Assembly: GCA_017616895.1 (NCBI GenBank)
Contig: JAFZXE010000002.1
Span: forward strand, 41,159 to 105,158
DNA: 64,000 nt
Origin: Bacteroidales bacterium
GTDB taxonomy: Bacteria; Bacteroidota; Bacteroidia; Bacteroidales; P3
Direction: 5' to 3'
In this document: piece by piece, positions 1-64,000 of the stretch
Layout: each line of letters opens with the position of its first letter
Numbering within the stretch: position 1 is the first letter of the stretch
Translations under genes and position numbers: made by a program
Notes under the pieces: generated by a model
What the model saw: the letters and a program-made list of their open reading frames with translations, nothing else
Databases searched by the model: none
What the model was told of the DNA's origin: nothing

Positions 1-2
1 CC

Positions 3-518
3 AGATTTACGCATACCGATGGTAAAATTACAGCTATTGATTTTAGTGGTGAGTTAAAAGGTGCCATCCATAACAGCGATGCAATGCTCAATATGATAAT
101 GCCTATGGAGATACAGATGAGCAATGCCTATCGTCGGTTGAATGCAAAAAACGCTATGAAGTCCGACAATTGCAGAATTGAGATGACCTGGACGGGGAAA
201 AATATTTCCCAGATGACGTCAAACGCAGAGGGTGAAACATTAACCTATGCTTTCACATACGATGACAAAAAGAACCCTTATTGCGGAATGGGGATTGAAT
301 GGATTGCTGCCCTCGTTGAGCCGGAGATAAGTGAACCTGAGCTCTCTGTATATGACAAAAACAATGTGTTGACTGCCACATATACTAGTGGTCTTTTCCG
401 TGAAACCGCAACATATACTTATACATATAAGGATGACTATCCAGCGACTTGCTCGATAAAGGATACGTACAGCGACGTTGTTGCAACCACTCGTTACGAG
501 TATGAATATCTGAAATAA
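3..518 (+). CDS. DUF4595-like secreted/lipoprotein, 5'-truncated by window edge
   Basis: The reading frame is open from base 3 with no stop, so the first visible ATG (84) is probably internal and the true start lies before the window. The visible 171 codons are rich in alternating Tyr/Thr (YTYTYKDDYP, RYEYEYLK at the C-terminus), a pattern of beta-strand repeats such as KFTYDSKGNP-type proteins annotated DUF4595 in Bacteroidetes. Such proteins are usually lipid-anchored and exported; the signal peptide would be outside the window. Function is unknown. It ends before a bidirectional terminator shared with lepA. The family assignment is by pattern memory only. Confidence 0.6.
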   Translation, partial: RFTHTDGKITAIDFSGELKGAIHNSDAMLNMIMPMEIQMSNAYRRLNAKNAMKSDNCRIEMTWTGKNISQMTSNAEGETLTYAFTYDDKKNPYCGMGIEWIAALVEPEISEPELSVYDKNNVLTATYTSGLFRETATYTYTYKDDYPATCSIKDTYSDVVATTRYEYEYLK

Positions 519-540
519 AAACAGTCAATAACAACAAACA

Positions 541-572
541 AAAAGAGGCACTCTAATTTGGGTGCCTCTTTT
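541..572. terminator. Bidirectional intrinsic terminator
   Basis: Perfect 11-bp inverted repeat AAAAGAGGCAC / GTGCCTCTTTT around a 10-nt loop, with A-run and T-run flanks on both sides. It lies between the convergent partial gene (+) and lepA (-), so it can serve both. Confidence 0.8.
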
Positions 573-589
573 GTTATGATATATTCTGA

Positions 590-2395
590 CTAATCCAGTT
601 TCAGCACGGCTAGGAAGGCGCTCTGGGGGACTTCCACGTTGCCTACTTGGCGCATGCGTTTCTTGCCTTCTTTTTGCTTTTCGAGCAGCTTGCGTTTACG
701 GGTGATGTCACCGCCGTAGCATTTGGCTGTCACGTCCTTACGCACTTGGCGCACCGTCTCGCGGGCGATGATCTTGCTGCCTATGGCGGCTTGGATTGCC
801 ACGTCGAACTGCTGGCGCGGTATGAGGTCTTTAAGTTTCTCACACATGCGGCGTCCGATGCCGTAGGCGTTGTCAACATACGTCAGCGTCGAGAGCGCAT
901 CGACGGGGTCGCCGTTGAGCAGTATTTCGAGTTTCACCAGCTTGGAGGGCTTGTAGCCGTTGAGGTAGTAGTCGAACGAGGCGTAGCCTTTGGATATGGA
1001 CTTGAGCTTGTCGTAGAAGTCGAACACCACCTCGCCGAGCGGCAGGTCGAAGGTAATCTCGATGCGGTCGGTGGTGAGGTAGTTCTGGTTCTTCAGTATG
1101 CCGCGCTTGTCCATGCAGAGTTTTATTACAGGCCCTATGTAGTCGGCTTTGGTGATAATCTGAGCGTGGATGTACGGCTCATACACTTCGGATATATTGT
1201 TCGGCTCGGGCATGCCCGACGGGTTGTAAACGTCTATCTCCTCGCCGTTGGTGAGTTTCACCTTATACTGCACGTTCGGCACGGTGGTGATGACGTCCAT
1301 GTTGAACTCGCGTTCGAGACGTTCCTGTATAATCTCCATGTGGAGAAGTCCGAGGAATCCACAGCGGAAGCCGAATCCGAGAGCCAGCGAGCTTTCGGGT
1401 TCGAAGGTGAGTGAGGCGTCGTTGAGCTGCAGCTTCTCGATGCTGGCGCGCAGCTCCTCGTAGTCGTCAGTATCTACTGGATAAACGCCGGCGAAGACCA
1501 TTGGCTTGACCGACTCGAAGCCCTCGATGGCTTTGTCGCAGGGGTTTTCTACATGAGTGATGGTGTCGCCCACACGCACCTCGCGCGAGGTCTTGATGCC
1601 GCTGATGATATATCCCACGTCGCCGGCTTTGAGTTCTTTGCGTGGCTCCATGTTGAGTTTCAGCACACCTATCTCGTCGGCGTGGTAGTCTTTTTCGGTG
1701 CTCACGAACTTGACCCAGTCGTTTGTGCGGATGGTGCCGTTCATGATGCGGAAATAGGAGATGATGCCTCGGAAGGGGTTGAACACCGAGTCGAAGACGA
1801 GCGCCTGCAACGGTGCGTTCTCGTCACCTTTAGGAGCGGGTATGCGGTTGACGATAGCTTCGAGTATGTCGGGTACGCCGACACCCGTTTTGGCGCTGCA
1901 GGAGAGGATGTCCTCACGCGGGCAGCCGAGCAGGTCCATGATTTCGTCGGCCACTTCTTCGGGCATAGCGCTGTCGAGGTCGATCTTGTTCATCACGGGT
2001 ATGATTTCAAGGTCGTTTTCGAGTGCGAGGTAAAGGTTGGAGATGGTTTGAGCCTGAATGCCCTGAGTGGCGTCAACAACGAGGAGCGCACCCTCGCATG
2101 CGGCGATGGAACGAGAGACCTCGTAGGAGAAATCGACGTGACCTGGAGTGTCGATAAGGTTGAGGATATACTCCTCCGACTGCTGGCCGCTGGCTGTCGG
2201 TCGCTTGTAGTTCATCTGTATAGCGTGGCTCTTGATGGTGATGCCACGCTCTTTCTCGAGGTCCATGTCGTCGAGCACCTGCGCCTGCATGTCGCGTTGC
2301 GAGATGGTGTTGGTATATTCAAGAAGTCGGTCGGCGAGAGTGCTCTTGCCGTGGTCGATATGAGCGATGATACAGAAGTTGCGGATGTTTTTCAC
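590..2395 (-). CDS. lepA: Elongation factor 4 (LepA), ribosome back-translocating GTPase
   Basis: 601 residues, the usual length for LepA. N-terminal G domain with G1 AHIDHGKST (about residues 11-19), switch region [11 protein letters not shown]3 DTPGHVDF and G4 NKID; then EF-G-like domains and the LepA-specific C-terminal domain ([22 protein letters not shown] region, ending [12 protein letters not shown]). LepA binds stalled or mis-translocated ribosomes and hydrolyses GTP in the cytoplasm. The start is GTG at 2395; it places the conserved [11 protein letters not shown] segment at the N-terminus, and no ATG fits better. It is 10 nt downstream of the UbiA-family gene, so the two are probably co-transcribed. 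Confidence 0.97.
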
Positions 2396-2405
2396 GAATC
2401 GAAAG

Positions 2406-3410
2406 TTATTTTATGAAAAGACTTATTGCTATAATTATGGCGAAGAAGCTGATGAGGTTGCGAGCAAGGTACCAGCGTATCATGAACCACTCGATACCAG
2501 CCTCCTGGATTTCCTTCCACTGCGACATAGGCCCCATCCACCAGCGACGTTCGGCCTCCTTCTCGGGGTGGTAGAGAAAATCGCGTATCAGTGTCACAAG
2601 CGTGAAGGCCAAAGGCAAGGTCACAAACGTGAGAAGCGACCACGGGCCGAGATGTCCTATCATAACCGCGACAAACACCAAGAGATATGGGAGGAAACTG
2701 AAAAGGCATGAGAAGGTTAGTAGCAGGCCGCGACGAGGCGACTCTTCAGGAGAGAGCATTACGGCGAGGGTCCTTTTGTTGACACTGATGTCGGGTTGGC
2801 GGTCCATTATGGAGTGGGTGTATAGGATGTTCACCACCAACAATCCTATGGCAGCCGCAATCCACCAGATGTCGGTCGGAAGTTCCCCACACACGGCATA
2901 GCACATGCCTGGCATAAGGAGCGGGCCGAACATCAATCCCGTCAGCAATTCGCCAAGTCCGTGATAGCAAAGCTTGAACGGTGGAGCGGAGTAGAAGAAT
3001 CCCAGGAAGGCACCGGCCAGCGCGAACCAAAGTATTGGCCATCCCCTAAAGTAGAAAACGACAGCGCCACACAGCAAAGCCACCGCTCCAAAGGCTGCCG
3101 CCACCATGAAGGTCTGTTTCAGCGTCGCCTGTCCGTCGGCAAGATACTGCGCTTTGCCGATGCGGGCGCGCATACCAGCACGAGCCAGCTTTTCTCTCGA
3201 CGAGATACCAGCGTTGTGGTAGTCGAAATAGTCGTCAAGCAAGTCGATGGAGAGATGGGCGCAGATGACACCAACCAAAGCGATAACGGCACAAAGCCAA
3301 CTGCCCACGCCTGTGGTGAACGCCACACATATTGCCACAACGGCGGGAATAACGCTCTGTGGCAACGCCTGTGGACGTGCATTCATAAACCAAAAGCCGA
3401 ACTTGCCCAT
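2406..3410 (-). CDS. UbiA-family prenyltransferase (MenA-like)
   Basis: 334 residues with about eight hydrophobic segments. The first aspartate-rich motif is [11 protein letters not shown] (about residues 55-66) and the second is around [13 protein letters not shown] (about 203-215), the two Mg2+/prenyl diphosphate binding sites of UbiA-type intramembrane prenyltransferases. The best guess is a 1,4-dihydroxy-2-naphthoate prenyltransferase of menaquinone synthesis or a close relative, but no other men genes are near, so the acceptor substrate is unproven. It is the first gene of a pair with lepA, and divergent from the FISUMP-like lipoprotein at 3466. Confidence 0.82.
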
Positions 3411-3465
3411 TACAATAAAAACGGCGAAACGGCGTTAAAATTGTACAATATAATAATCAGCTGCA

Positions 3466-4593
3466 ATGAAAACAATCAGCCGTTTGTCGTTAATAGTCGC
3501 CTTGGCGTTGCTGACCACTTCGTGCGGGTCAAAACTTAGGAGTATAGTTTTTACTTCGGAGAGCGTCACCATTGCCGTCGGAGACACCTACCAGATGTCC
3601 GTTCAGGCAACGCCCGAGGATGCCGAGTTTGAAGCGACTTGGTCATCTTCGAACCCCGATGTTGCGAGTATCGACGCCAAAGGACTCGTGGTGGCCAAAA
3701 CCATCGGAACCTGCACGGTGACAATCAATGCCGACGGCAAGACCGCCACCTGCGACATCATAGTGGTTGAAGGAGAACCGATGCCTGGCGCCGACGTGAA
3801 TGTGACCGACTATGGCGCCATAAACAGTTACTTCTCAATCAGCGAGTCCAAGCAGGTGCAGTTCTCGCGTGGAAACCTGCAGTACCAGGCATCGTCCGGC
3901 ACTTGGCGTTTTGCGAGCACCCAATGGCTTTGCCGAGGCCTCGAAAACCAGTATATCTCGGCAACGACCGATAGGTGGATAGACCTTTTTGGCTGGGCTA
4001 CCAGCGGTGGGGCAAGCGGTGCTGTCGCCAACCAGCCCTATTCGACTGATGCAGACGACTCCCACTATATTGTGGGCGACAACATAGAGAACGGCATTAT
4101 AGGCCCCAATGCCCGTGGCGACTGGGGCCGTACCAACCATATTCAGGACTATGAAAGCCGTTCGGGCTACTGGCGTGTGCTGACCGCCGCGGAGTGGCAA
4201 TACCTTGTAGGTGACGATGGGGCTCGTGCCAACCGTTGGGGGCTAGGCACGATAAATGGAGTGTTTCGCGGTGTGGTGCTCATCCCCGACCAGTGGACAC
4301 CTCCGATGTCCGACTGTTTCACCAGTCGCGCTCCTTACGGTTATAACACCAATAAATACACCTATAGAGAATGGATGCTGATGCAGGAGAGCGGTGCGGT
4401 GTTCCTGCCTGCGGGAGGTGTGCGCAACGGACAGGAGGTGAGCAATGTCAATGTAGATGGATTCTATTGGTCTGCCACAGCCGACGGCAACGCGGCCAAG
4501 GTATTGAGTGTCGGCAACGATTTGATTAGTGCCTCTGGCTCGCGCTACCGCCACCTCGGTCTCTCGGTACGCCTCGTGATGGACAGATTCTAA
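3466..4593 (+). CDS. Lipoprotein with BIG2-type Ig domain and FISUMP-like domain
   Basis: 375 residues. Signal peptide with lipobox LLTTSC (Cys20). Residues about 27-100 look like a bacterial Ig-like BIG2 domain (VAIAVGDTYQ-type start, SSNPDVASID, GTCTVTINADG). Residues about 115-375 match the module repeated four times in the 36.6-41.7 kb protein: FSRGNLQYQAS, WIDLFGWATSG, GYWRVLTAAEW, GVVLIPDQW, GAVFLPAGG, and SVRLVMD at the very end. This module resembles FISUMP/C-type-lectin-like surface domains of Bacteroidetes and Fibrobacter. It is probably surface-exposed; the ligand is unknown. A 10-bp palindrome ATTGTACAAT (3440-3449) lies just upstream. Confidence 0.75.
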   Translation: MKTISRLSLIVALALLTTSCGSKLRSIVFTSESVTIAVGDTYQMSVQATPEDAEFEATWSSSNPDVASIDAKGLVVAKTIGTCTVTINADGKTATCDIIVVEGEPMPGADVNVTDYGAINSYFSISESKQVQFSRGNLQYQASSGTWRFASTQWLCRGLENQYISATTDRWIDLFGWATSGGASGAVANQPYSTDADDSHYIVGDNIENGIIGPNARGDWGRTNHIQDYESRSGYWRVLTAAEWQYLVGDDGARANRWGLGTINGVFRGVVLIPDQWTPPMSDCFTSRAPYGYNTNKYTYREWMLMQESGAVFLPAGGVRNGQEVSNVNVDGFYWSATADGNAAKVLSVGNDLISASGSRYRHLGLSVRLVMDRF

Positions 4594-4614
4594 GTTTCTC
4601 TAAATACTACGACT

Positions 4615-5247
4615 TTGAAAAAGAAATACTACGTTGTATGGCAGGGCAACCATCCAGGCATATATGACAGCTGGGATGCCTGTCTGGCGCAGGTGAAGGG
4701 CTTTGCCGGCGCGCAATATAAGTCGTACAAAACACGCGAAGAGGCCGAAGAGGCCTTCAAACTCCCTTATGCGGAAGCTATTGCGAAGGTGGAAAACAGC
4801 GACGATTTGGGTATGACTGTCATTAAGCCGTCAAATGTGCCGCCACCTGAGATGGACAGCATCGCGGTGGATGCGGCTTGCAGCGGCAACCCTGGGGTGA
4901 TGGAGTACCAAGGTGTCTATGTGGCGTCGCGCACCAAGTTGTTCCACTACAAATACCCCATCGGAACCAACAATATAGGCGAGTTTCTCGCATTGGTACA
5001 CGGCTTGTCGTATCTGAAAAAACACAACCTCAACCAGATACTCTACAGCGACTCGGTGAATGCCATCAGCTGGGTGAAGCAGAAGAAGTGCAAGTCGAAA
5101 CTGGTGCGTGACGAGCGCACAGAGACACTCTGGCAGTATGTGGAGCGCGCCGAAGCGTGGCTGCACAACAACACCTACACTACCGAGATTCGCAAATGGG
5201 ATACCCCCAACTGGGGGGAAATCCCGGCTGATTTCGGAAGAAAATAA
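4615..5247 (+). CDS. Ribonuclease H with N-terminal viroplasmin-like RNA/DNA hybrid-binding domain
   Basis: 210 residues. The N-terminal 45 residues (KYYVVWQGNHPGIYDSW, then TREEAEEAF) form the Caulimovirus viroplasmin/hybrid-binding domain of eukaryote-like RNase HI. The RNase H fold follows, with acidic residues visible at D86 (AVDAAC), E123 (GEFLAL), D146 (YSDSVNA) and D196 (KWDTPNWGEIP); the closing PADFGRK tail is typical of Bacteroidetes RNase H. It degrades RNA in RNA/DNA hybrids in the cytoplasm. The start is TTG at 4615, because no in-frame ATG precedes the conserved KKKYYVVW segment. It lies 21 bp after the preceding lipoprotein. Confidence 0.92.
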   Translation: MKKKYYVVWQGNHPGIYDSWDACLAQVKGFAGAQYKSYKTREEAEEAFKLPYAEAIAKVENSDDLGMTVIKPSNVPPPEMDSIAVDAACSGNPGVMEYQGVYVASRTKLFHYKYPIGTNNIGEFLALVHGLSYLKKHNLNQILYSDSVNAISWVKQKKCKSKLVRDERTETLWQYVERAEAWLHNNTYTTEIRKWDTPNWGEIPADFGRK

Positions 5248-5277
5248 GACGGGATTCTGTTTCGACAAAATTCCAGC

Positions 5278-5312
5278 CACTAGTCATTGGTCACTGGTCA
5301 CCGGTCACTAAT
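5278..5312. repeat. Heptamer tandem array, five degenerate 7-bp units
   Basis: Five 7-mers such as CACTAGT, CATTGGT and CACTGGT run head to tail and stop 1 bp before the stop codon of the alcohol dehydrogenase gene. They fill the 3' gap between RNase H and this gene. The pattern resembles short tandemly repeated repetitive (STRR) sequences known in cyanobacteria. Confidence 0.8.
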
Positions 5313-5313
5313 A

Positions 5314-6480
5314 TTAATAGCACGCTTTCAGTATTGCCAACACCTCCTCGGTTGTCGGGACGTGGTAGCCGCCTATCTTGTTGACGCTTGCCGCAATGAG
5401 GGGCAACATCTCCTCGGTGCAACCCACTTCACGTAGGCGACGCGGGATTCCGAGTTCGTCGATGAAACGGCTGAGACAGTCGATGCCTTCTGCAGCCACT
5501 TGCTCGTCGCTCTTGCCCGTTGTCTCCACATGCCACACGTTTTTGGCAAACCTCACAAAGCGGTGCAGGCCGTAGGGCATAATGAGCCTGTAGTATGGTA
5601 TCGAGACTATGGCGAGGCCTATGCCGTGCGGACAGTCGCAGTAGGCTCCAACCTGATGTTCTATCTGGTGTACCTCCCAGTCCTGCTTTTTAGAGACGGC
5701 AAGTATTTTGTTCAACCCCATCGTGGCGGCCCACATGATGTTGCTTCGCGCCTCGTAGTCCTGCGGGTTGACGAGGGCCTTGCGGCTGGCCGATATGAGT
5801 GCCAGCATGTCGCCTTCGAGCAGGTAGTCGGAAACACAGTCGTCATCGCCGCCGAAATACTGCTCCATCAGATGGGAGAAGATGTCGAAGATACCGCTCA
5901 CCATCTGCGTCTTGGGTACCGAATAGGTGAATTCGGGATTGAGAATGGAGAACTTCGGGCATGCCACCTCCATTGGGAAGATGTGACCCTCTTTCTTCTT
6001 TAGGGCTTCGTTGGTTATGACCGAGCCTGCGTTCATCTCCGACGCCGTGCCTGTCATGGTGAGGATGGTTCCGACGGGAACCACCTTTGCCGGCACAGGC
6101 AGGTTCTTTATCCAGAAATGATCCCAGGGGTCGTCGTCGCAGTAGGCACTGCAGGCAATGGCTTTCGAGCAGTCGATGACCGAGCCGCCGCCGACAGCGA
6201 GAATCAAATCGACCTTGTTCTCTCGCACCAGTCGGCATCCCTCTAAAACCTGCGTATAGCGCGGGTTGGAGTTGATGCCAGCTAGTTCGCATACGGTCTT
6301 GCCGCATTGCTTCAACGTGTTAATGACGGTGTCGTAAAGTCCGGTTTTCTTGATGGAATTTTTACCATAGACAAGCATCACGTTCTCTCCGTAGAGCGAG
6401 AGCTCGTCGGCGAGGTGGTTCATCGCGGTGCGACCGAAATGGATGCGGGTGGGGTTTTGAAAGGTGAAATCGATATTCAT
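5314..6480 (-). CDS. Iron-containing alcohol dehydrogenase (butanol dehydrogenase/YqhD-like)
   Basis: 388 residues, full length for group III alcohol dehydrogenases. NAD(P) binding motif GGGSVIDCSKAIA (about residues 96-108). The metal site is visible as Asp and His in GIFDIFSHLMEQY and two His in HQIEHQVGAYCDCPHGIGLA. Likely role: NAD(P)H-dependent reduction of aldehydes to alcohols in the cytosol, either in fermentation or aldehyde detoxification. Substrate not predictable. It is a monocistronic gene bracketed on both sides by 7-bp tandem arrays that abut its start and stop codons. Confidence 0.93.
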   Translation of the reverse strand: MNIDFTFQNPTRIHFGRTAMNHLADELSLYGENVMLVYGKNSIKKTGLYDTVINTLKQCGKTVCELAGINSNPRYTQVLEGCRLVRENKVDLILAVGGGSVIDCSKAIACSAYCDDDPWDHFWIKNLPVPAKVVPVGTILTMTGTASEMNAGSVITNEALKKKEGHIFPMEVACPKFSILNPEFTYSVPKTQMVSGIFDIFSHLMEQYFGGDDDCVSDYLLEGDMLALISASRKALVNPQDYEARSNIMWAATMGLNKILAVSKKQDWEVHQIEHQVGAYCDCPHGIGLAIVSIPYYRLIMPYGLHRFVRFAKNVWHVETTGKSDEQVAAEGIDCLSRFIDELGIPRRLREVGCTEEMLPLIAASVNKIGGYHVPTTEEVLAILKACY

Positions 6481-6522
6481 GATTTATGATTAGTGAATAG
6501 TGATTAGTGAATAGTGAATAGA
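6481..6522. repeat. Heptamer tandem array, six degenerate 7-bp units
   Basis: Units GATTTAT, GATTAGT, GAATAGT and variants begin at the base directly before the alcohol dehydrogenase start codon and run away from it. Its sequence is related to the reverse complement of the array at 5278-5312 (ATTAGTG words), so the gene has inverted related arrays at both ends. Confidence 0.8.
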
Positions 6523-6545
6523 CAAATGTGTTTGTTTGTTGCTGA

Positions 6546-7211
6546 TTACTTGCTGCTTACTGTTACCAGATGTTCGTCGCGGGCCATGTCATTGGGGTTG
6601 GTGCCTTCCACGCCTTGCGGTATGGGCATTCCGATGCGGGAGAAAAGCCACACCCAGTATTCGGGATAGGAGCCGTCTGCCGACTTGAAATTCATCGGTG
6701 CTGCGGTGAAGATATGCCCGCCGTCGTGCTCCAGATAGGAGTTCCACACCAGCTCGCTGCAGTACTGCTCTTCGTTGTCGGGCAGGAAAGAGAGGTCGTA
6801 ACCTCGCCCTACATACCCTTTCGCGTTCTCAATCCATCGCGCCGCATTCCTGTTGTGTTTGAGTCGTTTGACAGTGAATATGGGATAATCGCCGCTTTTC
6901 AGACGGAAATCTTCCTTCATCGTATCGAGCGGATAGCGTGCCACGCCGCGTTTCAGTGTGGCGTCGATGACGAAAGTGGTGTCGCCCGACACCTCGAGGA
7001 TGGCGACATGTATGTAGTTCACCTGGTCCTCGTCACCGGTGGCGGCGGCTATGGCCGATGCCATGCTGCTTGTGTCGCCCTCCACTGAGTAGTCCATCGG
7101 CAACCCCACAAAAAGCAGGTCGCCCGTCTCGATAACTTTAGATTGTAGGCACCCCGTGAGCATAAGCGTCCCAAGCAAGGCCGTACAGCAAATAAACAGT
7201 CTATACCTCAT
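6546..7211 (-). CDS. YiiX/YebB-like permuted NlpC/P60-family lipoprotein
   Basis: 221 residues from ATG 7211. The signal peptide MRYRLFICCTALLG ends in lipobox LMLTGC. The circularly permuted papain-like fold of the YiiX family is suggested by ETGDLLFVG, then YIHVAILE (His), and YCSELVWNSY (catalytic Cys region). These enzymes are thought to act on amide or ester bonds at the cell envelope; the substrate here is unknown. An upstream in-frame ATG at 7268 would add 19 residues, but a TAnnTTTG promoter box at 7236-7243 lies between the two, so the shorter lipoprotein form is chosen. It is divergent from the secreted protein gene at 7449. Confidence 0.82.
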   Translation of the reverse strand: MRYRLFICCTALLGTLMLTGCLQSKVIETGDLLFVGLPMDYSVEGDTSSMASAIAAATGDEDQVNYIHVAILEVSGDTTFVIDATLKRGVARYPLDTMKEDFRLKSGDYPIFTVKRLKHNRNAARWIENAKGYVGRGYDLSFLPDNEEQYCSELVWNSYLEHDGGHIFTAAPMNFKSADGSYPEYWVWLFSRIGMPIPQGVEGTNPNDMARDEHLVTVSSK

Positions 7212-7235
7212 AGCAATGATTTCAAAAAGACTTTG

Positions 7236-7269
7236 CAAAGGTACGATATTTCCATCAGTTATAAACAAA
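7236..7269 (-). promoter_or_regulatory. Bacteroidetes-type promoter of the YiiX-like gene
   Basis: On the minus strand the -7 box TACCTTTG occupies 7243-7236 and a TTTG -33 box 7269-7266, 22 nt apart. The expected start of transcription is near 7228, about 17 nt before ATG 7211. Confidence 0.75.
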
Positions 7270-7282
7270 CCATCAAAAACAC

Positions 7283-7326
7283 GACTTTGATATGACTTTA
7301 ATATGACTTTGATATGACTTTGATTT
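7283..7326. repeat. 11-bp tandem array (CTTTG-core), four units
   Basis: GACTTTGATAT repeats start at 7283, 7294, 7305 and 7316, exactly 11 bp apart with one or two changes. It lies between the divergent promoters of the YiiX-like gene and the secreted protein gene. Similar 11-bp CTTYG arrays occur at 15983 and 33156. Confidence 0.85.
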
Positions 7327-7377
7327 TGTCATCGGAGGGTGTGTTTTCCATCCTCGCCTAACATCTTTTTAATCAAA

Positions 7378-7411
7378 TTTGTTTCTTATTAATAAAAATT
7401 TAGTATCTTTG
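7378..7411 (+). promoter_or_regulatory. Bacteroidetes-type promoter of the 7449 gene
   Basis: -33 TTTG at 7378-7381 and -7 TATCTTTG at 7404-7411, 22 nt apart, 38 bp before ATG 7449. Confidence 0.8.
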
Positions 7412-7448
7412 CACTGATATAAACGAAACTAAAATAGCAAATACTACG

Positions 7449-8078
7449 ATGAAGAAAATCATTCTATCACTGCTGCTTCTTTCAGCCATTACCAGCGTCA
7501 GCGCGCAGGAGTATGTCGTACCCGAAGAGAAGTGGAACTTTGAGGAAATCAGTGGCAACAACTATCACGGATATTCGTTCCACAAGAACTGGAACGTTGA
7601 CTTTATGGTTGAAAACCAAGAAGGTCGCTACACTCCGACCGACATCGACATTGCGAAAGCCGAGAAGCTGATACAGAAGAAAATCGCATACGTGAACCGC
7701 AATCACGAGAACCAAGAGGGCCGCTGCCCGATTATCGACGAGCACATGCACCGCTACGAGCGCCAGTATGTCGGATTTGTCGATTTGAACGGTGCCCACA
7801 TAATCTGGGTAAACTTCCTGTGGGACGACACTCCGCAAGCCCTCCTCAAGAAAGACATCGTGCGCACTACGGGCGGCTGCGGAAGGTATTGGTGCATCAA
7901 GTGCAACCTTGACACCGAGAAAGTCTATGGCTTGGAGGTCAACGAGTCGGGCGACGTGAAATACCTGCCCAGAGATGCCAAACGCCGTCCCCGCATCAGC
8001 AAGCCCAAGAGCGACTACAATCCGCAGCGCATCCGCAAGACAGGCATAATACATACCGATGCAGAGAGGAAGTTTTAA
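7449..8078 (+). CDS. Secreted protein of unknown function
   Basis: 209 residues with a clean signal peptide (MKKIILSLLLLSAITSVSA, cleavage before QEYVV). The mature part has no family I recognise. Notable are a conserved-looking central segment HMHRYERQYVGFVD and a cysteine cluster GGCGRYWCIKC, which could bind a metal or form disulfides, and a basic C-terminus (RRPRISKPKSD). It has no T9SS sorting domain and no lipobox. It has its own promoter and is followed after 2 bp by an octamer array. Confidence 0.7.
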   Translation: MKKIILSLLLLSAITSVSAQEYVVPEEKWNFEEISGNNYHGYSFHKNWNVDFMVENQEGRYTPTDIDIAKAEKLIQKKIAYVNRNHENQEGRCPIIDEHMHRYERQYVGFVDLNGAHIIWVNFLWDDTPQALLKKDIVRTTGGCGRYWCIKCNLDTEKVYGLEVNESGDVKYLPRDAKRRPRISKPKSDYNPQRIRKTGIIHTDAERKF

Positions 8079-8080
8079 TT

Positions 8081-8136
8081 GTGGGAACGCGTTAACGTGT
8101 TAATGCGTTAGTGTGGGAATGTGTTAATGTGTTAGT
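8081..8136. repeat. Octamer tandem array, seven units
   Basis: Seven exact 8-bp steps with words such as GTGTTAAT, GCGTTAGT and GTGGGAAT begin 2 bp after the stop codon of the 7449 gene. This is the reverse complement of the CACTAACG/CAATCCCC family found inside genes at 14520 and 57421. Seven units is not a multiple of three, and this copy is non-coding. Confidence 0.85.
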
Positions 8137-8186
8137 GGCTTACGCAATTAACAGTCAACAAAAAAACACTCAAGCAATCATAGATT

Positions 8187-8606
8187 GTGCAGCTCCGTCC
8201 GCTCATAATAAAGTTCTTAAAGTTCGGCATCGTCGGTGCAAGCGGCATGGTGGTGCATTTCGGTGTGCTCTACCTGCTGCGCGACGTGGTGCACATCAAC
8301 CAGTTTGTAGCCAACACCATCGGATTCATCGTCGCCGCCACCACGAACTACATACTCAACCGCGTCTGGACATTCAACAGCCACGACAAGCAGGTCGGCA
8401 TAGAGTACCTGAAATTCTTCGTGATAAGCCTTATAGGGCTCGGCATCAACAACGGCACCCTTTGGCTCGGCGGGCGTCTGCTGCCCACATGGAACGAAGA
8501 CTGGCGCTTCTACATCCTATGGGTCTTTGCCGTCGGCGTCACCATGCTGTGGAACTTCTTCGCTAACTACCTCTACACATTCAGAAAAACAGAGAAATGC
8601 AACTAA
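8187..8606 (+). CDS. GtrA-family membrane protein
   Basis: 139 residues with four predicted membrane helices; the first (KFLKFGIVGASGMVVHFGVLY) carries the typical GtrA motif FxxVGxxxxxxxxG, and NYILNRVWTF and NFFANYLYTF are the characteristic post-helix motifs. GtrA proteins are thought to move or flip lipid-linked sugars in surface glycan synthesis. The start is GTG at 8187; no in-frame ATG lies upstream. A glycosyltransferase is encoded 6 kb downstream after the two carboxypeptidases, which fits a cell-surface glycan context but is not proof of joint function. Confidence 0.85.
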   Translation: MQLRPLIIKFLKFGIVGASGMVVHFGVLYLLRDVVHINQFVANTIGFIVAATTNYILNRVWTFNSHDKQVGIEYLKFFVISLIGLGINNGTLWLGGRLLPTWNEDWRFYILWVFAVGVTMLWNFFANYLYTFRKTEKCN

Positions 8607-8665
8607 CGGAATACAGTAAGCACACGTATTTCGGACATGATTGTATAACCTAAAAACATACCGAT

Positions 8666-11600
8666 ATGAAAAAACTAGTACTTGTTCTCGCTTTCATCAG
8701 CACCATGCTGCTTGGCAACGCCCAGGTGGTGCGTATTCAGTTTGACGAGTGCGACCGGACACGCGAGTCGGCAATCTCGCAGGCCGTGTCTATCGACGGA
8801 AGACAAGGCTGTCATTATGTCGCCTACGCCAACCCGCAGGAGCTGGCAGCATTCGAGGAACTGGGTATCCCTTATGAAATAGACACCGTCACGAGCGTGG
8901 CAGCAACTAAAGGAACCATTGCGGCAGCCTCCTCGATAGCACAGATGGCTGGTTGGAACAAGTATCCAAACTACAGCACCTTCGTGCAGATGATGCAGAA
9001 TTGGGCGACAACCTATCCCAACCTTTGCAAACTTGACACTGTGGGTTATTCTTACAACAACCACCTGTTGCTTTGCCTTAAGATTTCTGACAACCCATAC
9101 GAGGAGGAGGCAGAGCCCGATTTCCTTTACATGTCGAGTATGCACGGAGACGAAGTGACTGGAATGTACTTCTTGCTGCGCCTCATAGATACCCTGCTCA
9201 CCAGTTATGGCACGGTGGAAGATTTGACACAGATAGTAAACAACACGCAACTATACATCATGCCCGACGCCAACCCCGACGGCACCTACAAGGGTGGCGA
9301 CAACTACATCTGGCAGCCGAACAGCACTTCTGACTATAGTGGACGTTACAATGGCCACGGTATCGACCTGAACAGAACCTATCCCGATCCCTTCGGAGGT
9401 GCAGGTGCTTACGGTTCATCGTCTTATCAGTCGGCGTATGAATCCACGGAAATTGAGAACAAATATATGATTCAGTACATGAACAACCACCATTTTGTGA
9501 TGGCTGGCTGTATGCATGGAGGAGCCGAGATTCTTAATTTCCCATGGGACACATACACATCGTCGCAGAAAGACCTGGCTGATGCCGCATGGTGGACTGC
9601 CATGGGCAACCGTTTCCTGAATACACTGAGGACATATACCGGCGCGGCAAGCACGAGAAACGGCTTCCCGAGAAATATGTACACCGGCGCATTGAGTTCT
9701 GGCTCAACAGCAGGTCAATGCTTCGGAGGCGATTGGTATGCCATCAGCGGTGGCTGGCAGGATTATTCTAATTTCTACAACCATATCCGTGCGTTCACCA
9801 TTGAGGTGTCCAATACCAAATGTCCGTATGTAAATGACACCACCACTGGAAGCGGTTGGTCGAGCACAACCACTCGTGGAGCAAAAACATATTGGTACTA
9901 TCAGAAACAGTCTCTCATCAACATGATAAAAGAGGTCCAGGAAGGTGTCCACGGCTTCGTGGTTGACTCTGTCACCCGTGAGCCCCTGCGAGCCTTTATC
10001 GAAGTTGTTGACCACGACCGCGACAGTTCGCAGATTTATAGCCGTCACGTCCTGGGCGACTACTACCGCCCTATCGCCGACGGCACCTATTCCTTCCGCG
10101 CTTCCTGCCCCGGCTACATCACCAAGACCTACACTAACGTCACTGCCACCTACGGCACCCCGACCGACCTGCTGATTGAACTGGTTCCCGAAGGATGGAC
10201 CCCTGTGGAATACACAATTACAGCCGTGAGCGAGGACAACACCAAAGGCACCGTGACTGGTGGCGGCACCTACCTCGGCGGCCAGATCGCCACCCTCACA
10301 GCCAATGCCAACGCTGGCTACGAGTTTGACCACTGGAACGACAGCAACACCGACAACCCGCGTTCCGTCACCGTCACAGGCGATGCAACCTACACCGCAT
10401 ATTTCCAGACTGCAACCTACACGCTGACCGTGGAGAGCGAAGACAATGAGAAAGGCACGACAACAGGCGGTGGTACATACAACTACGGCGAGACGGTGAG
10501 CATCAGTGCCACTCCCGCCGAGCACTACGAGTTCAGTCAGTGGAGCGATGGCAATACCGACAACCCCCGCACTGTCACCATCACCTCCGACACCACCTAT
10601 ACCGCTCAGTTCTCTGCAATGAACTACACCATCACCGCAGTGCCCGACGACAACACTCACGGTAGTGTGACTGGCGGCGGCAGCTATGCCTACAACACCA
10701 CGGCGACCCTTACCGCAACGCCTGCCGAGCACTATCAGTTTGCTCATTGGAGCGACGGCAACACCGACAACCCGCGCACCGTCACCGTCACAGGCAACGC
10801 CACCTATACCGCCGAGTTCAGCCCGATGAACTACACCATCACCGCTGTGCCCGACAACAACACTCACGGTAGCGTTACAGGTGGCGGCTCATACGCATAC
10901 GGCACCACCGCAACCCTCACCGCCACTCCTGCCACTGGTTATGAATTCACGCAGTGGAACGACGGCAACAACGACAACCCACGCACCGTCACCGTCACAG
11001 GCAACGCCACCTATACCGCCAGCTTCTCAAGCGAGACCTACACCATTACGGTGAACGCTCAGGCTAACGGCACAGCCACCGGCGGCGGTCACTACACCTA
11101 CGGCAGCACCGCGACGCTGACTGCAACCCCTGCCGAAGGCTACCACTTCCTTCAGTGGAATGACGGCAACACCGACAACCCGCGTTCCGTCACCGTCACA
11201 GGCAACGCCACCTATACCGCCTCATTCGAGATTAACAGTTACACCATAACCATCACTTCAGCCAACAATGCTCAGGGTTCGGCCACAGGCAGCGGCACCT
11301 ACACCCACGGCCAGACCGTGACCGCCACCGCCATTGCCAACACTGGCTACATGTTCGACCACTGGAGCAACAACGCTACTACCAACCCCTACCAGTTTAC
11401 CGCAACAGAAAGCACCTCGCTGATAGCCTACTTTGCGGAAATCCCCGCAAACTACTACAACATCACCGTCCTGTCGCAAGACAACACGATGGGCACAGGA
11501 AACGGCACGGGCTCGTATGAGGAAGGCTCGGTAATAAGCATCTCGGCTACTGCCAACACCGGCTATTACTTCACCATGTGGAGCGACGGCAACACTCAGA

Positions 11601-12949
11601 ATCCGCGCACCATAACCGTTACAGGCAACGCAACCTATACCGCACAGTTCGCTGCATACCAGTACCAGCTGACAGTGGTGCCAGACAACGCGCAGCACGG
11701 AACTGCCAGCGGCAGCGGCACCTATAACTACGGCCAGCAGGTGAGCATCTCGGCCACCGCTAACACTGGTTACTACTTCACCCAGTGGAACGACGGCAAC
11801 ACTCAGAACCCGCGCACCGTCACCGTGACAGGCGCAGCCACCTACACCGCTCAGTTTGGCACCGAGAGCTACGCTGTCGAGGTGTTGGTGAACAACAACG
11901 CCTACGGCACACCCAACGGTAGCGGCACCTACAACTATGGCCAGCAGGTGAACATCTCGGCTACTGCCAACACGGGCTACCACTTCGTGCGCTGGAACGA
12001 TGGCAACCTGCAGAACCCACGCACCATCACCGTGACAGGCAATGCCTCTTACACGGCTATTCTCGAAGCCGAGAGCTATACCATTACCGCTGTCCCCGAT
12101 GCCGTAACCCACGGCAGCGTGACAGGTGGCGGCAGCTACCCCTACGGCAGCACTGCCACACTTACGGTAACGGCTTACGCTGGCTACAACTTCGTCCAGT
12201 GGAACGACGGCAACACGCAGAACCCGCGCACTGTCAACGTCACAGGCAACGCCACCTATACCGCTCAGTTCACCTCGGTCGCCTACCAGCTGACCGTTGT
12301 GCCTGACGAAAACAGCCACGGCACCACCACAGGCAGCGGCTCCTACGCCTACGGACAGCAGGTTGAAATCACCGCCACCGCCGCCAACGGCTACCGTTTC
12401 CGTCAGTGGGACGATGGCAACCAGTACTCGATACGCACAGTCACGGTGACTGGCAACACCACCTATACCGCCTACTTCGACGCTATCGAATATGAAGTCG
12501 TTGTACGTCCTAACAACAACATCTGCGGCACCACCACTGGCAGCGGCACCTACAGCTACGGTCAGACCGCCATCGCCACAGCTACTCCGAACGAGGGCTT
12601 TGTGTTCGACCACTGGAGCAACGGCGAGACCGATAACCCATACAGCTTCAGCGTGACGCATAACGTGACCCTCATCGCAGTCTTTGTGTCGGACGGCACT
12701 GGCTCTGGCAACACCGATGGCATCGACGACGTGGAAGGCGAGAACTACAGCGTCTATCCTAACCCCACCAACGGAATGGTCAATGTGAAGATAGACGGCG
12801 AGCCCGCCCCGATACGTATCTACAACATCTACGGACAGCTTCTGCAAGAGCTGCCTGCCGGCGCAACTTCGGTTGATTTGACCAACTACGCCAACGGCAC
12901 CTACATCCTCCGCATAGGCGAGGCAACGACAAAGATTGTGAAATACTAA
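8666..12949 (+). CDS. M14 zinc carboxypeptidase with 12 InlB-like B-repeats and T9SS sorting domain
   Basis: 1427 residues. Signal peptide (cleavage after LLGNA). Peptidase M14 domain about residues 95-430: zinc ligands H160 and E163 (MHGDEVTG), H284 (CMHGGAE) and catalytic E380 (FTIEVS). A carboxypeptidase regulatory-like beta domain follows (about 430-510, GFVVDSVTREPLRAFIEV). Residues about 514-1341 hold 12 divergent InlB B-repeats of about 69 residues (GxVTGGGxYxYG, FxxWxDGNxxNPRTVTVTGNATYTA). The C-terminal type A T9SS domain starts at YSVYPNPTNG and ends TYILRIGEATTKIVKY. It is a secreted, probably surface-attached peptidase acting on peptides or peptidoglycan-type substrates. A paralogue lacking the repeats follows after 1 bp. 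Confidence 0.92.
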   Translation: MKKLVLVLAFISTMLLGNAQVVRIQFDECDRTRESAISQAVSIDGRQGCHYVAYANPQELAAFEELGIPYEIDTVTSVAATKGTIAAASSIAQMAGWNKYPNYSTFVQMMQNWATTYPNLCKLDTVGYSYNNHLLLCLKISDNPYEEEAEPDFLYMSSMHGDEVTGMYFLLRLIDTLLTSYGTVEDLTQIVNNTQLYIMPDANPDGTYKGGDNYIWQPNSTSDYSGRYNGHGIDLNRTYPDPFGGAGAYGSSSYQSAYESTEIENKYMIQYMNNHHFVMAGCMHGGAEILNFPWDTYTSSQKDLADAAWWTAMGNRFLNTLRTYTGAASTRNGFPRNMYTGALSSGSTAGQCFGGDWYAISGGWQDYSNFYNHIRAFTIEVSNTKCPYVNDTTTGSGWSSTTTRGAKTYWYYQKQSLINMIKEVQEGVHGFVVDSVTREPLRAFIEVVDHDRDSSQIYSRHVLGDYYRPIADGTYSFRASCPGYITKTYTNVTATYGTPTDLLIELVPEGWTPVEYTITAVSEDNTKGTVTGGGTYLGGQIATLTANANAGYEFDHWNDSNTDNPRSVTVTGDATYTAYFQTATYTLTVESEDNEKGTTTGGGTYNYGETVSISATPAEHYEFSQWSDGNTDNPRTVTITSDTTYTAQFSAMNYTITAVPDDNTHGSVTGGGSYAYNTTATLTATPAEHYQFAHWSDGNTDNPRTVTVTGNATYTAEFSPMNYTITAVPDNNTHGSVTGGGSYAYGTTATLTATPATGYEFTQWNDGNNDNPRTVTVTGNATYTASFSSETYTITVNAQANGTATGGGHYTYGSTATLTATPAEGYHFLQWNDGNTDNPRSVTVTGNATYTASFEINSYTITITSANNAQGSATGSGTYTHGQTVTATAIANTGYMFDHWSNNATTNPYQFTATESTSLIAYFAEIPANYYNITVLSQDNTMGTGNGTGSYEEGSVISISATANTGYYFTMWSDGNTQNPRTITVTGNATYTAQFAAYQYQLTVVPDNAQHGTASGSGTYNYGQQVSISATANTGYYFTQWNDGNTQNPRTVTVTGAATYTAQFGTESYAVEVLVNNNAYGTPNGSGTYNYGQQVNISATANTGYHFVRWNDGNLQNPRTITVTGNASYTAILEAESYTITAVPDAVTHGSVTGGGSYPYGSTATLTVTAYAGYNFVQWNDGNTQNPRTVNVTGNATYTAQFTSVAYQLTVVPDENSHGTTTGSGSYAYGQQVEITATAANGYRFRQWDDGNQYSIRTVTVTGNTTYTAYFDAIEYEVVVRPNNNICGTTTGSGTYSYGQTAIATATPNEGFVFDHWSNGETDNPYSFSVTHNVTLIAVFVSDGTGSGNTDGIDDVEGENYSVYPNPTNGMVNVKIDGEPAPIRIYNIYGQLLQELPAGATSVDLTNYANGTYILRIGEATTKIVKY
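10205..12691 (+). repeat. Twelve tandem InlB-type B-repeat units (about 207 bp each)
   Basis: Each unit encodes about 69 residues starting Y-x-[IL]-T-V and ending NATYTAxF. At the DNA level several units share near-identical stretches, for example the segment encoding NPRTVTVTGNATYTA near 10775, 10980 and 11190. Units 6 and 12 are the most diverged (NPYQF/NPYSF instead of NPRTV). The repeats form the stalk between the peptidase and the sorting domain. Confidence 0.9.
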
Positions 12950-12950
12950 T

Positions 12951-14771
12951 ATGAAACATCTACTTGTATTTGCTACGTTTATAAGCACCGTAATACTGGG
13001 AAATGCCCAGGTGGTGCGAATACAATTTGAAGAATGTAATCGTTCGAGAGAGGCGGCCATATCAAAGGCCGTCTCTCTTGATTCTCGTAATGGCTGCCTT
13101 TATACCGCCTACGCCAACCCACAGGAGTTGGCGGCCTTCGAGGAGTTGGGCATACCTTACGAGCTGGCACCAATCCAGCAAGACAACACCAAAGGCACAA
13201 TAGCCGCCGCACAGAGCGTTGCCGAGATGGAAGGCTGGAACATGTACCCCAGCTACAGCACCTACCTGACCATGATGCAGCAGTGGGCGACAAACTATCC
13301 CAACCTCTGCAAACTCGACACCGTAGGCTATTCCTACAACAACCACCTCCTGCTTTGCATGAAGATTTCCGACAACCCCACAGAGACCGAAGCCGAGCCA
13401 GAGTTCTTCTATATGTCGAGCATGCACGGCGACGAGGTGACGGGTTTCTACTTCCTCCTGCGCATGATTGACACGTTGCTGACCAGCTATGGCACCGTCG
13501 AAGACCTGACACAATTGGTCAACACCACGCAGATATACATCATGCCCGACGCCAACCCCGATGGCACCTACAAAGGAGGCGACAACTACGTCTGGCAGCC
13601 GAACATGACCTGGGATTACAGCGGACGCTACAACGGCAACGGCGAAGACCTCAACCGAACCTATCCCGACCCCTTCAACACCCGCAGGTCATACGATGTC
13701 CAGTACAACGCCACCGAGCAGGAAAACAAGGCGATGATACAGTACATGAACGCACACCATTTCGTCATGGCAGCCTGTATGCACGGCGGAGCCGAGATTC
13801 TCAACTTCCCCTGGGACAGCTATACCTCCTCGCAGAAGCCTGTGGCCGATGCCGCTTGGTGGACGGCGGTGGGCAACCGCTTTGTGGCAACCCTGCGTGA
13901 GCATACAGGCGCGGCGAGCAACAGCAGCAGTACTTTCCCGAACAACCTGTACCGCACCGAAAGAATCAACGGCAGCTACACCGAGCAGTGCTTCGGCGGC
14001 GACTGGTACGCCATAAGCGGCGGCTGGCAGGACTATGCGAACTGGTACAACCACATACGCGCCTTCACCATCGAGGTGTCGCGCGACAAATGTCCAGCTG
14101 TGTCAGGCACCTGGGGATCCAAAAACTACTGGAGCTATCAGCGCGAACCGCTTATCAATATAATTAAAGAGGTGCACGAAGGAGTGCACGGCTTTGTGGT
14201 CGATTCTCTCACACGCGAACCGCTGAAAGCCTTCATACAGGTGCTTGACCACGACTGCGACAGCTCGCAGATATACAGCCGTAGCGGATTGGGCGACTAC
14301 TACCGTCCCATCGCCAACGGCACCTATTCGTTCCGCGCCTCATGCCCCGGCTACATAACCAAGACCTACACAGGCGTCACCGTCTCCTACGGCAACCCCA
14401 CCGACCTGCTGATAGAACTCATCCCAGGCGAAGACACCCTCTCCATACAAACAATCGAGACTTCAACCAACCAAGCATTCACCCTCTATCCCAACCCCAC
14501 CACAGGCATAGTGCATATACAATCCCCCACTAACCCACTAACGCAATCCCCCACTAACGCAATTACGCAATCACACAATCACACAATCAAACAATCCCCC
14601 ACTAACGCACTAACGCAATTACGCAATAACACAATCAAAATCTACTCTCTTTACGGTCAGTTGCTGCAGGAGTTGCCGGCTGGCACCACCGAATTTGACC
14701 TCAGCGCATATACCAAAGGCACCTATATCCTCCGTGTCGGCTCGCAGTCGATAAAGATTATCAAGTTCTGA
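12951..14771 (+). CDS. M14 zinc carboxypeptidase, tandem paralogue, with octamer insertion in its T9SS sorting domain
   Basis: 606 residues. It closely follows the upstream paralogue through residue about 495: signal peptide (ILGNA), zinc ligands H159 and E162 (MHGDEVTG), H278 (CMHGGAE), catalytic E375 (FTIEVS) and the regulatory-like domain GFVVDSLTREPLKAF. It has no B-repeats and passes straight to the T9SS type A domain (FTLYPNPTTG ... TYILRVGSQSIKIIKF). That domain is split by about 40 residues (524-563) encoded by a 15-unit octamer array. ATG 12951 lies 1 bp after the previous stop and the gene overlaps the next start by 1 bp (TGATG), so the three genes form a coupled operon. Confidence 0.92.
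   Translation: MKHLLVFATFISTVILGNAQVVRIQFEECNRSREAAISKAVSLDSRNGCLYTAYANPQELAAFEELGIPYELAPIQQDNTKGTIAAAQSVAEMEGWNMYPSYSTYLTMMQQWATNYPNLCKLDTVGYSYNNHLLLCMKISDNPTETEAEPEFFYMSSMHGDEVTGFYFLLRMIDTLLTSYGTVEDLTQLVNTTQIYIMPDANPDGTYKGGDNYVWQPNMTWDYSGRYNGNGEDLNRTYPDPFNTRRSYDVQYNATEQENKAMIQYMNAHHFVMAACMHGGAEILNFPWDSYTSSQKPVADAAWWTAVGNRFVATLREHTGAASNSSSTFPNNLYRTERINGSYTEQCFGGDWYAISGGWQDYANWYNHIRAFTIEVSRDKCPAVSGTWGSKNYWSYQREPLINIIKEVHEGVHGFVVDSLTREPLKAFIQVLDHDCDSSQIYSRSGLGDYYRPIANGTYSFRASCPGYITKTYTGVTVSYGNPTDLLIELIPGEDTLSIQTIETSTNQAFTLYPNPTTGIVHIQSPTNPLTQSPTNAITQSHNHTIKQSPTNALTQLRNNTIKIYSLYGQLLQELPAGTTEFDLSAYTKGTYILRVGSQSIKIIKF
14520..14639 (+). repeat. Octamer tandem array inside a coding sequence, 15 units
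   Basis: Fifteen consecutive 8-mers of the types CAATCCCC, CACTAACG, CAATTACG and CAATCACA. 120 bp keeps the frame, and because 24 bp is eight codons the protein shows five 8-residue repeats: QSPTNPLT, QSPTNAIT, QSHNHTIK, QSPTNALT, QLRNNTIK. It sits within the sorting domain between GIVHI and IKIYSLYG; the upstream paralogue has only about nine residues at this place. Confidence 0.9.
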
Positions 14772-15940
14772 TGACTGCCCACCTCTCGATTGCCGTCCCT
14801 TTGATGGACGAACTCGACAACCTCGACAATCTGCTGGATTGCCTTCGTGCTCAGCGGTATAACAATTTTACCACATATTTTTGTGTCAACCAGCCCGAAA
14901 GTTGGCACTCCTCCGATGACCTATGGCAGCGGCAAGTGGTGGAGAACAACCGACTGACCATCGAGCGGCTGAGTCAGACCGCCGACCTGGACATAGTTGT
15001 CATCGACCGCAGCAGCAAAGGCTTCGGCTGGACAGAGAAGCGCAAAGGAGTGGGTTGGGCGCGGAAGGTGCTTATGGAACGCATTTCCGCCGAGCGAGGA
15101 GACGACGAGATAATTGTAAGCCTCGATGCCGACACGCGGTTCGATGCGGACTATTTCGCTTCGGTAGTAGGGGCGTTCGACAGCCATCCCCTCATATCAG
15201 CCATCGCAGTGCCATATTACCATCCGCTTACAGGGGATGAGATTATTGACCGCCGCCTGCTACGCTATGAGTGCTACATGCGCCACTACATGATAAACAT
15301 GCTCGAAATAGGCAGTTCCTACGCTTTCACAGCTCTGGGCAGCGCTATGGCTTTCACAGTTGCGGCATACAAAAAAGCCGGCGGCATCACCCCGCTGCAA
15401 GGCGGCGAGGACTTCTATCTGATGCAGAAGTTCGTCAAGACGGGCACTGTGATGGTGGGGGGCGAAGATGTAGAGCACCTGATGGTACGTCCGCAAGGGC
15501 GCATATCCCAACGAGTTCCCTTCGGCACAGGCCCTGCGGTGGCGATGACGATAACGGAGCAAAAGCAGAAGTATCCGTTCTACAAAAAGGAAGGGTTCGA
15601 GTTGGTGAAAGATACATTCGAAAGGTTTGGTGAGTTGTATGACGGTGACGTAGAAACCCCTATGACCGCATTCCTGAAAGAGCAGCTGAAGACCGACGAC
15701 CTCTGGAGCCCGCTGCGCCGCAACTTCAAAACCAAAGACCTTTTCGTCCGCGCCTGCAAAGAGAAAGTCGATGGCCTCCGCATCCTCCAGTTCCTCCGCA
15801 CAATAGGAGGAGAGGAACCGCTGGACTTCGAGAAAGAGCCGATGGAAAGAATAGAGGAGCTTCGAGAAGGGTTGGCAGCAGGTTGCAGGCAAAGGACATC
15901 AAGTATATCAGTACTTGGACTAAACGAGACGGGTAGATAA
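14771..15940 (+). CDS. Family 2 glycosyltransferase
   Basis: 389 residues. GT-A fold with N-terminal LSIAVPLMDELDNLDNLL, the DxD motif in VSLDADTRFDADY (about residues 117-129), and an acceptor-region ED in LQGGEDFYLMQKF. There is no transmembrane segment, so it is a cytosolic or membrane-associated enzyme that transfers a sugar from a nucleotide donor, probably to a surface glycan or lipid. The start codon overlaps the stop of the second carboxypeptidase by 1 nt, so it is translationally coupled. A link with the peptidases, such as modification of T9SS cargo or its anchor lipid, is inference only. Confidence 0.85.
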   Translation: MTAHLSIAVPLMDELDNLDNLLDCLRAQRYNNFTTYFCVNQPESWHSSDDLWQRQVVENNRLTIERLSQTADLDIVVIDRSSKGFGWTEKRKGVGWARKVLMERISAERGDDEIIVSLDADTRFDADYFASVVGAFDSHPLISAIAVPYYHPLTGDEIIDRRLLRYECYMRHYMINMLEIGSSYAFTALGSAMAFTVAAYKKAGGITPLQGGEDFYLMQKFVKTGTVMVGGEDVEHLMVRPQGRISQRVPFGTGPAVAMTITEQKQKYPFYKKEGFELVKDTFERFGELYDGDVETPMTAFLKEQLKTDDLWSPLRRNFKTKDLFVRACKEKVDGLRILQFLRTIGGEEPLDFEKEPMERIEELREGLAAGCRQRTSSISVLGLNETGR

Positions 15941-15982
15941 ATAGACAGCTGACGTATATCTATCATAGATATTTCCAGCGAC

Positions 15983-16015
15983 CCTTCGGTGATCCTTCGG
16001 CGATCCTTCGGCGAA
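15983..16015. repeat. 11-bp tandem array, three units
   Basis: CCTTCGGCGAT-type units begin at 15983, 15994 and 16005. It lies in the gap between the glycosyltransferase and the ECF sigma operon. The rest of this 242-bp gap holds a 12-bp palindrome TGTAATATTACA (16046-16057) and the promoter box at 16127. Confidence 0.8.
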
Positions 16016-16126
16016 ACTCCTGCAATCTTCTAGAAATCAATGATTTGTAATATTACATACAATCAGTTGATAATCAGTAGTATATCTACTTGAAAACAAA
16101 CTTTTTCAAAAAAGTCCATTTTTCGT

Positions 16127-16134
16127 TAAGTTTG
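16127..16134 (+). promoter_or_regulatory. -7 promoter box of the ECF sigma operon
   Basis: TAAGTTTG followed by C fits the TAnnTTTG -7 consensus; no exact TTTG stands 19 nt upstream (a T-run is there). The predicted start of transcription is about 40 nt before the sigma gene. Confidence 0.55.
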
Positions 16135-16182
16135 CATCTAATATGACAGAAATGTTAAAAAATACAGCCGCATGTTAAGGTT

Positions 16183-16746
16183 TTGGCAACTGGGAGGATA
16201 TTATATATAAAATACAATGCGGCATTGACCAATAAATTGACGGAACGAGAGCGAAAATATAATGAACTGATGGAGGCACACCGCAAGGTGGTGAGTGGGT
16301 TGTGTATGGTGTGGGCGTCGGGCGACGAAGTCGTGATGCGCAACCTTGTGCACGAGTGCTATGTGGCGATGTGGTTGCACTTCGACACGCTGCGCCCCGG
16401 AGCCTCCAAGGGAGAGCGGGCGATGTGGGTTGTCTGGCAGTGTCGGTCAGCACGGCGTTGCTACAAACGCTACAACCGTCTGCTCAGTGTGCGAGAGGGT
16501 GAAGTGTGTGCCGAAAAATTCGACGACCTTCGAGTTGGCCATCGTGAGCTGATAGCCGAGTTGTCAGGAGGACTCACACCCCACGAGCAGCAGATACTCG
16601 ACCTGATGCTGGAAGGCTACCGTCCTCGCGAGATAGCGATGGTGCTGGACATAAAACCCGAGAGCGTAAGTGTTGAATGGAACAGGATAATAAAAAAGAT
16701 GCGCCAAAACGCAGACAAAATATACCACACAAAAAAGGAGGGCTAA
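16183..16746 (+). CDS. ECF-type RNA polymerase sigma factor
   Basis: Up to 187 residues. Region 2-like segment about residues 30-75 (AHRKVVSGLCMVWASGDEVVMRNLVHECYVAMW) and a region 4 helix-turn-helix near the end (LTPHEQQILDLMLEGYRPREIAMVLDIKPESVSVEWNRI). It is probably an alternative sigma factor for the small envelope operon it heads. The start is uncertain: the frame opens with TTG 16183; TTG 16225 and ATG 16270 are alternatives, and a GGGAGG sequence at 16192-16197 has no good in-frame codon at the right distance. The stop overlaps the next ATG (TAATG). Confidence 0.8.
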   Translation: MATGRILYIKYNAALTNKLTERERKYNELMEAHRKVVSGLCMVWASGDEVVMRNLVHECYVAMWLHFDTLRPGASKGERAMWVVWQCRSARRCYKRYNRLLSVREGEVCAEKFDDLRVGHRELIAELSGGLTPHEQQILDLMLEGYRPREIAMVLDIKPESVSVEWNRIIKKMRQNADKIYHTKKEG

Positions 16747-17036
16747 TGAAACAAAACGACATTGAGTACCTTGTTGCGAAAGAAACGCTTATGAGGTCGG
16801 AGGCATACGATGAGGTGACACGACAGGCAGCGGCGTGCTGCGAGGGGCAGGAGGGGCGGTGCCGCCGCTACCGTCGCAGTGTGGCGGTGTGCGGCTATGT
16901 GCTGCTTCTGCCGCTCATGGCTTTGGTGAGCATGGCCTCTATCACCTATACACCCAAACCGAGCTATGACACAGTGGTGTCGAACAGCGACCATGAGGAA
17001 GTAATCAACACGGTGAGCGAAATACTTTCAGTATGA
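16746..17036 (+). CDS. Small single-pass membrane protein, possible anti-sigma factor
   Basis: 96 residues from ATG 16746, overlapping the sigma gene stop by 1 nt. A basic cytoplasmic segment (RCRRYRRS) is followed by one transmembrane helix (VAVCGYVLLLPLMALVSMASI) and a short outer tail. The architecture (short cytoplasmic N-terminus, one TM, coupled to an ECF sigma) is that of a membrane anti-sigma factor, but there is no recognisable zinc-binding anti-sigma motif. An upstream in-frame ATG at 16677 lies inside the sigma gene and is less likely. Confidence 0.65.
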   Translation: MKQNDIEYLVAKETLMRSEAYDEVTRQAAACCEGQEGRCRRYRRSVAVCGYVLLLPLMALVSMASITYTPKPSYDTVVSNSDHEEVINTVSEILSV

Positions 17037-17560
17037 GACACAAGAAGAGACATATAATAGTGGTTGTGTTGCTGTTGCTGATAGCGGCGGCAGTGCCGCC
17101 GTTGGCTATATGGTGGCATCGCATCTTCCCGTCGCACGAGGTGAGCGAGTTGTATTCCCGTTATGAAAATGTCGATGGAGTTGAGGCCTCTTTTGTCAAA
17201 GACTTTCAAGTCAACGATACCATCGTTGTAGATGTCACCCTGCTCGAAGCCACCGACTCCGCTGGGTGGAGACGGTTGAAAGAAGAGTTCGATATTATCG
17301 AGGCGGAAGACCTTCCGCCTGATGAAAGAGAGATTTTTAATGTCCGATTTAGTAACTCGATTGAATTTAAGAAAGCAGCTCCTGGCAAATACAATCAAAA
17401 ACCAGATACCAATGTATGCAATAATGATGCCATAATCTATGAGCGAGAAGGGAAAAGAGTGTGCGTATTTCACACCGCGAACAATGATAATCAATATAAT
17501 GTAATAGTATTTATAGTTAACTTAATGATGGAAAAACAAAACATTAACTTTAAAAAGTAA
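17033..17560 (+). CDS. Membrane-anchored protein of unknown function in sigma operon
   Basis: 175 residues. One N-terminal membrane helix (HIIVVVLLLLIAAAVPPLAIWW) and a periplasmic domain of about 140 residues with no family I recognise. It starts with a 4-nt ATGA overlap on the previous gene, so it is translationally coupled to the sigma/anti-sigma pair. It may be a sensor or accessory of the anti-sigma system; this is inference from order only. Confidence 0.65.
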   Translation: MRHKKRHIIVVVLLLLIAAAVPPLAIWWHRIFPSHEVSELYSRYENVDGVEASFVKDFQVNDTIVVDVTLLEATDSAGWRRLKEEFDIIEAEDLPPDEREIFNVRFSNSIEFKKAAPGKYNQKPDTNVCNNDAIIYEREGKRVCVFHTANNDNQYNVIVFIVNLMMEKQNINFKK

Positions 17561-17564
17561 AAAA

Positions 17565-17975
17565 ATGAAAAAGAGTATTAAAACTTTGGCAATTTTCATT
17601 GCTTTGAGCATGGTTGCAGCAAGCTGTCAGAAAGAAGAAGTCATGTCGCCCATCCCCGTCGGACAGGAAGCATCTGCTAACATCGTCAACTATACTGTTG
17701 ATGGAAAATCATTCCAAGCCCCGATCAATAGCGACCAAGATTGGTCCGAGTTTCTCTATCGTATGCTGGCGCTAGCTGAAGAAGGCTGTACTGTTACGAT
17801 TTCAAGTAGAGTGCAAACAACCTCATCAACAAAAGAGATTGTAACCTACACCACTACCAGCAAACCCGATGCCTATGCTTGGGCTGATAATATGACTAAT
17901 CAGGGATATACTGTCACTATATCGTTCGACAACACCACGGGAGTATTCACATGTACTGCAGTAAGAAAACCATGA
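17565..17975 (+). CDS. Small lipoprotein of unknown function, last gene of sigma operon
   Basis: 136 residues. Signal peptide with lipobox MVAASC (Cys21), followed by an acidic spacer. The mature part is Thr/Ser rich with beta-strand character (CTVTISSRVQ, GYTVTISFDNTTGVFTCTAV). It starts 4 bp after the preceding gene. It could be the signal or the cargo of the sigma system. No homologue recognised. Confidence 0.65.
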   Translation: MKKSIKTLAIFIALSMVAASCQKEEVMSPIPVGQEASANIVNYTVDGKSFQAPINSDQDWSEFLYRMLALAEEGCTVTISSRVQTTSSTKEIVTYTTTSKPDAYAWADNMTNQGYTVTISFDNTTGVFTCTAVRKP

Positions 17976-18097
17976 TAGAATATTGGAGGCAACAGCCATT
18001 CATATTGCAGACAACAAAACAACCAGTATGAATTTCATCCAAGAAGGCTCCGCACAGGCCAATATAGTGCCGCTGTGTCGGGGCGTGAAATGAAAAA

Positions 18098-18213
18098 GGT
18101 GCGTTGCAGGGAGAGTGTTAGCAAACGAAAAACACAAAACACTCCCCTGCTACCAGCACCCGAGGCACTGACTTAATCACCTAAAATGAATAAACAACGC
18201 CTACAATATATTA
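18098..18213 (+). repeat. Duplicated leader element, copy 1, with long hairpin
   Basis: The 458-bp gap 17976-18433 has no convincing gene. From 18098 it carries a sequence nearly identical to 22781-22896. It begins with a strong hairpin: GGTGC ... GCAGGGAGAGTGTT pairs with AACACTCCCCTGC ... GCACC (18098-18160). The similarity continues to the TTA at 18211-18213, is interrupted by a MITE, and resumes at 18379 up to the ATG of the next gene. Both copies precede genes for secreted proteins. The 122 bp before it hold only short open frames without support. Confidence 0.85.
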
Positions 18214-18375
18214 GAAACTGTTTAAATTTAATTCAATGTTTTTCTTAAAGCACCTGAACGGCATATTTTCCACCTTCTCTCAGTTACAATGGACACCCAT
18301 TGCGCCTTCGATAAGGTGAAAAATCTGCTCGTCCATGTCCATAACAAAATCCATCAATCAAATCTAAACAGTTTC
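18214..18375. mobile_element. 162-bp MITE with 21-bp terminal inverted repeats and TTA target duplication
   Basis: The ends are GAAACTGTTTAAATTTAATT and the inverse of its near-copy (18214-18234 and 18355-18375, about three mismatches), flanked by TTA on both sides (18211-18213, 18376-18378). The paralogous leader at 22781 lacks the insert, which gives an empty-site comparison. An internal inverted pair (TTTTCCACCTT / AAGGTGAAAAA) suggests it folds into one hairpin. There is no transposase gene. The TNA-type duplication fits IS5-group transposases, by inference. Confidence 0.85.
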
Positions 18376-18433
18376 TTAGCTTCAAGGTGGTTTTTATGTT
18401 GCAGGCATAATAACAAATCAAAATTGTAAGGTT

Positions 18434-19468
18434 ATGAAAAAATTAATTTTGTCATTCTTTTTCATGGCAGCGACAATGGGCTGCACAACTTTATTTGCAC
18501 AATCGTATTGGTCGATGAGCGGCAACAGCGCATCAAGCAGCGATTTCATAGGAACAACCAACAATGTGCCGTTCAAGATAAAGTCCAACAATGCGTCACG
18601 GATGATATTCGACGGCTATAAGACCGGCATCGGAACGGAGACTCCGGGCGCGAACCTGCATCTACATTCCGAGTATATGGAAATAATAGGCCCAGGAATA
18701 GAACCCGCTGCTGGAGATGGCCGGCCGATTGTGTGGATGTATGAGAATTGGTTCAAGATGACAACGCCCACCACGGGTACAGGCGACAGTGACGGATTTT
18801 CGATAAAACAGGAGGCATCAACTGTCACCATCCAGCAGCACGAGGCGGCCAACCTGAACATATACGGCTATAACGGCAAAGGGATGTCAATACTCGCCGA
18901 CGGAACGGTGCAAATGGGGAATGGAGGTGCACCAGGGATGATGAGTGTCGGTTCGTTTTCCTCCACAGCAACATCGTTATACACTGCATATTTGGGGTTC
19001 AACGTGAGACGCAACGGCAGCAGTTGGATTCTGAAAAACAACGGCAGCAATAACGGCGGCGCAGCAATATGGAGTACCACCGGCGGAACCATGTATTTTG
19101 CCACAATTCCCAGTACCGGATCATCCGATCAAACAATTACCACAAATGATTTGAGAAGCAATGTGAACCTTATACTTCACAATGACGGATTGCTGCAGGC
19201 CAAGGAGGTGAAGGTGACTCTCAGTGGTTGGCCCGACTATGTGTTCGGAGAGGAGTACAAACTGATGAGCCTTGGCGAGACTGAGCAGTACATCAAAGAA
19301 AACGGACACCTGCCAGGGGTACCCTCTGCACAAGAGGTGGAAGACGAAGGTCTTTCGCTCGGTGAGATGAACGCCCGCCTGATGCAGAAGGTCGAAGAAC
19401 TGACACTACATGTGATAGAGCTGCAGAAACAGATTGACGAAATGAGAAACCAAAAGGAACAGCGTTGA
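18434..19468 (+). CDS. Secreted fibre-like protein with coiled-coil C-terminus
   Basis: 344 residues. Signal peptide (cleavage after TTLFA). The body is Gly/Ser/Asn rich and repetitive (SDFIGTTNNVPFKIKSNN, YKTGIGTETPGANLHL), as in Bacteroidetes proteins annotated as tail-fibre-like. The C-terminal 75 residues carry the recurrent WPDYVF ... YKLMSLGETEQYIKENGHLPGVPSA ... LGEMNARLMQKVEELTLHVIELQKQI element, ending in a probable trimeric coiled coil. It is likely a surface or secreted fibre; no phage genes are near. It is preceded by the duplicated leader. Confidence 0.75.
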   Translation: MKKLILSFFFMAATMGCTTLFAQSYWSMSGNSASSSDFIGTTNNVPFKIKSNNASRMIFDGYKTGIGTETPGANLHLHSEYMEIIGPGIEPAAGDGRPIVWMYENWFKMTTPTTGTGDSDGFSIKQEASTVTIQQHEAANLNIYGYNGKGMSILADGTVQMGNGGAPGMMSVGSFSSTATSLYTAYLGFNVRRNGSSWILKNNGSNNGGAAIWSTTGGTMYFATIPSTGSSDQTITTNDLRSNVNLILHNDGLLQAKEVKVTLSGWPDYVFGEEYKLMSLGETEQYIKENGHLPGVPSAQEVEDEGLSLGEMNARLMQKVEELTLHVIELQKQIDEMRNQKEQR

Positions 19469-19505
19469 ATAAAGTAACCACAAAAAAATAAAAGGAGGAA
19501 AAATC

Positions 19506-20204
19506 ATGAAAACAAACAACATTATTTCAAAGACAATAGTTGCGTCAATGGTCATCCTATTGTTTGCCACCGGGTGTGTTAAAGACAACAGGTATTATGA
19601 CCCAAGCGACCCCAAAAACCACGATGAGGCTGTGTTAATGATGTATGGCTGTGATGATTACCTGAGTGGACTATGGATGGTAGGCGGTGACATTTCGACT
19701 AAGGATTACAATTCTCCCAAGGATTTGAGGGGATATTATTTGCACAATCGAGACTCTGTTTCATTACACAAGTTTGATGGAGAGAGCGTAAAGGTATGGG
19801 GCTACAGATTTGTCGGCAAGTATAGTGACAAACCATACTACGATTCCGAAACGGGTGATTCGGTGCTACTGATAGCATTGGCTCCACGACCGTTGAGATA
19901 TGCCCGTTATTGTGCCGAGAGTGACCCTAATTCAAGATTCTATTATGTTCATCCCGATTCAACAGTGGTGTACAGTGGGGATCAGATAGTTGACGACAAC
20001 ATCCGCCCACTAACCGACACAATACATGCTTTTCTAAGAGGAGAAGACATAAAGACAGCACTTGAAAACCCCGAAAAGAAACTGTTAATGGAAGGCACAA
20101 TCGATGTTAAACAGACAAACTGCGTATGGTGGTTCCATTGCTTCGGGATGCCTGATTGTTCGGTCGGATTAAATGTTACAAATCTAACACTATCAGAGCG
20201 ATGA
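19506..20204 (+). CDS. Lipoprotein of unknown function, paralogue A, coupled to a C10 peptidase remnant
   Basis: 232 residues. Lipobox LFATGC (Cys24). Shared with the paralogue at 20298: MKTNNII start, DLRGYYLHNRDSVSLHKFD, VKVWGYR, TPYYDS-like segment, DSVLLIALAPRPLRY, DTIHAFLRGEDI and LLMEGTIDVKQT. Its last four bases overlap the start of a 22-codon open frame that resembles the signal peptide of a C10 peptidase. C10 proteases in other Bacteroides are encoded next to small inhibitors, so a role as protease inhibitor or partner is possible, but no sequence likeness to known inhibitors was seen. Confidence 0.7.
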   Translation: MKTNNIISKTIVASMVILLFATGCVKDNRYYDPSDPKNHDEAVLMMYGCDDYLSGLWMVGGDISTKDYNSPKDLRGYYLHNRDSVSLHKFDGESVKVWGYRFVGKYSDKPYYDSETGDSVLLIALAPRPLRYARYCAESDPNSRFYYVHPDSTVVYSGDQIVDDNIRPLTDTIHAFLRGEDIKTALENPEKKLLMEGTIDVKQTNCVWWFHCFGMPDCSVGLNVTNLTLSER

Positions 20205-20269
20205 GAAAGAAGATAATAATTATTATATCAGCTTTTTTGTTCCCATCAATTATCTGGGCACAGTGTTGA
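20201..20269 (+). pseudogene. Signal-peptide remnant of a C10-type peptidase gene (22 codons)
   Basis: MRKKIIIIISAFLFPSIIWA then QC and stop. It overlaps the preceding lipoprotein by ATGA exactly as the intact C10 peptidase at 20963 overlaps its lipoprotein, and resembles that gene's start (MKKIIILLSALLTSFMSIAQQ). The best reading is the 5' end left after a deletion in a duplicated lipoprotein-peptidase unit; it could also be expressed as a short exported peptide. Confidence 0.6.
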
Positions 20270-20297
20270 AGAAAATGTCAAAAAAAGAGAATAAATC

Positions 20298-20966
20298 ATG
20301 AAAACAAACAACATTATCTTAAAAGCAATAGTTACGTCAATGTGTATCCTATTGTTTATCGTCACTGGGTGCGTAAAAGATAGTAGATCAGAACAACAAG
20401 TAAATGATGGCGGTTGTTCGGAAGAATGGCTGCGTGGATTCTGGATGGCACAAGGCGTTATTTCCAATACAAGTTATAACAGTACAAAGGACCTAAGAGG
20501 ATATTACCTTAACCATCGCGATTCCTCTTCGTTTCACAGGTATGACAATGATACTGTAAAAGTATGGGGATACCGTTGGTGTGACTGCTACCCTATCACC
20601 CCTTACTACGATTCTAATAAAGGTGATACTGTATTGCTAATAGCACTGGCGACAAGATCGTTGCGCTATGACAAATACAGCACCTCTCACGATCCCTCAT
20701 TCTATTATCTACACGATACCGCATGCGTTGTAATGACAGGAAACGAAATTGTTCAGGAGTGCGGAGTTCCATTACAAGACACTATACATGCAATCCTAAG
20801 GGGAGCCGATATAGAAACAGTCTTATCAAATCCGGATAAACGGCTTTTATTGGAGGGTACATTGGATGTCAAGCAAACAACCATTAACTTATTTAATTGT
20901 TCCAACACGCCGGATTGTTCTATAGAGTTGAACGTATTAAAACTTGAACTATCAGAAGAACCATGA
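20298..20966 (+). CDS. Lipoprotein of unknown function, paralogue B, coupled to C10 peptidase
   Basis: 222 residues. Lipobox LFIVTGC (Cys25). It has the same order of conserved segments as the lipoprotein at 19506 (DLRGYYLNHRDSSSFHRYD, VKVWGYRW, TPYYDSNKGDTVLLIALATRSLRY, DTIHAILRGADI, LLLEGTLDVKQT), so the two are duplicates. It overlaps the downstream peptidase by 4 nt (ATGA). Translational coupling suggests a stoichiometric partner, for example a periplasm-facing inhibitor, chaperone or anchor for the peptidase; this is inference. Confidence 0.75.
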   Translation: MKTNNIILKAIVTSMCILLFIVTGCVKDSRSEQQVNDGGCSEEWLRGFWMAQGVISNTSYNSTKDLRGYYLNHRDSSSFHRYDNDTVKVWGYRWCDCYPITPYYDSNKGDTVLLIALATRSLRYDKYSTSHDPSFYYLHDTACVVMTGNEIVQECGVPLQDTIHAILRGADIETVLSNPDKRLLLEGTLDVKQTTINLFNCSNTPDCSIELNVLKLELSEEP

Positions 20967-22714
20967 AAAAAATAATAATTTTACTAAGCGCACTTCTAAC
21001 ATCATTCATGAGTATTGCCCAGCAAATTCATGAAGACGATGCTGTTAGAGCTGCAATAAACATATTAAGGTCCACTCAAAATAGCACACCGACACCGATA
21101 ACTGAACTATTCGCTGTTAGATGCAACGACAATGGCGACACTATTATGTACGAAGTTACAATGGATAATGATCTGTCGGTTTTCGTATCGGGGAATAGAC
21201 GAATAAAGCCCATCTTGGGAGTATGTGAAAACTATGGCTCGTCAATCTTGCAAAATATTGATCGCATCCCTGACGGACTAAAATACATGCTTGATATCTA
21301 CTGCAATCAAATTGAATATGCCTTTGGTACAGACAGTTCAATGCTAATAGCAGACTCAAGATGGGTTGATGCTGTCAGAGGAAATTTGCCGACAGTGGAT
21401 ACTATTGTGAACAAATTGTTGTCGACGCAATGGGGACAAACGCAATCAAATGATGGGAATGATCCGATAGCATACAATTACTATATGCCCCAAGGCGTAT
21501 GCACCCCTGGTTCGCATTGTCCGGCTGGCTGTGTGGCTGTCGCAATGGGGCAGGTTATTAACTATTGGAAATCGCCATCAATATTTGTGGATAATTTGAA
21601 TTTTGATTGGTGTAACGCTCCAGACGCGTTATACTCAGTCTCAGCCAACTACGAAACCGAACGAAATACAATATCTTTTTTACTGTACAGATGTGGGTTG
21701 TCAGTGGATATGGATTATTGTTCTAATGGCTCTTGTAGTGGATCAGGCGCATATACATCAACTATTGCCGATGTATTGCCGACTAATTTTGGATATAGTA
21801 GTGACGCTGTTTATCGAACGAGATCGGGCTGCACCGACAGTGAATGGCTGAACTATATTAAATCCAACCTGAATAATGGTTGGCCAGTTATATATCGTGG
21901 CAGTTCTACACAAGGTGGCCACGCTTTTGTGTGTGATGGATATTTGTCGGATAATCGTTTTTCATTTAACTGGGGGTGGAACGGATTATTCAATAATAAT
22001 TGGCTATCCTTGGATAATCTTGCGCCAATCAATACAATAGTATTCAATGATCAAGGTGGGGTTTTTAATATTCATCCAGTAAATACAGATTTTAATTATT
22101 GTGACTTTTCTTTACAATTATATTCACACTATGATTTTTACTACAATTTTGTACAAAACACAACGCCACCGCCATACTACAATGTCCCATCAAATGCGAC
22201 ACACTTGACAAGTGTACCTGAACAATATAATGCATCATGGCGCACAATTCCATCGGGTGTTACAGCATCATACGAGGCTCATAGCAGTGTGACGCTTGTT
22301 CCGGGCTTTCATGCAGAGAATGGCTCGGAATTCACAGTGAGCATCAATTCCTGTCCAATTTGCGAAAACACACAGCGTGATATGTCTCCGCGTTTTGGGA
22401 AACATGTGCCAATTTCGGAATCGTGTCCTGCCCATAATCAGTGCAAATCTACAAAAGAATGCGTAAAACTTAAGGTTTACCCCAATCCGACAGACGGCAT
22501 GGTTACTGTTGAATACGTACTTCAGGAAGACAGCTATGTCAAGACAACAGTATATGACATGACAGGGTCAATAAGACAAACGTTGGGTCAAGGGAAAAGG
22601 AACAAAGGATTCGTCACAGAAAAATTCGATATGTCAAATATGCGAAACGGAACATACATCGTCAGTGTCTCTGTCAATGGAAACGTTTACACCAACAAGG
22701 TTATAAAGCAATAG
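20963..22714 (+). CDS. C10 family cysteine peptidase (streptopain-like) with T9SS sorting domain
   Basis: 583 residues. Signal peptide (cleavage after MSIA), then a streptopain-like propeptide (EDDAVRAAINILRS ... FVSGNRRIKPILGVCENYGS). Catalytic domain: WGQTQSNDGNDPIAYNYY, catalytic C190 in CPAGCVAVAMGQVINYW, catalytic H320 in GGHAFVCDGY, and FSFNWGWNGLFNNNW near the active site. C-terminal type A T9SS domain begins at LKVYPNPTDG and ends GTYIVSVSVNGNVYTNKVIKQ. It is probably secreted as a zymogen, processed and surface-attached. Coupled to the lipoprotein before it. Confidence 0.92.
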   Translation: MKKIIILLSALLTSFMSIAQQIHEDDAVRAAINILRSTQNSTPTPITELFAVRCNDNGDTIMYEVTMDNDLSVFVSGNRRIKPILGVCENYGSSILQNIDRIPDGLKYMLDIYCNQIEYAFGTDSSMLIADSRWVDAVRGNLPTVDTIVNKLLSTQWGQTQSNDGNDPIAYNYYMPQGVCTPGSHCPAGCVAVAMGQVINYWKSPSIFVDNLNFDWCNAPDALYSVSANYETERNTISFLLYRCGLSVDMDYCSNGSCSGSGAYTSTIADVLPTNFGYSSDAVYRTRSGCTDSEWLNYIKSNLNNGWPVIYRGSSTQGGHAFVCDGYLSDNRFSFNWGWNGLFNNNWLSLDNLAPINTIVFNDQGGVFNIHPVNTDFNYCDFSLQLYSHYDFYYNFVQNTTPPPYYNVPSNATHLTSVPEQYNASWRTIPSGVTASYEAHSSVTLVPGFHAENGSEFTVSINSCPICENTQRDMSPRFGKHVPISESCPAHNQCKSTKECVKLKVYPNPTDGMVTVEYVLQEDSYVKTTVYDMTGSIRQTLGQGKRNKGFVTEKFDMSNMRNGTYIVSVSVNGNVYTNKVIKQ

Positions 22715-22780
22715 TTCTGTCGATTCAACTCTATCAAATATATCAAAAAGTGAGACCACATGAAGTGAATAAATAAAAAT

Positions 22781-22958
22781 GGTGCGCTGCAGGGAGAGTG
22801 TTAGCAAACGAAAACTCAAAAACACTCCCCTGCTACCTGCACCCGAGGCACTGACTTAATCACCTAAAATGAGTAAACAACGCCTACAATATATTAACGC
22901 TCCAAAGTGGTTTTTATGTTGCAGGCACAGGAACAAATCAAAAATCGTAGAAATCATG
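22781..22958 (+). repeat. Duplicated leader element, copy 2 (without MITE)
   Basis: Nearly identical to 18098-18213 joined to 18379-18436. Hairpin 22781-22843 (GGTGC ... GCAGGGAGAGTGTT with AACACTCCCCTGC ... GCACC), then a conserved stretch through CACTGACTTAATCACC and TATGTTGCAGGC, up to the ATG of the next gene. The two copies are direct repeats 4.7 kb apart around the fibre/lipoprotein/C10 segment. The 66 bp before it show nothing notable. Confidence 0.85.
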
Positions 22959-24323
22959 AAAAAATCATTATCATTGTTGTCGTGTAACACAACACGCAAA
23001 ACCATGAAAGAGTATTGGCGCGGCTTACGTCATTACGGATGTCACGGAATATTATTTCGAACGATGCCAATATTAATGTCCCTTATGCTCTGTTTCACAT
23101 CATTTGCGCAAAACGGCATATTTGTTGACAGTACTGCTAATGTAATCAACACCATCATACGTCACAAGCCAATGGGGTACACCCCTGTAACCTATGTTAA
23201 AACTAGCGACTCGACTGGAATGTTTTTGAGTAATTGGGGATTAATAAACAGCCACACAGGGAAATATAATAAAATACCCATCAGTGGCTACAATGTAACG
23301 GACTTTACGGTCGTGCGCGATACCATATATATGTGTGGCATAAAGACCGGTGGGCGCGGTTTTTATGCGTGGATGAAACTGGGACCGTCTCCAATTTCTG
23401 TTCAAATGAAGGTGTATCACCTCAGTGACGACACCTCTTTTGTGACTAATCCACGCCGCATACAGGTCTTCAACAATTTTCTCGGTACTCAAGTAATGCT
23501 AGTGGGTGACTATGTTAAACCAAACCTGTTACCTACCCCGGCCATAGTTCATATAAAAAATAATAACTGCTATGTTGCCTATCGCGGAGGTGAGTATTAC
23601 GACGACATTGTTGTTTTGAAAAATTATATCGTGGCAGTTGCCCGCAAAGGACGCATAGCCCCCAACAATTCGCCGCAAATCATGCGTGTTCTGCCGAGGA
23701 CTATAATCAATTTTAGCAACACCTACTTTCAAAGAAGTTTTTCATGCGAGCCTGAATCTGCAAATTCGCGCATTCTGCTGCAGCACATAGACAGTAACAA
23801 TTTTGTGGCGGTTTATCAGGATGGCCAGGGATACTATATAAACAGTCATTCGGTGGGCTCTGGTGGTATATTGAACATTCTCCGATATTCAACAGTTAGC
23901 ACTCCTGTTGACAATATCTTAGATGTGTCATACAACGACACAGACACATCCCTCATGGTTATACGAGGCCGAGGATCGAGCAGTAATGCATCACGCTTCA
24001 GTTGCTCTTCATTCCCCTACATTTCTTGGATTGAATCGTATGCTCCCAATGTGTTTGGCTATTGTTTGGGATGTATGAGGTTAATTAATTCGGCTTGTCG
24101 CACTTCTTCCACCAAATTCATGGTTTCTGGAATTTTGGATAATCACTTTATGGTTTGGAACACCAACAGTAATTGCAATATACCACTAAATGCAGATACA
24201 ATAAGTGCTACATCCTATATGCCATATCTTACACTCCCTGTAACCAAGGATACTTTGGTGATTAGTAGTCAGACGTTATCACGACCTATTCAAAGTGATA
24301 CATTATATGCTGTTTGTCAATAG
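22956..24323 (+). CDS. Secreted protein of unknown function
   Basis: 455 residues from ATG 22956. This ATG aligns with the start of the fibre gene after the duplicated leader, so it was preferred; ATG 23004 is an alternative, while the frame further up (22869) runs through the leader repeat and is unlikely to be coding. A hydrophobic segment ending MSLMLCFTSFAQ looks like the signal peptide, which makes the N-terminal part unusually long. The mature part is beta rich with repeated short hydrophobic strands (DFTVVRDTIYMCGIK, YYDDIVVLKNYIVAVARKG), suggestive of a beta-propeller but not assignable. It ends without a sorting domain. Confidence 0.6.
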   Translation: MKKSLSLLSCNTTRKTMKEYWRGLRHYGCHGILFRTMPILMSLMLCFTSFAQNGIFVDSTANVINTIIRHKPMGYTPVTYVKTSDSTGMFLSNWGLINSHTGKYNKIPISGYNVTDFTVVRDTIYMCGIKTGGRGFYAWMKLGPSPISVQMKVYHLSDDTSFVTNPRRIQVFNNFLGTQVMLVGDYVKPNLLPTPAIVHIKNNNCYVAYRGGEYYDDIVVLKNYIVAVARKGRIAPNNSPQIMRVLPRTIINFSNTYFQRSFSCEPESANSRILLQHIDSNNFVAVYQDGQGYYINSHSVGSGGILNILRYSTVSTPVDNILDVSYNDTDTSLMVIRGRGSSSNASRFSCSSFPYISWIESYAPNVFGYCLGCMRLINSACRTSSTKFMVSGILDNHFMVWNTNSNCNIPLNADTISATSYMPYLTLPVTKDTLVISSQTLSRPIQSDTLYAVCQ

Positions 24324-24345
24324 CACTAAGTTATTAAAAATTCAT

Positions 24346-24353
24346 TATCTTTG
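24346..24353 (+). promoter_or_regulatory. -7 promoter box of the 24382 gene
   Basis: TATCTTTG followed by CATTG fits TAnnTTTG; it is 28 bp before ATG 24382 and excludes the longer frame starting at 24295. No TTTG at the usual -33 distance. Confidence 0.6.
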
Positions 24354-24381
24354 CATTGTAAACCCGAAAATATTTATAGTT

Positions 24382-25689
24382 ATGAAAAACATACTTCAAA
24401 TAGCAGTTCTTGTTGCCATTTTTGCCCTTGTGCCTATAATCCAAGCACAGGATACCATAGATACCACCTATTATCGCTACAACTTCCACCGTCCGCCAAG
24501 ATTAGTTGACACCGCGGTTGGGCTTGTGCTGCCGCCCATGCCGCCCACGCTTCTTGATACCACGACAGGGCAGGAGGTTACCGATCCGGAAACAGGGGAA
24601 CCAATACCTGTCTGTCCCAATGGACTGGGATTCTCGAATTTTTATGTTTCAGAAGGATGGACTGTTTATGAAGCAGATGTCGATCCGTGGATTCCAATGT
24701 TTTATGCATGTAGGATGAACCAATCTGTAAGCACGATTTATGGGCTTGCTGTTTATCTTGACCATATTGCTGATTTTACTGCTGGTGATTCAGCCATGTT
24801 TATACTTGCTGAACGGTCGCATGTTACAGGGCGTGTCACACCGTTCGACACAATAGTCCTTAAAGGCGGCGAGGTGGGAATAAGTCGCCACATGGAGATT
24901 CCCTTGATGCCATCGAACGTAGAGGGACTGCGATACTCTGTCCACAACACTTGCATCGACACTGTAAAGTATGCACGGGTAATGGAGTTTTATCTTGACA
25001 ACCCTCACCAACTTGATGGAGACTCATTGTATATCAGTCCTAGGTTTGAACGTGAACATCATAGCCGCTTTTATGTAGCCTATTTTGACGAGAAATATTT
25101 AACCTACAATTTCCCGCTGGAGATATACGATGAAAGTCGGTGGGGGGAATATTTTGAGGTGTGGGTGCCAAACGATCCTTATTTTAAGACTTTTTCCACT
25201 CCCATCATAGCACCATTGCCAGAATGGGAAGTGGCACTGCTGGACACTCTGATACCAATGCCGACCAAGCCGGACAATCCCGACCCGGGCGACCCGCAGA
25301 ACCCCGATGACCCCAACAATCCCAGCGATCCTAACAACCCTGATAATCCTGACAATCCAGATAATCCAGATAATCCACAGGACCCAGAGGACCCTGAAGA
25401 CCCCGACAACCCTGGCGGTGACGAAGGCATCGACAACTTCGAAATTCAAAATTCAAATTTCGAAATTAACATCTATCCCAACCCGGCTAGCGGAGTGACC
25501 ACTGTGTCGAGCGAGGAGCCAATTATCGACATGGTTGTGCGCGACATGGCGGGCCGCACTGTGATGCACCAGACCGCCTGCGGCACCACGGCTTCCTTTG
25601 ACACCACTACTCTCCGCAAAGGGGTCTATCTGGTGAAGGTGACCACCACCAGAGGCACCGCAACCAAGAAACTGGTGGTGGAGCCTTGA
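24382..25689 (+). CDS. T9SS-exported protein with Asp/Asn-Pro linker
   Basis: 435 residues from ATG 24382. Signal peptide (MKNILQIAVLVAIFALVPIIQA). Residues about 20-290 are a beta-rich domain of unknown family. A linker of DNP, DDP and EDP triplets follows (about 296-345), encoded by 9-bp GAYAAYCCN units. After a short EIQNSNFEI stretch the type A T9SS domain runs from INIYPNPASG to KGVYLVKVTTTRGTATKKLVVEP. Likely surface-attached; the linker length may vary by slippage. It ends before a strong terminator shared with the convergent phosphoglucomutase. Confidence 0.8.
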   Translation: MKNILQIAVLVAIFALVPIIQAQDTIDTTYYRYNFHRPPRLVDTAVGLVLPPMPPTLLDTTTGQEVTDPETGEPIPVCPNGLGFSNFYVSEGWTVYEADVDPWIPMFYACRMNQSVSTIYGLAVYLDHIADFTAGDSAMFILAERSHVTGRVTPFDTIVLKGGEVGISRHMEIPLMPSNVEGLRYSVHNTCIDTVKYARVMEFYLDNPHQLDGDSLYISPRFEREHHSRFYVAYFDEKYLTYNFPLEIYDESRWGEYFEVWVPNDPYFKTFSTPIIAPLPEWEVALLDTLIPMPTKPDNPDPGDPQNPDDPNNPSDPNNPDNPDNPDNPDNPQDPEDPEDPDNPGGDEGIDNFEIQNSNFEINIYPNPASGVTTVSSEEPIIDMVVRDMAGRTVMHQTACGTTASFDTTTLRKGVYLVKVTTTRGTATKKLVVEP

Positions 25690-25710
25690 TGCATAATGCT
25701 ACCTAACAAA

Positions 25711-25737
25711 GAGGGGCGCCGTGAAGCGGCGCCCCTC
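25711..25737. terminator. GC-rich palindrome/terminator between convergent genes
   Basis: Perfect 11-bp stem GAGGGGCGCCG / CGGCGCCCCTC with loop TGAAG. The palindrome at 50518 has the same loop and GGGGCGC core and also lies between convergent genes. Confidence 0.85.
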
Positions 25738-25763
25738 TCGTTTATGTTCAGAAAAGGAATACT

Positions 25764-27533
25764 TTAGATTCCCAGCGACTGTTTCAGTGCGGCAATTTTG
25801 TCGTCGAGGGCTTTCTCTGTCTGGTCGAAGTTTTCTTTGCAGCAGAGGGTGGCGCTGACGCTGAAGTAGAACTTTATCTTGGGTTCGGTGCCAGAAGGAC
25901 GCACTGTGACCTTGCTGCCGTCCTCGGTGAAGAACTGCAGGACGTTGCTCTTGGGCTGGTCAATCTTGCGGGTGGCGCCGTTTGTGAGGTCGGTTGAGAG
26001 GCTTGTCTGCACGTCGTCGAGACGTATGACGCGGCTTCCAGCCAGCTCTTTCGGCGGGTTCTCGCGATAGTTTTTCATCATAGCCTCAATCTCTGCGGCG
26101 CCGCTCTTGCCTTTGCGTACCACGGAGACCTGAGCCTCTTTGAAAAAGCCATAGCGTTTGTAGATATCCACCAGCACGTCGAAGAAGGTCATGCCCTGTT
26201 CCTCGGCCCATGCCGCAATCTCGGCAATCATGGAGCAGGCGGCCACAGCGTCTTTGTCGCGGACGAAGTCGCCCACCATGTAGCCGTAGCTTTCCTCGCC
26301 GCCGCCGATGAAGGTCTCGATGCCTTCGAGCGCCCGAATCTTATCGCATATCCACTTGAAACCGGTGAGGGTGTCGTAGCTCTTGACGCCGAAACTCTCG
26401 GCGATAATGCGAGGAAGTTCGCTGGTGACGATGGTCTTTACGATATATTCGTTGCCCGTAAGCAGGGCTTTCTCTTTCCACTGGCGGCAGAGGTAATAGA
26501 CGAGCACTGAGAGGGTCTGGTTGCCGTTGAGCAGACGCCAGTCGCCGTCGGGCATACGCACTGCCATACCCACGCGGTCGGCGTCGGGGTCGGAGGCAAA
26601 GACCACGTCGGCGTTGATTTTGCGGCCCAGATCGACGGCCATCTTCATGGCGGCGGTCTCCTCGGGGTTAGGCGAGGGGGTGGTGGGGAAGTTGCCGTCG
26701 GGGGTGGCCTGCTCCTCAACCACATTCACGTTGGTGAAGCCCAGTTCGCCGAGCACCCGCGGTATGAGGGTGATGCCAGTGCCGTGGAGCGGGGTATAGA
26801 CTATCTTGATATCGTTGTGTTTCTTTATAAGTTCGGGGTGGAGGCTGTTGCCTATGATGCGGTCGAGATAGACGCGGTCGAGCTCCTCGCCTACGAACTC
26901 TATGCCGCGGTCGTCGTCCTGCATCTTCACGTCGCTCAGGTGCTTGATGTTGAGCACCTCGTCGATGACAGCCTTGTCGTGGGGTGGCACCAGCTGAGCG
27001 CCGTCGTTCCAGTAGGCCTTGTAGCCGTTATACTCTTTGGGGTTGTGGCTGGCGGTAAGCATGACGCCTGTCTGGCACTTGTAGTGGCGCACCATGAAGG
27101 AGAGGACAGGGGTTGGGCGGAGCTCTTTCACCATGATGACATGGAAGCCGTTGGCGGCGAGGACACGGGCAGTGATGAGAGCATACTCGCGGCTGTGGTT
27201 GCGGCTGTCGTGCGATATGGCGGCGCGCAGCTCTTTCTCGCCGGCGAAGGCTTTCTTCACGTAGTTGGCGAGGCCTTGGGTGGCCATTGCCACGGTGTAT
27301 TTGTTCATGCGGTTGGTGCCGACACCCATGATGCCGCGCAGGCCGCCCGTGCCGAATTCGAGGTTACGATAGAAGCTCTCGTTGAGTTCGTCGGGGTTGG
27401 ACGCCATGTCGGCGATGGCCTGCTTGGTTTCCTGGTCGTAGTCGCCTTCAAGCCAGGTTTGGATGTTCTGTTTTGCGGTCTCGTCGATGGCGAGCTGCAT
27501 GATTTGGTTCTTTACGGCTGCAAAATCTGTCAT
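25764..27533 (-). CDS. Phosphoglucomutase/phosphomannomutase (phospho-sugar mutase)
   Basis: 589 residues, the long bacterial form. FGTGGLRGIMG near residue 60 (phosphate contact), catalytic S162 in LTASHNPKEYNGYK, metal loop DPDADRVG, sugar-specificity loop GGGEESYG and phosphate-binding RPSGTEPKIKFY near the end. It interconverts hexose-1- and 6-phosphates via a phosphoserine, linking glycolysis to nucleotide-sugar and glycogen synthesis in the cytosol. Whether glucose or mannose is preferred cannot be read. Monocistronic, divergent from miaB. Confidence 0.95.
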   Translation of the reverse strand: MTDFAAVKNQIMQLAIDETAKQNIQTWLEGDYDQETKQAIADMASNPDELNESFYRNLEFGTGGLRGIMGVGTNRMNKYTVAMATQGLANYVKKAFAGEKELRAAISHDSRNHSREYALITARVLAANGFHVIMVKELRPTPVLSFMVRHYKCQTGVMLTASHNPKEYNGYKAYWNDGAQLVPPHDKAVIDEVLNIKHLSDVKMQDDDRGIEFVGEELDRVYLDRIIGNSLHPELIKKHNDIKIVYTPLHGTGITLIPRVLGELGFTNVNVVEEQATPDGNFPTTPSPNPEETAAMKMAVDLGRKINADVVFASDPDADRVGMAVRMPDGDWRLLNGNQTLSVLVYYLCRQWKEKALLTGNEYIVKTIVTSELPRIIAESFGVKSYDTLTGFKWICDKIRALEGIETFIGGGEESYGYMVGDFVRDKDAVAACSMIAEIAAWAEEQGMTFFDVLVDIYKRYGFFKEAQVSVVRKGKSGAAEIEAMMKNYRENPPKELAGSRVIRLDDVQTSLSTDLTNGATRKIDQPKSNVLQFFTEDGSKVTVRPSGTEPKIKFYFSVSATLCCKENFDQTEKALDDKIAALKQSLGI

Positions 27534-27686
27534 ATCGGTAGTTTTTTGAAGTATTAACGAGAAAACGAGGAGTTTAGTATGTAGGCGGAAGCCTCGCGAG
27601 TTTGTGGCGGCGTCAGGATAGAATTGGTTCTACAACAATAAAATGGGCATCAGCGGCGTTATGTATTTTACTCATATATTAATAAA

Positions 27687-29003
27687 ATGAACTTGACAGG
27701 CAAGAAAGTATATATCGAGACCTACGGCTGCCAGATGAACTTCGCGGACAGCGAGGTCATCACATCGATACTGAATGGGGTCGGCTGTGAGAGGTGCGAT
27801 AGTGTGGAGGAGGCCGACTATGTGCTGATAAACACCTGTGCCATACGCGACAACGCCGAGCAACGCATACACCACCGTCTGCGCGACCTGAGAGCCGTGC
27901 AGCAACGCCGCAGGCTATATGTCGGGGTGTTGGGCTGTATGGCCGAACGGCTGAAGCAGCGGCTGATGGTGGAGGAGGACAACGTGAGCTTCGTCGTGGG
28001 CCCCGACGCATACAGGCGGCTGCCTGAGATTATGACGAGAGTGGCAGAAGGGGTGAAGGTGGCGGAAACGGAGCTGAGCGAGAGCGAGACGTATGCGGAC
28101 ATTGTGCCTGTGAGGCTTGACGGTAACGGGATTTCGGCGTATATATCGATAATGCGCGGATGCCAGAACTACTGCGCCTACTGTGTTGTGCCATACACCA
28201 GGGGACGGGAGAGGAGCCGTGACGCGGAGTCGATAGTGAGAGAGGCGAGAGGGCTGTATGAGGCGGGATACAAGGAGGTTACGTTGCTGGGGCAGAACGT
28301 GAACTCGTACAGGTGGAACGGGGTGTCGTTTGCGCAGCTGATGGCTATGGTGGCGGAGGTCTCGCCGCAGTTGCGGGTGAGGTTCGCCACGTCGCACCCG
28401 AAGGACCTGTCGGACGAGCTGCTGGCCACGATGGCGGCATACCCGAACATCTGCAAGTGCATACACCTGCCCTTGCAGAGTGGCAGCAACCGCATGTTGA
28501 AGCTGATGAACCGCAGATATACGGCAGAGTGGTATATGGACCGCATCGCGGCCGTAAGACGTTTTATGCCGAACTGCTCGATAACAACCGACGTGATAGC
28601 GGGTTTCTGCGGCGAGGAGGAGGCCGACCACCAGGCGACGCTGGAGATGTTCCGCGAGGTGGGCTACGACTACGCCTATATGTTCAAGTTCTCGATGCGC
28701 CCCGACACCTACGCAGCGAAACACCTGAAGGACGATGTGCCCGACGAGGTGAAGGGTCGCAGGCTTGAAGAGATTATAAAGCTGCAGGGCGAGATAGCGC
28801 TGGAAAACAACCGCAGAGAGGTGGGTAAGATATACGAGGTGCTGGTGGAGGGGACGTCGCACCGCTCGAAGGAGCAGCTGTTTGGCAGGAACAGCCAGAA
28901 CAAGGTGATAGTGTTTGACCGCGGCGACGCAAAGGCGGGCGACTACGTGATGGTGGAGGTGACCGACTGCACGGCGGCGACCTTGATAGGGAGGCTGGTG
29001 TAG
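27687..29003 (+). CDS. miaB: tRNA-2-methylthio-N6-dimethylallyladenosine synthase (MiaB)
   Basis: 438 residues. Auxiliary [4Fe-4S] cluster cysteines C15 (ETYGCQMN), C51 (INTCAIRDN) and C84 (VLGCMAERLK); radical-SAM cysteines C159, C163 and C166 (RGCQNYCAYCVVPYTRGRERSR); C-terminal TRAM domain (EVLVEGTSHRSKEQLFGRNSQNKVIVF). It methylthiolates i6A37 in tRNAs reading UNN codons. The ETYGCQMN and GRERSR forms separate it from MtaB and RimO. The 153-bp gap upstream shared with phosphoglucomutase has no clear promoter consensus. Confidence 0.96.
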   Translation: MNLTGKKVYIETYGCQMNFADSEVITSILNGVGCERCDSVEEADYVLINTCAIRDNAEQRIHHRLRDLRAVQQRRRLYVGVLGCMAERLKQRLMVEEDNVSFVVGPDAYRRLPEIMTRVAEGVKVAETELSESETYADIVPVRLDGNGISAYISIMRGCQNYCAYCVVPYTRGRERSRDAESIVREARGLYEAGYKEVTLLGQNVNSYRWNGVSFAQLMAMVAEVSPQLRVRFATSHPKDLSDELLATMAAYPNICKCIHLPLQSGSNRMLKLMNRRYTAEWYMDRIAAVRRFMPNCSITTDVIAGFCGEEEADHQATLEMFREVGYDYAYMFKFSMRPDTYAAKHLKDDVPDEVKGRRLEEIIKLQGEIALENNRREVGKIYEVLVEGTSHRSKEQLFGRNSQNKVIVFDRGDAKAGDYVMVEVTDCTAATLIGRLV

Positions 29004-29076
29004 AGTTTCAAGTTTTTGCTCTTATATAACGAATGACTGATTTTTCAAAAGTCTCGGAGAAACTGAATCCCAATAA

Positions 29077-29144
29077 CCCCACACAAACGAAGTGCAGTGT
29101 GGGGATGCTGAAACATCCCTTTATAGCGTCTTGACGAGACGCTA
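29077..29144 (+). promoter_or_regulatory. Three consecutive hairpins upstream of the PASTA gene
   Basis: CCCCACAC/GTGTGGGG (29077-29084 with 29097-29104), GGATG/CATCC (29103-29118) and TAGCGTCT/AGACGCTA (29124-29131 with 29137-29144). No T-run follows the last, so it is not a typical terminator. It may be the miaB 3' end or a structured 5' leader. Confidence 0.5.
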
Positions 29145-29191
29145 CATGATAAAAAACAGTCGAATGATAAACAAGTTTAAGTTTCAAGTAT

Positions 29192-30091
29192 ATGAAAAAC
29201 AACGGTTTTATTCAGAAGCACCCGATAGTGAGACATCTGCTGTGGATGCTGGGTTTGTCGGTGGGGATATTGATAGTGGTGATGCTTTTCGTGAAGATTT
29301 ATTCGCGCCACGGGCAGGAGTATGTGATGGAGAATTATGCAGGGGAGAATTACAAAGACGTGGTGAAGGCCAACAGTCTAGGCCTGCGGTTTGTGGTGAC
29401 CGACTCGATATACAACGAGGAGTATGAGTCGGGTACGATACTGTCGCAGGACCCGCCGGCAGGTGCGCTGATAAAGAAGGGGCGTAAGGTGTATCTGACC
29501 ATCGCATCGTCCGAGCCCGAGGACGTGCTGATGCCCGACCTGGTCGATATGTCGCTCAGACAGGCGGTGTCCCAACTGATGAGCGAAGGCTTGACCATAG
29601 GCAAGCTGACCTTTGTCGAGAGCGAAGACCGCAACGCCATATTGGCACAGAAAATCAAAGGGCACACGGTGGCTCCAGGTCAGAAGATAAGCCGCGGGTC
29701 GGTGGTGGATTTGACCGTGGGCAAGGGTACCAGCGAGGTGGGAACCATAATTCCTGTGTTGATAGGCAAGAACCGCGAGGGTGTGCAGAGGGCGGTGTTC
29801 GCCTCGTCTCTTAACATAAGCGAGACCTTCAACAGCGGGGTGACCAACAAAGCTACAGCCAAGGCCTACAAACAGGAGCCTATATGCTCGGACGTGAAAT
29901 ATCCGCTTGGAACCATTGTCAGGGTGTGGTACTGCAATGCCAACGAATACGAGTCGCAGCGGCGCTCGGCCGACCAGGAGCTCGACTCGCTGAAGCGGGT
30001 GGCCGACAGCCTGCGCAGGGAGCTGGATATGGTGGGTGACGAGGACGACGGGCTAGACTTCGACTACTTGGACATGGACGACCTGTGGTAA
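29192..30091 (+). CDS. Membrane-anchored PASTA-domain protein
   Basis: 299 residues. One N-terminal membrane helix (LLWMLGLSVGILIVVMLFVKIY), then three PASTA-like domains (YKDVVKANSLGLRFVV ... DPPAGALIKKGRKVYLTIA; MPDLVDMSLRQAVSQLMSEGLTIG ... GQKISRGSVVDLTVG; IPVLIGKNREGVQRAVFAS ... GTIVRVWY) and an acidic tail. PASTA domains bind peptidoglycan or muropeptides. No kinase domain is present. It is 12 bp before a T9SS protein gene and 2 kb before rluD, probably one transcript. Confidence 0.85.
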   Translation: MKNNGFIQKHPIVRHLLWMLGLSVGILIVVMLFVKIYSRHGQEYVMENYAGENYKDVVKANSLGLRFVVTDSIYNEEYESGTILSQDPPAGALIKKGRKVYLTIASSEPEDVLMPDLVDMSLRQAVSQLMSEGLTIGKLTFVESEDRNAILAQKIKGHTVAPGQKISRGSVVDLTVGKGTSEVGTIIPVLIGKNREGVQRAVFASSLNISETFNSGVTNKATAKAYKQEPICSDVKYPLGTIVRVWYCNANEYESQRRSADQELDSLKRVADSLRRELDMVGDEDDGLDFDYLDMDDLW

Positions 30092-30103
30092 AATAACATA
30101 ACA

Positions 30104-32005
30104 ATGAAGGCTGTCAAGTGCATCTGTGTCTTATTGTCTGTGCTGGCGGCAACGACTGGTTTGGCGCAGGAGGTGATTGTGCCGATAGAGGGAAGGCCGG
30201 TGGCGAGAGGGCAGGCGGCGAAGTCGGGCGAGGCTACGATACCGTTCTTCGACGACTTTGCAAGCGGGGTGCTTGACGGCAGACTCTGGAGCGGCTTCCA
30301 GGCAGAGGCCACCGACGGTTGGGGCATGTACCCGCCGACGGTTGGGGTGGCAAAGTTCGACGCAGTCGATGAGTCGGGAGTGCTCTACCAAAACATCTCG
30401 TCGTCGTTCAGCGCCGATACCCTTATGTCGCAGAAAATACGCCTCGACTCGGTATTTGAGCCATTCGGCGAAGCTCTAAGGCCTGAGGATTCGCTTTATC
30501 TCAGTTTCTACTACACCGTTGGGGGAAGGTTGAGCAGCTACGGCGGACGCATCGGCGACGAGCCTGAAGAGCAGGACTCGCTGGTGTTGGAATTCTATGC
30601 AAAAGAGACAGACGAGTGGGTGACGGTGTGGGGCAGGGGAGGATGCAGCGCGGAGGCTCTGAAGACCGCCACGGGCAGATACTGGCAACGTGTGGCGGTG
30701 GCTGTATCGGAAGAGAGGTATTTCAACGACGAGTTCCGATTTCGGTTCCGCAATATATGCAGTCTCGACCCCACCACGACAGCGGGGCTGACTGGCAACA
30801 GCGACCAATGGTATGTGGATTGCGTGTATCTGGACAAAGACCGTTCGCGTGCCGACGAAGCTGAGCGCGATGTCGCCTTTGTCGAGCCCGCCCGCTCGCT
30901 GCTGAGGAACTACTGCGCCATGCCGGCTAGGCAATACCGCAGTTCGGAGATGGTGAGCAACACAGAGGCACTGATAACCAACCGATACAGTACGGCAGTA
31001 GCCTCGCACTACCAATATTTTATTCTTGACGCCGAAGGCAACACGATATACACCTACGACGGAGGCTTCGAGAACGTGCCGCCTTTTGTGAACGAAGGCG
31101 ACTACCAGCAGTCGGCCTACCACGCACATGCAGCGGTAGGGTTCAGCTATCCCGAGAACACGCTGATGACTCGCTACAAGGTGGTGCATGTGGTGAAGGA
31201 AGGGGTGTTGGGCGACAGGTTCGTAGCCAACGACACGGTGGCCTTCGAGCAGGTGATGGAGGACTGCTATGCCTTTGATGACGGCACCGCCGAAAGCGGC
31301 TACGGGCTCACCTCGACAAGCAGCAACGTCTTTCTCGCGGCGGCCTACAACCTCCACACCGCCGACACACTTATCAAGGTGAGCATGAGTTTCAACCGCG
31401 CCCGCGACGGCGAGAATGCCAACATCAGTTTCAGGATAGTGGTGTGGGGTGCAGGCGCAAACGGGCCTGGCGAGGTGCTTTATAGAGACGAGGTGCTGAG
31501 GCGTCCGCAGTTTGGAGGCCTCAACGAGTTCAAGGACTATGTGTTGGAATATCCCGTGGCGCTGTCGGGTCTGGTGTATATAGGTCTGGAGCAGGAGGGC
31601 GCCGACTATCTCAACCTCGGCTTCGACCGCAACTACAACCACTCCGACCGCCTCTACTACCGCATCGGCAGCGAGTGGCAGCGCGCGTCGGCGGCAGGCT
31701 CTATTATGTTCAGACCTTACTTCGCACCCTACGAGACCCTCGGCATCGCGTCTGCGGAACTGCCGCACAGCGAGCTGACGGTTTATCCCAACCCGGCAAG
31801 GGGACACTTCTCTGTGGGCGGGTTGGAACCCGGCTGCGAGCTGACGCTGTTTGACGCCAGAGGTTCCAAAGTGAAGAGCCTCCGTGCGGACAACGCAAAG
31901 ATAGAGGTGGAGTGCGGAAATCTCTCGCAGGGAGTCTATTACATAGTACCGACATTGCCCGATGGGCGGCGGCTCGAGGCGAAGAAGGTCATAGTTGTGA
32001 AATGA
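30104..32005 (+). CDS. T9SS type A sorting domain protein, large extracellular protein of unknown function
   Basis: 633 residues. Signal peptide (cleavage after TTGLA). Residues about 45-260 look like a lectin/MAM-like beta sandwich (PFFDDFASGVLDGRLWSGFQ, DSLYLSFYYTVGG, FRFRFRNICSL, NSDQWYVDCVYLD), seen in many Bacteroidales proteins with a FDDFS start. The C-terminal sorting domain runs from LTVYPNPARG to GVYYIVPTLPDGRRLEAKKVIVVK. The conserved linkage with PASTA and rluD genes suggests a housekeeping envelope role, but none is known to me. Confidence 0.8.
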   Translation: MKAVKCICVLLSVLAATTGLAQEVIVPIEGRPVARGQAAKSGEATIPFFDDFASGVLDGRLWSGFQAEATDGWGMYPPTVGVAKFDAVDESGVLYQNISSSFSADTLMSQKIRLDSVFEPFGEALRPEDSLYLSFYYTVGGRLSSYGGRIGDEPEEQDSLVLEFYAKETDEWVTVWGRGGCSAEALKTATGRYWQRVAVAVSEERYFNDEFRFRFRNICSLDPTTTAGLTGNSDQWYVDCVYLDKDRSRADEAERDVAFVEPARSLLRNYCAMPARQYRSSEMVSNTEALITNRYSTAVASHYQYFILDAEGNTIYTYDGGFENVPPFVNEGDYQQSAYHAHAAVGFSYPENTLMTRYKVVHVVKEGVLGDRFVANDTVAFEQVMEDCYAFDDGTAESGYGLTSTSSNVFLAAAYNLHTADTLIKVSMSFNRARDGENANISFRIVVWGAGANGPGEVLYRDEVLRRPQFGGLNEFKDYVLEYPVALSGLVYIGLEQEGADYLNLGFDRNYNHSDRLYYRIGSEWQRASAAGSIMFRPYFAPYETLGIASAELPHSELTVYPNPARGHFSVGGLEPGCELTLFDARGSKVKSLRADNAKIEVECGNLSQGVYYIVPTLPDGRRLEAKKVIVVK

Positions 32006-32020
32006 AAAACAGAAAGTGAT

Positions 32021-33076
32021 ATGGAATCAACCGAATATGAAAAGCCACTTGACGAAGCGCAGGCATCAGCACTTAACGAAGACGAACTCTACGAGCGTCA
32101 CCGCATAGTGGTCGATGCAGGTCAGGAGACCATGCGTATCGACAAGTTCCTGCAGCAGCGACTTTCGGGCGTCAGCCGCACCAAGATAAAGCTCGCCACA
32201 CTCAACTCGTGCGTCCTCGTCAACGGCTCGCCATGCAAGGCCAGCTACAGCGTCAAGCCCGCCGACACAATCTCCGTGTTGCTCCCCTATCCTCCACATA
32301 CCGACGAGATTGTCCCCGAAGACATACCCGTCGATATCGTCTATGAGGACGACGACATCATAGTCGTTGACAAGGTCGCAGGCATGGTGGTTCACCCAGC
32401 TGTGGGCAACTTCACCGGCACCCTCGTCAACGCCCTCACCTTCCATCTGCAAAGCCAGAAAGGTCCCGACGGGCAGCCGCTCAAGCCCTACCTCGTACAT
32501 CGCATCGACAAAGACACCTCAGGGCTGCTGCTCGTAGCCAAGAACGAAGCCGCGCAGGTGATGCTCGCCAAGCAGTTTTTCGACCACACCACCGAGCGCA
32601 AATACGTCGCCCTCGTGTGGGGCGACTTCGACGAGGACTCGGGCACCATCGTGGGCAACCTCGCACGCTCACAGAAAGACCGCCGAGTCATGGCCGTCTA
32701 TGACGACCCCGAGGTCGGCAAGCACGCCGTCACCCACTGGACGGTAAAAGAGCGTTTCGGCTACGTCACCCTCGTCGAGTGCGTCCTCGAGACAGGCCGC
32801 ACCCACCAGATACGCGCACACATGAAGCACATAGGCCATCCGCTCTTCGCTGACAGCGCCTACGGCGGCGACAAGATACTCAAAGGCACCACCTTTTCCA
32901 AATACCGCCAGTTTGTCGATATCTGTTTCGCCATCATGCCGCGCCAGGCGCTCCACGCCTTCATACTGGGTTTCGAACACCCCACCACCCACCAGCGCAT
33001 GCACTTCGAATGTCCCATGCCAGCCGACATGCAGTCCGTTCTCGACCGCTGGCGCACATACACCCAAACCCGCTAA
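32021..33076 (+). CDS. rluD: RluD-like 23S rRNA pseudouridine synthase
   Basis: 351 residues. N-terminal S4 RNA-binding domain (RIDKFLQQRLSGVSRTKIKLATL, about residues 38-60), catalytic domain with the Asp-containing motif HRIDKDTSGLLLVAK, and RTHQIRAHMKHIGHPLFAD near the C-terminus. It isomerises uridines in 23S rRNA helix 69 or similar sites. The RluD assignment over RluC/RluB is based on length and the HRIDKDTSG context. 15 bp after the T9SS protein gene. Confidence 0.9.
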   Translation: MESTEYEKPLDEAQASALNEDELYERHRIVVDAGQETMRIDKFLQQRLSGVSRTKIKLATLNSCVLVNGSPCKASYSVKPADTISVLLPYPPHTDEIVPEDIPVDIVYEDDDIIVVDKVAGMVVHPAVGNFTGTLVNALTFHLQSQKGPDGQPLKPYLVHRIDKDTSGLLLVAKNEAAQVMLAKQFFDHTTERKYVALVWGDFDEDSGTIVGNLARSQKDRRVMAVYDDPEVGKHAVTHWTVKERFGYVTLVECVLETGRTHQIRAHMKHIGHPLFADSAYGGDKILKGTTFSKYRQFVDICFAIMPRQALHAFILGFEHPTTHQRMHFECPMPADMQSVLDRWRTYTQTR

Positions 33077-33155
33077 TCCACTCCCAAAACCACTAAGCCA
33101 AACCAAACCTTCCCACCCAAACCAGCTAAGCCTCACCCCAAAAAACCTCCAGTGA

Positions 33156-33193
33156 CTTTGCAGCGGCTTTGCAGTGGCTTTGCAGTGGCTTTG
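33156..33193. repeat. 11-bp tandem array (CTTTGCAGTGG), three full units and a partial fourth
   Basis: CTTTG words begin at 33156, 33167, 33178 and 33189, 11 bp apart. It lies 80 bp after rluD and 50 bp before the rplM promoter. The preceding part of this 356-bp gap is a C/A-rich low-complexity stretch. Confidence 0.85.
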
Positions 33194-33242
33194 ACTCATC
33201 CCGCATCGCCCAAACTTATGAACAAAGAAATTAACAATTTTG

Positions 33243-33273
33243 TTTGGTGGTATAGAAATTATTCGTATCTTTG
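33243..33273 (+). promoter_or_regulatory. Promoter of the rplM-rpsI-rpsB-tsf block
   Basis: Canonical form: -33 TTTG (33243-33246), 19-nt spacer, -7 TATCTTTG (33266-33273). The start of transcription is expected near 33281, which gives a leader of about 150 nt. Confidence 0.85.
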
Positions 33274-33279
33274 CACCCT

Positions 33280-33432
33280 CATACTAAGCAACTAAGGGTT
33301 TGATTTACCCGTTCAAAGCTCTGAGTTGCTGAGTGTTGCGAGGGTTGTCCAGTGGGAGTCCGTCCCCATGTGTGAGAGCCGTAGCGGCACGGATATGACA
33401 AAAACGGTAAGAAAAGAAACACAAAAAGAACA
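33280..33432 (+). promoter_or_regulatory. Structured 5' leader of rplM, candidate ribosomal-protein autoregulatory RNA
   Basis: About 150 nt untranslated. AGCAACT (33286-33292) pairs with AGTTGCT (33323-33329), and a GGGA/TCCC hairpin follows near 33352-33368. L13 autoregulation through a leader is known in other phyla; here it is inference from length and pairing. Confidence 0.5.
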
Positions 33433-33888
33433 ATGAGTACATTAAGTTACAAAACAATCTCCGCCAACAAGAACACCGTCAAGAAGGAGTGGGTTCTTGT
33501 GGATGCAGAGAACCAGACGGTTGGCCGTTTGGCCACAAGAGTCGCCAACATACTGAGAGGCAAGACCAAACCTTGCTACACCCCTCACGTCGATTGCGGC
33601 GACAATGTGATTATCATCAATGCCGAAAAGATCGTCTTCACGGGTAAAAAGATGACTGATAAGATTTATCAGCACTACACTGGCTACCCCGGCGGTCAGC
33701 GCGAGACTACCCCCGCCAAGGTGCTTGCCACCCATCCCGAGCGCGTCCTCGAGCACGCCATCCGCGGTATGCTCCCCAAGAACCGCCTCGGCGCAGCTCT
33801 CTACCGCAACCTCTATGTGTATGCAGGTTCCGAGCATCCGCACCAGGGTCAGAATCCCAAAGTCATCAACATTAACGACATCAGATAA
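33433..33888 (+). CDS. rplM: Ribosomal protein uL13
   Basis: 151 residues, normal length. Conserved WVLVDAENQTVGRLATRVANILRGK, the DCGDNVIIINAEKIVFTGKK segment, and GMLPKNRLGAALYRNLYVYAG. It is an early-binding protein of the large subunit. First gene of the usual Bacteroidetes order rplM-rpsI-rpsB-tsf; 5 bp before rpsI. Confidence 0.98.
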   Translation: MSTLSYKTISANKNTVKKEWVLVDAENQTVGRLATRVANILRGKTKPCYTPHVDCGDNVIIINAEKIVFTGKKMTDKIYQHYTGYPGGQRETTPAKVLATHPERVLEHAIRGMLPKNRLGAALYRNLYVYAGSEHPHQGQNPKVININDIR

Positions 33889-33893
33889 GCATT

Positions 33894-34283
33894 ATGGCAG
33901 AAGTTATTAATACAATAGGTAGAAGAAAGACCGCCGTCGCCCGCATATATATGAAACCCGGCAACGGCGAAATCAAGGTCAACGGCCGCGACTATAAAGA
34001 GTATTTCACCACCGGCCCTCTGCAGTACATCGTCAACCAGCCTTTCCTGGTTGCAGGTGCTGAAGGCAAGTGGGACATCAAGGCCAACCTCGACGGTGGT
34101 GGAATCACCGGTCAGGCTCAGGCTCTTCGTATGGCTATCGCCCGCGCTCTTTGCGAGAACAACATCGAGGATCGCCCCGCCCTCAAGAAGGAAGGCTTCC
34201 TCATGCGTGACCCGCGTATGGTCGAGCGTAAGAAACCCGGTCAGCCCAAGGCCCGTAAGCGCTTCCAGTTCAGCAAGCGTTAA
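33894..34283 (+). CDS. rpsI: Ribosomal protein uS9
   Basis: 129 residues. Conserved GRRKTAVARIYMKPGNGEIKVNGRD and the basic C-terminal tail RMVERKKPGQPKARKRFQFSKR that reaches the P-site tRNA. Coupled to rplM (5-bp gap). Confidence 0.98.
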   Translation: MAEVINTIGRRKTAVARIYMKPGNGEIKVNGRDYKEYFTTGPLQYIVNQPFLVAGAEGKWDIKANLDGGGITGQAQALRMAIARALCENNIEDRPALKKEGFLMRDPRMVERKKPGQPKARKRFQFSKR

Positions 34284-34303
34284 CAGATTTGCAAGTTTAG
34301 TAT

Positions 34304-34399
34304 CCAAATCGCCGAGACGCTCCGTCCGATTGCTCTCCTGCATACTTTCGCTATGCGGACAAATCGGACTCCCGTTAGGAAGGACTACTCAGCGATTGG
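34304..34399 (+). promoter_or_regulatory. Multi-stem leader of rpsB, candidate autoregulatory RNA
   Basis: In the 146-bp gap between rpsI and rpsB: outer stem CCAAATCGC (34304-34312) with GCGATTGG (34392-34399, one bulge), inner stem GTCCGATT (34324-34331) with AATCGGAC (34362-34369), and apical hairpin GCATA/TATGC (34340-34356). No -7 box is obvious in it. It ends 30 nt before ATG 34430. A S2-binding leader is a reasonable inference. Confidence 0.6.
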
Positions 34400-34429
34400 T
34401 TTTTAGGAACGTAAACAAAATAAAACAAA

Positions 34430-35266
34430 ATGACAGAACTCAAATTCGAAGAATTGCTTGAGGCTGGTTGTCACTTTGGACACCTCAAGCGCAAATGGAA
34501 TCCCAAAATGGCTCCCTACATCTTTAAGGAGCACAACGGAATCCATGTGATCGACCTGCAGAAGACCATCGTCAAGGCTGACGAGGCCGCTGCCGCTCTG
34601 AAACAGATTGCCAAGTCGGGCAAGAAAATCCTCTTCGTGGCCACCAAGAAGCAGGCCAAGGACGTGGTGTCGGAGATGGTGAAAACCATTGACATGCCGT
34701 TCGTGACCGAGCGTTGGCCTGGTGGAATGCTGACTAACTTCGCCACCATCCGCAAGGCTGTCAAGAAGATGAACCAGCTCGACCAGCTGATGAAGGACAA
34801 AGACTTCAACAGCATCTCGAAGCGCGAGCGTCTGCAGGTGCAGCGCGAACGTGCCAAACTGGACAAGAACCTCGGAAGCATCGCCGACCTTAACCGTCTG
34901 CCGAGCGCTATCTTCGTCATCGACATCCAGAAAGAGCACATCGCAGTCGCCGAGGCACGTCGTCTTAACATCCCGACATTCGCCCTCGTTGATACCAACT
35001 GCAATCCTGAACTCATCGACTATCCTATTCCCGCCAACGACGACGCTTCGAAGTCCATCGCTGCTATCCTGAAGCACATGGTCGAAGCCATCCAGGAAGG
35101 TCTCAACGAGCGTATGCTCGACAAGGACGCCGCTAAGGAAGAGGAGCCCGCAACCGACGAGGCCGCAACCGAAGCCCCGGCTAAGGCTACCCGTCCACGT
35201 CGCACCCGCAAGGCCGACGCCCCCAAGGCTGAGGAGAAACCTGCCGAGAAAAAAGTCGAGGAATAA
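34430..35266 (+). CDS. rpsB: Ribosomal protein uS2
   Basis: 278 residues. Core S2 motifs: EAGCHFGHLKRKWNPKMAPYI, FVATKKQAKDVV, RWPGGMLTNFATIR, FVIDIQKEHIAVAEARRLNIPTFALVDTNCNP. A C-terminal Ala/Glu/Lys-rich tail of about 50 residues (EEPATDEAATEAPAKATRPR) extends beyond the bacterial core and is typical for Bacteroidetes. It is followed by a terminator-like hairpin before tsf. Confidence 0.98.
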   Translation: MTELKFEELLEAGCHFGHLKRKWNPKMAPYIFKEHNGIHVIDLQKTIVKADEAAAALKQIAKSGKKILFVATKKQAKDVVSEMVKTIDMPFVTERWPGGMLTNFATIRKAVKKMNQLDQLMKDKDFNSISKRERLQVQRERAKLDKNLGSIADLNRLPSAIFVIDIQKEHIAVAEARRLNIPTFALVDTNCNPELIDYPIPANDDASKSIAAILKHMVEAIQEGLNERMLDKDAAKEEEPATDEAATEAPAKATRPRRTRKADAPKAEEKPAEKKVEE

Positions 35267-35287
35267 TACGACAGTTATTTAACAACG

Positions 35288-35320
35288 ACCGATTGGCAGC
35301 AACATGTCAATCGGTTTTTT
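35288..35320 (+). terminator. Intrinsic terminator or attenuator between rpsB and tsf
   Basis: ACCGATTG (35288-35295) pairs with CAATCGGT (35308-35315), followed by a T-run. It would reduce readthrough from rpsB into tsf. The ATG at 35304 lies in its loop, which argues against the longer tsf frame. Confidence 0.75.
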
Positions 35321-35342
35321 CAAATCAAAAAAAGAATACATT

Positions 35343-36332
35343 ATGGCAAACATAACAGCAAAACAAGTAAATGAGCTGCGCCAGCTTACCGGCGTGGGAA
35401 TGATGGACTGCAAAAAAGCCCTCGTCGAGTGCGACGGCGACTTCGAGAAAGCTATCGACTATCTCCGCCAGAAAGGCCAGAAGATGGCTGCCAAACGTGC
35501 CGACCGCGACGCCAACGAAGGTTGCGTGCTGGCCAAGAGCAACGGCAACTACGGTGCCGTCATCATGGTGAGCTGCGAAACCGACTTCGTCGCCACAAAC
35601 GCTGGCTTCGTCGAGTTCACCACCTCTATCCTCGACAACGCCATGTCCAAAGGCCTCAAGACCAAGGACGAGGTTCTCGCCATGCAGATCGACGGACGTC
35701 CCGTCTCCGACCACATCACCGACCAGATCGCCAAAATCGGCGAGAAGATTGAACTGGCTCACTTCGAGGTTGTCGAGGCCGCCAAGGTCTATGCATACGT
35801 CCACCCGGGCAACCGTATGGCCGCTGTGGTTGGAATGAACAAGGACGGTTTCGACGAAATCGGACACGGCATCGCCATGCAGGTGGTCGCTATGCGTCCT
35901 CTCGCCGTCGATCCCGACAGCATTCCGCAGGCTACCAAGGACAACGAGCTTAAGGTCGCCATCGAGAAGACCAAAGAGGAACTCATCGGCAAGGCTGTTG
36001 AAGCCGCTCTCAAGAAAGCCGGCATCAACCCTGCACACGTCGATAGCGACGACCATATCAACTCCAACATGGGTAAGGGTTGGATTACCGCCGAGCAGGC
36101 CGACCTCGCTCGCAAAATCAAGGTCGAAGAGGCCGAGAAGAAAGCCGCTTCGCTCGACGACAAGATGATCCAGAACATTGCCAACGGCCGTCTCAACAAG
36201 TTCTTCCAGGAAAACACCCTCCTCTTCCAGGAGAGCATCATGGAGAGCAAGATGACCGTGAAGGACTACATCGCCCACGCCGACAAAGACCTCAAATGCA
36301 CCGACTTCAAACGCCTCGAACTTGGCGCTTAA
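35343..36332 (+). CDS. tsf: Elongation factor Ts
   Basis: 329 residues from ATG 35343. N-terminal UBA-like module ITAKQVNELRQLTGVGMMDCKKALVECDGDFEKAI, then the core with the TDFV motif in SCETDFVATN and GRLNKFFQENTLLFQ-type C-terminal part. It exchanges GDP on EF-Tu. An in-frame ATG at 35304 lies in the upstream terminator hairpin and would add 13 non-conserved residues, so it is rejected. Confidence 0.98.
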   Translation: MANITAKQVNELRQLTGVGMMDCKKALVECDGDFEKAIDYLRQKGQKMAAKRADRDANEGCVLAKSNGNYGAVIMVSCETDFVATNAGFVEFTTSILDNAMSKGLKTKDEVLAMQIDGRPVSDHITDQIAKIGEKIELAHFEVVEAAKVYAYVHPGNRMAAVVGMNKDGFDEIGHGIAMQVVAMRPLAVDPDSIPQATKDNELKVAIEKTKEELIGKAVEAALKKAGINPAHVDSDDHINSNMGKGWITAEQADLARKIKVEEAEKKAASLDDKMIQNIANGRLNKFFQENTLLFQESIMESKMTVKDYIAHADKDLKCTDFKRLELGA

Positions 36333-36359
36333 GAGAATCTTTATTGCATAAACAGGAAC

Positions 36360-36388
36360 AAAACGGCAGTGTTGTACATTGCCGTTTT
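36360..36388 (+). terminator. Intrinsic terminator of tsf
   Basis: AAAACGGCA pairs with TGCCGTTTT around an 11-nt loop, followed by GTTTTTG. 27 bp after the tsf stop. Confidence 0.85.
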
Positions 36389-36494
36389 GTTTTTGTCTAT
36401 AATTGTAGTCTGTCCTATCAAAATAATCGTTTGAATTACAGTGATATTTTAAGTTGGAACGATTTTTATTACATAGAAACTGAATAAATGTTAA

Positions 36495-36512
36495 TTTACA
36501 ATATATTGTAAA
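36495..36512. promoter_or_regulatory. 18-bp perfect palindrome, candidate operator
   Basis: TTTACAATA joined to its reverse complement TATTGTAAA, 41 bp upstream of the -33 box of the large FISUMP-like gene. A weaker palindrome ATTGTACAAT precedes the related lipoprotein gene at 3466. Confidence 0.5.
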
Positions 36513-36553
36513 ACAATTAATTACCCCCCCCTATAGATGTATGGGGTTGATGC

Positions 36554-36584
36554 TTTGTTTTTTCGATAATAGTGTGTATCTTTG
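36554..36584 (+). promoter_or_regulatory. Promoter of the large FISUMP-like gene
   Basis: -33 TTTG (36554-36557), 19-nt spacer, -7 TATCTTTG (36577-36584); ATG 36609 follows 24 bp later. It rules out ATG 36582, which lies inside the -7 box. Confidence 0.85.
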
Positions 36585-36608
36585 CGGTCGTATTTCAAAT
36601 TTCAAGTT

Positions 36609-39600
36609 ATGAAAAAGAGGATTATACTTTTCGCAGTCATGTTTACCACGGCGTTTGCAGGAGTGGCACAAGGCATACCCGTAAGGTTTACCGCACGCAA
36701 TGCAAACGGAGCATACCATCCGTTCGACACCGTGCGTATCGAGAACCTGTCTCGCGGCTGGACCTATTCGCTGGCATATCCCGACACCTCTATTGTGCTG
36801 GGCAGCGGGTCGTCTGAAGGCATAGACCGTGTGGTTGGCAACGGCGAGTTGGAACTAAAAGTATATCCAAACCCCTTTGCAGGGCATACCGAGGCGATGC
36901 TTCATCTGACCGAGGGTGGCAATGTGAATATGCGTATAATCCGTATCGACGGAACCATTATATCGTCTTATAGCGGCAATTTGTCGGCAGGCGAATATCG
37001 TATAGGAATAAGCATGGCTAAGCCGCAGGTGGCATTTCTCTGTATCGAGACAGGAGGGCAACGCCATGTTGCAAAGCTTGTGAATGGCACTACGGGCAAT
37101 GCCGACCGCATAGAGGTGAAACTTGTTGGTATGCAAGTGTCGCGAGCCAAGGATATAGAGCTGGGCAACTTTGAATTAGGGGATACTATGCGTTTTACGG
37201 CTGTTTCGGTTTCTGGCGGCAGAATTACCGAGAGCGATCCCATTGAGCAGCCGTTTACCGAAGGCGGCGAGGTAATACTCCTCTTCTCTGATGGTGACAA
37301 TCCGAATGAAGGTGGTTTTGACGAGAACAATGCTTCATACGCAAGGTTTTCTGTTGCAGCAGATAGGCAGGTGCGTTTTTCAAAAGGTAATTTGCAGTAT
37401 CAAGCTTCTACTGGCATTTGGAAGCTTGCAGACAACCAGTACGATTACATAGGTGGTACCAACTCCAATATCTCCGAAACATATAGCGGATGGATTGACC
37501 TTTTCGGAGCAGGAACAAGCGGATGGAACAGTGGGGCGAACGCATACCAACCGTGGTCAATCAGCGAAAACTATTATGACTATGTCTCGGACAATAGTGA
37601 TAATGCTAATACCGATTGGGGCGTTTACAACGCAATCAGCAATGGTGGCAATCAACCTGGAATGTGGCGCACCTTAACTCACGATGAATACGAATACCTT
37701 ATTTATAGTCGTAGCAACGCTGAAGACAAATACGGCAATGCGTCAATAAATGGAATGTTGGGCTTCGTTATTTTGCCAGATAATTGGATTCAGCCTTCTG
37801 AAATATCTTTTATACCTGGATTGAGCTCCAACGGTTCAATATCAAATACATACGATGCTAATGAATGGAGTCTCATGGAGAGTAACGGCGCAATCTTCTT
37901 TCCAGCCGCCGGATACCGTTATGGAATACAAGTTGAGGGTGTTGGTTCCTGCTGTTCTTATTGGTTGATATCCATACAAAATGGGTACCAAGATGCTATG
38001 TATTATAACTCTTATATTGATAATGATAGTGATTTGTTTGGTTTGTGGAACTTTATTTATGGTTGTTCTGTCCGTTTGGTGATGGATTGCGATGACAGCC
38101 ACGCACTTCCTACGGTATCTACATCAAGTGTCTTGAATATTGGAACTTCAACCGCCACATGTGGTGGTAATGTAGAAAACGATGGTGGTGAGCCAGTCAT
38201 TGCTCGTGGAGTTTGCTGGTCGGTACTACATAATCCCACTATCTCTGATGCTCACACATCCGATGGCGAAGGGACAGGTACTTTTACTAGCGATATCAGT
38301 GGTCTTGCGCCCGGCATTACCTACTATGTTCGAGCCTACGCTTCAAATAACGTCGGCATTGCCTACGGTAACGAACAAGAGTTCTTGACAGATGGCGAAA
38401 GACTGTTGGGATTTGATGAAAACGGAGCGTCGTATGCCACATTCTCTGTTGCTAATGGCAGGCATGTGAGCTTTTCCAAAGGTAATTTGCTGTATCAAGC
38501 ATCTACGGGCATTTGGCGATTCGCTGAAAATCAGTATGACTGTTTAGAAAACAACAATTCCAATATATCTGAGACATACGATGGGTGGATTGATCTTTTT
38601 GGTTGGGGGACGAGTGGTTGGAACAGTGGGGCTAATGCGTACCAACCATGGTCAACAATAAACGCATCCACAGATTATAGCCCGGGAGGGGTTTACACAA
38701 ATGACCTGACAGGCAGATACTATAACGCTGACTGGGGTGTATATAACGCAATTAGCAATGGAGGTAATCAGCCAGGTATGTGGAGGACACTTACAAACGA
38801 TGAGTGGACATATCTTTTTTATGATCGCTCAAATGCATCTTCAAAATATGGTAGCGCAACGGTAAATGGCGAGTATGGCTTAGTGATTTTACCTGATATA
38901 TGGACAATGCCTGACAGTTTGACATTTTACCCGGGAATGAATGGTTTCGAGAACAATATATACACGACGGAACAGTGGTATCAAATGGAGCAATATGGAG
39001 CACTGTTTCTCCCTGCTGCGGGTTACCGCCAAAACAGCACAATAGAAGATACTGACATTTCGGGAAATTATTGGAGTAGTACGCATGCCGATAACGGAAA
39101 TGCTTACAATATATTCTTTTATGATGATTATCTTGACTATGATAATGGCTCAAGACATTTAGGGTTTTCTGTACGTTTGGTAAGGGATTCTGTCGAGGCT
39201 GGAGAAATAGATACACCTACGGTGACGACTACTGATGTAAATGACATCGGAGCAAGATATGCCACTTGCGTCGGCAATGTTATCGATGATGGTGGCGTAT
39301 ATGTAAATGTTCGTGGCTTCTGCTTGAGTACAACCCCCAATCCGACAGTAAACGACAGGCACTCGTCGAATGGCGCAGGAACAGGTGTGTTTAGCTGTAC
39401 TATTGATAACCTTTCAATAGGAACAACGTACTACGTTAGAGCGTATGCTATAAGTAATATAGGCACATCCTATGGGAACGAAATATCGTTTACTACCGAC
39501 AGCAATTATGTGGATAATTTTAATGAAGACGGAGCCTCCAATGCTGTATTCTCGATAGGGGAGAACCGACAAGTTAGATTTTCGCGCGGGAATCTGCAAT

Positions 39601-41693
39601 ATCAGGCATCTACAGATACTTGGAGGTTTGCCGAAGAACAGCGCTATTTTATTGGGTCTGAGAACCGCTATATTTCCGACACAAATAGTAGATGGATTGA
39701 CCTTTTTGGCTGGGGCACCAGCGGGTGGAATTCGGGGGCTGTGTGTTATCAACCATGGTCGTCTAGTACATCCACTGAAAATTATGTTCCATGCGGCGAT
39801 ACGGCCTCAAACCTTACGGGGGACTGTATTAATGCCGACTGGGGAATATATAATGCCATTAGCAATGGTGGTAATCAGCCTGGCATGTGGCGAACGCCAA
39901 GTCAAGCCGAATGGCACTATCTTGCAGCAGTACGGGAGAACGCATCGGCCAAGTTTGGAGAAGCGAGGATAAACAACGTCAACGGAGTGATTGTTTTGCC
40001 AGACAACTGGACATTGCCAGAGGGGCTGACGTTCAATCCAGGCCGTGGAGCATATGCTAACAATATTTATACCTTTTCGGAATGGAATCGTATGGAGGCG
40101 GCTGGAGCAATATTTTTACCCGCGGCAGGTTATCGTGAGGGATCCTCATTTCATAATACTGAACTTGGCGGTACTGGTATGTATTGGGCCTCCACACAGG
40201 TTTTTGGTACTATGGCATACGAAATGATTATACCATATTTTGATTGTTATTATCATGGAGCAGCTTTTTGGTACCGTTACCGCGGAAACCCTGTACGTCT
40301 TATAAGAACAGAGAAGCCAGGGGTGTCAACAATAGAAGTGTCAAACATTCAGGCAAGTACTGCTGTGGGAGGCGGTAATGTCTTAGGATACGGCAGCGAC
40401 ACGATTATGGCTCGTGGTGTATGTTGGAGCACAACACCCAATCCCACGCTGGATGATAGCCATACAACCGATGACTTTGGATTAGGTAGCTACTCCAGCA
40501 CAATAAGTGGTTTGGCACCTTCTACCACATACTTTGTACGTGCCTATGCCACATCTATGGTCGGCACAAGTTATGGAAATGAAGTTACATTTACCACTGC
40601 AGACATAGAGTTGCCATCTGCAACCATTTCAGAGATTAGCGACATAACTGCAACATCGGCCGTTTGTTCAAGTGCTGTTAGTCACGATGGATTTACTGAG
40701 GTAACTGCCCGTGGTGTGTGCTGGAGCACTGTTCCTAATCCAACTCTTGAGGACAGCCATACTATTGATGGAACTGGAACGGGGGACTTTGTCAGCGTTT
40801 TGAATGGGTTGGAACCCTCCACAACATATCATGTACGCGCCTATGCCACAAATAGTGTTGGTACATACTATGGAGAGGATATTATATTCAACACAACTTG
40901 TCTTATTCAGGGAGGTTTTGATGAAAATGGAGCATCACGGGCTTTGTTCTCAGTAGCCGAAGACCGTCAGGTGCACTTTTCGAAAGGCAACTTACAATAC
41001 CAAGCATCTTCTTCAACATGGCGTTTTGCTGAACACCAATACGACTATATAGGAAGTGCTAATTCAAGTCTATCGGCAACATATGCTGATTGGATAGACC
41101 TTTTTGGCTGGGGAACAAGTGGATGGAGTGTCAGCGGTGCAACATATTACCAACCATACGACTATAATAGTACAAATGGATATGGTCCAAATAGTAGCGA
41201 CGATATTACTGGAGATTATGCCAATGCCGATTGGGGTGTATTCAATGCCATCTCAAATGGTGGAAACCAAGTTGGAATGTGGCGAACTCTTACACACGAT
41301 GAATGGTTGTATTTGCTGGAAGGCCGTGAGGATGCTTCTGCTAAATATGGTACCGCAACTGTTGATGGAAAGACGGGGCTTGTTGTATTGCCGGATTGTT
41401 GGGAATTGCCGGATAATATAACGTTTATATCTGGATGTACTGGATATGCAAGCAATACTTATACCTTAGACCAATGGGATGAAATGGAATCTAACGGTGC
41501 AATATTCTTGCCAGCTGCAGGATATAGAGAATCCAGAACGGTTTCAGGAGTCGGTAATGAGGGTGACTATTGGTCATCGTCGGGAGGACAACAATATAAT
41601 GGAGCCTATCAAATATATTTCAGTGGGACATACATGTATCATTATAGGATATCACGTTACTATGGTTTTTCTGTGCGCTTGGTGATGGATTGA
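36609..41693 (+). CDS. Giant surface protein with four FISUMP-like and four FN3-like domains
   Basis: 1694 residues. Signal peptide (cleavage after FAGVA). Residues about 85-165 resemble a T9SS type A sorting domain (LKVYPNPFAG ... GTIISSYSG ... GEYRIGISMAKPQ) but near the N-terminus. FISUMP-like modules lie at about 235-494, 599-860, 968-1237 and 1435-1694, each with FSKGNLQYQAS, WIDLFGWGTSGW, ADWGVYNAISNGGNQPGMWRT, GLVILPD-W, GAIFLPAAGYR and ending SVRLV. FN3-like linkers (ATCGGNVENDGGEPVIARGVCWS, ISGLAPGITYYVRAYASNNVG, YGNEQEF) separate them, two in a row before the last module. There is no C-terminal sorting domain. Likely a surface adhesin or glycan-binding protein. Confidence 0.85.
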   Translation: MKKRIILFAVMFTTAFAGVAQGIPVRFTARNANGAYHPFDTVRIENLSRGWTYSLAYPDTSIVLGSGSSEGIDRVVGNGELELKVYPNPFAGHTEAMLHLTEGGNVNMRIIRIDGTIISSYSGNLSAGEYRIGISMAKPQVAFLCIETGGQRHVAKLVNGTTGNADRIEVKLVGMQVSRAKDIELGNFELGDTMRFTAVSVSGGRITESDPIEQPFTEGGEVILLFSDGDNPNEGGFDENNASYARFSVAADRQVRFSKGNLQYQASTGIWKLADNQYDYIGGTNSNISETYSGWIDLFGAGTSGWNSGANAYQPWSISENYYDYVSDNSDNANTDWGVYNAISNGGNQPGMWRTLTHDEYEYLIYSRSNAEDKYGNASINGMLGFVILPDNWIQPSEISFIPGLSSNGSISNTYDANEWSLMESNGAIFFPAAGYRYGIQVEGVGSCCSYWLISIQNGYQDAMYYNSYIDNDSDLFGLWNFIYGCSVRLVMDCDDSHALPTVSTSSVLNIGTSTATCGGNVENDGGEPVIARGVCWSVLHNPTISDAHTSDGEGTGTFTSDISGLAPGITYYVRAYASNNVGIAYGNEQEFLTDGERLLGFDENGASYATFSVANGRHVSFSKGNLLYQASTGIWRFAENQYDCLENNNSNISETYDGWIDLFGWGTSGWNSGANAYQPWSTINASTDYSPGGVYTNDLTGRYYNADWGVYNAISNGGNQPGMWRTLTNDEWTYLFYDRSNASSKYGSATVNGEYGLVILPDIWTMPDSLTFYPGMNGFENNIYTTEQWYQMEQYGALFLPAAGYRQNSTIEDTDISGNYWSSTHADNGNAYNIFFYDDYLDYDNGSRHLGFSVRLVRDSVEAGEIDTPTVTTTDVNDIGARYATCVGNVIDDGGVYVNVRGFCLSTTPNPTVNDRHSSNGAGTGVFSCTIDNLSIGTTYYVRAYAISNIGTSYGNEISFTTDSNYVDNFNEDGASNAVFSIGENRQVRFSRGNLQYQASTDTWRFAEEQRYFIGSENRYISDTNSRWIDLFGWGTSGWNSGAVCYQPWSSSTSTENYVPCGDTASNLTGDCINADWGIYNAISNGGNQPGMWRTPSQAEWHYLAAVRENASAKFGEARINNVNGVIVLPDNWTLPEGLTFNPGRGAYANNIYTFSEWNRMEAAGAIFLPAAGYREGSSFHNTELGGTGMYWASTQVFGTMAYEMIIPYFDCYYHGAAFWYRYRGNPVRLIRTEKPGVSTIEVSNIQASTAVGGGNVLGYGSDTIMARGVCWSTTPNPTLDDSHTTDDFGLGSYSSTISGLAPSTTYFVRAYATSMVGTSYGNEVTFTTADIELPSATISEISDITATSAVCSSAVSHDGFTEVTARGVCWSTVPNPTLEDSHTIDGTGTGDFVSVLNGLEPSTTYHVRAYATNSVGTYYGEDIIFNTTCLIQGGFDENGASRALFSVAEDRQVHFSKGNLQYQASSSTWRFAEHQYDYIGSANSSLSATYADWIDLFGWGTSGWSVSGATYYQPYDYNSTNGYGPNSSDDITGDYANADWGVFNAISNGGNQVGMWRTLTHDEWLYLLEGREDASAKYGTATVDGKTGLVVLPDCWELPDNITFISGCTGYASNTYTLDQWDEMESNGAIFLPAAGYRESRTVSGVGNEGDYWSSSGGQQYNGAYQIYFSGTYMYHYRISRYYGFSVRLVMD

Positions 41694-41731
41694 GAATAAT
41701 AGGGGATTCGTTCCTTAATGCCTAAAAATCA

Positions 41732-42655
41732 GTGAATACTACAGGGCTTATATTCCCTACCAATCGGGTGGCTGATGTTGAGAGGTGTTTTCTCGATGTC
41801 TTAAAGGGGCTTTACCCCGAAGAAGAGATTCGGTCGTTCTTCCTGATGCTCTGCGATGCTTTCCTCGGGTGGGACAAGGTGGCTTATCTGCTGCACCGCT
41901 CCGAGACCATCAACCAGAGCGACTTGCTGCGCTTCCACTGGGCTTTGGAGGACTTGAAACGCCACAGACCGATACAGCATATCGTGGGCTATACCGACTT
42001 CTGCGACTGCCATATAGGGGTGAACGAGAATGTGCTGATACCGCGTCCTGAGACCGAGGAGATGGTGGGGTATTTGGCCGTCAGGTGCGTGCCCGCACAG
42101 GGCAATTATATGGAGGTCAGTGAGCAGCGGGCAGCGTTTCGTGTGCTTGACCTCTGCACGGGCAGTGGGTGTATTGCTATCGCGTTAAAGAAAAAGATGC
42201 CCTGGTGTAGTGTGACCGCGGTGGATATATCGGCCGACGCATTGGATATGGCAAAAAAGAATGCGGTGGATAACGGTGCCGATGTAGAGTTTATACAGGG
42301 CGATGTTCTTTCGGGCGGCTGGCAGTCAGCAGTCGGTGGCCTGTGGAATTTGATTGTCAGCAATCCTCCCTATATCACCGAGTCGGAGAAAGCCTCGATG
42401 CAAGCCAACGTGCTCGACTATGAGCCATCACAGGCTCTCTTTGTGCCTGACGACGACCCGCTGCTCTTCTACATGAGCATAGCAGCGTTTGCAAGGCAGC
42501 GTCTGTCTGAGAGCGGCCTGCTGGCGATGGAGATAAACGAAAGATTCGGGCAGGAAACTTTGCAGATGCTCCGCGACTACGGGTTCTCTGCTGAGTTACA
42601 TAAAGATTTCAGAGGCAAAGACCGTTTCGTCACTGCCTCTCTTTTGAGTCGATGA
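41732..42655 (+). CDS. prmC: Peptide chain release factor N5-glutamine methyltransferase
   Basis: 307 residues. N-terminal helical domain that contacts the release factor, then a SAM-binding Rossmann domain: ENVLIPRPETEEMV, LDLCTGSGCIAIALKKK, and the catalytic NPPY in LIVSNPPYITESEKASM. It methylates the Gln of the GGQ motif in RF1/RF2. Start GTG at 41732, as no in-frame ATG precedes the conserved region. The 3' end overlaps the convergent dtd gene by 26 bp. Confidence 0.93.
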   Translation: MNTTGLIFPTNRVADVERCFLDVLKGLYPEEEIRSFFLMLCDAFLGWDKVAYLLHRSETINQSDLLRFHWALEDLKRHRPIQHIVGYTDFCDCHIGVNENVLIPRPETEEMVGYLAVRCVPAQGNYMEVSEQRAAFRVLDLCTGSGCIAIALKKKMPWCSVTAVDISADALDMAKKNAVDNGADVEFIQGDVLSGGWQSAVGGLWNLIVSNPPYITESEKASMQANVLDYEPSQALFVPDDDPLLFYMSIAAFARQRLSESGLLAMEINERFGQETLQMLRDYGFSAELHKDFRGKDRFVTASLLSR

Positions 42656-43085
42656 TGATGGTTACGGGGCCGTCGTTGACGAGCGAGACCTGCATGTCGG
42701 CGCCGAAGCGTCCGGTCTGCACGGGTTGGCCGTATTCCTGCGACAGCCGTGCCACGAAACGCTCATACAGCGGGATGGATATCTCTGGCCGTGCGGCTCG
42801 TATATAGCTGGGACGGTTGCCTTTCTTGGTGCTCGCCATAAGCGTGAACTGGCTGACGACGAGGATGCCGCCTTCGGTGAGCGAGGTGACAGGGAGGTTC
42901 ATCACGCCGTCGCCGTCGTTGAAGAGCCGCATGTTGACTATCTTACGGCAGAGCCACTCTATATCCTCGTCGCCGTCGGCCTCTTCGATGCCCACAAGCA
43001 GCATCAGCCCTTCTCCTATCGAGGAGACCCGCTCGCCACCGATGGTGACGGAGGCTTCTTTTACTCGTTGGATAACTACTCTCAT
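42630..43085 (-). CDS. dtd: D-aminoacyl-tRNA deacylase
   Basis: 151 residues, full length. MRVVIQRVKEASVTI start, the SQFTLMASTKKGNRPSY motif, and the GPVTIIID C-terminal cross-subunit motif (NDGPVTIIIDSKER). It removes D-amino acids and Gly from tRNA. Its start overlaps the helicase stop by 4 nt (ATGA), so it is the last gene of yigZ-helicase-dtd. Its 3' end runs 26 bp into prmC on the other strand. Confidence 0.96.
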   Translation of the reverse strand: MRVVIQRVKEASVTIGGERVSSIGEGLMLLVGIEEADGDEDIEWLCRKIVNMRLFNDGDGVMNLPVTSLTEGGILVVSQFTLMASTKKGNRPSYIRAARPEISIPLYERFVARLSQEYGQPVQTGRFGADMQVSLVNDGPVTIIIDSKERQ

Positions 43086-45385
43086 TCCACTATTGTCAGT
43101 TTAGCGAATTTCAGCAGCAGCTGTTTCTGCCCCACTCCGTCGAAGAAGACGATGGCCTTGCGGCTGTCGCCCTCGCCTTCGACCGCCATCACCTTGCCGC
43201 GCCCGAACTTGCCGTGCTCCACATTCATGCCTACCTGTATGCGGTTTATCTCGGCTGGTGTGTTGCCTGCCGTAGGTCCATTAACCACCGTGCGCTTACT
43301 GCTGGCTGCCGGACGCTGGCTGTTGACTGCCGGTTTCGGCTTGCCTGCGTTGAAGAACGCCCGTGGCAGCTGCCCCGGTTCGGGCAGCCGCTTGCGCTGT
43401 GAGGGCATCTCCAGGTATCGGCTGTCTATCTCCTCGACAAATCGGCTCAGCTCTTGGTAAGACTGCTGCCCGTACTGGTATCTCGTCTGTGCATACGACA
43501 GCGTCAGTTGTTTCTCTGCCCTCGTCACGGCCACATAGAACAGCCTGCGCTCTTCTTCCAGCTCCGGCCTCGACGAGATGGACATGAATGACGGGAACAG
43601 GTTCTCCTCCATGCCTACCACATAAACATACGGAAACTCCAGCCCTTTGGCTGCATGTATGGTCATCATCGACACCTTGTTCGGGTTCTCTTTCTCCTTG
43701 TCTTCCGACGTTAGCAGCAGCACCTGCTGCAGGAACATATCGAGTGTCTTGAGTTCGTTTTTCTCTTCTCCGCTGTTGTCGGGTGTTATCTCGTCCTCGC
43801 TGTCGCAGAATTCTTTCACGGCGTTCAGCAACTCTTCGATGTTCTCGAGTCTGTTGGTATTGTCTGGGTCGTCGTCGTCGAGCAGGTGTTTCTGTAGCCC
43901 CGACGCAGCCAGTACATGACGTGCCAGTTCGTATGCGTCAATGTCGTACATCGACGAGGTGAAACGCTTTATCATCGTCACAAACTCGTCAATCTTTCGT
44001 TCGGTCGATGCCATTATCCCGAGGTTGAAGTCCTTCAGGTTCTCCATCACCGTCCACACGCTCACCTCGTTGTCGTTCGCCGCTATTCGTATCTTGTCCA
44101 TCGACGTCTGTCCTATGCCTCGCGGCGGATAGTTGATTATGCGCGCCAGCGACTCGTCGTCGTGGTTGTTCACCACCAGTCGCAGGTATGCCAGCACGTC
44201 TTTGATTTCCTTGCGTCCGTAGAACGAAAGCCCCTGGTAGATGCGGTACGGTATGTTCATCTTGCGCAGCGCCTCTTCGATGGCACGCGACTGCACGTTG
44301 GTGCGATACAGTATCGCAAAGTCTTTGTACTCAAGGTCGTTCTCCAGCCGTTCGTTTTGTATCGAGTCCGCAACCTTGTTGCCTTCATCGCGTTCGTCGC
44401 TGGCTCTTATCAGCCTCAGCAGGTTGCCTTGGCGGTTGTCGGTCCATATCTCTTTCTCTATCTGGTCCTTGTTGTTCGAAATAATTGAGTTCGCGGCGTT
44501 CACTATGTTCTGTGTCGAGCGGTAGTTCTGCTCCAGTTTGAAGAGGTGCAGGTTCGGGTAGTCGCGTTTGAAGTTGAAGATGTTCTGTATGTTGGCTCCG
44601 CGGAAGGCGTAGATGCTTTGAGCGTCGTCGCCCACCACACAGATGTTCTCGAACCTCGCGGCCAGCTTCTTCACTATTAGGTACTGGCTATAGTTTGTGT
44701 CTTGATACTCATCGACGAGGATGTATTTGAACCGCGCCTGATATTTCAGCAGCACATCGGGGAAGTCCCTAAGCAGCACGTTCATGTTGAACAGCAGGTC
44801 GTCGAAGTCCATCGCCATCGAGTTCCTGAGCCGTTTGTTGTATATGCTGTAAATTTGACCTATATCTGGTTTCTTTGATGTGACATCGGTCTGCTGTATC
44901 TCTGGGTTGTTTGCGTAGTCTTCAGGTCCAATCAGGTTGCTTTTAGCCATTGATATGCGGCTCAGCACATAGCCCGGGCTATAGGTCTTGGGATCTAAGT
45001 TCAGTTGCTTCACGATGCTTTTAATCAACGATTTCGAGTCGTCGTTATCGTATATGGTGAAGCTGCGGTTGTATCCCAGTTTGTCGGCTTCGGACCTCAG
45101 CACACGTGCAAACACCGAGTGGAATGTCCCCATCCAGATGTCCTTTGCGCTGGAACCCACCAAGTTAATGATACGCTCTTTCATCTCGCCGGCCGCCTTG
45201 TTGGTAAAGGTCAGTGCTAGTATGTTGAATGGATCTACACCTGTCTCTATCAGGTGAGCTATGCGGTAGGTCAATGTCCGCGTCTTGCCCGATCCCGCGC
45301 CAGCTATTATCATCACTGGTCCTTCTGTGCAGGCCGCTGCCTCGCGCTGCGCCTCGTTCAGCTGGTCTAACAATTTGTCGCTCAT
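43082..45385 (-). CDS. UvrD/PcrA-type ATP-dependent DNA helicase
   Basis: 767 residues, superfamily 1A. Motif I AGAGSGKTRTLTYR (about residues 29-42), motif II ILVDEYQDTN, motif III GDDAQSIYAFRGANI, motif IV EQNYRST, motif V MTIHAAKGLEFPYVYVVGMEE and motif VI ERRLFYVAVTRAEKQL. The C-terminal tail GMNVEHGKFGRGKVMAVEG is a PcrA/UvrD Tudor-like RNA-polymerase contact. Roles: nucleotide excision and mismatch repair, clearing RecA or stalled polymerase. 12 bp after yigZ and overlapping dtd. Confidence 0.95.
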   Translation of the reverse strand: MSDKLLDQLNEAQREAAACTEGPVMIIAGAGSGKTRTLTYRIAHLIETGVDPFNILALTFTNKAAGEMKERIINLVGSSAKDIWMGTFHSVFARVLRSEADKLGYNRSFTIYDNDDSKSLIKSIVKQLNLDPKTYSPGYVLSRISMAKSNLIGPEDYANNPEIQQTDVTSKKPDIGQIYSIYNKRLRNSMAMDFDDLLFNMNVLLRDFPDVLLKYQARFKYILVDEYQDTNYSQYLIVKKLAARFENICVVGDDAQSIYAFRGANIQNIFNFKRDYPNLHLFKLEQNYRSTQNIVNAANSIISNNKDQIEKEIWTDNRQGNLLRLIRASDERDEGNKVADSIQNERLENDLEYKDFAILYRTNVQSRAIEEALRKMNIPYRIYQGLSFYGRKEIKDVLAYLRLVVNNHDDESLARIINYPPRGIGQTSMDKIRIAANDNEVSVWTVMENLKDFNLGIMASTERKIDEFVTMIKRFTSSMYDIDAYELARHVLAASGLQKHLLDDDDPDNTNRLENIEELLNAVKEFCDSEDEITPDNSGEEKNELKTLDMFLQQVLLLTSEDKEKENPNKVSMMTIHAAKGLEFPYVYVVGMEENLFPSFMSISSRPELEEERRLFYVAVTRAEKQLTLSYAQTRYQYGQQSYQELSRFVEEIDSRYLEMPSQRKRLPEPGQLPRAFFNAGKPKPAVNSQRPAASSKRTVVNGPTAGNTPAEINRIQVGMNVEHGKFGRGKVMAVEGEGDSRKAIVFFDGVGQKQLLLKFAKLTIVE

Positions 45386-45397
45386 ACTTTGCTTGTG

Positions 45398-46000
45398 CTA
45401 TACTGTTTTTTCAATGTTTACTGTTCTCAGGTTCTCGAAGGCCTGTCTTACTCGCTCGCTGTTCGACTGGCGGACGCTGAATTCCACCTCGCACTCCATC
45501 TCAAACCGCTGCTTGGTCAGCGTCAGCCCGAAGTCCTTCACTATGCGCATCACGTCGTTCATCTGCTCGTATTTGAACCCCACCCTGTAGCGGTCATCTA
45601 CGGTGCGTTCCTCTATAGTGGCGGATTCCAGCGCCTCTCGTGCCGCAGTCTTGTATGCGTTGGTCAATCCCGAGGTGCCCAGCAGCACCCCGCCGAAATA
45701 CCTCACCACCACAATCAGGGTGTCGGTCACATCCATCGAAAGCAGCTGCCCATATATCGGTTTGCCACCAGTCCCAGAAGGTTCGCCGTCGTCGTTCATC
45801 CTAAATGCCGACTTCTTAGGACCTAGAGCGTAGGCGTAGCAGTGATGCCGCGCATCATAGTACTTCTTGCGCAGCTCTCCCAGCCTTGCCTTCACCTCCT
45901 CTTCGCTCTCCACATGGTAGGCAAAGGCTAGAAACTTGCTTCCCTTTTCCTTGTACAGCCCCTCCGAGCTCCCTATTATGGTCCTGTAGGTGTCCTCCAT
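45398..46000 (-). CDS. YigZ/IMPACT family protein
   Basis: 200 residues. N-terminal IMPACT (UPF0029) domain: GSKFLAFAYHVESEEE, ARHHCYAYALG, NDDGEPSGTGGKPI, VVVRYFGGVLLGTSGLTNAY; followed by the DUF1949 ferredoxin-like domain. The family is linked to translation regulation, but the bacterial role is not settled. It is the first gene of an operon with the helicase and dtd. Confidence 0.92.
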   Translation of the reverse strand: MEDTYRTIIGSSEGLYKEKGSKFLAFAYHVESEEEVKARLGELRKKYYDARHHCYAYALGPKKSAFRMNDDGEPSGTGGKPIYGQLLSMDVTDTLIVVVRYFGGVLLGTSGLTNAYKTAAREALESATIEERTVDDRYRVGFKYEQMNDVMRIVKDFGLTLTKQRFEMECEVEFSVRQSNSERVRQAFENLRTVNIEKTV

Positions 46001-46059
46001 CTCTACAACTCTGTGACTCTTACCAGTTTAAACTTCTTCTTCCGACTAATGTGTTTCTA

Positions 46060-46067
46060 CAAAGATA
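46060..46067 (-). promoter_or_regulatory. -7 promoter box of the yigZ operon
   Basis: TATCTTTG on the minus strand, 60 bp before ATG 46000; no clear -33 box. Confidence 0.55.
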
Positions 46068-46166
46068 GCAATAATTCCACTACCCCGACAGCACTTTTTA
46101 TCAACCGTTTTCAGTCACTCTCTTTAACTGCTACGTTTTGACACTCGCCAGTTGCCTTTTTTTGAG

Positions 46167-46174
46167 TACCTTTG
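46167..46174 (+). promoter_or_regulatory. -7 promoter box of manA
   Basis: TACCTTTG followed by CACTT, 61 bp before ATG 46236. A TTTG at 46137 is 26 nt away, longer than usual. Confidence 0.6.
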
Positions 46175-46235
46175 CACTTCCATTGCTTAGAAATCCATTA
46201 ACCCTTAAACGTATCAACATATCAACAACAAAACC

Positions 46236-47273
46236 ATGCTCTACCCTCTGAAATTCCTTCCGCTCTTCAAGAACAAAGTATGGGGCGGCAACAAGATAGC
46301 TTCTCTTGGATTCGACTATTCTCCGCTCGAAAACTGCGGCGAGATGTGGATACTCTCCGGACTTAAAGACAATGAGTCGGTGGTCGCCAACGGACCGCTG
46401 GCCGAGAACAACCTGGCCGAACTGCTTGAGATATACATGGGCGACCTTATCGGCGAGAAGAATTATGAGCACTATGGCAACGACTTCCCGCTGCTCATCA
46501 AGGTCATCGACGCCAACGACAGGCTTTCCATACAGGTCCATCCCGACGATGAACTCGCCCGTCAGCGCGACATGGTCGGCGGCAAGAGCGAGATGTGGTA
46601 TGTGATGGAGTCAGAGAATGGTGCCGAGATAATCGACGGCTTCGACGAGGTGGTGCCTAAAGAGATGATTGCCGAATATGCGGCATCGGGACATCTTGAG
46701 AAGAAGCTGCATGTGGAACATCCGCAGAACGGTGATGTCTATTACCTGCCTGCTGGGCGTGTGCATGCCTTGGGTAAGGGACTTCTTATCGCTGAGATTC
46801 AGCAGTCGTCTGATTGCACATACCGCCTCTACGACTATAACCGACCCGACAAAGACGGCAAGCTCCGCGAGCTGCATGTGGCTGAGGCATTGGACGCCAT
46901 CGACTACAGCGTGGTGAAAGACCCGCGTATCGCCTACGAATACCGCAAGAACGAGACGGTGGAGATAGTGAACACCCCCTATTTCGTCACCAACCTCATA
47001 TCGCTCGACAAACCCATGAGGAAGAATTTTTCTGAGCTCGACTCGTTCGTGGTGTATATGTGTGTCGAAGGCATAGCGGCGGTGCGGACGATGGACACGA
47101 TAGAGCCGATGCACGCAGGCGAGTGTGTGATGATACCTGCCGTGGCGGAGACGGTGGAACTTTTCTCTCAAGGTCCGGCCAAACTGCTCGAGGTGTATAT
47201 CGACCCCGAACAATATACAGGTCCAAACCGTAGCGAAGAGCGCGACTGGCTGGCGCAGTTTATGGGTAATTGA
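46236..47273 (+). CDS. manA: Class I mannose-6-phosphate isomerase
   Basis: 345 residues. Cupin-fold type I PMI: PLFKNKVWGGNKIA start, metal-site motif IQVHPDDELA (about residues 98-107), the KSEMWYVMES glutamate and VYYLPAGRVHALGKG, then YRLYDYNR. It converts fructose-6-P and mannose-6-P, feeding GDP-mannose/fucose synthesis. Its stop overlaps a possible TTG start of the ABC gene. Confidence 0.93.
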   Translation: MLYPLKFLPLFKNKVWGGNKIASLGFDYSPLENCGEMWILSGLKDNESVVANGPLAENNLAELLEIYMGDLIGEKNYEHYGNDFPLLIKVIDANDRLSIQVHPDDELARQRDMVGGKSEMWYVMESENGAEIIDGFDEVVPKEMIAEYAASGHLEKKLHVEHPQNGDVYYLPAGRVHALGKGLLIAEIQQSSDCTYRLYDYNRPDKDGKLRELHVAEALDAIDYSVVKDPRIAYEYRKNETVEIVNTPYFVTNLISLDKPMRKNFSELDSFVVYMCVEGIAAVRTMDTIEPMHAGECVMIPAVAETVELFSQGPAKLLEVYIDPEQYTGPNRSEERDWLAQFMGN

Positions 47274-47299
47274 TATATGATAGCCGCGAAGTGGAAGAA

Positions 47300-47339
47300 C
47301 ACTCAAACAATCAGGCACTCAAACAAGCAGACAGTCAAA
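47300..47339 (+). repeat. Octamer tandem array, five units, directly before the ABC gene ATG
   Basis: CACTCAAA, CAATCAGG, CACTCAAA, CAAGCAGA and CAGTCAAA, ending 2 bp before ATG 47342. If translation begins at TTG 47270 or GTG 47291, the array is read in the same phase as the two intragenic arrays and gives HSNNQALKQADSQK. Confidence 0.8.
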
Positions 47340-47341
47340 AG

Positions 47342-49129
47342 ATGGGCATAGGAGGGTTGTTGCGAAAGCTCCTTCCTTTCGTCTTGCCCTACCGATGGCT
47401 TCTCCTTGCCACTCTCTTGCTCACTTTCGCGGGTTCGCTTATGGCACAGGTCAACGCGGTGGTGCTTGACCGCACCGTTGACGCCATCAACAACCTGCTC
47501 CATCAGGACCACTTCGAATGGGCATCGGCCGCCAGGCTCCTGCTTATAGTCAGCGCAATCCTCCTCGGCAAAGAGCTGCTGGCTGCGCTTCTCACTTTCG
47601 GGCAGCGCATCTTCGGCGAAAAGATCAGGATACACGTCAGCCGTGACCTCTCACTCCGTGTGGTCAGCCGCATCCTTCAGTTCCGTATGGCTTTCTTCTC
47701 CGCCGACGGCAACGAACCGGGCAAGCTGCAGACTCGCATCGACCGCGGCGTGATGAGCCTCAGCAACACCGTCAAAAACTTCTTCATCGACATCCTGCCG
47801 CTCTTCACCAGCGCCGTCATGGCACTCGTGCTCATGTTCATTGCCAACGTCTATGTCGGACTTGTGGCGCTCGCCGTAATACCTGTCTATTTCCTCATCA
47901 CCGCACGTCAGGGTGTCCGCATGAAAGGGTGGCGTCGTCGTGTCTTTGGCACCCACCAGGCGCTCAACCACGGCATAATGAACATCATCGAGAGCATCAA
48001 CGTCATAAAGTCGTTCAACCGCGAGCAGGTCGAAGCCGACAAACAAACCAAACTCCAGGACGACTCCACTGTCCAGCAGATGCAGACACGCCGCATCTCG
48101 TTCCTCTTCGAAGGGCTCAAGACTTTTGTCGAGCAGATAGGCACCGTGCTCATCATCATACTTACCGCCTACCTCGTGCTGATAGACTACCCCGGCATGT
48201 CCATCGGAAAAATCATGTACCACGTGCTGCTTTTCAGCAACGTGAGCGCTCCCATACGCCAGCTTCACCGCATCTATGACGACCTCAACGACGCACTCAT
48301 CTATGCCGAGAGCTTCTTCGGCATACTCGAAAACGAATCCGATGTGGAAGTCAGCGGCGACTACAAACCCTCTCATGTCAGTGGCGACTTCCAGCTCCGC
48401 AACGTCGAGTTTACCTACTCCAACGGCACCCACGCCATACGCGACCTCACCATGCACATAGAGCCCGGCAAGACCACCGCCCTTGTGGGACTCAGCGGTG
48501 CGGGCAAGAGCACCATAGTCAACCTTCTCGACAAGTTCTATTCGCCCGACAGCGGAACTATCGCCCTCGACGGGAAACCACTCAATGAGTGGGATACCGA
48601 GTATCTTAGAGAGAATGTCGGACTTGTGTTGCAGAAGAACCATATCTTCAGCGGCACCATCGAGGAGAACATCCGCTATGGCTGCCCGTCTGCTTCCGCC
48701 GAGCAGGTGCGTCAGGCCGCCCGTCAGGCCTATATCTACGACCAGATAATGCAGCTGCCCGACGGCTTCGACTCTCAGGCGCTACAGCTCAGCGGCGGAC
48801 AGCAGCAGCGCATCGCCATAGCCCGCATGTTCCTTAAGAATCCGCCTATCATCTTCCTCGACGAGCCTACCGCCAGCCTCGACGCCATCGCCACCGAGCA
48901 GATAAAAGCCTCCATCGACGCCATCAAGCAAGGCCGCACCGTGATAGTCATAAGCCACAACATAGGCCAGATAATCGACTCCGACTATCTCTACGTCCTC
49001 GACACGGGCCATGTGGTGCAGCACGGCACACCCGATGAGGTCTATCGTCAAGGCGGCCTCTATAAGGACATCTTCGACGCCTCCGCCCGCAGCATGAACG
49101 CCGACAAGATAGCCGAGACGATGGCATAA
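47342..49129 (+). CDS. ABC exporter (fused permease-ATPase)
   Basis: 595 residues from ATG 47342. Six-helix ABC transporter membrane domain (about residues 15-300), then the nucleotide-binding domain: Walker A GLSGAGKSTIVN, Q-loop VLQKNHIFSG, signature LSGGQQQRIAIARM, Walker B PIIFLDEPTASLD, H-loop VISHN. It probably works as a homodimer exporting lipids, peptides or drugs; substrate unknown. The start at 47342 fits the usual spacing to the first helix; TTG 47270, overlapping the manA stop (TTGA), would add 24 residues encoded mostly by the octamer array. Confidence 0.88.
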   Translation: MGIGGLLRKLLPFVLPYRWLLLATLLLTFAGSLMAQVNAVVLDRTVDAINNLLHQDHFEWASAARLLLIVSAILLGKELLAALLTFGQRIFGEKIRIHVSRDLSLRVVSRILQFRMAFFSADGNEPGKLQTRIDRGVMSLSNTVKNFFIDILPLFTSAVMALVLMFIANVYVGLVALAVIPVYFLITARQGVRMKGWRRRVFGTHQALNHGIMNIIESINVIKSFNREQVEADKQTKLQDDSTVQQMQTRRISFLFEGLKTFVEQIGTVLIIILTAYLVLIDYPGMSIGKIMYHVLLFSNVSAPIRQLHRIYDDLNDALIYAESFFGILENESDVEVSGDYKPSHVSGDFQLRNVEFTYSNGTHAIRDLTMHIEPGKTTALVGLSGAGKSTIVNLLDKFYSPDSGTIALDGKPLNEWDTEYLRENVGLVLQKNHIFSGTIEENIRYGCPSASAEQVRQAARQAYIYDQIMQLPDGFDSQALQLSGGQQQRIAIARMFLKNPPIIFLDEPTASLDAIATEQIKASIDAIKQGRTVIVISHNIGQIIDSDYLYVLDTGHVVQHGTPDEVYRQGGLYKDIFDASARSMNADKIAETMA

Positions 49130-49210
49130 CCGCCAAGTCCAGTACAAACCCATTTATCACTACACATTCCAGATGTTTCCATAACGATGGACAGTGATAT
49201 AAATCTTGTG

Positions 49211-49309
49211 TTTGGCGATTTTATTCCCTAAACTTGTATTAAATTTGGCGATTGAACTCTCCAAATTCATATATAATTTGGTGATTTAAAATAAATATGT
49301 ATTTTTGCA
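49211..49309. repeat. Three 33-bp direct repeats (TTTGGCGATT core) upstream of a DUF4143 ATPase
   Basis: TTTGGYGATT occurs at 49211, 49244 and 49277, exactly 33 bp apart, each followed by A/T-rich spacers. The third copy supplies the -33 TTTG of the promoter. A perfect inverted repeat CCAAATT ... AATTTGG spans 49261-49281. The arrangement suggests cooperative operator sites on one DNA face. Confidence 0.85.
49277..49307 (+). promoter_or_regulatory. Promoter of the first DUF4143 ATPase
   Basis: -33 TTTG (49277-49280, part of repeat 3), 19-nt spacer, -7 TATTTTTG (49300-49307), 19 bp before ATG 49327. It excludes the longer frame from 49297. Confidence 0.85.
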
Positions 49310-49326
49310 ATATCAAAATAATCATT

Positions 49327-50445
49327 ATGATACACCGAAAAATAGAAAAACTAATCAGAAATGATTTCCATAAAGGTGAAATTATCACCCTTATGGGAGC
49401 ACGTCAGGTCGGAAAAACAACGTTGTATGATGCCCTTATGGATGGCGTTGAAAATGTATTGCGGCTGAACTGTGATGATTTCGACGATCGTAAGATTTTA
49501 GAGGAAAAGACATCGACAGAGTTGCGACATCTGATAGGTGACCACCCTTTCGTCGTTATTGACGAGGCACAAAAGGTAAAAAACATCGGTCTTACGCTTA
49601 AGATGATGGCAGACCTCAAACTGCCGGCTCAAGTATTGGTCACCGGGTCGTCGTCGCTCTCTCTTGCCGACGAAATCAATGAACCCGCCACAGGACGATT
49701 GAACGAGTACCGATTGTTCCCATTGTCGCTCGAGGAACTGATAGCGCACAGCTCGCAGCGAGAGGAACATCGCCTATTGGAGCAACGAATGATTTACGGA
49801 ATGTACCCCAAAGTGGTCACACGTCCGGGGGACGCAAAAAGCATTTTGAATACCCTTACCAACAGCTATCTCTATCGTGACATTCTGGAGTATAAAGGAT
49901 TGAAGAAGCCCGATGTGTTGCAGAAATTGGTGAGAGCTTTGGCATTGCAGGTGGGCTGCGAAGTGTCTTACAACGAACTTTCCCGTACGGTGGGCGTGGA
50001 CAAGGCAACAGTGGAACGGTATATAGACCTTTTGGAAAAATGTTTCGTGGTATTCCGTCTTCCTGCATATAGTCGCAACCTGCGCACAGAGATAAAACGT
50101 GGCTGCAAAATATACTTCTACGACAACGGTGTACGCAACGCCCTTATCTCCAACTTTGCGCCGCTGGAGCTCCGCAACGATGTGGGTGTCCTGTGGGAGA
50201 ACATGATGGTTAGTGAGCGAGTGAAACGCAACGCATACCGTAGAAACTACGCTCAGCTCTACTTCTGGCGCACGCAACAGCAGCAGGAAATAGATTTTAT
50301 TGAGGAGGAGGACGGACGGTTGCGGGCTTTTGAATTCAAATGGAAGAAAACCAATGCCCGTGTGCCCAAGCCGTTCAGTGACAACTACCCTGGCACAGAA
50401 TTCCAAGTTGTGAGCCCTGAAAACTATATGGATTTCGTTTCCTAA
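49327..50445 (+). CDS. AAA ATPase with C-terminal DUF4143 (first copy)
   Basis: 372 residues. AAA_14-type ATPase: Walker A GARQVGKTT (residues 24-32), Walker B FVVIDEAQK, sensor VLVTGSSSL. A helical/winged-helix part follows (VSYNELSRTVGVDKATVERYIDLLEKCFVVFRL), then DUF4143 with IDFIEEEDGRLRAFEFKWKK, matching the D ... ExK core of PD-(D/E)XK nuclease-like folds. The biological role of this widespread family is not established. The gene stands alone, with a 33-bp operator-like array upstream. A second, more distant member lies at 55272. Confidence 0.88.
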   Translation: MIHRKIEKLIRNDFHKGEIITLMGARQVGKTTLYDALMDGVENVLRLNCDDFDDRKILEEKTSTELRHLIGDHPFVVIDEAQKVKNIGLTLKMMADLKLPAQVLVTGSSSLSLADEINEPATGRLNEYRLFPLSLEELIAHSSQREEHRLLEQRMIYGMYPKVVTRPGDAKSILNTLTNSYLYRDILEYKGLKKPDVLQKLVRALALQVGCEVSYNELSRTVGVDKATVERYIDLLEKCFVVFRLPAYSRNLRTEIKRGCKIYFYDNGVRNALISNFAPLELRNDVGVLWENMMVSERVKRNAYRRNYAQLYFWRTQQQQEIDFIEEEDGRLRAFEFKWKKTNARVPKPFSDNYPGTEFQVVSPENYMDFVS

Positions 50446-50517
50446 ACATCGGTGCCGTCATCTTTATTTGAAGCGGAATTTGTCCTATTACTTTTCATTT
50501 CACCACCTCAAAAAAAA

Positions 50518-50548
50518 GTAGGGGCGCACATGAAGTGTGCGCCCCTAC
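50518..50548. terminator. GC-rich palindrome/terminator between convergent genes
   Basis: Perfect 13-bp stem GTAGGGGCGCACA / TGTGCGCCCCTAC with loop TGAAG. It resembles REP-like GTAGGGGCG palindromes widespread in gut bacteria and shares core and loop with the one at 25711. Confidence 0.85.
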
Positions 50549-50572
50549 ATTATTAGTTGAAACGAAAACTGC

Positions 50573-53500
50573 CTATCTCACCACCACTTTCTGCGGTTGA
50601 CGGTTGGCGATTTTCACCATATAGACGCCTGCGGCGTTCACGTGGATAGGTGTTTCTATACGGCCTTTGTGGATTATGCGACCCATTACATCGTAGATAA
50701 GGGCGTCAGTGTTTTCCGGGGCTTCAATTACAATCTCACTACCGCGAGAGTAGATTCTAACGTCTTCATCGGCGATGTCGTCGATACCTTGTCCGTTTTC
50801 TTCAATGGTCAGGTGCAAGGTAACTGTGCTGTCGCATCCGTGCTCGGTGACGGTCTCAAAGGTGTAGTCGCCGCTCTCGGTATATACGTTGCCGTTCCAG
50901 ACATACTCGCCATATCCCGTAGCCGTCTCTTCCGACTGTGCGTTGTCGTACTGCTGCACATCAACCGACACCATCGAGTAGCATCCAGCATCGTTGTATC
51001 CTATCACCGTGTAGTTGCCAGCTGAGCTGGTCTGATATGTAGCGTTGGTTGTGCCGTCAAACCACATATAGCTTGTGCCGCCGTTGGCCGTCAGCGCTGT
51101 GGTCTCACCAGGACAGAGCTCCGTATCGCCAGTGATGGTGATTGTAGGATTGGGCGACACCGTTACCGTCACGCTGGCCGAACCCGTGCAACCTGCAGCC
51201 GTCGTGCCTGTGACGTTATATACTCCGAAGGCATTAATCGTTACAGAAGGCGTATTTGTGCCGTTGCTCCAAGTGTAGGTGTCGGCTCCAGATGCAGTAA
51301 GTGTGGTGCTGCCACCTTGACAGAATGAAGTGTTGCCGTTGATAGTGATTGTCGGCATGGGGTTGACGGTCACTACGGCTACTGCCGTGTTGGTGCAGCC
51401 GTTATCGCCGGTTCCTACTACCGAGTAGTTGCCAGACGTGTTAACGTTGATTGCAGCGTTAGACGAGCCGTTTGACCAAAGATAGCTTGTGCCGCCCTGC
51501 GCTGTGAGGATGGAGCTGCCACCTTCGCAGAACGAGGTGTTTCCGCTTATGGTGATTGTGGGCAACGCCTTTACGGTCACCGTCTGTGATGCCGTTCCTG
51601 TACAACCGTTTATGTCGGTAACGGTCACTGTATATGTGCCCGCATTGCTGACGGTGTTATTCTGCGTTGCGATGCCATTATTCCAAAGATATGACACACC
51701 ACCCGTAGCCACAAGTGTTGTGCTCTCGCCGTCGCAGAACGATGTCCCTCCGCTTATTGTGGCTGTAGGACGAGGATTGACGCTAAGAGTAAGCGTGACA
51801 GTTGAGTCGCATCCAGCGGTTGTGAATCCCGACTGGTCGTATGTTCCTGCGGTTGACAACATGGTGCCGAAGAAGTTGAAAGCTTCTCCTTCGCAAATGG
51901 CTGCCAACACAGGCAAGTTGACATACGATGGTTTGGCGGTAACTGCTATCGATGCCGTATTCGAACACCCCGAAGCATTGGTGCCCGTTACAGTGTATGT
52001 GCCAGGTGTTGAGACAGTAATACTACCACCCGTGATGCCATTGCCCCATGTGTATGTCTCGCCGCCTGTAGCGTTAAGCGATGTGCTAGAACCTTGACAA
52101 AATGTGTTGTCACCATTGATGGCAATTGTTGGAAGAGCTTCGACGTTAACCGTTACACCAGCCGATCCGCTGCAGCCGTCTGCAGTGCTACCCATCACCG
52201 TGTAAGTACCAGCTTCCGACACTGTGATTGACGGCGTTGTTGCACCGTTGTTCCACAAGTAGCTGTCGGCGCCCGATGCCGTCAGCGTGGTGCTATTGCC
52301 CGAGCAAATAGCAGTTGTGCCAGTTATTGTGGGAGCAGTAAACACCGAAACAGTAACATCCTGAGTAGATGTGCAGCCATAACTGTTGCGGAAGGTGCAG
52401 GTATATGTGCCGGCAGTGCTAGTGGTCAGCGTGGGTGTGGTCGCTCCAGTTGACCAAGTGTAGCTGTTGGCGCCCGAGGCGGTAAGCGTGGTGCTGTTGC
52501 CTGAACAAATTGATGTTCTTCCGCTGATGGAGCCGACAGGTAAAGGATTAACGGTCAAGGTCACACTATCTATTGCCGAACATCCATTATCATCAGATAT
52601 AGTCACCGTATATGTACCTCCAACAGTCGTGGTAATGGAAGCCGTACTTTCCCCACTGCTCCATCTATATTCAAAATGTTCCGAATAAGCAGAACTGCCA
52701 AATGCGACATAAGTTACGCTATCTCCTTGGCATATTACCGTTGATGGTATATTAATGGTTGAATTTAGTGTGTTCGAACAAGACAAGGTTGTAAACTCTT
52801 TCCATTCTCCATACCTGGTTAAACCGTTTTTAGAAACAAAAGCTCGATATGAGTATATAGTGCCAGGGACAAGGTTTGCGAGTTCATAGTTAAATGTAGT
52901 ACCTATATTTGCATATACTGTATTATATGATGATGACAAAATTGACTTATATTCAAATCCTTGCACATCGGCTTGTTCCCCCAAAACATAACAGGTACCT
53001 TTTAAAGACACTGTCATAAAACTTACATCTTCCGCCTCGGTGGTTACTACATAGATGGCGTCTCTAAATATAGGGTACCCTCCATTCACATTTGGAGTTA
53101 TATCCATAACAAAAATTTCATCATCAGTATTAAGCAACACAGGCATAGCTGCTGACTTCATTATTGCCTCACTTTTACTTGTCGCTCCAGAACCATTATT
53201 GTTGTTGATAACACAACCTTCCAAATAGTAACAGTTCGTATTATACTGAGATATGGCAAAAGTAGAACCATATAACCTATTAACAACATTTCCTATATTA
53301 TAACAATTGGTGACTCTCATACTGGTACTAGAAGTATTAGTACCGTAGATTCCAAATGAGCCTCTGGTCGAAGATATATCACCCGTATTATAGCAATTTA
53401 TAACACTATCCGTAAGGTACTGACCGAAACCAACTATTCCTCCAGCATAATCCGTATATGCCGATGATGATGACAAATAACCACTAATCTGCCCGGAATT

Positions 53501-54229
53501 GTAGCATCTCTCAATCTTATTATTTAAATTCATCATGTATCCAACGATACCTCCACCATATGACGTGTTATTACTAGTTGATGAACCACTAGAGATCGTT
53601 CCTGAGTTGTAGCAATTCACGACTATGCATCTGGAGGATTTTCCAATGATTCCACCAGCTGTTGTGGTTCCACTAATGGTACCAGCGTTGTAACAATTGT
53701 TAATAATTGCTTTATCATGATTGTAACCAATAATGCCGCCAGCCTCTACAGCACTACAATTAACAGTACTACCACAATTGTCAATTAGCACTGTGCCATA
53801 TGTTTGAGCAATTATGCCTGAATTTTTTGCGGTTCCTGACGTTGATAAGTTTTTAATTGTTGCCCCATTAATATAATTAAATAGTGCCTTAGTTGTACTA
53901 ATGCCAATTATATGATGACCATCACCGTCAAATGAGCCTTGAAAACTAACGTTTTCGTCTGTTCCTATACCTATCCAAGAAATATTGTTGAGGTCAATGT
54001 CAGTGGTCAGTTTAAAAAATATACCATCATAATTGCTTACTTGACCGTTGACCATTTCCAGAAGCCATGCGAGATTGGCAGCACTTTCAATAAGATATGG
54101 GTCGGCTTCCGTACCACTACCATTGGTCCATTCAACAGCACTACCATCCCATGTGTCAGCAAATGCAGAAGGCATGGCCAACTCCATAAGCAACATGGCT
54201 ACCAATACAATTTGTAATGTCTTTTTCAT
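50573..54229 (-). CDS. Large T9SS-exported surface protein with GLUG repeats and eight Ig-like domains
   Basis: 1218 residues from ATG 54229 (signal MKKTLQIVLVAMLLMELAMPSAFA); ATG 54238 would add three residues. Residues about 85-350 carry GLUG-type repeats (AGGIIGYNHDKAIINNCYNAGTISG, GGIIGKSS ... NCYNSGTISS, GGIVGYMMN). After an FN3-like stretch come eight Ig/PKD-like domains of about 68 residues (TSFCxGxSTTLTASGADSYLWNNGATTPSITV ... GTYTVTGTxxxGC). The C-terminus is a T9SS type A-like domain (VRIYSRGSEIVIEAPE ... GVYMVKIANRQPQKVVVR) lacking the usual YPNP start. Probably an adhesin or surface-layer component. Confidence 0.85.
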   Translation of the reverse strand: MKKTLQIVLVAMLLMELAMPSAFADTWDGSAVEWTNGSGTEADPYLIESAANLAWLLEMVNGQVSNYDGIFFKLTTDIDLNNISWIGIGTDENVSFQGSFDGDGHHIIGISTTKALFNYINGATIKNLSTSGTAKNSGIIAQTYGTVLIDNCGSTVNCSAVEAGGIIGYNHDKAIINNCYNAGTISGTTTAGGIIGKSSRCIVVNCYNSGTISSGSSTSNNTSYGGGIVGYMMNLNNKIERCYNSGQISGYLSSSSAYTDYAGGIVGFGQYLTDSVINCYNTGDISSTRGSFGIYGTNTSSTSMRVTNCYNIGNVVNRLYGSTFAISQYNTNCYYLEGCVINNNNGSGATSKSEAIMKSAAMPVLLNTDDEIFVMDITPNVNGGYPIFRDAIYVVTTEAEDVSFMTVSLKGTCYVLGEQADVQGFEYKSILSSSYNTVYANIGTTFNYELANLVPGTIYSYRAFVSKNGLTRYGEWKEFTTLSCSNTLNSTINIPSTVICQGDSVTYVAFGSSAYSEHFEYRWSSGESTASITTTVGGTYTVTISDDNGCSAIDSVTLTVNPLPVGSISGRTSICSGNSTTLTASGANSYTWSTGATTPTLTTSTAGTYTCTFRNSYGCTSTQDVTVSVFTAPTITGTTAICSGNSTTLTASGADSYLWNNGATTPSITVSEAGTYTVMGSTADGCSGSAGVTVNVEALPTIAINGDNTFCQGSSTSLNATGGETYTWGNGITGGSITVSTPGTYTVTGTNASGCSNTASIAVTAKPSYVNLPVLAAICEGEAFNFFGTMLSTAGTYDQSGFTTAGCDSTVTLTLSVNPRPTATISGGTSFCDGESTTLVATGGVSYLWNNGIATQNNTVSNAGTYTVTVTDINGCTGTASQTVTVKALPTITISGNTSFCEGGSSILTAQGGTSYLWSNGSSNAAINVNTSGNYSVVGTGDNGCTNTAVAVVTVNPMPTITINGNTSFCQGGSTTLTASGADTYTWSNGTNTPSVTINAFGVYNVTGTTAAGCTGSASVTVTVSPNPTITITGDTELCPGETTALTANGGTSYMWFDGTTNATYQTSSAGNYTVIGYNDAGCYSMVSVDVQQYDNAQSEETATGYGEYVWNGNVYTESGDYTFETVTEHGCDSTVTLHLTIEENGQGIDDIADEDVRIYSRGSEIVIEAPENTDALIYDVMGRIIHKGRIETPIHVNAAGVYMVKIANRQPQKVVVR

Positions 54230-54230
54230 A

Positions 54231-54270
54231 ATTATCATAGATTTAGTAAAATTATCATAGATTTAGTAAA
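54231..54270. repeat. 20-bp perfect tandem duplication
   Basis: ATTATCATAGATTTAGTAAA twice in a row (54231-54250, 54251-54270), between the 54255 gene's end and the GLUG protein's start codon. The duplicated unit includes the stop codon of the upstream gene. Confidence 0.9.
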
Positions 54271-54623
54271 CCTTTTATGCAATCAAGACGGCATTGAAGA
54301 ATACCCATTTCTTTCTTTAGAGTTTCATCAAGAAAAATTTTCTCGTTAGAATCCTGTATCACACCTCCAATCATCTTTTCTTGTCCCTTTAGTGTTGCGA
54401 CTAATAATATTGCCATATCAAGTACTCGCCACAAAGGTACATCTTCGCTTTGTCGAGACCATAAACCATCATCAGTTTTTCTCCATACTTTGACCCCTAA
54501 ACAATCATTGTTCCACGTTGCCCTACCAACAGATAGAATTTTTGCGTCACCAGCTTCATCTCGTTTTTCATAATCAAGATACACGATTGGTTTGTGGCTT
54601 AAATCAGTACGAATGTCTTCCAT
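54255..54623 (-). CDS. Hypothetical protein
   Basis: 122 residues, cytosolic, no signal peptide or membrane segment. MEDIRTDLSHKPIVYLDYEKRDEAGDAKILSVGRATWNNDCLGVKVWRK, then a helical C-terminal half (WRVLDMAILLVATLKGQEKMIG; LDETLKKEMGILQCRLDCIKGLL). No family recognised with confidence. It lies between a candidate structured RNA upstream and the GLUG protein downstream on the same strand. Confidence 0.65.
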   Translation of the reverse strand: MEDIRTDLSHKPIVYLDYEKRDEAGDAKILSVGRATWNNDCLGVKVWRKTDDGLWSRQSEDVPLWRVLDMAILLVATLKGQEKMIGGVIQDSNEKIFLDETLKKEMGILQCRLDCIKGLLNL

Positions 54624-54679
54624 ATTGTATTTATTTTATAATGTTCCCAAATCTCCAACGGAATGTTTATAAATGATGT

Positions 54680-54925
54680 AAAAAAGAAAGGCATGAGATT
54701 TATGAACTCATGTCCGTCTTGTTAGAGGTTTTGGCAAATACCTTTGAGGAAACGGGGTCTTTGGAACATATCTCACGCCTGTAGATATGCTGTGGCCTTA
54801 AGACCGCATACATATACGACAAGCGAAAGCATAAATGCTCATCCCTCCTCATGAAACCTTGCCAAATTTCTAACAAAGGACACTATTGCAATGCTTTTCT
54901 CGCATACTTACTTAACTCTCGTAAG
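54680..54925 (-). ncRNA. Candidate structured RNA of about 245 nt
   Basis: In the 648-bp gap 54624-55271. On the minus strand a -7 box TATTTTTG (54939-54932) is followed by a closing stem TTGTTAGA/TCTAACAA with TTTGGCAA/TTGCCAAA (54859-54876 with 54719-54737), then TGAGGA/TCCTCA, an inner stem CATATCT/AGATATG (54767-54789), and finally a hairpin CATGAG/CTCATG with a T-run (54712-54680) like an intrinsic terminator. It could be a free small RNA (a 6S-like long bubble hairpin is one option) or a leader of the 54255 gene, whose ATG lies 57 nt past the terminator. Confidence 0.5.
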
Positions 54926-54951
54926 CGATTGCAAAAATACTAAAATATTTT

Positions 54952-54991
54952 GATTGCGTTATTGCGGGAATGTGGGAATGTGTTAGTTGCT
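54952..54991. repeat. Octamer tandem array, five units
   Basis: 8-mers GATTGCGT, TATTGCGG, GAATGTGG, GAATGTGT, TAGTTGCT, same family as 8081 and, in reverse, 14520. Non-coding, just upstream of the candidate RNA promoter. Confidence 0.75.
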
Positions 54992-55040
54992 TTTATACCC
55001 CCCAGTGCAAGTACACACTTTTAAGCGAAGCGACAAAAGG

Positions 55041-55078
55041 TTTTCGCACCTTTTCGCCATTTTCGCACGTTTTCGCAA
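55041..55078. repeat. TTTTCGC tandem array, four units, period 9 to 10
   Basis: TTTCGC words begin at 55042, 55052, 55061 and 55071. It lies 70 bp before the 33-bp array of the second DUF4143 gene. Role unknown. Confidence 0.7.
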
Positions 55079-55148
55079 TAAAACCCCTTTTAGTGATTTT
55101 CGAGTTTTTCGATGTCTAAAAACAACCCAGTGCAGATTTTTGTTATCG

Positions 55149-55247
55149 TTGCCTATGAATTAGAAAGGTTTTGCCCTATTCTTGCCTATGAATTAGAAAG
55201 ATTTTACCCCATTCTTGCCTATGAATTAGAAAATTTTTATACTTTTA
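55149..55247. repeat. Three 33-bp direct repeats upstream of the second DUF4143 ATPase
   Basis: TTGCCTATGAATTAGAAA occurs identically at 55149, 55182 and 55215, exactly 33 bp apart. The third copy overlaps the promoter region (TTG near -33, -7-like TACTTTTA at 55240-55247). Same period and placement as the array at 49211, although the repeated sequence differs. Confidence 0.9.
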
Positions 55248-55271
55248 CACTCGAAATTACTTCTGCAAATC

Positions 55272-56624
55272 ATGTATAATAGACTATTAATAAATCAGTT
55301 GCGCGAATGGAAGGTGCGAAAAGGTCGTAAGCCGCTGGTTATACGCGGGGCCAGACAGGTTGGCAAGAGTACCCTAGTGCGTGAATTCGGCAAAGAATTT
55401 GACGTTTTCATCGAGGTCAATCTGGAACTATCTGATGATGCCGAGATATTCCGTCGTACCGACGATGTGGAAGAGATTTGGCGTTACCTCTGCCTTCACA
55501 ACCATGTGGTTTCAAATCCCGACAGCGATATGCTCCTCTTCATCGATGAAATACAAGAGGAACCCCTTGCCGTCAACATGCTTCGCTATTTCTACGAAAA
55601 GATGCCGTGGCTACACGTGATAACAGCTGGCAGTCGCCTGCAAAGCCTTATGAAGTCGCATGTTTCGTTTCCTGTTTCCCGTGTGGAATATTTGAACCTG
55701 CGACCCTTTTCGTTTCTCGAATACCTTGCAGCCGTTGAAGGTGACGAATGGACTGCCGCAGTCCGCAACCTGCAGGTTACTCCCGTCATGCACGAGCATC
55801 TTATGCGTCATTTCAACCGCTATGCACTGGTCGGCGGGATGCCCGAGGCTGTGTCGAGTTATGCTTCCAACGGTGACATCGAAAGCCTCTCGCCGATTTA
55901 CAACTCGTTGCTTAAAGGCTATAATGAGGATGTAGAACGCTATGCAAAGAACGAGAATCAGGTCCGCGTCATTCGTCACATTCTCGAAACCGTATGGTTT
56001 TCGGCTGGCGAAATCATCTCGTTCTCAGGGTTTGGCCGAAGCAACTATACCAGCAGCCAGATACACGATGCCATGGACTGCCTTCAACGTGCCTACATAC
56101 TTTCGCTCGACTATCCCGTGACATCGACCGAGGTGCCACCACTCCCGTCCAAACGTCGTTCGCCAAAACTGGCAACCGTTGATATCGGTATTACCAATTT
56201 TGCAGCCGGGATACAGATTGAATACCTCCAAAACAAAGACCTGCTTGACACTTGGCGCGGTCGTGCCGCAGAACAGGTGGTTGCGCAGGAGTTACGTGTT
56301 ATGCTTGACCGACATTTCCGTGACAGCCAATATTTCTGGATTCGTGACAAAAAGGGAGCCACCGCCGAAGTTGACTATATATGGCAGCATGACGCACGTT
56401 TGATACCGATAGAGGTGAAGACTGGCACCAACTCGCATCTGCGGTCGCTGCACAGCTTTGTCAACAACTCGAGTTCCTTTGTTACTGCCGTCAGGGTCTG
56501 GAGCGGCGAATACCTCGTGCAGGATGCATACACCCCAGCCCCCGACAGCAAACCGTATCGCCTTGTGAACCTTCCGTTTTACTACGTCGGCTTACTTGAC
56601 GACATCATACGCCTGAACAGCTGA
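55272..56624 (+). CDS. AAA ATPase with C-terminal DUF4143 (second copy)
   Basis: 450 residues. Walker A GARQVGKSTLV (residues 26-36), Walker B MLLFIDEIQEEP, sensor VITAGSRLQSL. The middle is helical with a winged-helix-like segment; C-terminal DUF4143 with VDYIWQHDARLIPIEVKTG, the D ... ExK pattern of PD-(D/E)XK nuclease-like folds, complete here. Only distantly like the copy at 49327. ATG 55272 is 24 bp after the -7-like box. It stands alone, convergent with uvrA2, and is preceded by a 33-bp triple repeat. Confidence 0.88.
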   Translation: MYNRLLINQLREWKVRKGRKPLVIRGARQVGKSTLVREFGKEFDVFIEVNLELSDDAEIFRRTDDVEEIWRYLCLHNHVVSNPDSDMLLFIDEIQEEPLAVNMLRYFYEKMPWLHVITAGSRLQSLMKSHVSFPVSRVEYLNLRPFSFLEYLAAVEGDEWTAAVRNLQVTPVMHEHLMRHFNRYALVGGMPEAVSSYASNGDIESLSPIYNSLLKGYNEDVERYAKNENQVRVIRHILETVWFSAGEIISFSGFGRSNYTSSQIHDAMDCLQRAYILSLDYPVTSTEVPPLPSKRRSPKLATVDIGITNFAAGIQIEYLQNKDLLDTWRGRAAEQVVAQELRVMLDRHFRDSQYFWIRDKKGATAEVDYIWQHDARLIPIEVKTGTNSHLRSLHSFVNNSSSFVTAVRVWSGEYLVQDAYTPAPDSKPYRLVNLPFYYVGLLDDIIRLNS

Positions 56625-56691
56625 ACGCCGCATATCATCGCCCGTTGTGCTAGGTTTTCCGAATCCGTCGCAATGGGGGGTGATGGGGTTG

Positions 56692-58971
56692 TTACAAGAA
56701 CTTCCTGGTCACCGACCCGTCGCAAGCCATTATGCCTTTCGGCTCTCCGGCGTAGAGAAGGTGTCCGCCGTTGGCTCCGCCGCCGGGGCCGAGCTCGACG
56801 AGGTAGTCGGCGTTCTTCATCACGTCGAGGCTGTGCTCGATAAGTATCAGCGTATTGCCTCGGTCGGTCATCTCGTCGAACAGGGCCATAAGACGTTGGA
56901 TGTCGTCTAGATGCAGGCCGTCGGTGGGTTCGTCGATGATATACAGTTCTCCTTTGCGGTAGAGGTTGTCTGCAAGCTTGATACGTTGCAACTCTCCGCC
57001 GCTCAGCGTGGTCATCGACTGGTTCATGTGCAGGTATCCAAGCCCCACTTTCGACAATGCCTCCAGCTGTGGCTGGAACGGCTGTCCGTCGAAAAACTCC
57101 CTTGCCTCGTCAACACTCATATCCATCACCTCGGCGATAGTCTTCCCGCGGTATTTGTGGCTCAGTGCCTCGTCGTTATATCGGGTTCCGTGACACACCT
57201 CGCACTCTGTCTCGATGGATTCCATAAAGGCCATATCCGACACGATTATCCCCTTGCCGTTGCAAGCAGGGCAGGCACCAGCACTGTTGAAGGAGAAGAG
57301 CTGCATGGATTTGCCGCTGGCTTTGGCGAAGAGTTTTCTTATGGTGTCGGAGATGTTGAGATAGGTGGCGGGAGTGGAGCGGAGGTTGATGCCGATGTTG
57401 TGCTGGCCGATGAAGATGGGAATGATTGTGTGATTGCGTGATTGTGTGAATGTTTGAATGTTTGAGTGTGACAGACTGCTAATAAAATAATCCATCAGTG
57501 AACTTTTGCCCGAACCGGCCACGCCTGCAATAACCGTCATCACTCCTTTCGGAATCTGTAGCGTGAGGTCTTTGAGGTTATGCAGATTAGCACGTTCTAT
57601 CTCGTACCAACCCTGCGGCTTTCGCACTTGCGGCTTGAACTGTGTCTGATGGCGCAGCATACGGCCGGTCGTGGTGTCCGACTTGAGCAGTCCGTCGTAG
57701 TCGCCTTCGTAGGTTATCGTTCCTCCGTGATTTCCCGCACCAGGCCCCATATCCACTATGTGGTCGGCCATCGATATTATCTCTCTATGGTGCTCCACTA
57801 TCAGCACAGTGTTGCCGTGATCGCGCAGGTGGAGCAGCGAACGTTTCAGCCGTGCTATGTCTTGCGGATGCAGTCCTACGCTAGGCTCGTCGAGGACGTA
57901 GGCCATATCGGTCAGCGGCGAGTTGATATATCGTGCAATCTTTATTCGTTGCGCCTCGCCACCGGAGAGCGTGCTGGTACTGCGTCCGAGCGAGAGATAT
58001 CCGAGACCGATATCGACCAATGCCTGTAGCCTTTTTGACAGCTCCCGCTTGATATCGACCGCCAGCGGATGCTCGATGCTCTGTACGTAAGCGAGGGTGT
58101 CGTCGATGGACATCTCCATCACATCGACTAGGCTTTTGCCGTCAATCTTGCAGCTGCGCACCCGCTCGTTGAGACGTGTGCCGCCACAGTCGGGGCAGGT
58201 ACCCATGGTGAGCATGGGGTTTAGCACTGAGGCATGAAGGAGTCCTTCCTCCGAGTTGATGATGCTGCGGTACATGCGGGGAATGAGTCCTTCGTATTTG
58301 GCGCTTTTGGGCCAGTTGGATGGCGGATTCTTGAGTTTAATCTGGGGCGAGTTGAGGAAGAGGTCGAGCTCTTCGGGTGTATAGTCTTTGATTTTCTTGT
58401 CGAGGTCGAAGAGGCCGCTGTAGGCGTAACGTATCCAGCGCCAGCCGCCTTTGCCGAAGGCGATGTAGTGGATAGTGTCTTCGTCGTTGAGCGACTTGTC
58501 GAAATCCACCAGCTTGTGGATGTCCAACTCACGGATTTCACCCAGTCCTGCGCATCGCGGACAACTGCCGCTGGGGTGGTTGAACGAGAAGGTGTCGCTA
58601 TATCCGATAAATGGCTTGCCCACACGGGAAAAGAGCAGTCGCAACAACGCATAGATGTCGGTGTATGTCGCCACCGTCGAGCGGCTGTTGCTGGCAGGCT
58701 TCTTCTGGTCGATGACGATGGTGACGGGCATCTGCTCGATGCGTTCCACCTTCGGACGTCCGTATTTGGGAAGATACTGCTGTACAAAACTGGGGAAGGT
58801 CTCGTTCAGTTCACGTCGGCTTTCGGCTGCGATGGTGTCCAGGCAAAGTGAACTCTTGCCCGACCCTGAGATGCCCGTGAAGACTGTTATTTTATGCTTC
58901 GGTATGCACAGCGACACTTCCTTGAGGTTGTTCTCGCTGGCACGGATGATATTGATATACTCTTCAATCAT
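56692..58971 (-). CDS. UvrA-like ABC ATPase (class II, UvrA2-type), with octamer insertion
   Basis: 759 residues from ATG 58971 (GTG 58980 would add three). Two ABC ATPase halves: Walker A GISGSGKSSL (about 33) and GVAGSGKSSL (about 486); signatures LSGGEAQRIKIA and LSGGELQRIKLA; Walker B YVLDEPSVGLHPQD and YIIDEPTDGLHLDD. Zinc modules CPRCAGLGE, CPDCGGTRL, and CPACNGKG with CEVCHGTR are present. At about 760 residues it lacks the UvrB-binding domain of true UvrA (about 940), so it is a UvrA2-type protein linked to DNA-damage or drug tolerance. Residues 502-517 are encoded by a 6-unit octamer array just after the second Walker A helix. Confidence 0.88.
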   Translation of the reverse strand: MIEEYINIIRASENNLKEVSLCIPKHKITVFTGISGSGKSSLCLDTIAAESRRELNETFPSFVQQYLPKYGRPKVERIEQMPVTIVIDQKKPASNSRSTVATYTDIYALLRLLFSRVGKPFIGYSDTFSFNHPSGSCPRCAGLGEIRELDIHKLVDFDKSLNDEDTIHYIAFGKGGWRWIRYAYSGLFDLDKKIKDYTPEELDLFLNSPQIKLKNPPSNWPKSAKYEGLIPRMYRSIINSEEGLLHASVLNPMLTMGTCPDCGGTRLNERVRSCKIDGKSLVDVMEMSIDDTLAYVQSIEHPLAVDIKRELSKRLQALVDIGLGYLSLGRSTSTLSGGEAQRIKIARYINSPLTDMAYVLDEPSVGLHPQDIARLKRSLLHLRDHGNTVLIVEHHREIISMADHIVDMGPGAGNHGGTITYEGDYDGLLKSDTTTGRMLRHQTQFKPQVRKPQGWYEIERANLHNLKDLTLQIPKGVMTVIAGVAGSGKSSLMDYFISSLSHSNIQTFTQSRNHTIIPIFIGQHNIGINLRSTPATYLNISDTIRKLFAKASGKSMQLFSFNSAGACPACNGKGIIVSDMAFMESIETECEVCHGTRYNDEALSHKYRGKTIAEVMDMSVDEAREFFDGQPFQPQLEALSKVGLGYLHMNQSMTTLSGGELQRIKLADNLYRKGELYIIDEPTDGLHLDDIQRLMALFDEMTDRGNTLILIEHSLDVMKNADYLVELGPGGGANGGHLLYAGEPKGIMACDGSVTRKFL
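57421..57468 (-). repeat. Octamer tandem array inside the UvrA2-like gene, six units
   Basis: On the coding strand: CACTCAAA, CATTCAAA, CATTCACA, CAATCACG, CAATCACA, CAATCATT. 48 bp, 16 codons, frame kept, read as HSNIQTFT then QSRNHTII (residues 502-517). Same orientation and phase as the array in the carboxypeptidase gene. Confidence 0.9.
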
Positions 58972-59021
58972 AACTGACACACTCTGAAAATATTACGCTT
59001 ATGCTGTTTCCCATACACCGT

Positions 59022-59061
59022 GCAAAGTTACGCAACTTATACAATAAAATGGCTATCTTTG
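59022..59061. promoter_or_regulatory. Divergent -7 boxes of the uvrA2-like and fucosidase genes
   Basis: TAACTTTG on the minus strand (59030-59023) serves the UvrA2-like gene; TATCTTTG on the plus strand (59054-59061) serves the fucosidase, 20 bp before ATG 59082. No exact -33 boxes. Confidence 0.65.
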
Positions 59062-59081
59062 CACTCTGATTTCTTCTCGCA

Positions 59082-60887
59082 ATGAAACGCCAGATGCTCA
59101 TAGCCCTTACCTGTCTGCTACCCTTGTGGATGGAAGCTCAGTCGTGGGATGACCTCAACCAGAGAGGTTATCCGCAGTGGTTTTCAGATGCTAAACTGGG
59201 TATATTTGTTCATTGGGGTCTTTATTCGGTGCCGGCTTACGCATCACCTGAAGGATATGCCGAATGGTTTTATCGTGGACTTATGGTGGGCGATACAGCC
59301 CGACGGCGGGTTATGAGCCAATATGCCGACACGACTTTGCCGGTATTGGACCAATATCGACAGCTGACCAAATATTGGAATGCGGAGAAGTGGAACCCCA
59401 ATGACTGGGCTGCGCTCTTCAAGGATGCGGGCGCCCGCTACGTGGTATTGGTGACGAAACACCACGACGGCTACTGCCTATGGGACAGCCCTCGACAGCC
59501 GCAGTGGAATAGTGTAATCTCTGGTCCGCACCGCAACATTGTAGAAGAGCTTACCTCTGCCGTCCGTAAGCAGGGGCTGCGGATGGGTTTCTACTTTTCG
59601 CTGCCCGAATGGACCAATCCGCGCCACATTTGGATGCAAGATCCCGACTCGCTCATCGGTGACTATGTGGATAACTACATGGTGCCTCAGTTCAAGGAGT
59701 TGGTTGCTCGCTACCGCCCGTCGCTCGTCTTCGCCGACGGCGACTGGCAGAACACGGCTGAGCAATTCCGCTCGGCTGAGCTGATAGATTGGTACTACCG
59801 CACTGTGGGCGACTCGGCCATAGTCAACAACCGCTGGGGCGGCGGCACTCAACACGGCTTCAAGACGCCTGAATACAGCTCGGCTATATTCGACACCGTG
59901 ACTCCGTGGGCGGAGTGTCGCGGAATAGGACGCAGTTTCGGATATAACCGCAACGAGTCGCCCGAGAACTACCTTAGCGACGGCGAGCTGATACGCCACT
60001 TCTGCGAACTGGTGTCTCACGGCGGTGGCCTTACTCTGAATGTGGGACCGATGGCCGACGGCACTATACCTGAACTGCAACAGGAACGCCTCCGTGCACT
60101 CGGCCATTGGCTAAAGGTCAACGGCGAAGCCATCTACGGGAGTCGCCCTTGGCGGACTGCGTGCAACACAGAGCGCCGCACAGCCGAATTGCCGTCAGAC
60201 GGGGTGATCGACTACGACTGGGTCCGCAACGCTCCGCTTGAGGGAATGCCGTATGACAATTTCGACATCCATTGGGAAGGTGTGGTATCTGCACCTGAGG
60301 AAGTCGATTTTATCTTCCGTATTGAGGCGGATGACGAGGCAACAGTGAGTTATAGCCGTTCCAATTCTACTGATGCTATTGTTGCTGGTGTCGGAATGTC
60401 CGAATCGGAAAGGCGTAAAATGAACGATACTCTTTTGTATTACAATCACGGCTGGGCCGAGAATGGTGAGTCTGTGCATACTTTGCATTTCAGGAAGAAC
60501 GAAGACCATCTTTTCTTTGTTGACTTCCATGAGCGTAACCTTGAGGCTGCGGTGGGGTTCACTTGGAGCCGTGACGGTGGCAAAACGTTTGAACCCGTAC
60601 CTGCCCTGTGGCGCGCCACAGCTGCTTGGCATCGCACTGTCCGTTGTTTTACCTCCAATGCAAACGGCCTGTACGTCATTGAGTTTGATCGCCCTGGTCA
60701 AACGCTGGTAATACCCGATATGCCGCATCTTAAAAAAGGGACGGTGGTAACACTCCTCGGTACAAAGGGTAACCTAAAATGGAAGCAAAAAAAAGACGGC
60801 ACTCTCTCCATCGACCTCTCATCTCTCGACTCCAAAGAGTTTAACGCCCTCGACCATGCTTGGGTGTTCCGCATAGAGAAACAATAA
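59082..60887 (+). CDS. GH29 alpha-L-fucosidase, exported
   Basis: 601 residues. Signal peptide (MKRQMLIALTCLLPLWMEA). GH29 catalytic barrel about residues 25-360: WFSDAKLGIFVHWGLYSVPAYASPEGYAEWFY, TKHHDGYCLW, FYFSLPEW and the nucleophile D219 in SLVFADGDWQN; LTLNVGPMADG closes the barrel. The C-terminal part is a beta-sandwich with WDYxIxx-like strands. It releases terminal L-fucose from host mucin or plant glycans, in the periplasm or at the surface. There is no SusC/D pair beside it, so it is not in a canonical PUL. The stop lies 7 bp from the convergent thioesterase stop. Confidence 0.93.
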   Translation: MKRQMLIALTCLLPLWMEAQSWDDLNQRGYPQWFSDAKLGIFVHWGLYSVPAYASPEGYAEWFYRGLMVGDTARRRVMSQYADTTLPVLDQYRQLTKYWNAEKWNPNDWAALFKDAGARYVVLVTKHHDGYCLWDSPRQPQWNSVISGPHRNIVEELTSAVRKQGLRMGFYFSLPEWTNPRHIWMQDPDSLIGDYVDNYMVPQFKELVARYRPSLVFADGDWQNTAEQFRSAELIDWYYRTVGDSAIVNNRWGGGTQHGFKTPEYSSAIFDTVTPWAECRGIGRSFGYNRNESPENYLSDGELIRHFCELVSHGGGLTLNVGPMADGTIPELQQERLRALGHWLKVNGEAIYGSRPWRTACNTERRTAELPSDGVIDYDWVRNAPLEGMPYDNFDIHWEGVVSAPEEVDFIFRIEADDEATVSYSRSNSTDAIVAGVGMSESERRKMNDTLLYYNHGWAENGESVHTLHFRKNEDHLFFVDFHERNLEAAVGFTWSRDGGKTFEPVPALWRATAAWHRTVRCFTSNANGLYVIEFDRPGQTLVIPDMPHLKKGTVVTLLGTKGNLKWKQKKDGTLSIDLSSLDSKEFNALDHAWVFRIEKQ

Positions 60888-60894
60888 AAGAAGG

Positions 60895-61302
60895 TTATCG
60901 GCTCACCTGCATCACTCGTTCGTAGAAGTCGGGAAAGCGCTTCTCGAGTGATATGGGACGTCCGTTTTCAAGAAAGCAGTGTGTGCTTGCCGCGGTGCAC
61001 ACAACCTTCCCTTCGACGGTCATGGTATAGGCGAAGATGACCTTCAGCGGAGATGTCTCGGCTACGTTGACGGCTATCTCTATCACGTCTTTGAACGTGG
61101 AGGGTTGGCGGTAGCGGCACTCTACACTCACCACAGGGGAGACCACCCCTTCGGCCTCCATCTTTTCGAATCCAAAGCCTAGCTGGTCCATCCAGTCAAC
61201 TCGCGCCTCCTCCATGAATCGGATATAGTTGCTGTGATGTGTGATTCCCATGCGGTCACACTCGTAGTATTTTACCTCGTGGCGGTAGGGCGTTATATCC
61301 AT
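60895..61302 (-). CDS. Hotdog-fold acyl-CoA thioesterase (YbgC/4HBT family)
   Basis: 135 residues. HEVKYYECDRMGITHHSNYIRFMEEARVDWMDQLG contains the catalytic Asp of the 4HBT family (ECDRMGITHH). It hydrolyses short or aromatic acyl-CoAs in the cytosol. It follows purM by 19 bp and is probably co-transcribed. Confidence 0.9.
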   Translation of the reverse strand: MDITPYRHEVKYYECDRMGITHHSNYIRFMEEARVDWMDQLGFGFEKMEAEGVVSPVVSVECRYRQPSTFKDVIEIAVNVAETSPLKVIFAYTMTVEGKVVCTAASTHCFLENGRPISLEKRFPDFYERVMQVSR

Positions 61303-61321
61303 AGTGTCGGATTGGCGTCGC

Positions 61322-62491
61322 TTAGCAGTATTCGAACACTCCGTGTTCGCTCTTCACCGTCACGTGTGCCTTTGGTGCGGCTTCGCAGTGTCCTATCACT
61401 TGGGCGTCGATATTGAACGTCTTGGATATTTCGATGATGTCGGCTGCGGTGTTTTCATCGGTATATATCTCCATGCGGTGTCCCATGTTGAACACCTTGT
61501 ACATCTCTTGCCAGTCGGTCTCGCTCTGTTCGTGTATCATCTTGAACAGCGGTGGGGTGGGGAAGAGGTTGTCTTTTACCACATGCAGGTCGTCAACAAA
61601 GTGTAGCACCTTTGTCTGTGCGCCTCCGCTGCAGTGAATCATGCCGTCTATCTTCGACCTGTATCCGTCCAGTATTTTGCGTATCACGGGTGCATACGTC
61701 CTTGTCGGCGAGAGTACCATGTGTCCGGCATCTACTCCTGCCACCTCGGTCGTCTCGGTCAGCTTCTTATGACCTGTATATACCACCTCGGCAGGAAGCG
61801 CCTGGTCATACGACATCGGGTATTTCTCGGCATAGAGTTTAGAGAATACATCGTGGCGGGCCGATGTCAGTCCGTTGCTCCCCATGCCGCCGTTGTAGGC
61901 GTTCTCGTAGGTGGCCTGACCGTATGAGGCAAGTCCCACTATCACATTTCCAGCTTTGATATGCGCGTTGTCTATCACCTCGCTGCGTTTCATTCTGGCG
62001 GTTACGGTCGAATCGACGATGATGGTCCTTACCAGATCTCCCACGTCGGCGGTCTCGCCTCCTGTAAGGTATATGCCGATGCCCAATTTCCGCATCTCCG
62101 CCAGAAATTCTTCAGTGCCGTTAATCACAGCCGCTATAACCTCTCCTGGTATGAGGTTCTTGTTACGTCCGATGGTTGACGACAGCAGTATGTTATCGAC
62201 GGCTCCCACACACAGCAGGTCGTCCAGGTTCATCACCACAGCGTCGATGGCGATGCCTTTCCACACCGAAAGGTCGCCTGTCTCTTTCCAGTACATGTAG
62301 GCCAGCGACGACTTTGTACCTGCTCCGTCGGCATGCATTATATTGCAGTATTCGGCATCGCCGCCCACGAAGTCGGGCAGAATCTTGCAGAATGCCTTGG
62401 GGAAGATTCCCTTGTCTATATTCTTTATTGCGTTGTGCACATCTTCTTTCGAGGCCGATACCCCGCGTGCGTTGTATTTCTGTGTGTCCAT
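61322..62491 (-). CDS. purM: Phosphoribosylformylglycinamidine cyclo-ligase (AIR synthase)
   Basis: 389 residues, longer than the E. coli enzyme but usual in Bacteroidetes. HADGAGTKSSLAYMYWKETGD near residue 53, the AIDAVVMNLDDLLCVGA loop, LTGGETADVGDLV and ASYGQATYENAYNGGMGSNGLTSAR. It makes AIR from FGAM with ATP in purine synthesis. Own promoter box at 62520. Confidence 0.94.
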   Translation of the reverse strand: MDTQKYNARGVSASKEDVHNAIKNIDKGIFPKAFCKILPDFVGGDAEYCNIMHADGAGTKSSLAYMYWKETGDLSVWKGIAIDAVVMNLDDLLCVGAVDNILLSSTIGRNKNLIPGEVIAAVINGTEEFLAEMRKLGIGIYLTGGETADVGDLVRTIIVDSTVTARMKRSEVIDNAHIKAGNVIVGLASYGQATYENAYNGGMGSNGLTSARHDVFSKLYAEKYPMSYDQALPAEVVYTGHKKLTETTEVAGVDAGHMVLSPTRTYAPVIRKILDGYRSKIDGMIHCSGGAQTKVLHFVDDLHVVKDNLFPTPPLFKMIHEQSETDWQEMYKVFNMGHRMEIYTDENTAADIIEISKTFNIDAQVIGHCEAAPKAHVTVKSEHGVFEYC

Positions 62492-62519
62492 CGTTATGCT
62501 GTTTGTCCAAATAATCGTG

Positions 62520-62527
62520 CAAAGATA
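62520..62527 (-). promoter_or_regulatory. -7 promoter box of purM
   Basis: TATCTTTG on the minus strand, 29 bp before ATG 62491, in the 73-bp gap after pgi. Confidence 0.65.
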
Positions 62528-62564
62528 CTAAAAACTTTTATCTCGTTCTGTGCCGCGGCTATAT

Positions 62565-63863
62565 TCAGAAACCGGGCTTGCCCAGTAGTCTGAACATATT
62601 GGTCTTGTACGCCTCGACTCCCGGCTGGTTGAACGGGTTCACCCCGAGCGTGTATCCGCTCACCGCGCACGCATACTCAAACATGTATATCATCTCGCCC
62701 AGCACTTCCTCGTCAATCCTTTCTATCTCCATCCCTATCACAGGCACATTGCCGTCATAGTGTGCCTCGCGGGTCCCTTTCAGCGCGTTGTTGTTCACGT
62801 ATGTCAGCGTCCGTTCGGCTATGTAGTTCAATCCGTCTATGTTCTCGGCGTCCTTCGGCACCGTATATTCTCTTGTTGACGCTTTAACCTCCATCATGGT
62901 CTCGAATATCATCCTCTCGCCCTCCTGCACATACTGCCCCAGCGAGTGCAGGTCTGTCGTGAAACTCAGGCTGTACGGCAGTATTCCCTTCCCCTCCTTG
63001 CCTTCGCTCTCGCCGTACAGTTGTTTCCACCACTCGCTGAAATACCGCAGGCCGTATTTGAACGAAGTCAGTATCTCCACCTTGTATCCCTTGCGGTACA
63101 GCACGTTGCGTATCGCCGCATACATCAGTGCCGTGCACTCTTCCAGGCTCCTGCTTTCGGCACACTCTTTCTGCATTCTCCGTGCACCTTCGAGCATCTT
63201 TCTGATGTCATATCCCGCCGCCGCAATCGGAAGCAGTCCCACAGGCGTCAGCACCGAGAACCGTCCGCCCACATTGTCCGGTATCACAAACTGCGGCAGC
63301 CCCTCGGCTCCAGCTATCGAATGCAGCGCACCTTTCTTCTCATCCGTCACCACCGCAATCCTCCGCTTCGCCTCCTCTTTACCGTATTTCTTCTCAAGAT
63401 GCTGCCTGATAAGTCTGAACGCTATGGCAGGCTCCGTCGTTGTGCCCGATTTCGAGATAACCACCACCGAATAATCCGCCTTGTCCAGCCGCTTCATCAG
63501 CTGTGCATAGTAGTCCGGGTCCATCGTATGGCCTGCATACACTATGTTCGCGCCCTTCTCCTTGCGGTCGTTTGCCGCCAGCGCTTCCACCACTGCCCTC
63601 GTGCCCAGATACGAGCCTCCGATGCCTATCACCACCACCGTTTCCGACATCCCGGCCAGCCGTGCAGCCTCTTTCTCCACTCGTTCCACAAAAGCCTCGT
63701 CCGTTCTCGTTGGCAAATCCACCCATCCCAGGAAGTCGTTCCCAGCACCCTTGCCGCTCATCAGCACTTCTTTCGCCGCAGCTATCTCGCCGCGTATGCC
63801 ATCAATGTCTCCATTGCCGACAAACTTCGACAACGTATCCAAACTAAGTTTTATGTTGCTCAT
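62565..63863 (-). CDS. pgi: Glucose-6-phosphate isomerase
   Basis: 432 residues, the short bacterial form. VVVIGIGGSYLGTRAVVEAL (SIS domain start), VISKSGTTTEPAIAFR, VTDEKKGALH, GGRFSVLTPVGLLPIA (PGI signature), and EVLGEMIYMFEYACAVSGYTLGVNPFNQPGVEAYK near the end. It interconverts G6P and F6P. A 22-bp direct repeat lies just upstream of its start. Confidence 0.96.
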   Translation of the reverse strand: MSNIKLSLDTLSKFVGNGDIDGIRGEIAAAKEVLMSGKGAGNDFLGWVDLPTRTDEAFVERVEKEAARLAGMSETVVVIGIGGSYLGTRAVVEALAANDRKEKGANIVYAGHTMDPDYYAQLMKRLDKADYSVVVISKSGTTTEPAIAFRLIRQHLEKKYGKEEAKRRIAVVTDEKKGALHSIAGAEGLPQFVIPDNVGGRFSVLTPVGLLPIAAAGYDIRKMLEGARRMQKECAESRSLEECTALMYAAIRNVLYRKGYKVEILTSFKYGLRYFSEWWKQLYGESEGKEGKGILPYSLSFTTDLHSLGQYVQEGERMIFETMMEVKASTREYTVPKDAENIDGLNYIAERTLTYVNNNALKGTREAHYDGNVPVIGMEIERIDEEVLGEMIYMFEYACAVSGYTLGVNPFNQPGVEAYKTNMFRLLGKPGF

Positions 63864-63873
63864 ATCCGTATGT

Positions 63874-63917
63874 ATTTGTTTATACCTATTCTATAATTTG
63901 TTTATACCTATTATAAT
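63874..63917. repeat. Two 22-bp direct repeats upstream of pgi
   Basis: ATTTGTTTATACCTATT begins at 63874 and 63896, 22 bp apart, 10 bp before the pgi start codon on the minus strand. The remaining bases to 64000 show nothing supportable. Confidence 0.75.
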
Positions 63918-64000
63918 ATAACGCACCCAACCCCTCCGTTGATATATCGCCCCTAAAAAATCATCCCCCACTATACCCACCAACCCCACCCCCACGCATC

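Follow-up and report, generated by a model that had tools for sequence, protein, structure and literature searches.

The Rickettsia palindromic elements (RPEs) were reportedly described by Ogata and colleagues in 2000. RPEs are 105–146 bp long, contain long stem-loops and terminal inverted repeats, and are found between genes as well as in frame in many unrelated conserved protein genes, where they are apparently tolerated; Rickettsia is the best-known case of repeats inserted in frame into many conserved genes (PMC2229807). Direct repeats of the heptamer TAACTGA are reported from Beggiatoaceae, Cyanobacteria and five Bacteroidetes (PMC4679880). They are mostly intergenic, many lying a few nucleotides 5′ of a start codon and some inside open reading frames (ORFs); forward copies place stops in all frames, and the ORF copies are mostly at protein ends (PMC4679880). 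The BrickBuilt MITE of Porphyromonas gingivalis is built from a 23-bp unit with a leader, a tail and small inverted-repeat ends, and is always intergenic, 49–591 nt from genes (PMC4596501).

The window analyzed here is a stretch of 64,000 nucleotides from a Bacteroidales bacterium (genome G000; other G numbers denote genomes of relatives, L numbers stretches that were read and C numbers contigs). It contains an array of 15 octamers inside a gene for an M14 zinc carboxypeptidase, which is probably a coding member of a family of degenerate octamers dispersed in this genus. Like the RPEs, this family is found both between genes and in frame in unrelated genes (13 tracts in 11 genes and 86 other loci). 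Different from the RPEs, it consists of 8-bp tandem units and belongs to a different bacterial group. A search of positions 14420–14760 revealed no inverted repeats and the RNA folding of the M14 array is ordinary (z 0.67); the array is not an RPE because it lacks the palindrome with terminal inverted repeats. Judged by this comparison, it most likely works like an RPE without being one.

The octamers share with the TAACTGA repeats the character of short tandem words that are mostly intergenic, in many cases close to a start codon, and sometimes inside ORFs. TAACTGA is one fixed heptamer, whereas the octamers (period 8, CAHTHMCR-type units) are degenerate and also occupy internal loops of conserved enzymes. 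Unlike the TAACTGA repeats, octamer arrays also lie against stop codons in reverse orientation. As with BrickBuilt, a dispersed minisatellite-type repeat is located between genes of a Bacteroidales bacterium; its unit is 8 rather than 23 nt, a gene edge is often 0–10 nt away, and some arrays lie inside genes. Among the top-ranked titles and abstract openings of a literature search, no description of this octamer family was found, and none of the papers retrieved with the octamer letters concerns bacteria by its title.

The array in the second M14 carboxypeptidase

Fifteen head-to-tail 8-mers extend over exactly positions 14520–14639 and are translated in frame into five 8-residue repeats (QSPTNPLT QSPTNAIT QSHNHTIK QSPTNALT QLRNNTIK), as an earlier sequence-only reading of this DNA had described. 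TRF found the array at periods 8, 24 and 48. The period of 48 reflects an in-frame higher-order duplication in which units 4–9 and 10–15 are paired with 89% matches (score 157). Our octamer detector (threshold score ≥28) called four arrays in the window, whereas 10 first-order Markov shuffles of its sequence gave none; the M14 array is therefore not explained by chance. It contains only unit types that place no TAA in frame.

Table 1. Coordinates of the features discussed, on the window unless a stretch (L number) is given.
Feature	Position	Strand	Basis
Octamer array, 15 units, in frame, residues 524–563 of second M14 peptidase	14520..14639	+	units, translation, TRF
Copy 1 of 48-bp duplication (6 units, 16 residues)	14544..14591	+	TRF period 48
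Copy 2 of 48-bp duplication	14592..14639	+	TRF period 48
Host gene: M14 zinc carboxypeptidase, 606 aa, T9SS type A sorting domain	12951..14771	+	open ORF, Pfam
Sorting domain, portion 5′ of array (TLYPNPTTG to GIVHI)	14484..14519	+	Pfam, alignment
Sorting domain, portion 3′ of array (IYSLYGQLL...KIIKF)	14640..14768	+	alignment
Paralogue, uninterrupted sorting domain (loop comparison)	8666..12949	+	ORF, Pfam, alignment
UvrA-like ATPase gene	56692..58980	-	TIGR00630 711.7 bits, below cut-off 729.8
Coding array, 6 units, in UvrA-like ATPase gene	57421..57468	-	detector, reading frame
Array of octamer family, overlaps and continues past stop codon of ORF 7449–8078	8074..8137	-	detector
Short intergenic array of octamer family	54949..54988	-	detector
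Dispersed leader	L037 about 3002-3028	+	
Dispersed leader	L039 about 3067-3093	-	
Dispersed leader	L242 about 11960-11986	-	

Pfam assigned Peptidase_M14 and Por_Secre_tail domains to the host ORF, with a CarboxypepD_reg match slightly under cut-off. The C-terminal match to the T9SS type A sorting domain is above the curated cut-offs for both models, with 23.3 bits against TIGR04183 (cut-off 23; residues 554–605 only) and 31.2 bits against PF18962 (cut-off 27; residues 512–604). The latter alignment runs across the insert and covers both halves of the domain. Different from the usual type A domain, the loop after GIVHI is formed in this host by 40 octamer-encoded residues. When 26 sorting domains are aligned, the array is seen to occupy the loop from the end of GIVHI to the start of IYSLYG, two flanks that are probably strands; the loop varies by several residues among the other aligned domains.

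The adjacent paralogue has 8 residues between GMVNV and IRIYNIYG. The sequence-only reading had taken this undisturbed domain, with about nine residues counted, to make the insertion point visible, which holds apart from the count; the paralogue serves as a stand-in and the original loop length is approximate, since sorting-domain loops vary. No clear orthologue of the second M14 gene, which would have offered a direct empty-site comparison, was found among 60 relatives. Compared with the paralogue and with the G014 homologue, the host has in each case a dN/dS ratio of about 0.11, at dS values of 1.6–2.1 that are near saturation, and its catalytic part is under purifying selection. The paralogue also has 12 InlB B-repeat matches (PF18998), with none reported in the array-bearing copy.

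Genome-wide there are 53 PF18962 matches, 47 of them over cut-off; among the array matches listed, 2 of the 53 overlap an array. Thirty of the 53, the M14 one not among them, were read directly; in one of these, on C8, arrays lie within the match or adjoin it. This LRR protein carries an octamer insert in the same sorting-domain loop as the M14 host and a second one just before VFPNP. A GDSL protein on C12 has octamer-like residues directly before LYPNP. A type IX secretion system is likely present in the organism, because a SprA_N match of 542 bits was found in the genome.

Dispersal and coding copies of the octamer family

The family unit is roughly CAHTHMCR with a period of 8, and the units are degenerate rather than identical. 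A three-unit pattern searched with no mismatch gave 121 forward and 128 reverse matches in G000 (overlapping ones counted). It also matched in 42 of 58 other genomes of the same genus, at 0 to 275 matches per genome, and, among 40 genomes belonging to other families in the order, in one; the reversed-pattern control was not clean, as the unit read backwards resembles the unit and the same arrays match. The exception among the 40, G097, has 8 matches in total, mostly of CATTACCG or CATTACCA units. When a related pattern was run against a genome collection, at least 51 of the matches listed (at least 80) came from Bacteroidales/Bacteroidetes bacterium entries, many of them from ruminant samples as judged by isolate names, and at least 29 from other groups.

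Searching G000 with a sequence model built on the array produced 155 matches. Reading of 532,948 of its 2,613,366 bases (0.53 of 2.61 Mb) yielded 99 array loci, in stretches chosen around matches rather than sampled at random, so that array densities are not scalable; genes were called with a simple caller of our own, which leaves start codons uncertain. The genome-wide search for the octamer family that the sequence-only reading had suggested reveals a dispersed family, with both the coding tracts and the far more numerous other loci. Rfam at gathering thresholds gave no matches in L037, L039 and L278. The window contains further tandem repeats: a period-7 degenerate array of TGATTAG/TGAATAG at 6480–6521, a second word family of similar style; three different 11-bp arrays (7283–7324, 15978–16014 and 33150–33193); a 33-bp repeat at 55149–55237 (2.7 copies); and a 20-bp repeat at 54230–54270 (2 copies, 100% matches).

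All the 13 coding tracts in G000 are sense (CA-rich strand) and in frame, and encode peptides of the type LTQSHNNAITQS; being in frame and stop-free is partly built in, because ORF-based calling classes frame-breaking arrays as intergenic and would overlook frameshifted copies. Hosts recognised with Pfam are, among others, a shikimate kinase, a GAF-MsrA fusion, an ABC-F ATPase, a sigma-54 activator and a flavodoxin with an apparent lipoprotein signal. Further hosts are a 4Fe-4S protein (closest to a GlpC-like NCBIfam model, at a score below cut-off), the LRR protein and the GDSL hydrolase, both with sorting domains, the two genes in the window, and a gene on C1 with a weak match only. Two of the tracts are weak, namely C12:38516 (score 29.5, partly native sorting-domain sequence) and C8:113642 (31.9).

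It had been proposed from the sequence that 15 units, a multiple of three, preserve the frame. This is correct for the M14 array. As a general rule it is rejected, since the unit number is divisible by three in 2 of the 13 coding tracts (15 and 6). Unit counts in other genes that are not multiples of three had been named in advance as evidence against the proposal, and to that extent it falls. The reading frame is kept by the total insert length, not by unit number. Unit choice follows the frame: where the phase would make TAA a stop, 0 of 29 units contain it, against 34 of 60 at the other coding phases (Fisher P 1.8e-8 within coding tracts), the latter share being near the 443 of 669 in non-coding arrays (Fisher P 0.16). 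Outside G000, 2 of 9 coding arrays are antisense, so the sense-only arrangement is not general. Among 13 array loci examined in other species, the motif picked a frame in 5 and 8 gave no result; an insert is present in 4 of the 5 (L386, L387, L391 and L405) and L380 is uninformative. In-frame inserts in other species of the genus lie in genes that we take to be PhzF-like, BtuF-like and glycoside-hydrolase-like. In G109, a gene presumably of the glycoside-hydrolase-like kind contains at L428:2071–2335 four blocks of antisense octamers (ECVNALMRQCVSGDTE type) and, after them, octamers in the sense orientation, with the frame kept throughout.

Three other host genes could be compared across species; relatives have short loops, and G000 and related species have 11–46 extra residues. 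In the GAF-MsrA protein, for which the motif was found in 14 of 31 loci scanned, the loop from SEIVVP to the LDID strand has 8 residues in 11 orthologues and is filled to 41 in G000, 19 in G014 and 23 in G041. For shikimate kinase the motif was found in 25 of 30 loci scanned; the loop before TGGG is 15 residues long in 21 of them and 16 and 27 in two more, while G000 has 31 and G014 has 61. The UvrA-like loop has 11 residues in 10 of 17 loci, 13 in two and 20 in three, and reaches 25 in G000 and 48 in G014; octamers are present at this site in G002 too, and the other two 20-residue loops are unlike octamers. At the shared sites, both the inserted residues and the lengths differ between species. 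The G014 inserts in the shikimate kinase and the UvrA-like gene have a common leader with an identical 27-base core, which was not found at either site in G000. Either the shared sites were hit in parallel or the copies were homogenised within each genome. A dispersed leader of ∼75–90 nt (TTCTGCGATTAAGG...GCCGAACCGAAGCAGAATGACGCCGAA and variants) directly precedes octamer-like sequence in two species (Table 1).

Placement of arrays at gene edges

The arrays are polar. Among the 86 loci outside genes, ACTAAC follows the first base of the first unit in 38 and of the last unit in 1, and CAATC begins the last unit in 32 and the first unit in 2. In 48 of the 84 array loci outside genes with both neighbours known, no more than 10 nt separate the CAATC end from a gene edge, against 16.9 expected by even placement in the gap (P 3.5e-19); for the opposite end the count is 7 of 84. 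In tandem gaps the CAATC end is at the start codon in 22 of 42 cases (11.7 expected; start codons depend on our simple caller) and, for antisense arrays, at the stop codon in 17 of 22 (3.3 expected), a sharper excess that is independent of start choice. It is near stop codons in 6 of 10 convergent gaps (1.4 expected). Consistently, four other genomes (G053, G018, G047 and G014) have the CAATC end at the edge in 29 of 53 loci, with 9.4 expected; G041 and G109 have coding arrays only. Opposite-strand pairs of arrays within 120 nt are head to head in 14 of 14 cases, with no tail-to-tail pair, because of the same polarity.

Stop-adjacent arrays might mark truncated genes. This is rejected for five loci, since the array at 8074–8137 lies directly after the stop codon in both G000 and G014 (same orientation, different units), with the stop of ORF 7449–8078 at the same residue in G014, and since C1:208278, C17:56138, C17:57412 and C26:45795 are within 3 nt of or overlap a stop that follows a nearly complete sorting domain. 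It was also considered that the arrays are arms of hairpin elements. When 60 nt of 5′ flank are included, most G000 arrays fold no better than shuffles (median z -0.5, n=83; 14 below -2), and 11 of the 14 head-to-head pairs have a fold z below -2. The 5′ flanks of G000 arrays (e.g., L049 and L278) show a recurring hairpin-like GTGCGTGCCCGCACAGGGC and the words TTTTAAG and GTCAGC. The absence of the GT-rich sense near start codons would be accounted for by decoy start codons that it contains; these give no account of the proximity to stop codons where gaps are convergent. That arrays abut start and stop codons with a fixed polarity is unexpected and may point to how they arise.

Origin of the array

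We consider it probable that the M14 array is a tolerated in-frame repeat insertion rather than a regulatory switch. The array would have entered the gene after the two M14 paralogues separated and then grown by slippage or unequal exchange. It may have survived because the peptide read from its sense strand is polar, compatible with a loop and rich in N, Q, S, T and H, with out-of-frame or stop-bearing versions presumably removed by selection. More generally, repeat DNA would enter or grow in genes now and then and survive if it is in frame, stop-free and in a loop. The proposal of the sequence-only reading that a dispersing or expanding repeat is housed within the sorting domain agrees with these data, as the array is in frame and at the loop shown by the paralogue. 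Its further suggestion that the array tunes export or switches the C-terminus finds no support, and a secretion-specific role is rejected, because this repeat also stands in frame in genes of enzyme families that are not secreted (shikimate kinase, UvrA-like ATPase, GAF-MsrA and ABC-F), whose members are likely cytoplasmic as judged by family.

A phase-variation locus, in which slippage adds or removes octamers and the resulting frame change turns the sorting domain, and with it export or anchoring, off and on, would fit the 8-bp unit, a single-unit change of which would cause a frameshift, as well as the insert lengths that differ between species at shared sites; frameshifted copies would also escape ORF-based calling. 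Yet degenerate units should lower slippage, the hosts include housekeeping families besides exported proteins, and the species differences are in frame at the three shared sites examined (one genome per species), which makes such a switch improbable. Somewhat less improbable, though still unlikely, is a selected functional loop, such as a linker or attachment surface, that happens to consist of octamers. The same loop is filled in two sorting-domain proteins and related species carry inserts at the same sites, but the residues and lengths differ between species there, similar peptides are present in unrelated folds, and an insert is carried by 2 of the 53 sorting-domain matches, among the array matches listed. 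An assembly artefact is hardly credible: the genome is a draft (31 contigs, completeness 88.24, contamination 0.54) and short repeats can be misassembled, but the same sites are filled in separate genomes and unit choice depends on frame.

Beyond tolerated insertion, a more tentative and rather doubtful possibility is that the octamer arrays are a self-propagating repeat without a palindrome or known enzyme, with fixed polarity to gene edges, which repeatedly enters reading frames as loops and is homogenised in each genome including its coding copies (concerted evolution). The homogenisation would account for the common leader of the G014 inserts at two shared sites where the G000 inserts are without it. 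The data describe a tandem, non-palindromic repeat that enters conserved genes in frame in several species of one genus. With orthologous loops available in both filled and unfilled form, it can be traced how protein loops arise from repeat DNA, grow and are lost.
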